Position numbers and translations under genes: made by a program
From: Stromatinia cepivora
Taxonomy: Eukaryota > Ascomycota > Leotiomycetes > Helotiales > Sclerotiniaceae
Reading direction: 5' to 3'
NCBI GenBank assembly: GCA_014898415.1
Contig: RCTD01000005.1
Location: forward strand, 1,488,001 to 1,552,000
Length of the DNA stretch: 64,000 nucleotides
The notes under the pieces: generated by a model
What the model was told of the DNA's origin: nothing
Database searches by the model: none
What the model saw: the letters and a program-made list of their open reading frames with translations, nothing else
In this document: positions 1-64,000 of the stretch, one piece after another
Layout of the letters: every line of letters starts with the position of its first letter
Position numbering within the stretch: position 1 is the first letter of the stretch

Positions 1-832
1 CAATTAAAGAAAAACAAATTTGAAGAAGATTTTTTAAAAGATAATTGGAAATAGAACAATAAATTTATTAGAAATGAATCCCGATATATTATTATCAAAA
101 TCTTTTATCTTTGTATCTTCATTAGTATTTTCTCTAAATTGAATTATTACAAAATATTCCGAGAATTTTTTTTAATATTGAATTTATTTTTTTTGATTAT
201 ATTTAACTTAAAAATCGATAATGGAAAATAAAATAAATGGTTTGATTGAAAATCAATTGACCTGAATATAAATAAGTTTATTCGTTAAATCGGAATTTGG
301 AATGAATATAATTAATATAAAAATAAATGGATCGCTTTTTAGATTGATTGAATCCTAGATTCCTTAAATTTGATATTTATTTTTCAAGTATAGATATTAT
401 TTTGATTATTGAATATAGATTATAAGAAGAAGATCGTTTTGATTTTTTGTTATATTGAATAAAGGTAATTGAATTGATATAAATATTGAATTATAGATAA
501 AATAGAAATGATATTTTAAGAATGATTCTTTGAGTATTTAATAATTATTGGATAGGAAATTATATAGATTTAAAGATTACTGGGTTTATAATTATTACAA
601 AATAGTATGATTATAAAGCATTTTTAGAGATCAGAGAATAGATGGTATATATAATTGATAAAGTAAAAGAATTGAATAATTTATTTTTGATTATATGAAT
701 CAAAAGTTATATATATAGAATAAATAAATAATTATTTAGTCGATATACATTTTAATTAGGCTAAATCTTTGTTTATTAATATATCAGAATCATTTTATCA
801 ATTAGTAGATTAATAAGGGTTAGTAGATCCTT
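1..832. other. AT-rich stretch without a supportable gene
   Basis: Very AT-rich sequence with stops in all frames. Scattered plus-strand translations resemble a decayed retroelement gag, but I cannot align them to any other copy in the window. No RNA gene or intact ORF is visible. Confidence 0.5.
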
Positions 833-901
833 CATTCTGATTGGAAAGTATACGCTTTGATCCTTTATAAGATACAGGGGATCACAGGGCTTTCCGTGAC
901 A
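833..901 (-). repeat. Possible LTR end, minus orientation
   Basis: A GC-richer patch ends in CCGTGACA. Read on the minus strand it starts TGTCACGGAAAGCCC, the TG-start typical of an LTR. It abuts the point where gypsy-1 begins to align with gypsy-2. It may be the edge of an element that truncated gypsy-1. No partner copy is in the window, so this is weak. Confidence 0.3.
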
Positions 902-3900
902 ATTATTTATTTCATATTCTTTAATTTAATGATCAATAATTATAAATAATCTTTTATCCTTTTCCTTATTATTGAATTAAGGAATTATAATATTATTTTA
1001 GATAGATTTTGATTATCAAAAATTCGAATAAAGCTTGATTACTTTAATCAATATTTCAAATAACTTAAAAAAAAATTCTATATCATTTTCTATTCGAACA
1101 ATTTCCTTATTATTTAATCATTCTTTTGTAAACAAAAAATCGATCAATTAATTCAATAAGATATTGATCAATAAAATAATCAATTCGAAGAATATTAAAA
1201 TCGAAAAGATTTATAATTAAATAAATCAATTGTAACTGATAATATATAACAAAAATCTTTAAATACAAATATAATACAGATTTTTATTGAAAAAGAAAAA
1301 GTTCTAATTCCCTTTAAATTCAATTCATTTCTTTTTCAATCAATTATATCATTATTATAGATCTACAAATATCTTTCTTATATATCGCCCGAAATCCTTA
1401 ATCTATATATATTCAAATCCGATAAGTTCCAATTAGAATATAAAAAAGACAAACAAATTGAACTCTTTATTATTATTTTGAAAAAACTCGATGATATAAT
1501 AAACTCCCAATAGAATGAATAATATACAGAAAAGAGAATATTGATTATTTTAATTAAATTCAAGAATATAAAAGTTCAAAAGAAACTTGATCAAATACTA
1601 ATCAAAATCGATTCAGAATCTAAAATATTATTTGAATATCGATAATATTATCGAACCTTTTCCAAATATAAATCAAACATTTTATTTTTTAATCAATTTT
1701 ATAATTATAAAATTATATTGAAAAATAAAGAAAAAGTTTTATATTATAATCTATTTTATAAGATATCTTTAAAACAATTGAAAATTATTAAAGAATATAT
1801 TATAAATAATTTCAATAAAGGTTTCATTAAATCCAATCAAATTCTTTATATTATATCCATCCTATTCATTAAAAAACTCAATAATAATTTGAGGTTCTAT
1901 ATAGATTTCAGATTATTGAATTCCTTGATATATAAAGATCGATATCCCCTTTCTTTAATTGATGAAATATTTTCTTAGTTTTCTGATATCAAAATCTTTA
2001 TCAAACTCGATATTCATTAAGCTTTTTATTATATAAAAATAAATCCTGTTTCAGAAGAGTATACTATTTTTCGAATCTAATATAGATTATACAAATACAA
2101 AATCGTATTATTTGGATTAACGAATAATTCTACAATCTATTAATATTATATAAATAATATTCTATTTGATTATCTAAATATCTTTTATATAATATATCTC
2201 AATAATATTCTAATCTATTTTGAGAACAAAAAAAAGTATTAGATTTATATTAAATTAATTTTCGAACAATTAAAAATCATTGGTCTATAAGCGGATCTCA
2301 AGAAATACAAATTCAATATTATATATATTAAATATTTAGACTTTATTATCTTTATTAAAAAAGTAAAAATAAATCTTAAAAAGATTAAAGTAATTGAGAA
2401 TTGGACCTTTCCGATAACAATAAAAGAGATCTAATCATTCCTCGATCTTTACAATTTTTATTGATGATTTATTAAGAACTACAATATAATAACGAAATCT
2501 TTCAATAAATTTATTAAAATAAATATTAAATTTGTATTCGATGAAATATACTAAAACACATTCAATATCTTGAAGAAAAAGTTTATTTTCGTTTTATTTT
2601 TATAATATTATAATCATCGATTTTCTTGTATACTCGAAATAGATATATTCGATAGGATAATTGCTAATATATTATTATAATAATATAGCAAAGATTGATT
2701 ATCTGTAATTTATTTCTCTAAAATTATAATTATTACTAAACTGAACTACAAAGTTCATAATAAGGAAATACTATTAATCATTCGATCTTTTAATCATTAA
2801 AGAATAGAATTTATTAGTTCATTATATAAAATCAAGGTTTATATCGATTATAAGGCCCTTAAATATTTCATAATTATTAAAACTCTCAATATCCAATAAA
2901 TTCGCTGAATAAAAGTATTAATCGATTATAATTTCATCATTATATATTACTTTGAAAAAAATAATCCTTTCATCAATATTTTAATCTGTTAGATCAATAA
3001 ATTGAATCTTTAGAATTATATTAAGAAAAAGAATCGCTTTCAATAATTTATTAAAGATAATCAAATTAATATCAAAATCATAAAAGAAACTTTACAAAAG
3101 TATTATCCAAATGAAACAGCGATTATTAGTATCAATTTAAATAAAATCGCTTTTCGATTCGATTTAATTAATTGTATTATTAAAGCAAATAAAACTATAA
3201 ATAGTTTACTAATATTCAGAATACAAACTATCCAAAATCACAAATATATATCACTCCAAAATAACCTTTTGTTCTATAATAATTATTTAATAGTATCTAA
3301 TATCAACAATCTTTGAATTTACTTGATTCATAAAACCCATAATTCCGTTTCCATTATTTACTTTGATATAAGCAAAATCTACCTCTTATTATCTCAACAA
3401 TATTATTAATCCAGAATATATAATATTATAACCAAATATATACGCAATTGTTATATCTACAAATACAATTCCATTCTATATAATCATACCCCTGATTTAT
3501 TACATCCATTTCCGATTCCTAATCGAATATAATAATATATCATTATAAACTACTACAACTTTAATAAAGATAAATATAAATATAACAATATTTTAATCAT
3601 TATTAATCGATTAATAAAATAAATTATCTTTATATTTTATCACAAATCAATCGATATTCAAATTCAAGTATAATTATATCTCTATTATATATATCAATAT
3701 TATAATCCCTTTGATACTATTATATCAAATCGCAATCTCCAATTCATATTACAATTCTGAAAAGAATTTAATCAAATTTTAAGAATCAATCTTAAACTAT
3801 TCATTATTTACCATCTTCAAATTAATAATTAAATTAAGATTTATAATCAATACTTTCAATAATAATTAAAACTATTTATTAGTTATTATCAAAATGATTA

Positions 3901-4813
3901 ATCAGAATTCCTATTTATAATAAATTATATATAATTTATTTTTCTATATAACTCTTTAAAAAGATTTATACTCTATAAAATCTTATATAAGTATACACCG
4001 AAACATATATAGGAATAAAAGGAAAATATTAATAAATCAATAAACGATATAAATATATATAATATCTCTATATATATAAAATACAATAAATTAATTTTTG
4101 TATAAATAAAAGAAGGTTTATTGTATATCCAAATCAAGATATCGAAATCCATAAACATTTATGAATATAAAATCGATTTCGATATTGGAGATTATATATA
4201 ATTCAATATAAAAAGTTACTTTACCCAAAGATTATCCAAAAAACTGGATTTCCTGATTTAAAAAAGATTCAAAATCATTGATCGATTTAAAAGCTCTTTT
4301 AAACTTGAATTCCTGATTACAATGAAAATTCATTCTATTTTCCCTTCAAATCGATTATATAAAATATATAACGATTCTTTTTCTAATCAAATACTTGAAT
4401 CATTTCTATCTATTAATATAATTAATAATTCGAAATAGAAAATAGAAAAGATTCTAATAATAAAGAAAACACAAAAAATTCTATTATACAGAATCTTGTT
4501 GTTTAATAACAATACCAATCTCATTTGATATCCTACTTCCGATCTTAAAATATCATTATACTTCTTATATAATTTTCATCTAATCAATCCAATATTATCT
4601 GATTCTTTCAATCGATTAATTGATTGAATAAAGCTTTATAAGAACAAAAAGAATAATTATAATTATATAAATAACAATTCATTTATAAAACCAAGGGAAA
4701 AAAAAGTATTCTTCAATTCAGCAAACTAGATATTATGATTTTATAATGATATATATACATATAATTATGAAAGGACCGAAAACTCATATAAATTCAAAGG
4801 AATTTGATTGTAT
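902..4813 (+). mobile_element. gypsy-1: 5'- and 3'-truncated Ty3/gypsy chromovirus
   Basis: Aligns along its length with 20,545-24,445 of gypsy-2, with differences that are mainly C/T and G/A. Plus-strand translation, with stops where CAA, CAG or TGG would be expected, reads as a gypsy pol. The RT entry block (1,718-1,978) contains FYIDFRLLNSLIYKDRYPL. The RT active site is YLNNILIY at 2,195-2,218, the counterpart of YLDDILIY. RNase H (about 2,680-3,000), the HHCC-type integrase (about 3,330-4,000) and a C-terminal chromodomain (about 4,430-4,600; WYPTSDLK-like, W now a stop) follow. LTRs, gag and protease are missing or unrecognisable. It cannot make protein. Confidence 0.85.
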
Positions 4814-5105
4814 TGTGAGAAAGTTGGGATATCAAGGCCTAACACGTAGCTAGTTCGTAGTTATATAGTTATATGATTCTTTATAATTAGATATAAAAGA
4901 AAGCTCTGTTCCTCTTTCCTTAAAAGAAACCAATTGTTTTTCCATTAGTCTTTTTGTATCCCATTTATATATAATCCAAATCATTATTTAAATCTATTAA
5001 TTTTACTATTTGAAATCTTTACAATATAATCTGATCAATTCCAATTCCTATTTTCCCTTGTAGTATATTATCAGGATATATATATTTCGATTTACCTTTT
5101 TCACA
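4814..5105 (+). repeat. Element A 5' LTR
   Basis: Starts TGTGAGAAAGTTGGGATATC and ends TTCACA. It matches 15,765-16,055 directly and 59,076-59,367 on the opposite strand. The ends are imperfect inverted repeats (TGTGA...TCACA). Confidence 0.8.
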
Positions 5106-5132
5106 ATAATAACCTATACTAGATTCGAATTA
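5106..5132 (+). other. Putative primer binding site of element A
   Basis: One base after the LTR comes TAA (TGG after G-to-A), then 13 bases, then ATTCGAA. That spacing fits the complement of a tRNA 3' end (CCA, acceptor, T-stem, T-loop). The tRNA species cannot be told from degraded sequence. Confidence 0.35.
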
Positions 5133-5700
5133 TATAGTTTACATTATACAAATATATTTACAAGGAAACTATAATTGAAAAGAAAATAGAATTAGCAATT
5201 TATAGATAAAAGAATAGAATTGATTCTGAAAGGATAACCCTTTCAAAAATATAGGATTACCAAACTCTAAATAAGGAAGTTTTAATCATCAAAGCTTTTT
5301 TATTCGTATTTATTTATTATATCAAAAACGAATCATTTTTCAATAGAACTATTATTCTATTCTTCACTTTAAAAGAAATATATCGACAAAGATCCTATTC
5401 AGGGATACAATTAGTAATACTAAAAATGTATTAGAATTCCAAATATAATAAAGTTTCTATTTATAAACGAATCATTTATCTCTGTAAATAAAAAAACTTC
5501 AATCCCGAGAACGATTTTGATTGAATATAATCAATTATATTGAAGAACCTTGAATGTTTTATATACCTTTAAAATTATTTGAATACTTAAATATATATTG
5601 AAGTAATAAAAAGAATTGAATATAATATATTAAATTATCATCCTTGATATCAATAACCAAAAATTTAAGATGTATCTTAAAAAACTTTTAATTAAAGAGT

Positions 5701-7221
5701 TTGAGATTTATATATTCTTTTAAAAGAAGGAAAACCTTGAAAAGAATTATATATACCTTTTTTTTTCTTTTAAAGATTTATCAAAAGAAAACTATAAAGA
5801 TTGAAAATTATCGAAAACTAAATATTGAATCAGATTCTAACGAATTGGATATTTTTCAATTAAGTTATGATAATATAATGGATAACTTTGATCTATTTAC
5901 AAGATTGAATCTTTTATAAAATATTTTTCAAGGATCAGAGGATAGTATTGTTATTTCAATTATTGATTCTTTTGAATTTATTAAAGAATTCTCTATTAAT
6001 GATAACGGAAATCCTATTAAAAAAGAAAAAAAAACAAAGAAAACCAAAAAAGAAAAAGAAATAAATCAATAATAATAAAATCCATTAAAAATTCTATTTG
6101 TTATTTATATTAAGGATTATATATATATATTCTTTATTATATTATATATTAGGAATATTATTGTCTTTATTTTCAATAGGATCGATATATTTGATTTCTT
6201 TATAATTTGGGATATTTTATAAATTGATTGTAGTATATTCGATAAGGAAATGCGAATTCGATTTCTTTGGTATTGTAATTATATTATTATTATCTAAATC
6301 AAATTTATACTGGAATATAATTTTATTAAATATAATTGGAAAGAAGGGTTGAAATTAATATTACTTCAATACTTTTGCGATTATGATATCTAGTAAATAA
6401 CAAGCATCTGAAACTTTCTTGATCAATTTGTTGATAATCAATGTAATAAGAATGAAAAAAACTATAATACAAATCCAACAATAATGAAAAACTATATTAT
6501 TAAATTCATATTTTCGGTTATTCAATTTATTGATAATTATATAATTATTGAATTCGAAATTGGAAGAATATTTCTATATAGTTTATATACTCAAATAGGA
6601 AAGAAGATTATTAGATAGTTTAAAATTGACTTTGATAATCTTGTTTCTATAAACTTCAAGAGAATAATAAATGAAGCTTATAAATGATACTTTTCTGAGG
6701 ATTCTATCGCCCGAATTTATGAAAAACTTAAATTTCATCAAATTATTATTTCCTAGGCTATATATAAATATATGAAAACCCTATTTGTTTCTAATATTAA
6801 TATAAAATCTTATTCTCAAAAATAGAAGATAGAAAATATTATAAATGAAATCATTGATTTTTTAAATAAACTTAATATAAATTATCTAAGGGCAAAAATC
6901 AAAGGTACAAAGAACTCAAAGTTATTCTTCTTATTATTACAATATCAAACTATTCATCGAAAAAGCAATACAAAATATAATAACTATTCTATTTAAAATA
7001 AACAGAAAAGGATTCTTTTTAATATGAATAAAGTTTATAAAAAGGATTATCTTTATTATTATTGCTTTGGAAGATCTTTTTACAATGATAATTATATTAT
7101 AAAACAAAATTGCTCTAAAAAAATCAATAATATTAATATTGAATTATATCACTATAATGAATACAAAATCTTTATATTTGATCCCAAAAGATATTCCAAT
7201 CCTTTTTCAATCTTCAAATAA
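5701..7221 (+). pseudogene. Element A gag region remnant
   Basis: Basic, Lys-rich translation (5,701-5,919) is followed by broken frames and a block at 7,024-7,221 with a short Cys-containing motif (YYCFGRSFYNDNYIIKQNC). This could be a decayed zinc knuckle, but the Cys/His spacing is not canonical. Its position before the protease is what gag predicts. No intact ORF. Confidence 0.45.
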
Positions 7222-7785
7222 AAAGATTTTCCAAAAAACTATCAAATTGAAATATATACAAAAATTTATGAGTTTAATCAATAAAAGAAATGATTAAAGA
7301 AATTTAATATTGAAAATAATTTATCGAATCTCGGAATCTTTAGTATCGAAATTGTAAAGAGTATATTTATAAATAATATTAATTATCGAGGAAAGGAAAT
7401 TATTAATATTAATATAATTATTCAATTTAAAGAAGTTTCAAGATTACAAAACTAATTATCTAAAAAATCCAAATCAATAGAATAAAACAGAATTGATAAA
7501 CCCCAAAAATCGTTAAGCATTTTTTGAAAGGTATTGTTCAGAATAATAGATCAAATTGAAAAAAAGAGGTTAGAAAAAAAATTCTTTAATGAAAATGAAA
7601 TTATGAATATTAATAAAAACGAAGAAAACAAAGTAGAAGAATTTCAAGGAAAGAAGGACTTTCTTGAATTCAATGAAAATGGTATAATATAAAAGAATAG
7701 AACATCTAATTTTTGTATTAGATTTTTAAGAATAAAAAAGTAAGTATTAATCATTATTTATATTACAAAATCTCTGATAAAAATT

Positions 7786-8337
7786 TTGAAATGGATTTGC
7801 AGAATCGAAATCCCAATAACAATTGAAATTGTTTTTATATATATATTAAATCTTTTCAAACAAATTTTTAAGAAAGTATTAATTATAGATATTAAAGAAC
7901 GAAAAAAGCTTTTTAGAAATTCGGAAATTCTTATCAAAAAATTTATAATAGCTTTAATAATTATTAATCATTTAAATGCTTTTTTTAGTTATTAATCAAA
8001 AGAAATATATAATATATTTATTATTATTGTAATTTTTATGGGTAAGAATATTAAAATTAGTAATATTATTGATTCGGGATCGATAATTAATATAATAAAT
8101 CTGGAAGTTGTAAGAGAATTGAGATTTATAATATACGAATATAAGGTGATAATAATTACTTTTAATAGGAATACCATTACTTTGTATAGATTGATTGAAA
8201 ATATAAAAATCAATTTTGAAGGAGTTAAGAATATTATCGATATTTTTGTTTTGAATAATATCAAAGATTCATTATTGCTAGGGATATTATATTTATTTGT
8301 AGAAAAAATCAATTTTGAATATAAAAAAAATGAATAA
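7786..8337 (+). pseudogene. Element A aspartic protease
   Basis: The block at 8,038-8,337 reads as a retropepsin. The flap-less core begins with a hydrophobic strand and IIDSGSIINIIN, with the catalytic DSG at 8,071-8,079. It is followed later by a DSLLLGILYLF segment corresponding to the conserved ILG strand. The upstream block (7,786-7,995) reads open and looks like the linker between gag and protease. A stop separates the two. Only local stretches remain open. Confidence 0.7.
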
Positions 8338-8759
8338 ATTATATAGATTATTGATAACAATAATATTAATAAGGCTGATTATTAAATGATTGAATCAAAA
8401 TGTAAAGTAAATATTATAAAGGTTGGTTTTGAAAAGTCAGGAAAAGAATAGATAATATAAATCCTAGAGATTATATTAATAATCTTTCAAAAATTCTAGA
8501 TATTAATAAAAGTAAAAGGAAATTTGAAGAATTCGTTAAAAACCATTTCCTAGAACTCTTGGTTAATATCCCAAAATTTAAAACAATTTTAAATTTTATA
8601 AAATTCAGTATTGATATTATTAGAATTGACCTTGATTTTGATATCGAAGATATATTTGATAATATTAAGGATTCGGAATTAAAGGGATTTCAGGAATACT
8701 TTATTGTTAATGATATTTATTTCGATTTGAAAGAATTTAAAGTAGAAAATAATATCTAG

Positions 8760-10560
8760 AAAAAACTAATCAATATCAAATCCGAAATTCTTATTCCAAT
8801 TAATAATATATATAAGAAAAAGGAAAACAAAATAAAACCTTTGAACGAAATAGAGTATATCGATAAAAAGATCCTAGAAGATAATTTTAATTGATTAAAA
8901 TTAAAATATACAAAACATCTTGAATATCAATTATTAGATCCCTTTTTGAAGTATTTGATATTATACTTCGATATTAGATCTAAAGATTTCCGATTGATAC
9001 AAGAACATTTAGTATTGTTAGATATCGAAAATGTATTTTAGGAATATGAAAAGGAACTTTTCCTTATACTATTACAGAATCAAAAAACAATATTAACTTT
9101 TAATTAAATTGAAACTAATAATATCAAACCTTCAATTGCTCTACTACAAATTATCAAAATAATATTATATAAAGTTTAGCAAATTCCTGGTTTTGTATTC
9201 TCTAAAGCCTTTTTATCAATAGCTATCAAAATGATAAAAGACTATATCAAGCAAAATATATTAAAAGAAGAAAAAGGATTATATCGAAACCCTTAATATT
9301 TAATTAAGAAAAACGAAATTGGCAAATACTATATCGTTATTGTAATAATAAAAACAAATGCTGTAACCCTATAAGATATAAATATACCTTCAAATTTAAA
9401 GGAATTTGCTAAACAAATGATTGGATACTTATTAATATTTTTGATTGACTTCTTTTTTAGATATAATCAAATACTTTTAAATAAGAAAAGTAAAAATATT
9501 ACTATTATTATAATCTTTTTTAATCTGATAAAATTTATTATTCTATTACAAAAGACTATTAATTCGATTATTCAATTTGTAAGGATTATATCAAAAATAC
9601 TATAGGATATTATACCTGATATTATTATACTTTACTTGGATAATATTGAAATTAAGGATTCTAGAATTCGATATAATAAAACTGAAATTGAATTTAAATT
9701 GAAGAAATTTGTTATCGAATATCTGAAAAATCTAGATATTATAATAGAATATATTAAATATACAGAATATATTATCGATATCAAATCCAAATAATATTAT
9801 AATGAAATCCGAATTATAGATTATTATACCAATTCTAAAGGAAGGAATCCCAATATTACCAAAATCATCAAGATATTTGAAAGGTTATTTTGCTCAAACA
9901 ATTATAAAATTAGAATATTCCTTAGAATATATATTTTCTATCGATTTTGAATAAAGAATTTCATTATTATTATAAAGTCTCTTTATATATTATTGAAAAA
10001 AGATATAAAATTCATTTGAATTATTAATTATAATATTATAATAACCTTATTGAAAAATAAATTAATTTTGGCTTTAATTCTTCTTCTATTGATTTATTCA
10101 TTTAAAACCAGAACTATTATATTTGTTATCGATATTAATTTAATAGAATAGGAAATTATTCTAAATTAAATATATAATAATAAACTTTGCATTATTGTTA
10201 AATATAAGAATAATATATAGAATTATACTAAATGGAATTATAATATTATTAAAAGAGAATATAAAGGAATATTCAAAGTTCTATAAAAATATAAAAGGGA
10301 TTTTTATAATATTCATTTCCTTTTAGAAATTGATACAAATATATTTATAATTTAGTTAAATAGAATAATTATAAATCTATTTGATACTTTAATTATAAAA
10401 TAGATTATTTGGATCAAGTTCTTCGATTTTGATATCAGATATATTTCTGAAAACAAAAACATTATTGTAAATGCCCTATTATAATAATCGCAAATTGTTT
10501 TGGATAATATTGATAAGGAATATAAAGAAGATATTAATGATTTGATTATTACAAACCTGA
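8760..10560 (+). pseudogene. Element A reverse transcriptase and RNase H
   Basis: The translation follows a fungal gypsy pol that I recognise by its order of motifs. A long acidic linker is followed by the RT entry with IPGFVFSKAFLSIAIKM. The palm motif is LYLDNIEIKD (YLDN at 9,633-9,644, counterpart of YLDD). A thumb/connection block follows, then an RNase H start resembling IIFVIDINLIE (DAS-type first Asp region). The RNase H end is FDFDIRYISENKNIIVNAL, matching the usual D-R-x-I-P-G-K...A-D-A-L ending. Frequent TAA/TAG replace Gln and Trp codons. Confidence 0.75.
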
Positions 10561-11960
10561 ATTTGTTATAAATAGATCTGATAATAAATATAAATGATTT
10601 TAAAATTTTAAGATTGTCTTAAATTTTAGAAAACGGAAATAAAAGGATATAAATGATTATTCAGTATATCATTATATTATAAAGATCTAAAAATATATTA
10701 ATAAAAAATTAATAAATTTTCAAAAAGGAAATTCTTAATTTCTATATAAAGGATCATTATTTATTCAGAATCTGGAGAAATAGATTACTTTTTATCTATA
10801 TAATAATAAGCGACGATTTAATCGAAAAAACAAAAATTATAATTCGAATATATAAAGAATTAGATTATAAAGATCTAAAATCATTATATACTAAAATATA
10901 TAATTATTATTAATAGAATGGAATATATAAGAATATGAAAATTTAAATAACTTCTTATTTCGTTTACTAATTCAGATTATTCAAATAAACAAATGAATTA
11001 ATGATTATTATTTGAACTTCAAATATTTAGCATAAAATTGATATAGATATTACAAAAATGTTTAACAATTATAGATTCAAATATCTCGTTGTTTTATAAG
11101 AAAATCTGAATAATTAAATGAAAGCTAAAGCCTTACAGAATACTATTTTGAAAATAATTATCAAATTCTTTTATAAAATAATCTATCGTTATAATCTTTT
11201 TAAAAAAAATCATTATAAATAAAGGATTTAAAAACAAAGGCACTATATTTATTTATTGCGAAAAATATAGAATTAACAAAATCAAAATATCAGTCTATTA
11301 TTTATAAATCAATGGAATAATGAAAAAAGGTTATTATTCTATTACAAAAGCATTTTCCTATTTATTATAAAGAAGGTATAAATGATCTGAAAAATTGAAA
11401 ACAATACTATTCGTTGATTATATCTTAATTTACAAATCGACAAATAAAACATTATTTAAATTGATCTATAAATAGAAAACTATATTATCTTTTGAAACTA
11501 TATATACGATTTGAAGGATTCTTGATTAAGAAAGTATATAAATCCGGAAAGATTTATTGATTATTAAAATACAATAATTAAAAATGTTAAATGAAGATAT
11601 TAAAGAAATAATCCTTTACAAATAATATTATAAAAAAGATAATAAACTTCAATATAATCTCGATCACAAAATACTAAATAAGAATATTCGAATTAAAGAT
11701 ATAATTCTATATTATAATCTTTAATCAAAAATCGATATATTTTATAATACAAAATTTGCTTTCAAATAATATGGATTTTACAAAATGATAAAAAAATTAA
11801 AAGATCTTTTTATATATACCTTTGAAAAAATGAATAGTATTTTGTTTAATAAAATCTATATAGATATCTATCTCAAGAAATATATTTTGTATTCAAATCT
11901 CTTTATAAATAACAATTCTAAAGATTTATATGAATAAATAAATCAAAAAAACTGAGTTTT
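10561..11960 (+). pseudogene. Element A integrase
   Basis: Continues pol. The DDE core is recognisable from KYLVVL-ENLNNQMKAKAL through a Y-rich segment, and a GINDLKN block corresponds to the usual W-P...ADR region. The C-terminal part has YNTKFAFK-YGFYKM, a clear match to the module reading ...STRKFAFKWYGPYKV in this gypsy group. Many stops. Boundaries are approximate. Confidence 0.65.
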
Positions 11961-12739
11961 TAAATATCTATAATCTTCCAAATAAAAGATAATAAATAAC
12001 TAAGGATTATTCTTTATTTAATCGTAAAACAATATAGAATTAAAAGGAAAAAAGCAAATATAACAAATTGAAAAGAAATTGTTGTTATAAACTTCTGATC
12101 ATCAATTAAAAAACTCAATAAAAAAAGCTTTATAATCTTTAGAAAAGAAAGAGTATTTGAATTCTCTTTGAAAAACTTATTATATTATCGATTTTGCCCT
12201 TGAATAATTTACAAACAATTCCTGAATAATATTTGAATAATTCAATATTTTCTTTTTAAATCTACTTTTTTTAATAATTTAATTTGAAATTATCAACTTT
12301 TTGTTTATACTTATTTTATTATTTATATAAACTTTCATTTAAGTTTTAATATAATATCTAAAAAAAGATTTAATTAAATTATAATCTCCTATCCTATTAA
12401 TAATAATATTTTTTTTCTTATTTAATATAAGAATCATTTTTTCAACAATAAAATCAAAGTATTTGTATTTATTGAAACTTTTGAAATTAAGGAAAAATAT
12501 AATGTTTTTGAATAATGATTCAATTATTCTATGAATATTATTAATTTCATTAAAAACTTTATAAATGAAATAAAAGATCGAATCGAAGATCAAAAGCTTT
12601 ATAAAGTAATTGATCTTTTCAAAATCAATTATTTTGTTAAAAACAATAATACAATTTAATTTATCGAATAATATTGTAATAGAATTAAAAAAAATCTTAA
12701 AAATCTCAAAAGAATTTGAATAATTGTTCAAAAAAAAGC

Positions 12740-15620
12740 TTTCGCTTATTTCTAATCGAAGGATATAAGTTTAAATAATATTTCAATAAAAATAGATATA
12801 GTTTATTATATTTCTCGTTTTAATCTTTAAATCCTTATAAAGTTTCTGAACCAATATATAGCCGAATACCTTATACAAAAAAGAAATAAAGAAATTAAAA
12901 AATACAACCCTACAGATTTCTATATTATATATAGATTTATTATAAAAATTGATACAAAAAACAAAAAAGATTAGATATTTTTCCCTTACAATTTTATATA
13001 AAATCCTATCCTTAGAATCTATAGATTTACTTTCGATAATTTCGGATTTCTAAAAAAATATTGTAAAAACAAAAATCCCTTCAAAATTTAATAAAGAAAT
13101 AAATCTATCCGCAAAATAATTATTATGGAAACTACTCCAGTATTCTTCAATGATAATGATAATAAAAAAGAATCTAATATTAAGGAATAATTAAAAGTAA
13201 TTACCATATTAGATACCCCTCACATATATCGATTTATTTATTCCTAAACAATTATATCAATTTCAGAATTTATAATTGCAAATATCAATAAATAGAAAAA
13301 GAAAGGTTATCATTTTGATCTTTCGAAAAAAGCTTTTTCTTATCTATTTATTCTAAATAGATTTATACTTTATCATTATACAATTGATTATAATACTGAA
13401 TTTATTTCAAACAATAACAATTCAACCTTCAATAATTTTAAGATAATCTTAAATTCTTTACAGAAACTGAAAAATTGCTTTTATAATTTAAACTACTAAT
13501 TTGAAAAGGGATAATATTCTTTAATAAATAATAAATATATTACCAATCAAATAAAATAGAAAATTATTATATTACTAAAAGAACAAATCATTGCGGATAC
13601 TTTATATATATACTATTTATATACCCTAACAAAACTTCTCGATTTAAAGTTGAAATATATTTCGATCAAAGAATTACAAAACAAATTGATTATTATTATT
13701 AAAAATCGAGAATATATTAACGAAATAAGATTAATAAGGGTATTCTATCCTTAATTCCATCCGTATCAATCCTTAGCTTTAAAATGATCAAAGCAAACCC
13801 TTAATTCCAATCGATTTGGTTTAATGAAAAGTTTCTATTCCCTTAATTCTAACGAAGCTTTTAAAGATAATTTTCTTCTATTAAGATCATCAAATAAAGA
13901 ATCCTTTAAAAATCAATTTACCTTATATATCCCTTTATTTCAATACATCTTCGAACAAAAAGATAGATTTGATTTACAAAATATTTGCGAAGATATTTTC
14001 GCTACTTATAAATAGCATTTCCGTAGAGTCTTTAAAAAAGACCTATTTTCGAATTACTACTTTTCGATTATTCAATTCCTTTTAAAATACGATCCTGTTT
14101 TATAATATACCACTATCCATACTCAGAAAAATAAAGAATTCCGTTTTATACCAATATCTTTATTTATATTACATTTTTTTAATTATAATAAAAAAATTTA
14201 ATCTTTGTTATTCTTTCTTTGATCTTTTTTATCTAATTTTCAAAAATAAATAAAAAGAAATTTCAAAAAGAATAATTATCGTAATCGACCTTTTTAAATC
14301 AAAAAAATCGATTAAAAGTTTTTATAAAGAATATCAAATCCTTGTTTTTTATAAATTAAATAATAATAATAATTTAATTCGGAAACTCCTAAAAAAACAT
14401 TTTTTCATCTATCAATTATAATATAATCTTGATTGAGCAACAAAAAAAAAAGTTTTCCAAAAGGCTAAATGAAAGAATCAATTTCATTAAAAGATCCTAA
14501 TTAGGTCTAAATCCCGAATAATTATAATACAATTAAATACCATTTTGAGATATACCAATTCTTTTAAATCCTATAAATCGATTTTGGTATCGATTTTCTA
14601 TCTAATTATAACTTCGAACGAAAAGAATATAAAGAATAATAACTCTTACAAAAACCTTTAAAGATTTCTCCAAAATCAAATTATCCCCTTTGAATTAAAT
14701 GAATTTAATAAAGAAGATCTTTATATCCCCCAATCCTTTTCTTTTAATATCAATTTTGTTCTATAAAATTATCTTTTTATAACTTTTTTAGGATATTTAT
14801 TTTAGGATTCTGATATTATTAAAGAAATAACAAATAGATTATTCAAAACCAACAATAATGAATTTGAGCTTTAGTATAAATAATAATATAATCTTACAAT
14901 AACGGATCTGGCCATCCAATTTGAAATATTCTAAAACAAAGAAAAACAATAAAGAGATCGATCATTATTTACAAATTATAATATATCTTTACAAAAACAA
15001 AAAGCTCTTTACAATAAGGATCTTGAAGATAATGAATTCCTTGATAAAAAAAACATTGGTAATTAAAAGATTATAAATCTAATTAATAAAGAATCCCCTA
15101 TTAAAAAACCTTAATTTATACCAAAAAAGCTTATTAAAAAAGGAAAAGAAATTGTAGGACAAAAATCGATTTAGAATCAACCTATAATACCATTCAATCC
15201 TCCTGAAATAATTCAGCCTTTAGAATCCCTAATTGGACCTTCTGAAACACAAAATATTATTTCAATCCCTGATATAAATTATGGATCAAATAAAGAATAA
15301 ATAAATCACCCTTTAATAAAAAAGCCTTCTATAAAATCTAACAATAAAAAAAAGAATTATTCCTTTAATATTAAACAAAAGCCTATAACGCCAAAAATCT
15401 TTATTCATTATTCAAATCGTATTCAGAAATCATCAAAAAATCTGATTACAAATATAAAGTTTATTACAAGATATCCAATTAAATATTCAAAAGACCAAAG
15501 ATGGAAAAGATAATAAGGATACTTTTCAGAAATTTGAAACTTCTATCGAATTTAATAAAGAAACAATAAAAGCAGATTTGAATTAATAAAAATTTAAAAT
15601 ATACTGTTTTTTTAAAACAA
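12740..15620 (+). pseudogene. Element A extra 3' ORF, unrecognised
   Basis: Between integrase and 3' LTR lie about 2.9 kb that still look coding on the plus strand. One frame can be followed from about 12,850 to about 14,100 with stops only at likely former CAA/CAG/TGG codons. It includes an open block at 13,824-14,015. A second frame at about 15,100-15,480 encodes a Pro-rich, low-complexity stretch (NQPIIPFNPPEIIQPL). I recognise no domain. It could be an envelope-like or accessory retroelement ORF, a captured host gene, or the gag of a second element. Direction and preserved frame are seen. Function is unknown. Confidence 0.4.
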
Positions 15621-15750
15621 TCTTAAAAATTGCTCACCGCCCTAATTTTTTAATACTCTAATTAGCTTTCCCTAACCTAATTATCTTTTGATCTTTTTGA
15701 TTTTTTTTACCTTTTGTAATTATTTTAAGACCAAATAGAATATATATTCC

Positions 15751-15764
15751 AGAAAAAGGAAGGG
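15751..15764 (+). other. Polypurine tract of element A
   Basis: AGAAAAAGGAAGGG lies directly before the 3' LTR. This is the expected position of the plus-strand primer and supports 15,765-16,055 being a 3' LTR rather than a solo LTR. Confidence 0.6.
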
Positions 15765-16055
15765 TATAAGAAAATTGAGATATCAAGGTTTAACATATAA
15801 TTAATTCATAATCATTTGATTATATAACTCTTCATAATTAAATATAAAAGAGAGCTCTGCTCCTTTCCCTTTAAAAGAAATCAATCGTTTTCCATTAGTC
15901 TTTTTGTATTCTATTTATATATAATCCAAACTATTATCTAAATCTATTAGTTTTATTATTTGAAGCCTTTACAATATAATCTGATCAATTCCAATTCCCA
16001 TTTCCCCTTACAGCGTACTATCGGGACGTATGTATCTCGACCTACTTCTTTCACA
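15765..16055 (+). repeat. Element A 3' LTR
   Basis: Matches 4,814-5,105 with mostly transition differences. It starts TATAAG (TGTGAG after G-to-A) and ends TTCACA. The open frame on the minus strand here (15,956-16,195) crosses from this LTR into the adjoining copia LTR and is not a gene. Confidence 0.75.
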
Positions 16056-16273
16056 ATATGAATCATATGCATGGTAAGGATGATAAGGATGGTAAGGATG
16101 ATAAGGATCATGTGCTCACTAATGCTCGCACTAGTACCTTGATATACATTATTATATAGCTCTTCACCCTTTATAGATTCTAACTCTCTAAACAAATCAA
16201 AACGTATTAATAATCAAAAAGTTCTATATATTCATTAATAAACTTCATTTCCCTATATACAGTTATTCCGATA
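16056..16273 (+). repeat. copia-2 5' LTR, 5'-truncated
   Basis: Aligns with 31,160-31,395. It begins ATATGAATCATATGCATGG where the other copy has ATATAAATTATATATATAA, differing only by transitions. It contains four copies of a 9-bp TAAGGATGR repeat and is far less mutated than the 3' copy. Confidence 0.75.
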
Positions 16274-17378
16274 CTAATTAATTTTTGCTATAATAATATC
16301 ACAAATCAAATATTGGGAATTAATACGAAGAATTATGAGTTTTAAATCTATTTTGACTTTATCCCTGTAGTTAAATAAAAATATTTCGTTGAAAGACGAA
16401 ACATTTTTATACCAAAAGATAAATTTCTAATTATTAAACAATCCAAAAGAATCGAAAAATCAAGAATAGTAATCATCTAATAGCGAATTTGAAGTTCACT
16501 TTTTGATTCAATCATTTTGTGTTTATTATATATTTATTAGATAGTATAGAATATATATTTAGAGAAAATCTAAAAACAATTTCGAATTTTTCGTTATATT
16601 CATTTCTTTATGAAAAACTATTTCATTTATTCATTTTATGCGAATTACTAATTATATACGAAATTGATTAATTCAATTTGATTAATTCAATTTGATTAAT
16701 TTCATTATCCTGATCATTTTGTTTATTTCGATTAAATCCATTTCGATTAAATTCAATTATTTTAATCAAATTTGATCAATTTAATCAATTTTGGTCAATT
16801 TGGTCGATTCGATCAACCAACCCCAATCTCGAAATATTTTAGGATTCAATAACACTATATATAATACAAATATAACTTTATCATAATATATATTTTGTAT
16901 ATTATAAATCTATATTCAAACTTTTTTTTAAAACCATTTTAAAAACCTTGTAGCGATCAATTTCGATATAATCCGAAAATATATGATAATCATTATTATA
17001 ACAATTATAATACATATATTCGAGTATTTCTTTATAATCCTTTATTTTAAAAGAATCCGAATCTTATTGTTATTAATATCAATCATTTTATATATTAAAA
17101 GTAAAGAATATAATAAATAAATAGATAAAGAGAAATATAATTAATTTGTATTTATAAAGGAAAACCTTTAGGAAATTATCGATTTTTGTAAATTCAAGTT
17201 AGAATTCTATATAATATATAATTATATCGATAAAGATTTATGAGATGATTATTGTAACAATTTTGTAGATTTTAGAATTGAGTATTTCGAATTCATTAAT
17301 CCAAAGATTATATTTAGATTATATATTGAATTGAGAATAGATGATTTGTTTGTTAAGAAAACGATATAATGTATAAAA

Positions 17379-18268
17379 TTGATAGTTAGCGAAATTTTAA
17401 TCGAAATGTTTTATATTTTATATATATTGTGGTTAAATAATCAAATTCAAAAAACAACGATAAATCGATATTTCCAATTCCAATCAAAAACTATTTTAAA
17501 TCAAATTAAGATATTTAATAATAATATATATCTAGATATTATTTTCGAAGATTTAATATCTTTATTCAACTTTCAAAGAAGAAAATAATTTGTATAAATG
17601 AATATAAGATAATTATTTTTAATATAATGTAAAGGAATTCAATTATTATAATTAGATAAAAAATCGGGATCTTATATATTCAAAGAACTTTTATACAACG
17701 AATTTCAAAATCTAGAATGGAAATAATATTTAATATTATTATAATCATTGTATGATAATAATATATTATTTGAAGATGAAAAATTATTGAATAAAAAGAA
17801 ATCTATCGATGATAAAGGATTATTAAATAAATTATTTAATAATAGAAAATTTTTAAATAATAATAAATACTTTGGAAATGATTGTAAAGTAGATAATATA
17901 GATCAAAATGATATTTATATATATTTTTGTAGAAATAATGAAGAAGAAAGAGATTTATTCAATAATAAAGAAAATAATGGTTTAAAGAATTATAAGAATA
18001 AATTATCCAATTATATATAAAACAATAATATCGATTATAATTTCAGAAATCTTAAGAAATTCTACAATAATGTTAATAAATATATTGATCAAAACGATAA
18101 TTTTGATTACAAATATATTATCTTTTTCAATTATTACGAAAGAATCGATATTCATTTAAATCTTTATATAAGAGTGTTTTCTATAATACTAAAAAAGGAA
18201 ACTTTTATATTCTATTATTCGAATTTCAATTATATTTTAAATACAATAGATAGTATTTGTAAGATAAT
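17379..18268 (+). pseudogene. copia-2 gag, first part
   Basis: The plus-strand frame contains open blocks at 17,379-17,588 and 17,748-18,020, rich in Asn, Lys and Asp. It continues to the gypsy-2 insertion point and resumes at 24,981-25,168 and 27,024-27,250. There the text resembles the alpha-helical capsid of fungal copia elements (LKTV…E…GKS…L…L…LRHL). Stops and two insertions make it non-functional. Confidence 0.55.
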
Positions 18269-18552
18269 TGTCACGAATCGTGAACCACAGGAGGCTAATC
18301 ACGTGATACCTCTTATCTCCCATATCAATTAATGAGCTGATCGTCCGTGTATATATGTTACGAATCATACGATTTAGTATGGTAAAATGGTGATCCTAAT
18401 AATGTATATGTATAGCCCTGTAGTTTATGAATAGGTATTTATATATATATATATCTAGTTGTTTTTTATGAATTATAATTCTTCAATTGTAGATTCTAAG
18501 GAATATAATTGATTTTGTTTATTCAATTTTATTATAATTTTTGTATATTATA
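18269..18552 (+). repeat. gypsy-2 5' LTR
   Basis: Begins TGTCACGAATCGTGAACC. The first 180 bp are lightly mutated and the last 80 heavily AT-shifted. Matches 24,697-24,980 and the solo LTR at 55,435-55,717. Confidence 0.85.
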
Positions 18553-18599
18553 TTATTTATAATTTATTTACAAGTATCTGATTATTTAATAACCTTTTA

Positions 18600-20300
18600 A
18601 ATAATATTTCATTTTAATAATATCTTTTTAAATGAACTTTTATAAATGTTATATTCAGAGAAAAAAGATTTATTTTGATCTAATTGATGAAGATATAAAT
18701 CCTTTTAGAAATATATTATTATTTTTATAATATAACGAATCTTTTCTTTTGTATATTCTGAATTTTCGAAAATCTATTTTGAAAAGCTTTTTTTTTCTTT
18801 TCAATTATTTTAACAATCTTTCGAAGAAAATATAAATATAAGATTGGATAATATTATTATTGAAAGAAAGAAAACTGGTAAAAAGAAAATTCCAATATAT
18901 AAAATTGATGTTCTTAATAGTTCAATTGTTTTTTTTGAATTATTATTATAATTATAAGATCTTTATACAATGGTTATAAATTTGAAAAAGAAGAATCGAT
19001 AAATGAAAGTTATAATGACAATAAATTTTATAATAATACAATCTCTTTTTAAACTTCAAATGATATCTATATAAATATTCAAATCAATAATAATATCTAA
19101 AATTCCTTTTATTTCTTTAATCGAAAATTAAGAATCTTTATCTAAGCAAATTCAAAGATCCCAAAATCAAAGGAAGAAAACTTTGATTAGATAATCTGAT
19201 TATTCAAAATCTTTCAATGATTTTCCTTTTTTTTCAGGAAGTGATAATCTATATAATAATTAAGGGTCCTTTTATTCAAGAAATCGATTTAATTTATTAA
19301 GATTGTACTTCTATATTAATTATAAGTTTATATCGAGATATATATATATTAAAATCTATAAATCTTATTACTAAACTTAATGATGATATTGAATTTAAAG
19401 TTAGTTTGTGATAATTATTGGTTATAGAATGATTTGAATTGTATATTATATTATTTAAAAGTGAGATATAATATTGTGTATATATAATCGATTAAATCGA
19501 ATCGGAAGTATAAGTGTATTGTTATATTTTTTATATATGAATGCCCTGATTTATAGTATTCGAATTAATCGAATAGTTTGTAGCGATTTATCAGAATTCA
19601 ATTGAAATTGATGATACTTGTTTTCAATATAAGATGTAGGTTATGTTTAATACGATTTGATATAACAATTTTTAGAATAGTATAGGAAATTCAGATTATT
19701 TGTTATTTAAATGGAAATTATTGATAATAAAATTCTATTTAGGGATCTCGAACAGAAAATTTCCGATTTTCTTTCGAGAGTGGTAGTAATATTTATTAAG
19801 AATTATAAGATTAAAAAAGAATTTGTGAATATATTTATTACAATAGATCAAAACAAAGTTTTATTATAAAAACAAAATCGATATTATATTGAACAAGATA
19901 TCTTTATAGTTATTTATAAATCGATAATTACTACAAACCCTTTGCAACCCTTTCGGAATTTCAATTTTGGAAACTCTATATTTCCGAAATCGTTTCTATT
20001 CTGGAATACCCCTTCTAAATATATAGGCTTTACTGTACCCAATAATTATTCGAATTTCAAATATTTATTGCTCTCTTTCTTTTCTAAAGTAATATATATA
20101 TCAACACTTTGTATCGATAATCTCAATAAGATCGAAATGGTATAAAAAGAAATAAAAGAATTCGAAGAATATCAGGATATCAAAAAAGATTTCAATTTAG
20201 AAGTTATAATTGAAATTATATAGAATGTCTATTTAGAAAAAGAAAAATGTTTAAAATCAAATATTTAAATTCTATTTTCATTTTAAATGTTATACAGGAT
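18600..20300 (+). pseudogene. gypsy-2 gag region
   Basis: Decayed coding sequence between 5' LTR and protease. The longest readable stretch (19,735-20,145) begins RDLEQKISDFLSRVV and ends in an open block at 19,942-20,145. Gag identity rests on position. I do not recognise a capsid or zinc-knuckle motif. Confidence 0.45.
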
Positions 20301-20339
20301 ATAAGATTTTTTGATTTAATAAAGTTTATAAAAAGAAAA

Positions 20340-23300
20340 GTATTCATCTTTTTCTATAATCTTTTAAAGAATGATTATATTTATTGATCAAAAGTATTTA
20401 TTGATTTAGAAGCAAATGAATTCGTTTTTATTAATATTATATTTCTTATTTGTTTATTTCTTATATTTAAATTAAGAATTATATTATTTAAAATATTAAT
20501 TGAAATTAAAGAATATAATGATATATAAGACTATATTATTATTTATTTTATATTTTTTAATTTAACGATCAATGATTGTAAATAATCTTTTGTTCTTTTT
20601 TTTATTATTGAATTAAAAAATTATAATATTATTTTAAATAGACTTTGATTATTAAAGATTCAAGCAAAGTTTGATTATTTTAATCGATATTTTGAATAAT
20701 CTAAAAAGAGATTCTGTATTATCTTTTATTCGAATGATTTCCTTATTATTTAATTATCTCTTTGCGAATAGAAAATCGATCGATTAGTTTAATAAGATAC
20801 TGATTGATAAAATAATCAATTTGAAGAATATTGGAATCGAAAAGATTTATAATTGAATAAATCAATTATAATTAATAATATATAATAAGAATCTTTAAAT
20901 ACAAATATAATACAAATTCTTATTGAAAAGAAAGAAATCCCGATTCCCTTCAAATTCAATTCATCTCTTTCTCAATCAATTACATTACTATTATAGATTT
21001 ATGAATGCTTCCCTTATATATTATTTGAAATCCTTGATTTATATATATTCAAATCCGATACATTCCAATTAGAATATAAAAAAGACGAATAAACTAAATT
21101 CTTTATTATTATTTTGAAAGAATTTAATAATATAATAAACTTCTGATAAAATAAATAATATACAAAAGAAAGAATACTAATTGCTTTAATCGAATTCAAA
21201 AATATAAAAGTTCGAAAGAAATTCGATCAAATATTAACCGAAATTGATTCAGAATCTAAAATACTATTTGAATATCAATAATATTATTGAATCTTTTTCA
21301 AATATGAATCAAATATTGTGTTTTTTAATCAATCTTATAATTATAAAATTATATTAAAAAACGAAGAAGAAAAAGTTTTATATTATAATCTGTTTTATAA
21401 AATATCCTTAGAACAATTGGAAATTGTTAAAGAATATATTATGAATAATCTCAATAAAGATTTCATTGAATTTAATCAAGTTTTTTATATTGTATTCGTT
21501 TTATTAATTAGAAAATCCAATAATAATTTGAAATTCTATATAAATTTTAAATTATTAAATTCCTTAATATATAAAGATTGTTATTCTTTCTTTTTAATCA
21601 ATGAAACACTTTCTTGATTTTCCAAGACCAAGATTTTTATCAAATTCGATATTCGTCAAGTTTTTCATTATATAAAAATGAATCCTGTTTTGAAAAAGTA
21701 TACTACCTTTCAAACCCAATATAAATTATACAAATACAAAATCATACTCTTCGAATTAACGAATAATCCCATAATCTATTAATATTATATAATTAATATT
21801 CTATTTGATTATCTAAATGTTTTTTATATAATATATCTTAATAATATTTTAATCTATTTCAAAAACAAAGAAAAGTATTAGATTCATATTAAATTAATTC
21901 TCAAACAATTAAAAACTATTGGTTTATAAATGAATTTCAAAAAATACAAATTCAATATTATATACATCAAATATTTAGATTTTATTATCTTTACTAAAGA
22001 AATAGAAATAAATCCTAAAAAGATTAAAATAATTGAAAATTAAATCTTTCCAATAATAATAAAAAAAATCTAATCATTTTTCGATTTTTATAATTTCTAT
22101 TGATAATTCATTAAAGATTATAATATAATAACAAAATCTTTCAATGAATTTATTAAAACAAACATTAAATTTGTATTTGGTAAAGTATACCAAAATATAT
22201 TTAATATTTTAAAGAAAAAGCTTATCTTCGCTCTATTTCTACAATATTATAATCATTGATTTTTTTATATATTCGAAATAAATATATCTAATAGAATAAT
22301 TACTAATATATTATTACAATAATATAACGAAGATTGATTACCCATAATTTATTTCTCCAAAATCATAATTGCTATTAAATTGAATTACAAAATTTATAAT
22401 AAAAAAATACTATTAATTATTCGATCTTTTAATCATTGAAGAACAGAATTTACTAATTTATTATATAAAATCAAGATTTATATCGATCATAAGGCCTTCA
22501 AATATTTCATAATTATCAAGACTTTCAATATCCAATAAATTTATTAAACAGAAATATTAATCGATTATAATTTATCATTATATATTACCTTGAAAAAGAT
22601 GTTTCTTTCGTTGATACCTTAATCCGTTAAATCAACGAATTGGATTTCCAAAATTATATCAAAAAAAAAAATCGTTTCCCACAATTTATTAAAGATAATT
22701 AAATTAATACCGAAATTATAAAAGAAGCTTTATAAAGATATTATTCAAATAAAATAGCGATTATTAATATTGATTTGAATGAAATCGTTTTTCGATTCGA
22801 TCTAATTAATTGTATTATCAAAACAAATAAAACTATAAATAATTTATTAGCATTTAGAATATAAATTATCTAAAATTATAAATATATATCATTTCAAAAT
22901 AATCTTTTGCTCTACAATAATTATCTGATAATACTCGATATCAATAATCTTCGAATTTATCTGATTCATAAAGTTTATAATTCTATTTCCATTATTCATT
23001 TTGATATAAACAAAATATACCTTTTATTATCTCAATAATATTATTGATCCAAAATATACGATATTATAATCAGATATATATATAATTATTATATTTGCAA
23101 ATATAATTTCGTTTTATACAATTATATTTCTGATCTATTATATCCATTTCCAATTTTTAATCAAATATAGCAATATATTATTATAAACTATTATAACTTT
23201 AATAAAGATAAATATAAATATAATAATATTTTAATCATTATTGATTGATTAATAAAGCAAACTATCTTTATATTTTATTATAAATTAATCAATGTTCGAA

Positions 23301-24690
23301 TTCAAATATAATTATATCTTTATTATATATATCGATATTATAATCCCTTTGATATTATAATATTAAATCGCAATCTTTAATTTATATTATAATTCTAAAA
23401 GAAATTCAATTAAATCCTAAAGATTGATTTCAAATTATCTATTATTCATTATCCTCAAATTAATGATCAAATTGAAATCTATAATCAATACTTTCAATAA
23501 TAATTAAGATTATTTATTAGTTATTATTAAAATAATTGATCAGAATTTTTATTTATAATGGATTATATGCAATTTACTCTTTTATACAATTTTTTAAAAA
23601 GATTTATATTCTATAAAACCTTATACAGATATATACTGAAATATATATAAGAATAAAAGAAAGATATTAATAAACCAATAAACAATATAAATATATATAA
23701 TATCTGTATATATATAAAATATAATAAATTGATTTTTATATAAATAAAAGAAGATCTATTATATATTCAAACCAAAATATCGAAATCTATAAATGTTTAT
23801 CAATATAAAGTCGATTTCGATATTAAAGACTATATATGATTCAATATAAAGAATTACTTTATTCAAAAATTATCCAAAAAGTTAAATTTTTTAATTCAAA
23901 GAAAATTTAAGATCATTAATCGATTTAAAAACTCTTTCAAATTCGAACTCCTAATTATAATGAAAATTTATTCTGTTTTTTTTTCAAATCGATTATACAA
24001 GGTATACAATAATCCTTTTCTTGATCAAATACTCGAATCACCTTTATCTATTAATATAACTGATAATTCAGAATGGGAAATGAAGAAAATCTTAATAATA
24101 AAGAAAATACAAAAAACCTTATTATACAAAATCTCATAGCTTAATAACAATACCAATCTTATTTGGTATTCTGTTTTCGACTTTAAAATATCATTATACC
24201 TCCTATATGATTTTCATCTGGCTAATCCAATATTACTTGGTCCTTTTAATTAATTAATTGATTGGATAAGGTTCTATAAAAATAGAAAGGATAATTATAA
24301 TTATATGAATAATAATTTACCTATAAAATCAAGGGAAAGAAAAGTATTCTTCAATTCAGCAAATTAGATATTATGATTTTATAATGATGTATGTGTATAT
24401 AATTGTGAAAGGATCGAAAACCTATACAAATTCGAAGGAATTTGATTGTATACGTATATAGCCTGAACTCTATAAAACAGATGAGCTATCATTATTAAGA
24501 TAATACAAAGGCAATATATTTCAAAAAACTTATATTTATAATTATTTCAAAAATCATATAAAAAGGAAATTTGAATATAATAATTTAATTGATTTAGGGC
24601 TTATAAACCTTTACAAAACCTGATTTTCGATGAAATAATAATGAAACAAAAGAGTAAAAACACTTGAGGGCAAACTTTCTCGAAAGGAGG
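20340..24690 (+). pseudogene. gypsy-2 pol (protease, RT, RNase H, integrase, chromodomain)
   Basis: Protease remnants at about 20,390-20,700 read LTINDCK-SFVLFFIIELKN, the counterpart of L-x-I-D-G-R…PF-I-L-E-L-G-N. The RT entry block is open at 21,318-21,617 (FYINFKLLNSLIYKDCYSF). The palm, RNase H and integrase run to about 24,000 and the chromodomain to about 24,250. The last codons before the 3' LTR read GQTFSKGGGN, the usual Gly-rich C-terminus encoded by the purine tract. This is the same family as gypsy-1. Confidence 0.8.
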
Positions 24691-24696
24691 GGGTAA

Positions 24697-24980
24697 TATT
24701 ACGAATTGTGAATTATAGAAGATTAATTATATGATACTTTTTATCTTCTATATTAATTAATGAATTGATCGTCCGTATATATATATTACGAATTATACAA
24801 TTTAGTATAGTAAAATAATGATCCTAATAATGTATATACACAGTTTCACAGCTCACGAATGGGTATTTGTATATATATATATCTAATCGCTTCTTACAAG
24901 TTATAATTCTTCAATTGTAGATTCTAAGGAACATAATTGACCCTATTTATTCAGCTCTACTACGGCTCTTGTGCGTCATA
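24697..24980 (+). repeat. gypsy-2 3' LTR
   Basis: Starts TATTACGAATTGTGAATTATAG where the less-mutated copy has TGTCACGAATCGTGAACCACAG. Ends TTGTGCGTCATA. The mutation gradient is opposite to the 5' LTR: the beginning is AT-shifted and the end is preserved. Confidence 0.85.
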
Positions 24981-25229
24981 ATAACGAAAATATCTTTTGA
25001 AAGAGAAGGGCATTAATATAGATTTATAGAAAAATGAGATTATATGATATTCAAAACAATTATTATATAAAATCTTGGAAAATCAATATCAAAATATTTG
25101 GATATTATAATTATCAAATTTCGTTATCTTTAAAAAGGTTTATCAAAAGAATTTCAAATAATTATATAAGTCTAATACCCCACTTTCGGGCCACCCCCTG
25201 TTTTGGGCCACCTCGAAAATATCATTATA

Positions 25230-26950
25230 TAAATTTTAAACTTTAATAATTCAACAATTACTTTACTTCAATAAAATCCCTTATAGTATCTGTTTCATAA
25301 TCATTATTAGAATTATCCTTTTCAATTTCACGATTCCCAATTTCAATTTGCACTCCCCGAATAACTTTAATCCCTGCAAATTTTGAATTCGGATTAGTTT
25401 TTATTATTTGTTTTTTTTTTTAGGTATAATTTGTTTTAATTTATATTCCAATTGTTTTATTTGATATTTTGATTATATAAATTTATAATTTTTAATATCA
25501 AAACCTTTTGTGATTTTACAAAATAGCAATCGACGAATTGAAAGATCAGTTTTTTTTTTTTGAATCATTGTATATATATATTTTCGAAAATCTGATGCTT
25601 TTTAAGGGGTTTTCTATAAAATAAAAGATGATTCTATATTCCATTGATATTGAAGATCATTATCTGAAATAAGATTTTGATTTAGAATTTTATTGTTGTT
25701 ATTTTCAAGCAATAAACGATTTATAAAAGATTTAGTATAATTTTGAAATTATAAATCAGAAGTTTTTCATTCAAATTTGATATTATAAATTATCAAACTT
25801 TCTGTTCTAGCTTTTTAATAATAAACAAGAAAGCTATACTTTCTAATTATTGAAGAATTCAATAAAGAATTCAATTTGTTGAGGTGATATTTATAAATAT
25901 TTTTAAAAGATGAAAATATTAATAAATCTAATGATTATAATATATATAATATATATAATATATATAATATATATAACAGTAGAAATAGAAGATGGATATT
26001 ATTCTTGAAATATTCAAATATAAATTCAATGGTTTCATAATTTTTATGATTATCTAATATAAGTAATCTAACTTTTTTAGATCGAGAAGGGGTAATTTGA
26101 GGAATAAAGATTATTTTCAATTATTCAAATCTTGTAATATCTGTTATTTATTTATTATTTGTAATAATAAACTTTTATTCCTTATATAAAGTAAGATCTA
26201 TAGAAAACCATTATTATTGTATATATTTTCCTTTGAAAATAACAAATAGTTTGAATATCTGTTTTATTGCTGAAATATATTTAATAAAAGATATTCAAAC
26301 TTTTGAACCAGATTGTTTTTTTGAATAAAACGATATTCTGAATTTCTTATTTTTAAACTATTTAAATCTTAATTTTTTATAATATCAGTTTTATTTATAT
26401 TCCATTGGTTTTCAAACTTAATATATTTAATCGAGGGCAAATTGAGCTTTTCAAATTATTTACTAATAATTTTATTAGTAGCATTTAAAACATATACAGA
26501 ATCGATTTGATATTGTTTTTTAGTTTTAATTTCAAGATTCTTTTTCAAAAAATTCTGTATTCATTGTTTTCCAAATGAAGAATCATCTTTTTTCATTTTG
26601 AAAAGGTTTTCATTTATTTCTTTTATTTATCGATAAATAGAACTAATATTTAATGATTCTTATATTAATATTTAATCTATTAATATTCTTTCTTAAATCG
26701 AAATTATGTTTTATATATTTTGTATATTATTTCTATAAAATAAATGACTATTTATTCGATTTTGAAGTATAATATAGAGAACATTATATTCCGAGTTGGT
26801 CTGATATATAGCTAGCCCATTTGTAATCGTATTAAGGGTTATAGGAATATCATCTTCGATATAAATATTCATTATATTATAAATAATAATATATTCAAAT
26901 TTCAGATTGATTGATTGAATGGTTATTGAATTATTAAAGATTTAATAAGG
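25230..26950 (-). pseudogene. Fot1-1 transposase
   Basis: Minus-strand remnant of a pogo-type transposase with many stops. Only 25,935-26,120 stays open. It ends in a short run of Leu-Tyr-Ile codons where the sequence …PPHTSHVLQPLD… is expected before the third catalytic Asp. There the DNA has become a 9-bp tandem repeat. Confidence 0.75.
25937..25977. repeat. 9-bp minisatellite, about 4.5 units, in Fot1-1
   Basis: Repeats of TATATATAA on the plus strand, TTATATATA on the coding strand. In the other Fot1 copy the same site holds about 16 units. Confidence 0.85.
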
Positions 26951-27699
26951 GAGATTGCTTAAAATAGATGGTTTTTTAAGGTGGCCCAAAAGAGGGGGTG
27001 GCCCGAAAATGAGGTATTAGACTTATATTCAAAAAAAGATCTTTAATGTATATGATTATATATTAATATGTAATCAAATATATTATCGATCTTCAAAATC
27101 TGTAATCGGATTTATTGAAGATCCATAAAGTTCTATTTTTATATACAAAAATTATATTCAAACGAAAATGAAATATTTTATATAGATCGAATATATATTC
27201 AAAAGAATTTTAGGTATAATTACAAATATAAATCTAATTAATGATTTTTTATTTGATTAAAAGGAATTAAAAGATACTTTGTTTACAAAAAAAAAGATTG
27301 TTGATCAAATAAATATATAAAAATTAAATAAACTGAATCGAAATATAAATATAAAAAACTATTCAAAAATAATAATAAAGATTTCGGCTTATATTTCGAA
27401 TAATATATTATCGAGTATAAAGGAACTTCATTGGATATTGATATTAATAAAGAATTCATAATATATATTCAAAACGATCCAAAGAAGAATATAAAGGATA
27501 ATAGTTTAGAATATATTTGAATTTCATTTTATAGATCGATTAATAAAAGGGAAATTGTAATGAATTTATTCAATAAAATAACAATATATATTTTGATTGG
27601 TTTCGTTAATGAATCAATCAATAAAATTGAAAGATACAAAGTTTTCTTCTCGAGATATAATGATAAAAAGTTTCAGAATATCATTATCGATATAGAAGT

Positions 27700-30600
27700 A
27701 TCTTAATAATCTATAGTAAAATTCAAATAATACCAAATATATCAAAAGGATATTAAAAATATCAAATTGAATATAAATAGAACAGAAATCGCAAAGATAA
27801 TATTCGGAATCGAAAAAATCGAATCAATTAGATCGATTTAATTAAATCTACCTTTAGAATCTATCGAATTCTATATTATAGAATCAAAAACATTATTTCT
27901 ATTATCGTTATAAGATATAAATCGATTCGAAATATATTACAATAATATCATCGATACATTTGTATTATTAATTACAAAGTATTTCTATATTCACAAATTC
28001 AAATATACAATATTACTCTAGAATATAAGGATTCAATAATTGATATAAATATTTATCGATATAAATAATTATTACTTAATCAAACTAGAAATACAAAGAT
28101 TATATCATCGTTTCGATTATTTATCCGCAAATAAATTCTATTGAATTCTCCGATATATAAACTATACAAATATTACCTAGAAAGATCTCGAAAGATTTAC
28201 GAAATTCTGCGAATATTATCAAAAATATAAAAAATCCCTAAGCAAATTCAAGTTCAATTTTTGCGATGATATTGAATTTAATTATTTGATTATAATCGAT
28301 ATTATATATATCAATAATAAATTAATATTATATATTATCGATAAAAGAATTAAATTTCAAATAGTATAATAATTTGATAATATTAATACAAAATATATAT
28401 AGAATAAATTGAGAATATATTGAATGAATATATATCTAGGCTTATTAGATTATATCATCTACAATACTAGGAAAAACTTAGTAAATAAAGAATTCAAACA
28501 ATATACCGAAATAATAATAATCATTACAAAAAACATATTTATCGAAGTATATTAATTAATCAGAATAGTTGAATATTACCATCAAATTATTCGATATATA
28601 TATAATATAATTGAAAAAGAATTTAAGGATATTGGAATAACAAAAGAATTGGTATTGTAAATAATAGTAAAAGCAATCAATAATATTATTAATCCTAATA
28701 GAATTATATCTATCCTTTTAATATTCGGAGTATATCTATAAAGAAACAAATTCAATTCATTGATATTTAATATTCAATAATAATTCAATACAATTAAGAA
28801 AATAAATAGCGAAATCAAAAAGCTCTAAATTAAAAGATAAATAACAGATATATTGAATTAATATAACGATCCAAATATAATTCCAATCTATAAACTACTA
28901 ATCAATTCAAAGATAAAAAAAAAAAAATGACTGAATTATCAAATAAACAGAATTATTTATACTATTACGAATCAAGGGCAAAATCTATACAATTCAATTA
29001 TTAAGCGGATCTACAATCTTTTGATTTACAATAATGAAATTTTATATAATCGAAATAACGATATTAATAGAATTTATTATACAAATAGAATCTATTATAA
29101 TAGAACAAATCCTTTAGGAAATATTCTTAAAGGATTTTGAAATTGTTTCTCAAAAGAAATTGAAAATTGTTTTAAAAAATACAGCAAAGACGAATCCTGA
29201 TATTCTTTAAGTAATCGTTTTATTAATAAGAATATTATATAGTATAATAAATACAATACTAATCGAAATTACAGTAATATATTTTATTGAAAATATAATA
29301 GAAATACTGGATATAATTATCTATTTTCAAAACGATGAAGAAGAAAACATTATTGATATCTTCGGTGAAAACCTATTAGTATTTGATATATTTCAAAATT
29401 CATCGATTTATAAAGAATCAAGAAAGAAAGAGATCAATAGTTTGATAAAAAATAATATATTCGAAATTATACAATAAATAGATATATCAAAAGGTATACA
29501 AATATTCAAATCAAGATTTATCGATAAGATCAAAAACGAAGGTATTAAAAAAACATTCCCAAAATCAAGATCTGTAATCCAGATATAAAATGATATAGAA
29601 AAGGGAATAATATTAATGTAATTATTTATGATTCAATAAACAAATTAATATTTAATATTAAATATTATAACTATTTTGTAATCAATTGTATAAACAATTT
29701 TGTATATTAAAGATATTATTCAAATCTATATATAAATAATATTCAATCTGATATGATTATTCTATATCCAATTATTCAAGGAAATAGAATTCCCGAAAGG
29801 AATATTACTATAAATGATCAAATCATTATATAATATATTAAAGACTGAAAATCATTGATTTAATATTTATTACAATCATTACTTTATTACATTCCAAATA
29901 ACCCAATCAATCTACAATCCCTGCTTAATATATACCAAACAAAAAAACAAAGTATTTGGATTAATAAGATTTTAAATAAATAATATAATTATTGTAATCA
30001 ATAAAGTATTTGCAAATAAAAAACAAAAAGAACTCGAAAATACAAAGTTTTTTATAAAGAATCGAAAAACCTTATCATTCAAAAACCCTTTCAAATTCAA
30101 TGGAATTATTATTATCTAAGCAAATAATGGCTTTATTTATATCAATCAGGAAAAGCAATATACAAATCTATAATTCATCAAAATATAATCAATTAATATT
30201 TATAATATAAAAGACAAAATTCGAAAAAGTATAATTCCAAAGAACTAATATATTGTTCAATATGCAAAAGGAATTTATATTTCGATAATATATCAATCAA
30301 AAGTATTATTCGCTTTTTCTTTTATTATCCAGATTATCAATCCTAAAAAAGAAGATACGAAATTGATGAATAAAACAATCCAATAACAAATAAACAATTC
30401 AATCAAAGAATTGAAATTCGTATCATTCAATTTCGATTTATTAAAATTAGTAATATTTATAAATATATTATTCATTAATAATCGAAATCTGTTCTTATAA
30501 ATCGAATATATCATTGTATTAATGAATAAGAACAATAAAATGAATCTAATTCATTGATTATCCATTAAATACAAAACAATTACTAGGAATATACTAATAT

Positions 30601-31080
30601 CGGAACTTTACAATATAACTTTAAGATTCGATATTAATATAATATTCAAAAGTATTATTAAAAGTATATTACCAAAGTAGAAAATATCATTAATTATATA
30701 TATAGATTCGAAATCATTTTACAATTATTTTACAAAACTAAATTCAATTTGAAAGAAAAGATTAATGATTGATTTAATAGTTTTATAATAATTATAGAAA
30801 TCAAATGAATTGATAAAGAATCTAATTCTGTTGATACAATAACGAAGGCAAAATTATACCAAATTTTTAAAGATTTTATAAAGAATAATACAATCAAAAT
30901 CAAAATCATAGAATGAGTAGAAAGACCAGAATATAATAAAAAGAAAATAATATAAATATAAAAACAAAAACCAAATGCAAAACAAAAATCATTACAAGTA
31001 TATATTCAATTTATCGGATATATAACTATTTCATATATAGATTAATTTGAATAAAGAAATAAAACGAAAATTAGGATTGA
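27700..31080 (+). pseudogene. copia-2 pol (protease, integrase, RT)
   Basis: The end of the protease block reads PLESIEFYIIESKTLFLL. The integrase zinc finger reads LYHRFDYLSANKFY…FCEYYQKYKKS, the counterpart of LHRRFGH…CEHCQKHGKSP. The DDE core starts FNYLIIIDIIYINNKLILYI and continues KNLVNKEFKQY. The RT begins about 29,340 with FDIFQNSSIYKESRKKEI and KGIQIFKSRFIDKIKNEG, a close match to the RT of one well-known fungal copia group. Stops are frequent. A minus-strand open frame at 30,293-30,535 is an antisense shadow. Confidence 0.8.
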
Positions 31081-31152
31081 AAAGAATACTCATTTATTAG
31101 GTATATATATTCCTGAAGTATATAATACTTCGATTTTAAAAGAAATTGTTAG

Positions 31153-31395
31153 TATCGGAATATAAATTATATATATAATAAAGATAATAAAGATGATAAA
31201 GATGATAAAGATAATAAAGATAGTAAGGATCATATACTCATTAATATTCGCATTAATATCTCGATATATATTATTATATAATTTTTCATCCTTTATAGAT
31301 TCTAACTTTCTAAACAAATCAAAACGTATTAATAATCAAAGAGTTCTATATGTTCGTTGATAAGCTTCACTTCCCCGTATACAGTTATCCCGACA
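31153..31395 (+). repeat. copia-2 3' LTR
   Basis: Starts TATCGGAATATAA and ends CAGTTATCCCGACA. The two ends are inverted (TGTCGGGATA / TATCCCGACA) once one RIP change is allowed. Contains a run of 9-bp GATRATAAA repeats (about 31,179-31,230). Confidence 0.75.
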
Positions 31396-32151
31396 CTTTT
31401 ATATTCAAAATTCTTTAGTTTTCCAATAAGGTTTTAAAGATTCTTTATATACTTTTCATCTTTTTGTTTTTTTATTTAAATGATTTATATAATTTAAAGA
31501 TTCGTTTTCGAATTTCGTAAAATAAAATAGAGTTCGGTTTGTATATTATATTTATATCTTTCGAATAAATCTTTTCAATTTTTTTTGGTTTTCTTGATTT
31601 TCTTGATTCGAAGGTTTTTCGTAGTATTTTTGATAGATTTTCGATAATATTCTGAAGGGTTTTCGAAGATTCATTTCGAAGCCAAATTCGTATATATATT
31701 TTAAAGGTAAATTTCGAAGATGAATTTCAAAGGTTTTCGATAATATTCCGAAAAGTTTTCAAAGATTCATTTCGAGGTCAAATTCGTATATATTTTGAAG
31801 GTAAATTTCAAAGGATTTCAAAAGTTCATTTTCTAAATTTGATTCGATGATTTTCTTTTAAAAATCTTTCGATAAAATTCGAAGGCTTTTGTAAATCAAA
31901 AATGAGATTATTCTCAAAATTAATCGATGAGTTATTTTCAAAGGTGAATAAAAAGAATTGTAAGAATTATAATAAAGAATCGATTAATATTCGAATAATA
32001 ATAAGTTTGGTTTTAGAATCAAGATTTTTCATTACTTTTTTCTTAATCATGTTGAAGAATTCTCTATCTATATAGATGAAAACTCTTCAAATTAGTGTAC
32101 AATTCGGCCCGTTTTCGGCTAGCCCTCGTTTCGTAGTTGAGGTTCGTAACA
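31396..32151 (+). mobile_element. U element fragment
   Basis: Corresponds to 61,670-62,374 and ends with the same terminus (…CTCGTTTCGTAGTTGAGG, then TTCGTAACA). It is cut on the left by the end of the copia-2 LTR and abuts gypsy-4 on the right. It carries the 80-bp-class internal tandem repeats (TTCGAAGG…TTTTCGATAATATTC) described for the larger copy. Confidence 0.7.
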
Positions 32152-32370
32152 TTAATCATTATTATTTCCAAATTTTATAATATAGATTTAAAGCAAAAAG
32201 AAGTCGATTATTAATCAATATCCGGGTTTATTATTTGAAGTTAAAATAATTTTAGAATAATATTGATTTTAAATAAATCCAAAATGGGAACAGTAAATTA
32301 ATAAATATATATCCTTTCTTTTTATATTTGTTTATTATTTCGATAGCGAATTGATGATTATTATAAAAAA

Positions 32371-32536
32371 TGTTGAAAATGAGGCCATCATAGGATTAGA
32401 ATTGAGGTCACATGATCACAATAATGCACAGACCATATTTGGGAATAACCTCAATTCTATTCCTACTAGAATCATAGATCCTTAATTCAATCTACATAAT
32501 TAATAATACTATTATTTCCTGTATCAAAAATTAACA
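32371..32536 (+). repeat. copia-1 5' LTR
   Basis: 166 bp, starts TGTTGAAAATGAGGCC, ends AAAATTAACA. Lightly mutated compared with the internal region. Confidence 0.9.
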
Positions 32537-32999
32537 AATTATAAAATCTAATTATATAATAATAACTAAAAAATAAAGCAAATCGAGAAAGGATTAATAT
32601 AACTAATAAAGATAAAATAGAATAGAAATCAGAATTTTTATATAATATTATTGAAATAGAATTGAAATATAATAATATAATTTATAATTTATAATATTAT
32701 AGATCAAAATAAAGAGCAATCTATATAATATTGATATAGAATTATAGCAGAAGCGAAAAGCAAATTCGTATAATTATAAGAAAATATATTACAATATAAT
32801 TTTATGAATTTTCTTATTATTTTATTTTTTATATTTCTTTATTATCCTGAATTTATTTGTAATATATTTTTTAAGATTATCTTAAAAACCTAAAGATTAT
32901 CTTTAATATTTATCAAACAATAAGAAATCTTTATAATATCGAAATCAAACAATCTTTTGAAATTCGATTAAAACAATTATAAACAATAATTCAGATAAA

Positions 33000-34230
33000 T
33001 AAAGATATAATTAAAAAGAAAAAGATGGTTTTATATAATTGATTAAATATTAGATGAATATATATAGATTATAGGACCCAATATAGTATCTATTTATAAG
33101 ATTAATAATCGTATATGTTATAATATTGAATTGAAATTGGAATACTTAAAGAACAAAGTAAATATATTATTATATATTTATATAATATTCAATGATAATA
33201 ATAAAGCCCTTATCGATAAATATTCAATAGTATATATATTTTGAAGATATTTTAAATCAAAATATATCAAAATTAATATAATTATAGTTAATATATATAT
33301 AACAATAATCCAGAACTTCAAATTTCAATTCGATATTTATTTTAATATAATTATTATTAAAGTTTGAGATAAATTAAAAAAGTATAAAAGGAAGTTAAGG
33401 ATTGTAGATAAAAATTGTTGGTCAGTATATCAAAATATTATTTTATTCTTGATTTTAATATATAATTTTTTAATCGATTATCAAGGAATAATAGATATAT
33501 TGAATATCCAAATCAATTTCAATATCAATGATAAGATTAAGTATTTGTAGATTAAGGAATTTTATCTTAAAAATGGATTAAAGCGAATACAAATTGTAAA
33601 AGAATCTAAATACATTTCTCGATATCAAAAATTAGATTTCAAAACCTCAAACAATATTTACGATCTATATTAAAAGGAAGATTATTATATATAAGATTGC
33701 TTGTATTTAATACAAACCAACAAATTCCTTTATAATTATTTTCATTATCAAAAGAGAAAGAGATCATTGAATCCGAAAAAGATTCATTTCAATAAGAAAG
33801 ATCAAATACACTCTATTAATAATATCTTTGAATCAAATTCTGATATTAAGGATATAATAAAGGAAGATTGCAATTTGATAAAAAAGATTATTAATAAAAC
33901 TTTTTTTAATAAATGATATATCAATATAAACGTTTTTTTATATATATCTAATCAATCTTTATTATTCAAATTAATAGATCTTATTGTTAAACGAAAAATA
34001 AAGATTGATAAAGGAATAATGTATTATTGTTATTAAGGTTTAATGAATATAATATACAAAAATGATTCTAAGATACTACTTTCAAATATATTATATATAT
34101 TAAAGCTAAAAGTAAATTTATTGTTAAGAAAAAGGATTTGCGAAATAAAATTACAAAAGAAATTTAATTCTTATTATATATATTTCAAGAAAGATAATAA
34201 AAAAATTATTTGTATTAGAATATAAGACGA
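33000..34230 (+). pseudogene. copia-1 gag and pre-integrase region
   Basis: Broken plus-strand frames with open blocks at 33,701-33,916 and 34,043-34,225. The second reads MNIIYKNDSKILLSNILYILKLKVNLL, shown here only in part as SNILYILKLKVNLLLRK, the counterpart of the L-x-x-V-L-Y-V-P-x-L-x-x-N-L-L-S segment of copia protease. Gag identity of the first block rests on position. Confidence 0.55.
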
Positions 34231-34239
34231 AATATATAT

Positions 34240-37200
34240 GGTTTTATATATAATCAAAGGATATAAGAATATAATTCTTTATTCGAATATATATCAAAAT
34301 GATTAGGAAAAAGGCTTTTCTTTAGAGATAATTGATAATATCAAAGGTATTGATAATGAATTAATATTTAAAAAAAAAGAGAGATATCTATTATAATATT
34401 GAAGATTTAATTATCTAAATTCAGATAAGATTAAGAATCTATATAAGATATTTAATATAATCAAATTAATAAAGATCCTAATTGAATTAGATATTTGTAA
34501 AATATATATATTCATTAAAATGATCAATTATATTCCGAAGTAATTGAATTTGTATAAATCAAAAAGACTCGAATTTATATATTTCGATATTGCAGGATTA
34601 TTCCCAAAATCGATTCGAGGGAATTGTTATTTTATATTAATCATCAATAATTGTATAAAAGTAAATTGGATTATATTATTTAAATAAAAAGATAATATAA
34701 TTCAAATATTGAAAATTTGGAAAAAGAAGATAGAATTGGTTATTAGAGAAAAGATTATTACAATTAGGATTAATAATGTATTGGAATTCTTATAAATTAT
34801 TTGTAAATGATTATTAGATATATAATCCAAAGTTATAATAATTGCTTTTTTATATCAAAACAGATTTATAAAATGGAATATAAAGATTGTAGAAATAGAT
34901 ATAAAAATAATACTAAAAAAAACTGGATTATCATTAAAGTTTTGGAATAAAATTATAAAATATAATATTTATATCAAGAATTATATTAATATTGATTTTG
35001 ATATAAACAAAATAGATTAATCCTTTATAGAAGTTTTTATAAATATAATATTAGATATAGAGATATATAAAATCTGAAAAAGCAAATGTTATACTTATAT
35101 CAATCCCAAGATTATTCTGAAAGAATAAAGATATAATAAATTACAGGATATTTCAAAAGTTGATATATTCCTAAGATATTTAAAAGTTATAAATAAATAT
35201 ATCAAAGTATATTTTCCAAAACTAGATTATATATTTCGATTAAACAAAATAATTATAAATGAATTTTATCGAAAAAAAGATTTGAATTTTAAATTAAAAA
35301 ATTATGAATCAAGCTTATAAAAAACAAAAAATATAAAATCAAATCGAAAACTTCATAATAAATTAATAACAAATAAAATATCTTCTCTATCTTCAATATC
35401 AAATATGATACTTATATTACTTTTGTTTTAAGTATTTTCTTTAATAGATATTATATCAAATTCAATGATTATATCAAATACTCTAATTATCGAATTGAAA
35501 CCAAATAAATTAGATATATTAATATTAATATATAATGAAAATAAAAATAATAATATTTAAAAGATAAATCAAGAATCTTTTTCTAAAAATATTTTAGATA
35601 TCGAATTCATTATTTTAAAGATTCCAATTCAAAAATCAATTTCTATAAACCCTGAATCTATATTAAAAATAAAATTTAAAATCAGTTTAAATTTTATTGA
35701 TAAATTTATTTCAATAGAATTAAAAAACAAAATAAATCCATAATTATTTGAAACCGAATAAAAAAATATAATAGATCTTGAAGATAAATCTTTAAGATAT
35801 TTAATATGAAAACGAAAAAGAAATATAGAACAAAATCCTGAAAAAGAATAGGAAAGCAAGATTATAAGGATATTGATTGTGATATCTATATAAATCAAAA
35901 TTCAAGAAAATATAGAATATATTATAATTACAATCCCAATTATTTATAAAATAGACTTTTATATTAAAGACAAGATCGTTTCAGATTTCATAATTTCATT
36001 AATAGATACAAATAATATAGAAAGTATAATATATTCGATCAAAGAAGTTCTGAAAATCAAAATATCAAGAATTTATAAAAAAGTAATATCAGATCGAAAA
36101 TACTCTGAAAAATAAAAGGAAATTATTCAAAAGGAAATCATATCTTTAATTCAAAATGATATTTGGAAAGAATATATATTCTTTAAAGAAAATAATCTGA
36201 TTTCGATAAAATAAATATTTATAATTAAGATTAAAGATAACAAAATAGAACGATTTAAAGCAAAATTAATAATTCGAGGATTCAATTAAATATTAAAAAA
36301 AGATTACAACGAAATATTTATATTAATAATAAAACTAGATATATTCAGATTATTCCTAACTATTATTACAAAGGAAAATTTGGAATACTTATATTTTGAT
36401 ATCAAAAACGCCTTTACTGAATCATATTTGAAGAAAAAGATTTATTTCGAATTATCTTAAAATATCAAAATCGAAAAAGGATATATACTATAAACCCTAC
36501 AAAGTTTATATGATTTGAAGTAAATTAAAAGAGATTAAAATTTATTATTAAAGAAAGAACTTTTAGATATAAACTTTATACAAAGTTTGATAGATCTATA
36601 TTTATATATATCCAAAAATCGTAATATAATATTATTGCAAATCATTTGATTCGATGAAAAACTATCAGCCTATTTTAACATTAAGAATCTAAAGGAGATT
36701 AATAAGATTCTAAATATTAGGGTTATTCGTAATAGAAAAACATATATATTAATTATAAACCAAAAAGAATATTTCAACATTATACTAATTAAATACAATA
36801 TTATATATAAACAATATCAAACCAAGAAACTGTTAATAATGAATTATATTTATTTCCGATTAATAACCGATAATAATGAATTAATAGATATAAACGAATA
36901 TCAATAATAAATAAAAAATATAATCCATTTAATAATATATATTTGATCAAATATAATATTCTCAATTGAAAGATTTTTATAATTTATAGTAAAATCAATA
37001 AAATATTATATTATAGCTTTGAAGAATCTAATGCGATATCTATAATCAATAATCAAACAGAAATTATAATTCGGACCAAAGGGAATACAATTTGATATCT
37101 ATAAAGAATACAATATATCTAATAATATAATAAAGATATATATAGATACAAATTGAACTAATAACAAATATAACCAGAAAAGTGTTTCAAAGAGAATTGT

Positions 37201-37620
37201 GATATTCTATAGAAGTTTTATATTATAGATTAGCAAAAAACAAATGTTTATGGCTATTTTTAATACAGAATCAGAATATATTGCAATAATAATGTTTATC
37301 AAATAAGGAAGATAGATTATATAAATATTCAAAGATCTATTTAGATCAAGTTATATTGGAAAGAATGGAAATATAGTTTAAATATTTAATAATAATCAGG
37401 GCGCTTTAATTTTAATCAAGAATTTATATTTATATAAACGATCTAAATATATAGATATCAATTATCATTTCATTAAAGATTTAATAAAAAAGAAAAAAAT
37501 CACTATTAGTTATATTAATATATATAATATAATTGCCAATAGAATGACAAAACCTTATACAAAGATTATTTTCGAAAGATTCAAGAAAATATTAGGATTA
37601 ATAATCTAAAAGGATCGAAT
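34240..37620 (+). pseudogene. copia-1 integrase, RT and RNase H
   Basis: The integrase core begins FIYFDIAGLFPKSIRGNCYF, the counterpart of HSDIGGPFPKSLRGNRYF. The RT includes IERFKAKLIIRGFN, then FDIKNAFTESYLKKKIYF, where copia elements have MDVKTAFLHGDLDEEIYM. RNase H reads IDINYHFIKDLIKKKK and then NIIANRMTKP, the conserved end (…ADGMTKP). Stops occur at most former Gln and Trp codons. The minus-strand frame at 35,629-35,898 is a shadow. Confidence 0.85.
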
Positions 37621-37641
37621 AGGATATTCTTAATAAGGGAG

Positions 37642-37807
37642 TGTTAAAAATGAAGCCATTATAGAATTAGAATTGAGGTTATATGATTACAATGATATAC
37701 AGACCATATTTGGGAATAACCTTAATTCTACTCCTACTAGAATAATAGATCCTTAGTTCAATCTATATAATCAATAATACTACTATTTCCTGCACCAAAA
37801 GTTAACA
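37642..37807 (+). repeat. copia-1 3' LTR
   Basis: 166 bp, same length as the 5' LTR. Starts TGTTAAAAATGAAGCC and ends AAAGTTAACA. Confidence 0.9.
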
Positions 37808-39318
37808 AAAAGTATATTAATTTTATTAATTAATATTAATAAAGTATTTTTATCAAAATTAAGAATCCAATTCTATTCGATATATTTGTTTTGTTAAATA
37901 ATATTAATTTGTATTTCGGAATCGATAAAACAATGCATTTTTATCGGAATATTATCAATTTTGAAAATTGCTTTGATAATTAGAATAATATATTCCTTTT
38001 GTTGAGAATTCAGAATCATCGAAATGATTAAAATTATTATTAGATTTTAGTATTTCCTTAATTATTATTTTGTAAAGAATATACAAAACAATTATAAATA
38101 AAATAATCATTTTTATATTATTAATAAATATATAGATTAATATATTTTTTCAAATAATAATTCAATTATTGATAACAATAATATTGCAATTCCTATTCTC
38201 AATAATCTTTCTTCGAAATTCTTTTATCTTTCTTTTCTATTGAAAAAAATTTGAAATATTGGAATTATAATTATATATCGATAATCGATAATCGATAATG
38301 AATTATTTTATTATTGAAATTATTTATTTTGAAAAGGATTAAAAGAATAATTTGATTATATAAAAAGATTAATTTGTTTTCGATTATAAAATATTTTAAA
38401 AAGATTCATTATACAATATATTTTATTTATATTCTTCAAATAATATACTTGTTTAATTAATTCGTTTCTATTTTCAGATTATTCGAATAATTCCGAAATT
38501 CTTCTTGTAATATAAGAAAATAAATTACTAAAAACATTCTTTTCGAAAATTCTTTATTTCAAATTCGATTTCTTCTTTCAAATTATCAAGATATATTACA
38601 AAATTGTTTATATTTTATATAAATTATTATTTAATATAAATTATTTATTATATAATTAAACATTATCGACTACTTTTATTTAATATTATATTATATATAT
38701 ATATATTCTGAATTCTTTTTATAATATATTAGTATCTGTTATTTTGTTCTTGTATTAATATTAAATCATAAAAAATTATTTTTGAAAATATTAAATAATA
38801 TAATTTACTTTCTTTTAATTTATCGAAAAGTAATATTCATTATTATTCTGAAATATAAATTCAATCTGAAAAAAAAAATTCTTTATTTTTATAATAATGA
38901 AACCCTTATAAAATAAGAATTTTTGAAGTTTCAGAAATCTTCTTTGAAAAACTGAAATAGAATTAGATATTGTTTTCTTATTGTTAATAATTATTATTAA
39001 CAAATTAATTATTCTTTTTTATATAAAATAAACAAAGATTTTTTCGATCTATTATTGATTTTTCGATTTGAAGATTTCAAATTCTTCTTATATATTTTCG
39101 AATCTTTATATGAATTCTATTTCAAATTATATAATAAATTGATAATTCGATATCAATATTTCATTTTTATTATTATTCAAAATCCTTGATATATTTTCCC
39201 TTTAATTTTGAAAGGTATTTGAATTAATTAAAAGATCTAAAATACTTTTTATTCTCATTATAATTAATCAAAAAAGTATTAATAATAATTAATTGATGAA
39301 TTGTTTTTAAAAAAAATT

Positions 39319-39510
39319 AAAAGAATTATAAGAATTATAAGAATTATAAGAATTATAAGAATTATAAGAATTATAAGAATTATAAGAATTATAAGAATTA
39401 TAAGAATTATAAGAATTATAAGAATTATAAGAATTATAAGAATTATAAGAATTATAAGAATTATAAGAATTATAAGAATTATAAGAATTATAAGAATTAT
39501 AAGAATTATA
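39319..39510. repeat. 9-bp minisatellite, about 21 units
   Basis: Near-perfect AAGAATTAT repeats, which produce Arg-Ile-Ile and Ile-Leu-Ile frames on the two strands (not genes). It sits at the inner edge of the gypsy-4 LTR, exactly where gypsy-3 has two imperfect 9-bp units (about 56,179-56,196). Confidence 0.95.
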
Positions 39511-39788
39511 AATAACAAAAAATCAAATAATCCTAAAATAATAATAAAACTTTTCATTATTATTTTTTTTTTAAAAGAATCTCTTTCTTTTAAATTCAAT
39601 AAAAAATAATATCAGAGTAATAATAAATCATTGATTATATATTAGAATTTAATAAATATAAAGATTTTGTAGAGTTTTTTAATCGAATAATAGTATATCG
39701 TTGATTATATATTTGCCCTTAATAATAAAACTATTTCCTTATAGAGTTTCCTAGCTTTACTAATAACATCCTTCTAGTCATCGCAACA
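39497..39788 (-). repeat. gypsy-4 5' LTR
   Basis: On the minus strand starts TGTTGCGATGACTAGAAGG. Matches 55,901-56,192 and, in part, 63,789-64,000. It is the last transposon sequence before the mixed-composition border of the gene island. The inner boundary is blurred by the minisatellite. Confidence 0.65.
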
Positions 39789-40166
39789 AAATCAATCACA
39801 AAAGCTATACGATTTATAGAACGAATATATCTCCTTAAGCAATTCAGAAGATATAATGCAGCACAGAAAGACAAAGTGGAACATTGGGGGGAGACTGAAG
39901 GTATAGGGACACTAGCTGGCTAGCACTAGCGGCAGCCAAGGAGCCGGGTTTTATTCCAGAAGATTGAACAAAGCACTCCTTCTTATATCTAAGTATATAA
40001 TTATAAATAAAAACTAGATTATTTAATAAAGAAGATTATTAATTATTATAAAACAATAAAATGAAGTATAAATATTTATTACAATAAAATATATTTCGAT
40101 AATTATATTGAAGCTAGATTATTCTGGTATAACAGCCCTTCGGACTGCTGGATCCGTATATGATAT

Positions 40167-40200
<34 letters not shown>

Positions 40201-40446
40201 GCTCCCAGGGCTCCTGGAGCGGACGGATCCTGAGGGCTCCTCGGGCTCCTGAGAACGAAGGTCTATATAATCAGATGGATTAGTTAGTATATGGAGCTTC
40301 GTGCTCAACTCAAATAGTAAATCTATTACTTAGTTACAACTGCCAAGCCTCGATTTCAATTGCCTACTTGTTGTTAATCAATTAAACCATACGCCAGTCC
40401 ACTTCCACGTGACCACTGGAGGCACGACGTAACATACGAATACTTG
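39789..40446. other. Border region, mixed composition, no gene
   Basis: Alternates short GC-normal patches (39,880-39,960; 40,200-40,260; 40,350-40,440) with AT-rich runs. Contains an ATCA tetranucleotide run of about eight units (40,167-40,200) and three short GGGCTCCT repeats (40,205-40,250). I see no ORF or RNA gene. The abrupt patches suggest small relics of unmutated sequence or later insertions. Confidence 0.5.
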
Positions 40447-41012
40447 TCTTCTGAGTTATATGGAAGTGGTCAGGATCTCGAATACTATAAGCTGTCGGGC
40501 TAATAGTATTATCGAAGATTTATTATTGATAATAGTTATATAGGGAATCAATAAAGTAATAGTAGATAAACAAGTAGTAATTATCGTTAAGTATGAAGCT
40601 CTATATACTAAGGAAATATATACTATATATATAGATCTTTATGTTCCATTGATCAGTAGTAATCACTACTGATCACCCTTGGTCATGTGACCACTAGTGG
40701 GGTTCTAATATGACCCACTAAGTCATTGAGCCTAAAGTCCCTACTGTCACCTGATCTGTATATATTATAATAGATAGCTGGGACAACTGGATAACAGAGA
40801 ACAAAGGTTTATATATACAGCATATATTTCCTTAGAATATAGAGCTTCGTACTCAACTCAATTGATGAAATTCAAGTTACTACTTGTTTATCTACTATTA
40901 CGATCGATTCCCTGTATGACTGTTATCAACAATAAATCTACGATAATACTCCTCGTCTCCAACGATTAGTATTCGCCGACCCTGACCACTTCCATATAAT
41001 TCAAAAGAGAAA
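40447..41012. repeat. Inverted duplication of the NLR 3' end
   Basis: About 200 bp at 40,447-40,648 is an imperfect reverse complement of about 40,796-41,012. The latter includes the last codons and stop of the NLR fragment (ATATGGAAGTGGTCAGG on the duplicated strand). A third, direct partial copy lies at 40,251-40,345. The spacer holds a short palindrome (GATCAGTAGT…ACTACTGATC, about 40,658-40,683). This may be a dispersed repeat into which the gene end reads. Confidence 0.7.
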
Positions 41013-41663
41013 TATTCGTAATATGTTCCTCGATAATTTTCAAAACCCCTTCTTGGCCGGACGTCGCAGCTGCTTTTACCACATCTTCTGTAATCTTCAC
41101 ATCTTCCCCTCGCTCTTTTAGTAAGAGCATCATCACCTCCTTTCCACTACTCCAATTCCCCGCTGCTGCTTCTACCACCTTTTCTGTAATCTTCACATCT
41201 TCCCCTCGTTCTTCCAGTAACAACTTCATTATCTCCTTTCCACTACCTCCATTCCCCGCTGCTGCTTCTACTACCTTTTCTGTAATCTTCACATCTTCCC
41301 CTCGCTCTTCCAGTAACAACTTCATTATATCCTTTCCACTTTTCCAATTCCCTGTTGCTGTTTCTACTACCTTTTCTGTAATCTTCAAATCTTCCTCTCG
41401 CTCTTCTAATAAAAGCATCATCACCTCCTTTCTACTGCTCTAATTCCCCGCTGCTGCTTCTACCACCTTTTCTATAATCTTCACATCTTCTCCTCGTTCT
41501 TCCAGTAAGAGCTTCATCATCTCTTTCCCATTATCTTCATTCCCTGCTGCTGCTTCTACCACCTCTTCTGTTATAATATTTCTTTCTGAGCCTATCGAAG
41601 TGAGCAATTCTCGAAACACGTTTAAGCTTTCCTCTGTAGCTTGAACAATATAGCTATCCCCGT
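40966..41663 (-). pseudogene. NLR C-terminal repeat domain, detached
   Basis: The minus strand encodes six near-identical 32-residue units of the type VKITEKVVEAAAGN followed by GKEVMMLLLEERGED. They end in a short unique tail (LNYMEVVRVGEY, stop at 40,966-40,968). Such helical repeats follow the NACHT domain in fungal NLR-type proteins, where repeats sense ligands. The first codons (GDSYIVQATEESLNVF) continue in frame from the NACHT fragment now on the plus strand near 44,905, so this is inferred to be the missing end of that gene. One in-frame TAG (41,440-41,442) replaces the Trp of the GNWSSGKEV unit, a G-to-A change. It is now joined to the recombinase N-terminus through its last intron. 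Confidence 0.75.
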
Positions 41664-41717
41664 CTGTTGCCAATTAGCTTGCTGTACCCTGAACTTGTTG
41701 GGACTGGGGACCCTCAC
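41664..41717 (-). other. 54-nt intron at the recombinase/NLR junction
   Basis: Minus-strand donor GTGAGG, branch-like GCTAAT and acceptor CAACAG. Splicing would join recombinase codons ending in VD to NLR codons GDSYIVQA in frame. The TAA at 41,674-41,676 lies inside it, so it is not a premature stop of the chimera. Confidence 0.65.
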
Positions 41718-43026
41718 CGTCTACCTTGATAAGTGCCTCGCGGCGGGGGGCATGGAGGCCCATTCCTCCTGTGAAATCAGCCCTCTTTGCCCAGTCTGAA
41801 CACTGGTGGCCCCACGCGGTCTCGTCCTTGGTCTTCTCGGTTGGTCCATCTGCGGACATCTCCGGAAAGACTAGATCGTCCAACACACCGTCCGCCCAAT
41901 CCATGATCCGATACTTTCTGCGCGGCGGCGGTCTGGCAGCGAGGACATCCTCGATAGTGCTGTAGTCCCTGAGCGCGCCGGCTGAGATAATGATAGCGAG
42001 TAGAAACAGGAGGCCATTGGCAGAAAGAGGAGGCGCGGGCTTTAACCTCTCATAGAGGGGATGTTTTAGTCTATATGTGAGCTGTTAGCAATCCGCCTGA
42101 GCTTCGGAATGAACACTCTTGACTTACTTTTTCGGTGTGTCTTGCATTCCTTTAGTAAATTCTCTTTTGAAACTTATCTTAATCTCTGGCTCTCCATCTT
42201 TCCATGAAACCATACAGACAAGATCCTATCAGAGATGGTTAGCACTGAAAAGTCGCTCCATTCCACCTCAGGCTTGATATCTCACCTTATACTTCGCCTT
42301 GCATATTTCCTGTGACCTTGCAGAAGTATAACAATGCATCTTCAACAAGGCACTCAAATCTACACGGCACCCTTCGTGGACGTAATTATGGTAGTCATGC
42401 TGCCAAAATAGCTCCTCCATGTCGACGTAGTTCTCGATGGTTAAGAACGTGGGTGCCTTTTCTTCTATCGACAGGGGAATCGTGTATCTGAGCACGTCTT
42501 TGATATACTTTCTCCTCGTTAGTAAACATCAAGGTTAATACTTCAGCGTGGGTGGGTTCGCAGACACACTAACAGGAGCCACTGAGTCATAGACTTCAGG
42601 AGGAATGGTGAGGTTTGTCTTGCGCTGCCATATCGACACGAGTTTTCGCATCTTGTTCCGTACCGTTTTGACAGTTGCTCTTCCCGTCTCTTTATCCAGT
42701 CTGCCGGGGGTTGAGCGCCCGACAGCTTCAGTGATATGCTTCATATCTTCCATATTGCGTAAGTCCGATCCTGGATATTTCCTTTCATACCTAAGATGTG
42801 TCAGTGCTTGCTATTCTGGACTCGACTTTGTGATGTTGGCAACTCACGCTTCCCAAAAATCCCACATCGCGTCGTAGCGTGGTTGACTGGTTTTTTCATT
42901 GAGTTTTCTGTGAACGGGATTGCTGTCGATCCCAGACCTGTCCTCGGAGAGCCCATCCCTCAAGGCTGCCTCTATCTGCTCGTCTGGATTCAGTCCTCTC
43001 CATCCTTTTGCCCGCTCGGTGCTCAT
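41718..43026 (-). pseudogene. DUF3435-type tyrosine recombinase, N-terminal half
   Basis: Five exons on the minus strand: 43,026-42,848, 42,790-42,574, 42,507-42,286, 42,225-42,128 and 42,070-41,718. Introns are 57-66 nt with GT/AG ends and CTAAC or CTGAC branch sites. The start is the ATG of MSTERAKGWRGLNPDEQIE. Exons total 1,069 nt with consistent phase. The product has a recombinase box I Arg in CYTSARSQEIC (AGG at 42,316-42,318) and box II HxxR in GLHAPRREAL (His 41,752-41,754, Arg 41,743-41,745). Box III His and the nucleophilic Tyr are absent here and lie on the opposite strand near 44,945-44,977. DUF3435 proteins include mobile-element recombinases such as Starship captains. Membership here is from motif recognition. 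Confidence 0.75.
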
Positions 43027-43564
43027 GGCGTGCAGGCGCGGATGTGGATATCTGGAGTGGAAACGAGAAAAGGAGGTCTTGCTTGAGGAATAGGAGGAAT
43101 TGGAGAGAGGCGAGAAGAGGATGAGAAGGTGGTGAGAAGGTGGTAAGAAGATGGGTGAGAGGATGGGTGAGAGGATGGGTGAGAGGATGGGTGAGAATAT
43201 GGGAGAGAAAAGATGTGAAGGCAAGAGGGAGACAGCCATTTATAGAGTACGCAGCCCCAGGCAAACCGCAGAGAACGACGTCAAACATCCTGAAGTAAGA
43301 CGCAAGAAAATGTCCCTGCATGTGGGCATTTTGCATGAAGATGGGCAGACGGGGATAACTGTCTGGCTGGCACAGGTTGTGAAAGTGCAGTGGGAACAGA
43401 TTTGGGACCCCTGGCTGGGAAAGGGGGCCTTTACGGGCCCCTCGTTAAAAGTTGACGATGTCTGGTGAGATGGGTGAGCAGACCTGAGCCGAAGCTGAGC
43501 CGGGCCTGAGCCGGGCCTGAGCCAGCCTGAGCAAAGGCGGCGCGAGATCACGTGAACTTGATGG
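43027..43564 (-). promoter_or_regulatory. Upstream region of the recombinase gene with G-rich minisatellites
   Basis: A GC-normal region between the two oppositely directed fragments. It holds four tandem GATGGGTGAGAG units (about 43,150-43,200) and a run of 10-11 bp CTGAGCCGGGC units (about 43,484-43,535). Open frames across it on both strands are low complexity and look spurious. Promoter role is inferred from position. No TATA box was identified. Confidence 0.4.
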
Positions 43565-44906
43565 TTGGGAGGTGTCGAGATTCCGGTCAGGAGACAAAGA
43601 TTTCACGATAAGATCATCTACTATTTTTGTAACATCAAGAATGAGGAAAGTTCCCGGACAGCAACATCCATTCTCCGATCTTTTATTGTTCAACTTTGTG
43701 AGGACCAGCGACTATACCACAAACTCCCAAATCGCTTTCAAAATAAGGACGAATGGAAGCAATTCTTCATAGAGTCCCTTGATAACCTTTGGAAGATCTT
43801 TCTCGATTTGACTACTACAGATATATACATTCGTATCTATTGTATTATTGATGGACTCGATGTTTATGGAACAGAGATGAACAGCCTACTTGAATACTTA
43901 AAGGAACATTTTGGTACATTTTGCCATGAAATACTCCGTCTGAAATTGTTTTGTACAAGCAGACCGGTAGACTTCGTAGTGGATGTTGGATTTTCCCCTT
44001 CAAAAATCCTCTGTGCTTCACAAGAAGACTTGTCAGTTTTTATCGAATCCGAGTTACGCTCATTCAGAACACAATTTACTGATGATATGAAGAAATGTAT
44101 TATGGAAACTGCAAAAGCAAAAGTCGGCACAACATTCCTTTGGATAAGTATATTTCTTCGCGAAGTTCGAAGCTTAACATTGCCGTCTCTCAACGATATC
44201 GAGGAGAAAATCGAACAGCTTCCTCTAGAGCTCAATGATTTGTATACGAATCTTGTTCGAAAAGTGTCTACGAATCCAAAAGGCATGGCAATATTAATCT
44301 GGATAACATACGCTACACGTCCACTTGGCTTCAAGGAATTGGAATTTGCTCTTGCTATTGGTATGACCAAAAATCCCACACGTTGGAATGACTGCGAGAA
44401 ACAAAAAGTTACCTTGAATGCCGAAGTGATGCAAATAATTCTAGGCAGCTTGGTAGACATTATCGATCAGAACCTCTTCCTGATCCATCAGACACTGCGC
44501 GATTTTTTGAAAGATTCTAGTGTTTTGGACGAAGCAGGAATGTCAAGGGAAGTGAAACGACCAGGGATGCTTCTCGCTAATACCTGTATAACTTATTTGT
44601 GCTTCAAAGACTTTGTGGATTGTACTCCATCAGCTATCGAAGATAAGAACCCTTTCCTTTCTTACGCTGCAAACTTCTGGTTTGAGCATATTGATACTTT
44701 GGAAGAAGCGCAAGATAATATAGAACGACTACAATATCTGTTTAGTGCAAAGGGTCAAGCGGTATGGGTAAACGAACAAGAAAATTATAGGTTCCACAGA
44801 GAGGCAACACCAATATCGATTTGGACTATTGCAATCATTCTTGACAAAGAATGGCTAGCAAAGATCATAACAAGTACGATATTGAACCGTTTAACAGAAG
44901 AGACTG
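43565..44906 (+). pseudogene. Fungal NLR, NACHT fragment without Walker A
   Basis: Opens at the first in-frame codons (a TTG at 43,565; first ATG downstream is uncertain). Homology starts at about residue 15 with DKIIYYFCNIKNEESSRTAT, which in fungal NACHT proteins follows the P-loop, so the nucleotide-binding Walker A segment is missing. Walker B is IIDGLD (residues 94-99), and the LFCTSRP sensor motif follows (128-134). GTTFLWISIFL, ELNDLYTNLV, TRPLGFKELEFAL and LIHQTLRDFL are the usual winged-helix and linker landmarks. The C-terminal helix reaches NRLTEET and then switches without a stop to recombinase sequence at 44,903-44,908. NACHT NLRs act in fungal self/non-self recognition. This one lacks both ATP binding and its own repeats. 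Confidence 0.8.
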
Positions 44907-47123
44907 GCGGCTATTCACTTGGGCAGGTCATGAAGTTCGCCGCGCACAGAAACTCCAAGACTCTTGTCGGACACTACTTGGATGACATGAGTAATGTGGA
45001 CGGTGCAGCGGTCTTCCTTGGCCTGGAGCCGCGGCGGGATCTCACAGAAGACTTCCGCTCTGCGTCTATGAGGAGAAACCCGGACCTCCGGCACTCACTT
45101 CCAGCAAAGTGCCTGGATGAGCTGAGACAGCGCCGGGACTTTACCGATCTTGGCGAGCAGATTGACAATCTCTCCGCTCAAATCACGGCTGCCATCACGG
45201 AGAAGGGGCGCCAAGAGCTCAAGGCTCAGCGGCGCCATGTCTATGATCAACGTCAAAAGCTCATTGACGAAGAATTGGCGAACTACCGCAGGACTCAACG
45301 GCGAGCATACACCACCCAGTGTGAGGTAGACGACCAAGGCGAATGGCACCGCAGTTACTTTGACCGTGTTGTCCGCCACATGGTTCCTGAGCGCGATCGC
45401 CTTGCTCGTACTTTACCGCTGGCCGTCCCGTTGCGGAGCCCCGAGGGTATCTCCGCTCTCCGAGACCTTATTGCGCTCCACACAAACGATTCCCGTGTTG
45501 CGTACCAGGAACCGTTACGGCCTATAGGAGGTCGCTGTCCAGTGCGGACCTGCGGCCAGGAGATTGAAGAGTAAGGATAGTCCCCCCTCATTAGTGCCAC
45601 TTCTGCTAACAGAACGCGTCAGCATCGTCGTGAAAGAGAGGTGGAAGCATGTGTACCGGTGCTCCAAAGCCTACCATGAGAAGCCATCTGGCTTCGCCGA
45701 ATTTTGCTTTCGGTGCAGTAGGTGGATAACTAGCGAGATGGATTGGGAAGCCCACTGCCAAAACCACATCAACAATGTCGACGTTCCTTTTCGGTGCGAC
45801 CCAGTCATTTTCCGCCGTGCTGTTGCTTGCGCAGGATATTGTAGCGGATGTCTCGGGAAAAAATGGTTGCCAGCGGCCCTGCGGATGAAACAGTTCCCGG
45901 ATCGCACCAGCTGGCAAAGACATATCTCTGTGTGCATCCCAGAGTATGTCAAGAGCCTAGATAGCAAGGACTCTATTCCATGCCCGCATTTGTTATGCCC
46001 TGCGGTGCTTCATACAGAATCAGACTTGTGGCACCACCTTGGAGACATTCACAGCACTCACAAGCCTGATGCGAGGAAGAAGCGCCAACGTCAGCAAGAG
46101 GGTGGTGATGAGCAAGTCGAAATGTCGGGTGCCGCTAAGAAGAAGCGGGCTCGACTCCAAGGGAAGCTGGAAGATGAGGACTGCAAAGTGCCGGGTGGTC
46201 AAAAATTAGCCCCCAAAGGTCGCTCCAAAGACCCTCCTGGCCACACGTTTGTGAATATCTCGGCAATGGATTTTGATCCATGCCCAGCGGATGGTGTCGA
46301 GGTGGCAGTAGTGTCTAGCGGCTCCTCATCACGTCGCAGCACCTCAGTTGACGGCGTCTGGGACAATCACGAGGACTGTTACAGTACGGATACTTCGCTC
46401 TCGTCTCTGTCAGACGACATTCTCGAAGCAGTTCCTCAGCCTGGAGAGGAGTGCCATTCTCCCTGGACAACTCCATCGGAGACTGCCACTGTCGACCTCC
46501 TTGGTGATCCTGACCCTTGGAACTTTGACACGATCGCAGACGCTATCTCTTCTCCTATTGGGTCTCAGGAGGACTGGATTCTGTCCGGCCCCGAGACTCC
46601 TCCATCATATCCGTCCAGTATTCCGATGGAGTTGGTTGATCCGGAGCTTCGAGATGCTCTTCCTTCTTCCACATCAAGTCTACCAGCAATCGCCGACTCG
46701 GTTGAGGATGCTCGCGGAAGCATACCGACAACTACACCAGGGGACATAGAAAGCTCCGTGATACAGCCGCCTTGTGACAGCCAGCCAGTTGCAATTGATG
46801 CCAAGAGAGGGATATGGGAGGCTGAAGCACTGCTTGCCAAGTGGAAACGAGGCAAAACGACTTGGTACCTTGTGAAGTGGAAAGGATTTCCGCACGAGGG
46901 CAATACGTGGGAGAAGCGGAAGGACATAAGCCCGGAGCTCGTCAAAGAGTTTGAGGCGACCTATCAAGGGAACAATTCGGGCGTGCGACTACTCAAGAAG
47001 CGAGTGCTGCGCGGAAGGGTCGAATACCTTGTTGAGTGGAAGGGTCGTCCGGAGAGCGAGAATTCTTGGGAGAAAGAAGCTACCGTAAGCCGTGAACGAA
47101 TTATGGAGTTCGAGGCGAGCTGA
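44905..47123 (+). CDS. Recombinase C-terminus with C2H2 fingers and two chromodomains, fused to NACHT fragment
   Basis: Continues the 43,565 frame. One intron (45,571-45,622, 52 nt, GTAAGG…GCTAAC…CAG) joins 45,570 to 45,623, giving a chimeric ORF of about 1,168 codons ending TGA at 47,121-47,123. First comes the end of a tyrosine recombinase catalytic domain: VMKFAAHRNSKTLVGHYLDD with box III His (44,945-44,947) and Tyr (44,975-44,977). A basic coiled region follows. Zinc-finger-like segments come next (FCFRCSRWITSEMDWEAH, then CPHLLCPAVLHTESDLWHHL), then a Lys/Arg-rich stretch and an acidic Ser/Pro-rich linker. Two chromodomains end the protein (TTWYLVKWKGFPHEGNTWEK and VEYLVEWKGRPESENSWEK), suggesting histone-tail targeting. 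Codon use is normal and no stop is present. Whether the chimera is expressed is unknown. Confidence 0.75.
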
Positions 47124-49600
47124 AGGAGACCATCACACGTACAAGTATTACTCAACTGGGCAATTGGCCCCACCACAGGGTGCACTAATTCGTGCACCAC
47201 TTTGAAAATTCAACCATTAATGATTTAAATACAGAATCCAAATGAGCTATAAAGTACACCACTTTGATCGTGAAGAAGACGCCTTCAAATCTTGCACCAA
47301 AAGTTTTATGATCCCTTAGAGAGTTGTTCTTTGTCCCGCATCCATACCATGTAAACTACGTCATATGATACGTGATAGGCACTAAATGTGATTGGCCCGG
47401 AATAATACAGAACCGCTCCCACTCTCTAGAAAGTTCTAGACTTAAGGGAGGGCACTACTTTAGGCGAGAATGTCCGCCTCCCCAAGATCTGTAAATTAGT
47501 GGGTTGATGACACAACTCTTTTTTTTATTATGAATACACTGTCGATCCGTAGATAACTGGAGACAGCGAAGCCAGCACATAACTCTCTACTGCAATCTCA
47601 AGAGAGCCGCAGGACTCATTGCGATCACTCATGGCCGACTTGAATGCTACAATCATAAGAATATCCCAAGCATGGGCCCTATATTGGTTAGTCGGCAGGC
47701 CGAAGAGCTGTAAGTACATGCCATGAGAGTTGGCGATGTGTATGCGGGATGCTCGTGTTCTTGGGCTAATGTATCTACAAGCATTGTGAGAGAGTTGGAC
47801 TTATTTCAGTTCGTATCTCGCCCCAATTTACAGGTGACACTTTCTAACAATCAGCAGCTTATACTGTCCACGTCTCCCTGTACAAGCGTCAGAGTTCGTC
47901 TTATATGACCAATAAAAGTCCGACTTACATCTACCACGTGGTATTGCCTTGTAATCAATGTTGGTATAAAATAATCAATACGCGGTAGTCCCGGTTCATA
48001 CCGCTAATCCCGTGCTCTCGAATCCTTTCGTATCTGGGTCAGTGCGGGTTTCATCTCCCGGTCATGGAGAAAATCATCAGGTGGAATGCAGGTGGGTCAT
48101 GTTAGTAGGCTTCACTATTATCCACCACTCGGGAGGTTTTCCATTTGCCTAGCTCGGGCCAACGATACGGCGTCGACGTCGGCCAACGGCAGGACTATTG
48201 GAAGTCCTGTCTATTACCCTGAGACGGCATAACCCCAGCCAGGCACCTACAACCACCCTGAGTCGTCATTTGCTTGGTGGCGTACTCTCGTTATAAAGAT
48301 ACGAGATTATTAAATTGCAATAGCTGATGAGCTGTTTCCGACCATAATGGCCAGTCAAAACAATTTTGCAGTTGAGGACAATTATCAAATTGTGTTGGAG
48401 ACTTGACCCGGGTGGAGCTCAGCTCAACCTTCAGAAATCTTGATGCTTGCGTCGTCGATATACGATTGCAGTCGGAAGAACAGAGTAAGTGCCTCCATAG
48501 ACATCCAAGACTTAACATTCATGTCAACATCCTTGAAAAGCGGGGAGACTTCGCAGTCAGAGAAAGAGGTTAAAAATTCGGTTATAGTTGATAAGCCTCT
48601 AACTAGCACCTTTCAAGCTTGGTGCGGGCGGAAAAATAAATGTCCTAGCTGTCAGAGCTTGCATCTTCCTGTGTTTGTGTTTGTAGGAGCGCGGGAGGAT
48701 ACTGTATCTTTGGGAAGGGCCATTTTGAGTTCCTGGAAACGCATTTTCTTGAGAGGTTCTATTTCATTGAGAGAGGTTCCATTCCGAATTTCTAGAATCG
48801 CATTCCCTTGAAAGCTCCATTTCCTTGAGAGGTTCCATTTCGGAGCCCTAGCTTTGTTTTGTAGATCTAACCCGAATTATGTAGGTGCCATCTGGTTTTC
48901 CGCCTCGAGCGTATAATTTCCTACTTGCCGAAAATGGCAGATCTCTTTGTCACTTTTGATGTAATGCTACGGCGCAGCCTGGCGAAAAGCTTGATATATT
49001 TGTATTGTTGCAAGGTATTATATTGGTTGGAGCTGGGGAGGAGCTATTTTCCGGACAGACGGCTCTTTCTTTCACGGCTCTTTTCTTCACGGAAATACCG
49101 GCCGGACATATCAGCCTATCTCACAAACCGGTCTCTATGAATAAGGGAGTACTTTTTTGATTCAAGAATCCTCATTGGCTCGTTTTCCCTTGCTCGCGAG
49201 AAATTTCTAGAAAGCTTGGCGGTAATAGATTCGCCAGAGGGGAAGTAATTGAGTCGCTCAAATAGCGGTTAAGGCCGCGTACGGAAGTGAAGCCGTACGT
49301 ACCCCTGATACGAAATACGAAGGTAATGTTCCATGCCGGCTGTATGAGGAGTGGATCTTCGCCAAGGCTTGAAACGTTGCTATCAAGCTTCGAGGGGAAT
49401 CCAGGATGGCACAGACTACAGTAAGCTGTTGCATTCACAGAGGGAGCATGACCGCAATCCGTGAAGTTGACAGCGGAACGAAATAGCACCAAAGTGGCAG
49501 GTGGAGGGGTTCTGGCTTTAAACCGCCGAACACAATACGGCACAGCATTGTGTACACGGCAAGAACTCATCTCAACTGCCGCTCTTTAGCAACCAGATAA
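47124..49600. other. GC-normal intergenic region, no supported gene
   Basis: About 2.5 kb with only short, overlapping frames on both strands. The segment 47,190-47,260 repeats GTGCACCACTTTGA / GTACACCACTTTGA. A plus frame at 47,723-47,908 (NVSTSIVRELDLFQF) faintly recalls a retropepsin but lacks a clear DSG/DTG. Minus frames near 48,424-48,609 are not recognisable. A decayed gene or small element relic is possible. Confidence 0.4.
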
Positions 49601-49611
49601 CAGAGGATAAG

Positions 49612-49618
49612 TATAAAA
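49612..49618 (+). promoter_or_regulatory. TATA-like box of the secreted protein gene
   Basis: TATAAAA about 105 bp before the ATG. It is followed by a pyrimidine-rich leader (TCTCTTCTTTCACTCCC) typical of filamentous-fungal start regions and CAAAATG at the start codon. Confidence 0.55.
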
Positions 49619-49721
49619 TCCTTGATATGTCTCCTTGGCAAGTTTCTCTTCTTTCACTCCCAGCATCCCATTCCAACCCAAGAACGAACTGTCTAGCATC
49701 CCTCGAAAACAAACAGCCAAA

Positions 49722-50221
49722 ATGAAGCTTTCTATCCTCCTCTGTGTTCCTTTCCTAGCTGTGACTATGGCAGCAAGTCTCGAGTACGCTTACCTTCACA
49801 ACTCTTTATGAGCTCAGATACTCATCAATCTAGATCTATCAACGCAGAAATCACTCGACGAGACTGTTGTGCCGCCACTTTCGGTACCCGAAGTGCATGT
49901 GCCGAAGCAAACGCTCTCTTCGACAGCCAAAATGACATCGAGAAACGCTCTGTAAGTCTTTGGGTGGTTCTCCAACATTTCTGCTTTCCATCACGGCTGC
50001 TTTAGTTACAACCTTTGCCTCGGAGTTCAATTCGTTTGAATTTGGACTCCGGGTCTGCTTCCTTGAACAAATGCTAATGACTATTTTAGAAAGTCGGTTT
50101 TTGCGAGTACGTGGCTGACCAATGCCAATTCATCTGCGTTGGGCCGGATTGCTCTGGTTGCGCTGCTCCCGCCCCTGGAGACCGAGTCGGAGCAGGTTTG
50201 CCCTGTGTCTGTTCTGCTTAA
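49722..50221 (+). CDS. Small secreted cysteine-rich protein (candidate effector)
   Basis: Three exons: 49,722-49,783, 49,834-49,951 and 50,090-50,221. Intron 1 (50 nt) is GTACGC…ATCTAG; intron 2 (138 nt) is GTAAGT…GCTAATGAC…TTTTAG. Exons sum to 104 codons including TAA with consistent phase. The 103-residue product begins with a signal peptide (MKLSILLCVPFLAVTMAAS). The mature part has ten cysteines, three in exon 2 (DCCAATF…SACAE) and seven in exon 3 (FCEYVADQCQFIC, DCSGC, PCVC). Dibasic sites (ITRRD, EKRS) could be cut by a Kex2-type protease, releasing a short propeptide and possibly two peptides. I recognise no named family. It lies about 800 bp from the AT-rich repeat block. An antimicrobial or hydrophobin-like role is possible, but the Cys pattern is not the hydrophobin one. 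Confidence 0.75.
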
Positions 50222-51015
50222 TTAGTAGACACAAATATGGGGCTTAGGGCCAAGTATCGTTGTTTGGAAATCGGGGTTGAAGAAGTCTGGAAACCACGTT
50301 TATAGACTCCTTGCGGATGTACATATCCATGTTGATGCTTTGGCCTTTTTGTTCTGTGTTTTCAGAGCGGTTCGGAATTCTGATTACGTTCCTTCGCACA
50401 TTCGTTTAAACAAGAAATGCTTTATTCTATCCAAAATCTCATTGAAATTCGATTCAAATCAAGCACTTGACAGAAGTTGGTCATTGTCCCTACTAGAAAT
50501 CAGGACCGTCCTGTCCCTCCATAGTTTTTCGAAACCCCAAGAAAGATCCGCAGTTTCTCGGCACGAAGGGTTTCAGTTGAGGATTGGAAGAAGAAGTGAT
50601 AGTAGCATGCTTAGATTGAAAGGAGCTAGGCTACCTCCACAGGTATTATATACCTGTGGGCACGTGACTATGACTCAGAGACCTGAAGGCAATGATCATA
50701 TATATCGATATGATCTTTAGTTATTTTTTTATATCTTTGTATAGATGTGTATTCGATATAATTATAAAGATATAGGTAAACAAAAACCCAGTAAGTTAAT
50801 GAAAACGAAAACAAATATACTGCGAGATTGGTATATTGGAATATATATAGAAATTATTCAGAATAAGATGGGGGATATAAACAAAAATCAATTTGAAAAT
50901 ATCATCGTAGAATTTACGCTGAAATTCGAGAACCTCAAATTGTTAGTTTATGAATTTTGATTTGTTCTTTTTTCAATTAGGGATAGGGATATATTTATAG
51001 GAATATTCTACGATA
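50222..51015. other. Right edge of the gene island, falling GC, no recognised gene
   Basis: Base composition drops to AT-rich by about 50,700. A 147-codon frame (50,277-50,720) and a 71-codon frame (50,745-50,960) match nothing I know. The second can be read on across the Fot1-2 insertion (…GIFYD before, NDIMYDGMIKVFNNVIRF after) if one TA is removed, suggesting one older coding or repeat sequence was interrupted. Confidence 0.4.
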
Positions 51016-51149
51016 AGTCTAATACCCCACTTTCGGGCCACCCCCTCTTTTGGGCCATCTTAAAAAACCACTTCATTTTAAGCAATCTCATTTATTAAAT
51101 CTTTAATAATTCAATAATCATTCAATCAATCGATCTGAAAGTTGAATAT

Positions 51150-52740
51150 ATTATTATTTATAATATAACGAATACTTATATCGAAAATGATATTGTTATA
51201 GTTTTTAATGCGATTGTAAATGGATTAATTATATATCGGGTCAATTCGGAATATAGTGTTCTCTATATTATATTTCAAAATCGAATAGATAATTATCTAT
51301 CTTATAAAAATAGTATACAAAATATATAAAAGATAATTCTGGTTTAAAAAAGAATATTAATAGATTGAATATTAGTATAAAAATCATTAGGTATTAATTC
51401 TATTTATCGATAAATAAAGGAAATGGATAAAAATCTTTTTGAAATAAGAAAAGATGATTCTTTATTTGGAAAACAATGGATACAGAATTTTTTGAAAAGG
51501 AATCTTGAAATTAAAACCAAAAGATAATATCGAATCGATTCTGTATATATTTCAAATACTATTAATGAAATTATTGATAAATAGTTTGAAAAACTTAATT
51601 TACCTTTGATTAAGTATATTAAACCCAAAAACCGATGAAATATAGATAAAACTGGTATTATAAAAGATCAAGATTTAAATAGTTTAGTAATAAGAAATTT
51701 AGAATATTGTTTTATTCAAAAAAAACAATCTGATTTAAAAGTTTGGATATCTTTTATTGAATATATTTCAGTAATAAAACAGGTATTCAAATTATTTGTT
51801 ATTTTCAAAGGAAAATATATATAATAATAATGATTTTTTATAGATTTTATTTTATATAAAAAATGAAAATTCATTGTTATAAATAATGAATAAATGATAA
51901 ATGTTATAGGATTTGAATGATTGAAAATGATCTTTATTCTTCAAACTATTTCTTCTTAATTTAAAGAAGCTAAATTACTTATATTAGATGATTATAGAAA
52001 TCATAAAACCATTGAATTTATATTTGAATATTTCAAGAATAATATCCATCTTTTATTTCTATTGTTATATATATTATATATATTATATATATTATATATA
52101 TTATATATATTATATATATTATATATATTATATATATTATATATATTATATATATTATATATATTATATATATTATATATATTATATATATTATATATAT
52201 TATATATATTATAATCATTAGATTTATTAGTATTTTTATCTTTCAAAAATGTTTATAGATATTATTTCAACAAATTAGATTCTTCCTTAGATTTTTCAAT
52301 AACTGGGAAATATAGTTTTCTTATTTGTTATTAGAAAACAAAAACAAAGAGTTTGATAATTTATAATATTAAATTTGGATGAAAGGTTTTTGGTTTATAG
52401 TTTCAAAACTGTATTAAATCTTTTATGAATCATTTATTGTTTGAGAATAACAATAATAAAATTCTAAATCAAAATCCTATTTCAAATAATAATTTTCAGT
52501 ATTAATAGAATATAAAATCATCTTTTATTTTATAGAAAACCCTTCAAAAAGTATCAGATCTTCGAAAATATATATATACAATAATTCAAGAAAAAAAGAT
52601 TGATCTTTCAATTCGTCGATTGTTATTTTGTAAGATTATAAAAGATTTTGATACTAAGGATTATAAACTTATATAATCAAAATATCAAATAAAACAATTA
52701 GAATATAAATTAAAGCAAATTATACCTAAAAAAAACGAAT
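51150..52740 (+). pseudogene. Fot1-2 transposase
   Basis: The plus strand reads as a pogo-type DDE transposase with RIP-type stops. QWIQNFLKRNLEIKTKR is from the HTH (CENP-B-like) region. NIDKTGIIKDQDLNSLVI (about 51,640) holds the first Asp. KVWISFIEYIS and LFVIFKGKYI follow. LILDDYRNHKTIEFIF (about 51,980) holds the second Asp. The minisatellite comes next, then SLDLLVFLSFKNVYRYYF with the third Asp (about 52,217). A C-terminal GKYSFLICY…FGWKVFGL segment is as in Fot1 proteins. Confidence 0.8.
52064..52212. repeat. 9-bp minisatellite, about 16 units, in Fot1-2
   Basis: Perfect TTATATATA units. The expected coding text at this point is PHTSH-x-LQPLDL. Its likely DNA would, after C-to-T changes, contain two adjacent 9-bp TATATATTA units. 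Confidence 0.95.
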
Positions 52741-52977
52741 AATAAAAACTAATCCGAATTCGAAATTTGCAAAAATTAAAGTTATTCGGGGAGTACAAAT
52801 TGAGATTAGAAATCGTAAAATTGAAAAGGATAATTTTAATAATGATTATAAAACAAATATTATAAGGGATTTTATTGAAATAGAATAATTATTGAATTAT
52901 TAAAATTTAAAATTTATATAATGATATTTTCGAGGTGGCCCAAAACAGGGGGTGGCCCGAAAGTGGGGTATTAGACT

Positions 52978-53529
52978 TAACGATATAATGTACGATGGGA
53001 TGATTAAAGTATTCAATAATGTAATCCGTTTTATTCAGAATAAGGAATAAGTAAATATATAAACAAAGTAATTGAATATTAATATTATAAGGTGTTTTTT
53101 GAGGGAGATAAAGGGATTTTGGATCTTTTTCTTTTTAGGCACAAAAGATCTAAAGAAAACTATACGATACAATGATATCAGGGATATCTTATTATATAAT
53201 ACACCAAAAATTAATATTATCATTGTACTGAAGATAAAGTCTTGAATAAATATATCTTACGCACAGTCGACAATCATAAGTAGGAAGTGAACCGTTTTTC
53301 CGATTCTAGTTACATACTCGCTGAATTATATAGTTTGACTCCGCTAGCGTCCGCATCTAGAATATATACTCAAAGGAGTATTCTTCCTTACTTAATATAT
53401 TTCATCGAAAATACTCAACATATACTATTTTTGATACCATTGTTTTATAAATAGATTGTAAACGCTATATAAGTATAAATCATTTTATACCAAAAAAGAT
53501 AATAAAACTATATTATATATTGAAGACAA
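52978..53529. other. AT-rich flank of Fot1-2, no gene
   Basis: Continues the unidentified sequence interrupted by Fot1-2. A GC-normal patch at about 53,262-53,360 (ACGCACAGTCGAC…CCGCTAGCGTCCGCATC) stands out, but I find no ORF or RNA structure I can name. Confidence 0.4.
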
Positions 53530-54130
53530 AAAAAGATCAGTTCTCCAGAAAAGACTTGTCCTTTAAGAAAAATTATTTTTAAAAGAAAAAGTGATTCTTA
53601 AAGAAAGATTAATCCTCAAAAAAACTAATTCTCAGGGAAAGATTAATTCTTGAAATGAAATTAATCTTCCTAGTAGATCAATATATAAAGAAAAATTAAA
53701 ATATAAAGGGAAACTAGTATACAAAAAAAGAATATATTTTGAAAAGATTAATACACGGAGAAAGACTAATACGCGAAAGGAGACTAGTACGCGGAGGGAG
53801 ACTAGTACGCAGAGGGAGACTAGTATACGAAGAGAGACTAGTATATAGAGGGAGACTGGTAAATAAAGAGAGACTGGTATATAGAGGGAGACTGGTAAAT
53901 AAAGAGAGACTGGTATATAGAGGGAGACTGGTAAATAAAGAGAGACTGGTATATAGAGGGAGACTAGTATAGTATGTTTTGAAAAGATAGTTCTTAGATT
54001 AATTACCAAAGAAAGACTGATCTCTAAAGAAAGACTGATCCCTAAAGAAAGATTGATTCCTAAAGAAAGACTAATTTTTGGAGAAAGATTATTCTTAGAA
54101 AAAGATTAATTATTTAAAAGATAATAGAAG
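53530..54130 (+). repeat. 18-bp tandem array, about 30 units
   Basis: A core at 53,745-53,967 of 18-bp units (AGACTGGTATATAGAGGG alternating with AGACTGGTAAATAAAGAG gives a 36-bp higher order). Degenerate units (AAAGAAAGACTGATCYCT) extend on both sides. On the plus strand it stays in frame as hexapeptides (RLVYRG / RLVNKE / ERLIPK), on the minus as VSLYIP. No start or domain context supports a gene. The retained 6-residue frame may mean it was once coding. Confidence 0.8.
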
Positions 54131-54179
54131 AAAAGCAGATTAATCTCGAAAAAGAAATCAATTATTAAAAAAGAATAAT

Positions 54180-54740
54180 ACCTCTTATCTTTCTTTTCTA
54201 AGACTGAGAACAATGTACTTGCTAACTCAACTTCTATTTCCGCAGATGAAAATCGAAGACGAAAACAATAAACCTCCTTTCCCTTCTACTTCACCTCCTT
54301 CAGAAGCAACAACAATATCTATCCTTCATACAATCTATCTTCGAAGGTTCGTTTAACATGGTCCGGTCATATCATACCGCCAGCCTCCAAGAAGTCTTCC
54401 ATACTTAGTGTGCTCTAGCTTCCGATGTTGATAGATGTATGAAGTGGGGAGTTCAAGGATCGATCATGGAGCTGCGAGATAACATTGCTGGAACTGCCGG
54501 AACAGTACTAAGCAAGGTGGTGAGGTTAATTTGAGTGTTGGATTATCAATTGAACCAAATTATCGGGATATAAAGAGAAGAATTAGAGATCATCCTATAA
54601 GTCATAGGATATAATCATTATATGTTTTTATCCCTTTACAAGATTTTAGCCAGTTACGCCATCGTATATCTTGTTGCAATACTTCGTCAAATCAAGCCCG
54701 CACTTCTTCGCCATCTCCATTATCTGATACGAAACCTGGA
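54180..54740. other. GC-normal patch inside AT-rich sequence
   Basis: 54,190-54,535 and 54,610-54,740 have near-normal composition, in contrast to both sides. They carry short motifs such as CATGGTCCGGTCATATCATACC. No ORF over 60 codons is seen. I looked for 5S rRNA, tRNA and snRNA patterns and found none convincing. Could be an unmutated single-copy relic or a small RNA gene. Confidence 0.4.
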
Positions 54741-55434
54741 TTATTTGCTATCCAAATATATTCCTCATTTTACAATCCGATATTGAATCAATTATAATTG
54801 AGAATTTGATATCACTATCATTTATATCATTAGATATAAATATAAAAACAGATCTCAACACCAATTTACAAGTATTAGAATTAATTATATTATAATAAAA
54901 AAGGGATTCTAAAAAGGATAGATTTTTTATTAGCATTTTTGAATATTGTTGAATCTGATTTTTAACTTTTGTTATTAAACATTATAAATCAAATATTCGA
55001 ATCATTTCGAAATTAGTTTTATAATTAATAATAATAAAGAATTCAACATTTTATTTTCTATTTCGAAAAAACTTTTTTATAATACTTTATTGATGATTCT
55101 CAAAAATTATAAAAAATAATTCATTAAGATATCTTTCTAATTTTTCTTTTTGTAGATTGATATATATAATATCGATTCCTAAATCTATTATTAATCTGAA
55201 TTTCAAAGATATATATATATATATTTATACTTTTTTTTTTATATATTTATAATTTGAATATAACCATCAATAATATATATATTCTTTATAAAATTAATCT
55301 AATAAATATTTTCTATATAAAACACTTTACTAAAGTTTATATTCTTTATAATAAAATCTTCATTTATACTTTAATTATTAAAATTATATGATATTCTTAT
55401 ATCGTAATAAAACTCTTGAAATTGAAATTAAACC
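54741..55434. other. AT-rich stretch, nothing recognised
   Basis: Low-complexity AT-rich sequence with poly-T and ATAT runs. A minus frame at 54,748-54,936 has no recognisable features. Confidence 0.5.
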
Positions 55435-55717
55435 TGTCACGAATCGTGAACTACAGGAGGTTAATCACGTGATACCTCTTATCTCCCTTATCAATTGGTG
55501 AGCTGATCGTCTTGTGTATATATATTACGATTCATATGATTTAATATAATAAAATGATGATCCTAATAATATATATATATAGCCCTATAATTTATAAATA
55601 GGTATTTGTATATATATATTTAATCGCTTCTTATAAGCTATAATTCTTCAATTATAGATTCTAAGGAATATAATTAACTCTGTTTATTCAGCTCTATTAC
55701 GGCTCTTGTGCGTTACA
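55435..55717 (+). repeat. Solo LTR of the gypsy-1/gypsy-2 family
   Basis: 283 bp, TGTCACGAATCGTGAACTACAGG… to …TTGTGCGTTACA, with a perfect 5-bp target duplication AAACC (55,430-55,434 and 55,718-55,722). Much less mutated than the gypsy-2 LTRs. The TSD identifies it as a solo LTR formed by recombination between the two LTRs of an inserted element. Confidence 0.9.
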
Positions 55718-55900
55718 AAACCTAATTCGTAACTTGATCTTAAAAAATTGAAAGTTATTATAATTGGATTATATATATATCGATATCGAATAATAAATAT
55801 TGTTGCTTTGGATTTGATAATTCTTTATTATAAATTAATAACTTTCTTTTTTTGAAATCTATTTATAATAAAAGATACGATTTTAATAGTATCTCGATAT

Positions 55901-56192
55901 TATTACGGTTGCTAGAAGGATATTACTAGTAAAGCTAGGAAACTTTATAAGGAAGCAGCTTTATTGTTAAAAACAAATATATAATTAGTAATATATTATT
56001 GTTCGATTAGAAAACTTTGCAAAATCTCTGTATTTACTAAATTCTAATATACAATCAATAGTTTATTATTATTTCGATATTGTTCTTTATTAAATTTAAA
56101 AGAAAAAGGTTTTTTTAAATAAAAAAAGGATAATAAAAAGTTTTATAGCTGTTTTAGGGCTAATTGATTCTTTATTATTTATAATTCTGATA
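55901..56192 (+). repeat. gypsy-3 5' LTR
   Basis: Starts TATTACGGTTGCTAGAAGG, ends TTCTGATA (TCTGACA in the less-mutated partial copy at 63,789). About 292 bp. Matches 39,497-39,788 in reverse. Confidence 0.7.
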
Positions 56193-56460
56193 ATTCTTTT
56201 TATTTTATTTTCAAAAGCAATTTATCAATTAATTATTATTAGTATTTCTTCGAGTAATTATAATGAGAATAAAAAGCATTTTAGATTCCTCGATCAATTC
56301 TAATATCTTTTAAAATTAAAGGGAAAATGTATTGAGAATCCTGAATAATAATGAAGATAAAATATCGATATCAAATCGTTAATTTATTATACAATTTAAA
56401 ATAAAACTAATATAAAAACTCGAAAATATATAAAAAGAATTTGAAATCAGAAAATCAGAA

Positions 56461-57700
56461 AATCAATATCAGATCAAGGTGACCTTTATTTGTTTTATAC
56501 AAGAAAAAGCAATTAATTTACTAATAACAATTATTAATAATAAAAAAGCGATATCTAATTTTATTTCAATTCTTCAAATAAGATCTCCGAAATTTCAAAA
56601 ACTTTTATTCTATAAAGGTTCTATTATTATAAAAGCAAAGGATTTCTTTTTTCAAATTGAATTTATATTTCGGAACGATAATGGATATTATTTTTTGATA
56701 GATCAAAAGAAAATAGATTATATTATTTAATATTTCTAAAACCAATCTTTTATAGTTTAATATCGATATAAAAACAGAATAACGGATTCTAATATATTAT
56801 AGAAAAAGTTCAGAGAATATATACACAATATAATATTAAACAAAAACAATTACTAATATTTGATTATACAACAAATAATTTATATTAAATAATAATTTAT
56901 ACAAAATATAAATAGCTTTATAATATATTTTAATAATTTGAAAAAAGAAATCGAATCTAAAATAGAGAATATTTAGAAAGAATATCTTTTAATAGATTTA
57001 TTTTCTTATATTGCAAAAAGAATTTCGAAATCATTTCAATAATTAGAAAGCAGAAATAAATTGATCAAATAAATATATTATTTGAAGAATATAAATAAAA
57101 TATATTATATAACAAATCCTTTTGATATACTTTGTAATCGAAAATAGAATAATTCTTTTGTATAATCAAATTATCCTTTTAATTTTTTTTCAAAATAGAT
57201 AATCTCAATAACAAAATAATTCATTATTGATTATCAATATATAATTATAATTTTAATATTTTAAATCTTTTTTTATAGAAAAAAAAGAAAAAGGAACTTT
57301 AAAGAAAGATTATCGAAAATAGGAATTATAATATTATTGTTATTAATAATTAGATTATTATTCAAAAGAATGTATTAATCTATATATTTATTGATAATAT
57401 AAAATTAATCATTCTATTTACAATTATTTTATATATTTTTTGTAAGATAATTGTTAAGGAAATATCAAAACCTAATAATAATTTTAATCGTTTTCATAAT
57501 TCTAGATTTTCAATAAAAGGGATATATTATTTTAATTATCAAAGCAATTTTCAAGATCGATAATATTTTGATAAAGATATATTATTTTATTAATTTCGAA
57601 ATATAAATTAATATTATTCAATAAAACAAATATATCGAATAGAATTAGATCTTTGATTTTGGCAAAGATATTTTATTAGTATCAATTAATAGGATTATTA
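56461..57700 (+). pseudogene. gypsy-3 gag
   Basis: Open at 56,479-56,730 (IRSPKFQKLLFYKGSIIIKA), then broken. The matching frame in gypsy-4 (38,815-39,003, minus) shares the FFFQIEFIF text, so both derive from one coding sequence. Gag is assigned by position between LTR and RT. Confidence 0.5.
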
Positions 57701-58079
57701 TACTTTTTTATAATAATTATTGATTCGTTATTGAGATAATAAATGAATATAAGGAAAAAAGAATATATATTTATTAGTTTATTATTATTATTTTGGATCT
57801 ATTTAAGATTGATATTATTCTAAAGTTATTTTAATTTCAAATAGTAAATCTAGATATTGATTGATAATCGATTTCGTTTTACTTTAGATTTGTATTATAA
57901 GATTTCGAAATAATAATGGTCAAAAAATTATATAAAGAAATAAAGATTAGGATCAAAATCTGTATATTATTATCTGAAATCTAATCAATTCTAAAAGTAT
58001 TCTTATATTATCATTCTTATAAATACCTTTTGAATATAAAGAATACGAATAAACCTTTTTCGAAGACAAGAATGGTATA

Positions 58080-58993
58080 TTTTTTGATCATTATCCGATA
58101 GAATACTATATTGATCTTGAATCCGGATCAATCACTTTTTAAGGATCAATATATATTTTTTCGAAAAAGGAATTAACGATTTTACAAGAATATCTCGAAG
58201 AATATCAAAAGAAAAATTAAATTCGTTATTCGATTAATTCTATTGAAATCTTGATTATATTTATTCTAAAGAAAAACAATAATTATTGATTATATATCGA
58301 TTATTATAATCTTAATCGAATTATAAAGAAGAATCATATTCTTTTATCTTTAATTAGCGAATCATTGAATTATTTAAAATAAAAGATCTTCTTTATAAAA
58401 CTCAATTTTAAAGATATATATTATCGAATATATATATAAAAAGATAACAAATAGAAGATAATATTCTATATTTGTTATAAACAATTCGAATATCTAATTA
58501 TATTTTTTGATTTGATTAATACTTTTATTATCTTTTAAATATATATCAATTAAATATTCATCGATTTTGTAAACAATATTTGTATTATATATTTAAATAA
58601 TATTCTTATTTATTCTAAAAATAAAGAAATCTATATTATTAATATTTATAGAATCTTTATTAGATTATTTAAATATAAATTCTATATCAAATTAAAGAAA
58701 TATATATTTTATATATACAAAATAGAATTCCTGAATTTTATTATATTAAATAAAGATATTATTATAGAATTAAATAAAATTCAAATCATTATCAAATAAT
58801 TAATATTGATATCCCTTTATAAAATTCAAATCTTTTTAGATTTTACAAATTTCTATTGATAACTTATTATAGTTTATTTGTAAATTATTTATAATTTAAT
58901 AAATCTATTATAAGATATCAAAAAAGGAAAGATTATATCGAAATTCAAATAAATAAAAAAGGTTCAAAATATTTTTGATAATTTAAAAGAAGC
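58080..58993 (+). pseudogene. gypsy-3 reverse transcriptase
   Basis: Reads YYIDLESGSITF, then KKELTILQEYLEEYQKK, LYIDYYNLNRIIKKNHILL, IFFIKLNFKDIYYRIYI and the palm ICIIYLNNILIYSKNKE (YLDD counterpart YLNN at about 58,590). It ends FDNLKE just before the inserted element. Classic gypsy RT order with RIP-type stops. Confidence 0.8.
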
Positions 58994-59075
58994 TGTTACG
59001 AATCTCAACTACGAAATGAGGGCTAGCTGAAAACGGGCCGAATTGTATATTAATTTGAAGAGTTTTTATTTATAT

Positions 59076-59367
59076 TGTGAAAGAGGTAGGCCGAGATACG
59101 TGCGTCCCGATAGCACACTGCAAGGGGAAATGGGAATTGGAATTGATCAGATTATATTGTAGAGGTTTCAAATAGTAAAATTAGTAGGTTTAGATAATGA
59201 TTTGGGTTATACATAAATGAAGTACAAAAAGATTAATGGAAAAACGATTGATTTTTATCAAAGAGAAAGGAGCAGAGCCCTTTCTTATATCTAACTACGA
59301 AGAGTCATGTGACTATATGACTACGAACTAGCTACGTGTTAGGCCTTGATATCCCAACTTTCTCACA
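59076..59367 (-). repeat. Solo LTR of element A inside the U left arm
   Basis: 292 bp, reverse complement of 4,814-5,105, lightly mutated (TGTGAAAGAGGTAGGCC… to …CCCAACTTTCTCACA). The matching right arm lacks it, so it inserted after the inverted structure formed or into one parent copy. Confidence 0.85.
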
Positions 59368-59539
59368 ATATAGAGAAGGAATTTTTTAATACGATTAGAA
59401 AAAGTAATGAAAAGTTTTAATTCTAAATCCAAATTTATTATTATTCGAATATTAATCAATTTTTTATTGTAATTCTTATAATTCTTTTCATATATCTTTG
59501 AAAACAATTCGTTAGTTAATTTAGGAATAACCTTATTTT

Positions 59540-59840
59540 TTTTGATTTATAAAAACCTTCAAATCTTATTAAAAAATCTTTGAAATTTACCTTCAAAATA
59601 TATACAAATTGGATCTAAAAATAAGCCTTCGAAAATCCTTTGGAATATTATCGAAAACCTTCGAAATTTACCTTTAAAATGTATACGAATTTGATTTCGA
59701 AATGAGCCTTCGAAAATCCTTCGGAATATTATCGAAAACCTTCGAAATTTATCTTCAAAATATATACGAATTTGGTTTCGAAACAAACCTTCGAAAACCC
59801 TTCAGAATATTATCGAAAATTTATCAAAAATATTATGAAA
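59540..59840. repeat. About 81-bp tandem repeat within U arms
   Basis: Three to four units of TTCGAAAATCCTTCGGAATA…ATTTACCTTCAAAATATATAC, in frame as FRRFSIIFRRIFEGSFRNQI on the minus strand (open at 59,559-59,786). The same repeats occur inverted at about 61,905-62,100 and in the fragment at 31,610-31,830. Confidence 0.75.
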
Positions 59841-60572
59841 AACTTTTGAATTAAGAAAATAAGAAAAAGGAATTGAAAAGATTTATTTGAAAAATATAAA
59901 TATAATATATGAATCGAATTTTATTCTATTTTATAAAATTCGAAAGCAAATCTTTAAATTATATAAATTATTTAAATAAAAGAACGAAAAAACGAAAAGT
60001 ATATAGAAAACCTTTAGGATTTTATTGAAAGATTTAAGAATTTTGAATATAAAAGTTGTTGAAAAAGTTGAAGATATTGAAGTTGAAAATATTGAAGTTG
60101 AAGATATTAAAGTTGAGATTATAATAAAGTTTTTGGTATTATTTTTGAAAAATATAATAAGCGAATTTATATATAATAATAATTGTATTTCTATTTTCAA
60201 ATAAAATTCTAATAAAATATTTGAAATCTCTTCTTTTTAATAGAATATTAAACTTTTTTCAAAAAGAGAAGTAAAATTAGTTTTTATATAATTCTAAAGA
60301 ATCATTAATAAAAATTGATTATAAATAATCGGATCTATATTGAAAAATTAATATATTAATTGAAAACAAAACAGTATTTATATTGGAGATATCATTTTGA
60401 TATAAATTTGAATCGATATCTTGATAAATAATAGATTTTATATTTCAGGTTTCAAAAGAAAAAGCAAGTTGAAAATCCCTTCCTTTATTATTTATTGAAT
60501 TTATAGGATTATCGAAATCGATAAAAATATTGATTCAAAAAGGAAAATATTAATATTCTTTATTTATTAAAT

Positions 60573-61205
60573 CGAAAGTATATCGAATCCAAATCGAAAG
60601 TATATCTATCGAATTCGAATCAAAAATATATTTATCGAATCCGAATCGAAAATATATTTAATAAAAGTATATCGAATCTGAATCAAAAGTATATCGAATC
60701 TAAATCGAAAATATATTTAACGAAAGTATATTTATCAAAAGTATATTTATCAAAAGTATATTGAAATCGAAATGAAAATGAATCGAAAATGAATATATAT
60801 ATAGAGATTTTTAAATAATATTGACAAGTTTTCAAAGAAATAAAAATGCTGAACTTTATAAAATAAAGATATAAGTATTATAATTTCATTATTGAAGGAA
60901 TTATTATGATTTTAGTCACTATATGAAGTTCTTTATTAGAGTTTCAATTCGATTGATTATTATAGAATTATAAATAAAGGAATTAAAAGAATTGAAAGGA
61001 TTTCGATAGATCTATAATGAATCTATAATAGTTTTACGAAAAGGTATATAATATAATATCGATAGTTTTACGAAAAGGCATACAATATAATATCGATGGT
61101 TTTACGAAAAGACATACAATACAATATCGATGGTTTTACGAAAAGATATACAATATAATATCGATGAATCTATAATAGTTTTATGAAAAAGTATATAATA
61201 TAATA
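60573..61205. repeat. Tandem repeats in the U spacer
   Basis: 60,573-60,790 holds degenerate units around AATCGAAAGTATATCGAATC. 61,031-61,205 holds five units of about 34 bp (TTTTACGAAAAGGCATACAA then TATAATATCGATGG), flanked by ATCTATAATAG at both ends. Confidence 0.75.
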
Positions 61206-62066
61206 TCGAATAATATTAGTTTTGATTAGATATTTTAATTTAAATGATTTCACTTCAAAAGCTTTTAAAGATAAAAGTTTCGGAAAAAAGGACTTTATTA
61301 TAAATCTCAATTATAAAACGAAGATTAATTGAAAGCAGATTAAATTTTATATTAATTTGCTTCAAATTTATATCAAAATGATATCTTCAATATAAATATT
61401 ATTTTATCTTCAATTAATATATTAATTTTTCAATATAAATTCAATTATTTGTAATCAGTTTTCATCAATAATCCTTCAGAATTATACAAAAACTAACTTC
61501 ATCTCTTTTTTTGGAAAAGATCTAATATTCCATCAAAAAAAAAGAAACTTCAAATATTCCATCAAAATCCTATTTGAAAACAGAAATACAATTATTATTA
61601 TATATAAATTCGTTTATTATACTCTTCAAAAATAATACCAAAAACTTTATCATAATCTCAATTTCAATATCTTCAACTTTTTTAACAATTTTTATATTCA
61701 AAATTTTTCAATTTTTCAATAAAATCTTAAAGATTTTTTATATACTTTTCGTTTTTTCATTCTTTTGTTTGAATAATTTATATAATTTAAAGATTCATTT
61801 TCGAATTTTATAAAATAGAATAGAATTCGATTTGTATATTATATTTATATTTTTCGAATAAATCTTTTCAATTCCTTTTTTTTGTTTTTTTGATTCGAAG
61901 ATTTTTTGTAATATTTTTGATAAGTTTTCGATAATATTTCGAAGGGTTTTCGAAAGCTTGTTTCGAAGCTAAATTCGTATATATTTTGAAGGTAAATTTC
62001 GAAGGTTTTTGATAATATTCCGAAGGGTTTTCGAAGACTCATTTCGAGATCAAATTCGTATATATT

Positions 62067-62318
62067 TTGAAGATAAATTTCGAAGGTTTTTCAATAAGGT
62101 TCGAAAGCTTTTATAAATCAAAAAAAAATGAGATTATTCCCAAATTAATCGATGAATTGCTTTCAAAAATAAATAAAAAAAATTATAAGAATCACAATAA
62201 AGAATTGATTAATATTCGAATAACAATAGATTTGGATTTAGAATCAAAACTCTTTATTACTTTTTCTAATTGTATTGAAGAATTCCTTTTCTATATAAAT
62301 GAAAACTCTTCAAACTAG
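62067..62318 (+). pseudogene. Small ORF shared by U copies
   Basis: An 83-codon frame (LIDELLSKINKKNYKNHNKE…FITFSNCIEEFLFYINENSS) ends about 56 bp before the right terminus. The copy at about 31,880-32,090 keeps similar text (IDENSSN just before the same terminal sequence). Retention of amino-acid similarity suggests coding ancestry. No domain is recognised. Confidence 0.35.
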
Positions 62319-62374
62319 CGTACAATTCGGCCCGCTTTCGGCTAGCCCTCGTTTTGTAGTTGAGATTCGTAACA

Positions 62375-63788
62375 TTTCGATTTAATACTTTGAATCTTAA
62401 TCAAAATTGATACTTTTGGATTTGTATTAGAATATATACTTTTTCAATTATTCTTCAATAATATAAACAATTTTATTATTTTTTGATAATATCCTATTAT
62501 TTTTTATTTATAGAAATTCAATTTAATAAAATAAAGATATTTTATTTATAATCAAAAACTTTTAATTATTTATATAGTTTTTATTCAATAATAATATTTT
62601 ATTATAAATAATCGATATATTGTTGTAATTAAAATAGATTATAATAATCTTCAATATTTTATAAAGAAAAAAGAATTCAATAATAAACAAATATAATAGA
62701 TCGAAATCCTGATTATCTATGATTTCATAATCATTTATAGATCGGATAAATTAAATTCTATTAATGATTCGTCAAGATAACTAAATTATATTTAAATTTT
62801 AAATAGTATTAACAAAATATTATTTATATTACAGAATAAATTAAAAAGTATTATGATAATAGCTACAATTTTCTTTCTTTCAAAAATGAAAATAGAACCT
62901 TTATAAAATATTATAAACCTTTTCTAATAAAAAGAATATAATTTATTTTTATATAATTTTAAAGGATTGTTGATAGAAATTGATTATAAATAATCGATAT
63001 TATATTGGATAATTAATATATTAATTAATAATGAAATAATATTGGAATTAATATTGAAATTGATGAAAAACATTTTATTATAATTTCAAGAGAATAATGA
63101 TTTTATAAAAAACAAAGAATATCTGAAATATCGATATAATTCAATTAGAGATACTACATTTTAGAAAATCGACATTGATCATTTGTTCATTTATAATAAA
63201 TATACTTTTGTATTGCTAAATATAATTATAAAAGCCGAAATCTTGAGGATCTATTATAATAATTTTATAGGGGGTTATTAAAATATCAAAAAAACTTAAG
63301 AAATTCTGACAACAAATATTTCTGATTTAGTATAATGAAAAAGAAATAAAAAGATATATATAAATATATATTATCCATTAATAAATAATTATAAATTATT
63401 ATCGGTTTTATAATAAATTATAAACCTTATTATTCCCTTTTGATTTTTGGAAAGAAATAATAATAGATTTTATTATAAATCTATCTTTTTCAAAAACAAA
63501 TAAATATATATATAATATTATTTTTATTGTTATCAATAAATATACAAAATTCGTTCGATATATTTCAATTAATAAAATAATAATTTTATTCGAATTAGTA
63601 AAGGTTTTGTTTCAATATATTTTTAAAGATTTCGATATATCGAAAAAAAATTTCGGATTAAGGATTATAATTCACAAACAAATTTTAAAGAAACTTGTTT
63701 TTCTATTTAAGAATATATTATAAATTATTAATAATATTCTATTTATAAATTAATAATCAAATAAAATAACAAAATCAAAATCTAATTC
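62375..63788 (+). pseudogene. gypsy-3 RNase H and integrase
   Basis: Begins FDLIL-ILIKIDTFGFVLEYIL (RNase H first Asp, D-A-S-G-F type). Next is IKIDYNNLQYFIKKKEFNNKQ, the counterpart of K-T-D-H-N-N-L-R-Y-F, followed by IIYDFIIIYRSDKLNSIND. Integrase follows from about 63,130 (KAEILRIYYNNFIGGY matches AEILRIHHDDPLGGH). It reaches the segment before a usual QTERQNQNL and is then cut by the next LTR. Confidence 0.75.
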
Positions 63789-64000
63789 TGTCAGAGTCAT
63801 AAATGACAAAGAATCAATTATTCCTAAAATAGTTATAAAACTTTTCATTATCTTTTTCTAACTAAAAGAACCTCTTTCTTTTAAATCTAATAAAAAGTGA
63901 TATCGGAATAATAACAAACTGTCGATCATATATTAAAGTTTAGTAAATACAGAGATTTTATAAAGTTTTCTAATCAATCAATAACAGATCATTGATTGTA
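63789..64000 (-). repeat. LTR of the gypsy-3/gypsy-4 family, running off the window
   Basis: TGTCAGAGTCATAAATGACA at the left edge is the reverse complement of the LTR 3' end, and the rest matches 39,520-39,700. It interrupts the gypsy-3 integrase. Whether it is a solo LTR or a full minus-strand element cannot be seen. Confidence 0.65.

Follow-up and report, generated by a model that had tools for sequence, protein, structure and literature searches.

Gene pieces at the locus

The window, by which we mean the whole 64,000-nt stretch of Stromatinia cepivora DNA analyzed here, comes from a single genome assembly of 55.7 Mb in 48 contigs. It contains pieces of an NLR gene and of a DUF3435 tyrosine recombinase gene, in the order DUF7104 repeats (minus strand), recombinase N-half (minus), NACHT with winged helix (plus) and recombinase C-half (plus). 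Pfam matches and homologues aligned to the window placed all four fragments where the preliminary description, made from the DNA letters, had put them, and on the same strands. A GC-rich island at 40-51 kb of the window, about 10 kb long, holds all four pieces; its AT-rich flanks have 19-21% GC. Scanning the window for Rfam families and tRNAs gave no match. The features are as follows.

40,966-41,661, minus strand: C-terminal DUF7104 (PF23397) repeats of the NLR, in tandem 96-nt units; NLR homologues continue from 41,661
41,661-41,662: left breakpoint, with GG in common with the right one; homologue alignments switch gene here
41,662-44,905 (3,244 bp): inverted segment, the order being given by the homologues of both genes
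41,662-43,026, minus strand: recombinase N-half (boxes I and II), spliced 356 aa, DUF3435, homologues P0014, P0020, P0029 and others
43026-42848, 42790-42574, 42507-42286, 42225-42128 and 42070-41718, minus strand: exons of the recombinase N-half
41717-41664, minus strand: fifth intron of the recombinase, 54 nt
43,027-43,588, minus strand: 5' region of the recombinase, GC 0.55; NLR homology sets in at its far end, about 43,588
43,589-44,905, plus strand: middle of the NLR, NACHT (NPHP3_N without its Walker-A end) and winged helix, from Pfam
44,905-44,906: right breakpoint, crossed by a 670-codon open frame (43,562-45,574)
44,906-47,123, plus strand: recombinase C-half, with the third catalytic box and Tyr, a Cys/His-rich (finger-like) region and two chromodomain stretches
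about 45,571-45,612, plus strand: intron of the recombinase C-half, 42 nt, placed by eye

Homologues pair the four pieces

A protein search with the present open frame, which scored only the 7,995 candidates with the most words in common, returned 109 proteins: NLRs of the NPHP3_N / GPIID_WHD / DUF7104 type, with Botrytis at the top, and chromodomain recombinases, with Calycina marina at the top. In alignments of 24 of these proteins to the window, the NLRs matched the NACHT piece on the plus strand together with the repeats on the minus strand, and the recombinases matched the N-half on the minus strand together with the C-half on the plus strand. The segment 41,662-44,905 is inverted relative to the homologues of both genes. 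Since flipping it restores both gene orders, a single balanced inversion from about 41,661 to 44,906 would very probably suffice to explain all four fragments, as the preliminary description had proposed with one event of about 3.25 kb. That description had also named a counter-case, in which NACHT is natively followed by this recombinase tail. We rejected such a native fusion, because none of the 109 homologues matched both NACHT and recombinase; no NLR Pfam domain is annotated in any of the 39 recombinase homologues.

The same pairing was obtained from overall GC, GC3 and the DUF3435 profile. The NLR pieces have GC contents of 0.388 and 0.422 and the recombinase pieces 0.498 and 0.549; GC3 is 0.383 and 0.405 in the NLR versus 0.567 in the recombinase N-half and 0.623 and 0.556 in the C-half exons. 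GC alone would not assign the pieces, since parts of the recombinase N-half, in bins of 150 bp, are as low as 0.40-0.46 and so overlap the NLR range. The two recombinase halves cover complementary parts of the DUF3435 profile, positions 1-157 and 224-391.

Both junctions are restored by re-inversion

The homologues give the same two break points, near 41,661 and 44,906 with GG shared, that had been proposed for both genes. In the NLR homologue P0001, residues 74-513 align on 43,592-44,914 and residues from 511 onward align from 41,661 downward, and in P0002, P0004 and P0005 the two NLR pieces meet at a step of 0 in the alignments to the window. Sixteen recombinase homologues end at 41,677-41,719 and restart at 44,897-44,906; the overlap arises because the alignment reads through the 54-nt intron.

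We then counted the residues between the separately aligned pieces, an approach that superseded a loose spacing pattern, which had fitted only 14 of the 39 recombinases and four NLRs. At the restored recombinase junction, 12 of the 39 homologues were left out for low score; of the 27 that could be aligned, 21 have exactly one intervening residue and the remaining six have 0, 2, 3, 5, 11 and 11. This one residue is supplied by the codon that the 54-nt intron splits, so that the phase through this intron is correct, as had been worked out on paper. At the restored NLR junction, where 85 of 92 homologues were left out for low score, five of seven have zero residues between the pieces, which bears out the in-frame joining predicted earlier; one has three, and the seventh jumped to another repeat (497).

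Alignment to both own pieces covered 24 NLR and 16 recombinase homologues of the 109. Among these NLRs, the step was 0 in two (P0002 and P0005), at most three residues in three more (P0001, P0006 and P0010) and within six residues in another four. The other 15 range from -47 to +208, because the repeats let tblastn pick another register and most homologues are distant. P0004 is among these 15, although its step is 0 in the 24-protein alignments to the window. The homologue search suggested in the preliminary description thus found close homologues in which the two restored junctions are crossed with no residue added or missing.

The recombinase is split between its catalytic residues

The recombinase N-half comprises five exons (43,026-41,718, 356 aa), and neither half contains a stop. 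Against DUF3435 (PF11917, cut-off 25.8 bits), the N-half scores 40.4 bits over profile positions 1-157, whereas the C-half stays under the cut-off with 19.4 bits over positions 224-391 and then matches chromo with 76.6 bits. Five of six full-length homologues tested with PF11917 score 46-75 bits, and P0050 gives no match; in a six-frame genome search with this profile, the copy in the window was not among the matches listed. Among the eight aligned homologues, HxxR, H and Y do not vary, and seven have the box I Arg. The gene model of P0041 lacks the box I stretch.

The R, HxxR, H and Y, which we take to have the catalytic roles usual for such a recombinase, are all present in the gene, but they lie on two strands, split at 41,661 / 44,906, and the cut falls between the catalytic Arg of box II and the Tyr. 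Because the inversion parts HxxR from the Tyr, the recombinase should be inactive, and its product is probably dead, as judged from its sequence. Searches of the genome with the last N-half exon and with the C-half, as DNA and as protein, gave one match each, and no second copy of the recombinase was found in the assembly.

The NLR is truncated and interrupted

The NACHT piece matches Pfam NPHP3_N with 52.6 bits, over profile positions 50-164 only, followed on the plus strand by a winged helix (GPIID_WHD, PF22939, 32 bits). NACHT had been described on the plus strand at about 43,565-44,906; the domain and strand held, whereas the piece lacks its N-half and begins about 12 codons past the Walker A (counted on P0005). 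NLR homology starts at 43,577-43,613 in 23 of 24 NLR homologues. The match of P0004 begins at 43,877, where its own gene model starts. Searching the window did not recover the missing Walker-A half (best E 1.2), and matches at other loci of the assembly are just 23-41% identical, none at comparable identity; the NACHT piece itself is 65% identical over 437 aa to the closest Botrytis cinerea protein.

The repeats, described earlier as NLR-type at 40,966-41,663 on the minus strand, are indeed DUF7104 there (PF23397): two open frames, scoring 185.9 and 67.8 bits, are separated by an in-frame TAG that had been overlooked. It lies in one repeat at 41,442-41,440 (minus strand), where sister repeats have TGG, a change of the CpA-to-TpA type. 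Changes of this type are made by repeat-induced point mutation. Once the inversion is undone, the domain order equals that of Botrytis cinerea P0001 (NPHP3_N-type NACHT, GPIID_WHD, DUF7104). In contrast to fungal NLRs of the NPHP3_N / GPIID_WHD / DUF7104 type, the gene here is without the Walker-A half, carries the TAG in its repeats and is split: the winged helix and the C-terminal repeats are present, on opposite strands, and the Walker A of NACHT is absent. The NLR product, as read from its sequence, is probably dead, given the loss of the Walker-A half and the stop codon.

The breakpoints make end joining the likelier mechanism

Both breaks lie in coding sequence, at codons starting with GG and in the same codon phase, and both new junctions are consequently in frame. 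The chance of both being in frame is one in three, and, with equal base frequencies assumed, about 16% of break pairs placed at random would share at least two bases. Flanks of 25 nt were not more similar than random position pairs (P about 0.2). For flanks of 600 nt, the observed score was reached by 81 direct and 96 inverted of 300 shuffles. In register, the breakpoints share only GG, with 2/10 identity to the left and 4/10 to the right. We also considered AGAC words near both breakpoints and 43,588 as a signal, and discarded them, because at the breakpoints they do not fall in register and their similarity does not exceed chance.

The locus is known from one assembly, so a single inverted segment could have been misassembled, the real chromosome having both genes in order, or its orientation could differ between haplotypes. 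For an assembly to invert a segment, inverted repeats are normally required on either side of it. No repeats link the breakpoints above chance here, both junctions are exact to the codon, and 48 contigs for 55.7 Mb would suggest long reads; we regard an artefact as very unlikely.

The recombinase might instead have made the inversion itself, between a site in its own gene and one in the neighboring NLR, thereby switching itself off. One breakpoint indeed lies inside its own gene, the event is conservative, with no residues lost in close homologues, and the inverted stretch includes the likely 5' element edge of the recombinase. Tyrosine recombinases, however, usually need an identical core of several bases and flanking arms, and the in-register GG with its poorly matching surroundings offers little of this, making such self-inversion highly improbable.

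Finally, the segment could flip back and forth in the population and so alternate two gene pairs. As such a switch would have it, the reciprocal junctions both keep the frame and the 54-nt intron still has its donor and acceptor; the ends of the segment, however, have no inverted repeats above chance in the shuffles, the NLR is without a Walker A and has a stop, and the agreement in frame has the one-in-three chance given above. An invertible switch of this kind is almost certainly not the explanation, and a programmed switch through inverted repeats was rejected for want of inverted recombination sites above chance at both ends. End joining is a likelier cause of the inversion than a switch, because only GG is shared and the flanks are no more alike than chance.

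The recombinase was probably acquired horizontally

The first 222 residues of the recombinase C-half are 90% identical to a protein of Calycina marina (Pezizellaceae), for which MCM6 is 78% identical. The corresponding values for recombinase and MCM6 are 84% and 87% in Halenospora, 64% and 87% in Hyaloscypha variabilis and 64% and 80% in Pseudogymnoascus; the recombinase of Fonsecaea (Eurotiomycetes), at 73%, is closer than that of Hyaloscypha. MCM6 of the present genome is 99% identical to that of Botrytis cinerea. Botrytis, Sclerotinia or Monilinia do not occur among the 37 recombinase relatives with a species name (of 39 relatives in total), and chromodomain-bearing DUF3435 recombinases occur in named Leotiomycetes, Sordariomycetes and Eurotiomycetes. 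These pairwise identities and the make-up of its relatives fit an element that moves horizontally, and the recombinase was probably acquired in this way. No near-identical NLR or recombinase protein appeared in the protein searches.

Comparison with Starship elements

DUF3435 tyrosine recombinases include the Starship captains, with which the present gene shares an N-half above the PF11917 cut-off and the conserved HxxR, H and Y; the copy here differs in being split by the inversion, and no element ends or cargo were recognized with it. Between the ATG of the recombinase and the NLR truncation there are about 560 bp, and the two genes are head to head. In Sanctuary, the distance from captain to element edge is about 350 bp (PMC12506042), compared with about 560 bp to a sharp boundary here, and Sanctuary and Frontier carry a separate chromodomain gene at the opposite end (PMC12506042, PMC11857905), whereas two chromodomain stretches lie inside the recombinase protein here. 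By analogy with captains, which lie near the Starship edge, the head-to-head arrangement and the distance of about 560 bp suggest that the element of the recombinase probably landed in the NLR, just behind the Walker-A codons. NLRs are among the common Starship genes according to PMC12506042, so the NLR is possibly Starship cargo; its position on the outer side of the recombinase weakens that reading.

Between 43,027-43,600 and 47,124-51,200, two exact 10-mers are common, both inverted, and no terminal repeats beyond them were found. The region 47,124-50,720 contains no open frame above 163 aa, and 47,150-50,650 is single copy in the genome. A 12-bp tandem repeat lies at about 43,130-43,225 in the 5' region of the recombinase. 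Among the open-licence papers covered, PMC12506042, PMC10799480 and PMC11857905 included, there was no report of the present locus and none of a DUF3435 recombinase whose own protein carries chromodomains.

Proposed course of events and significance

We infer the following order of events, from element insertion into the NLR to end joining and loss of function. A native NLR gene (NACHT, winged helix, DUF7104 repeats) would have stood in a Botrytis-like genome, where the probably horizontally acquired DUF3435-type recombinase with chromodomains landed behind its Walker-A codons and left the NLR as a fragment. Two breaks would then have occurred inside the coding sequences of these head-to-head neighbors, at the GG-starting codons. 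The 3,244 bp would have flipped, and end joining, either non-homologous or through the 2-bp microhomology, would most likely have sealed the ends without changing the number of codons. The outcome would be a recombinase with box II and its Tyr nucleophile on separate pieces and an NLR split between the winged helix and the repeats, both reciprocal junctions being in frame by chance.

Inversions with breaks in two genes, which make reciprocal chimeras, occur in many genomes. The present one is likewise balanced, with two breakpoints and in-frame reciprocal junctions, here with 2 bp shared; it differs in its partners, a mobile-element recombinase and an NLR fragment lying head to head. The exchange between receptor and recombinase had been called unusual, which gave it too much weight, since both products are probably dead: the rearrangement is neat but of an ordinary kind, between two genes that are probably non-functional. 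It is a clear natural case in which one balanced inversion yielded a reciprocal pair of in-frame chimeric genes and disabled a fungal recombinase that probably moves horizontally. A working chimera, in which NACHT and winged helix would be targeted to heterochromatin by the Tyr-box, finger and tandem chromodomain tail, combined with a recombinase silencing itself by its own event, is exceedingly doubtful.

The part most worth following is the DUF3435 recombinase family with built-in chromodomains to which the locus points; such chromodomains could direct these elements to heterochromatin. The locus also carries a warning for annotation, as the 670-codon frame spanning the right breakpoint, whose first ATG (43,877) lies well within NACHT, would be called a NACHT-recombinase fusion gene. 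This frame stays open across the junction and is followed by the chromodomain exon.

Origin and domain architecture of the recombinase

Over the first 222 residues of its C-terminal half (44,906-47,123), the part compared, the recombinase is 90% identical to its homologue from Calycina marina, whereas MCM6 of the window's fungus and that of C. marina share only 78% identity. In addition, none of the 37 species-named relatives of the recombinase comes from Botrytis, Sclerotinia or Monilinia. Taken together, these sequence comparisons suggest that the chromodomain recombinase was probably acquired by horizontal transfer.

In the DUF3435-type family to which it belongs, a single protein contains both Cys/His clusters and, at its C-terminus, one or two stretches of chromodomain; in the window's copy these parts lie as follows.

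45,624-47,120, plus strand: Cys/His clusters and chromodomain stretches of the recombinase (profile matches and homologue alignment)

The chromodomain is built into the recombinase protein here, in contrast to the Starship elements Sanctuary and Frontier, for which excerpts of PMC12506042 and PMC11857905 describe a chromodomain gene separate from the captain. The two nearest recombinase homologues found by protein search, P0007 and P0011, are annotated at about 500 amino acids each, and both annotations begin at the same internal Met, without box I, reflecting either a real truncation or an annotation error.

Other DUF3435 genes and flanking sequence

Elsewhere in the source genome (assembly G000), DUF3435 genes were matched in 22 stretches on contigs C1, C2, C8, C9, C12, C13 and C17. 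Stop codons interrupt 18 of these, a count to which introns may contribute, whereas the exons of the window's copy contain none. The 3.6 kb adjoining the window's recombinase gene (47,124-50,700; GC 46%) lacks long open frames and is possibly the remainder of the recombinase's element; the stretch searched, 47,150-50,650, is single copy in the genome. A 12-bp tandem repeat lies upstream of the recombinase start codon (43,130-43,225).

Palindrome and in-frame stop at the NLR repeats

An imperfect palindrome at 40,435-41,020 (arms 40,435-40,477 and 40,978-41,020, plus inner arms) overlaps the NLR repeat frame at its 3' end. A genome search with 39,750-41,000 found 35 matches, counting itself and its own inverted arm, so the stretch around the palindrome looks like a dispersed repeat. 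Within the NLR repeats, an in-frame TAG at 41,440-41,442 replaces the TGG of the sister units, a change of the CpA-to-TpA type.
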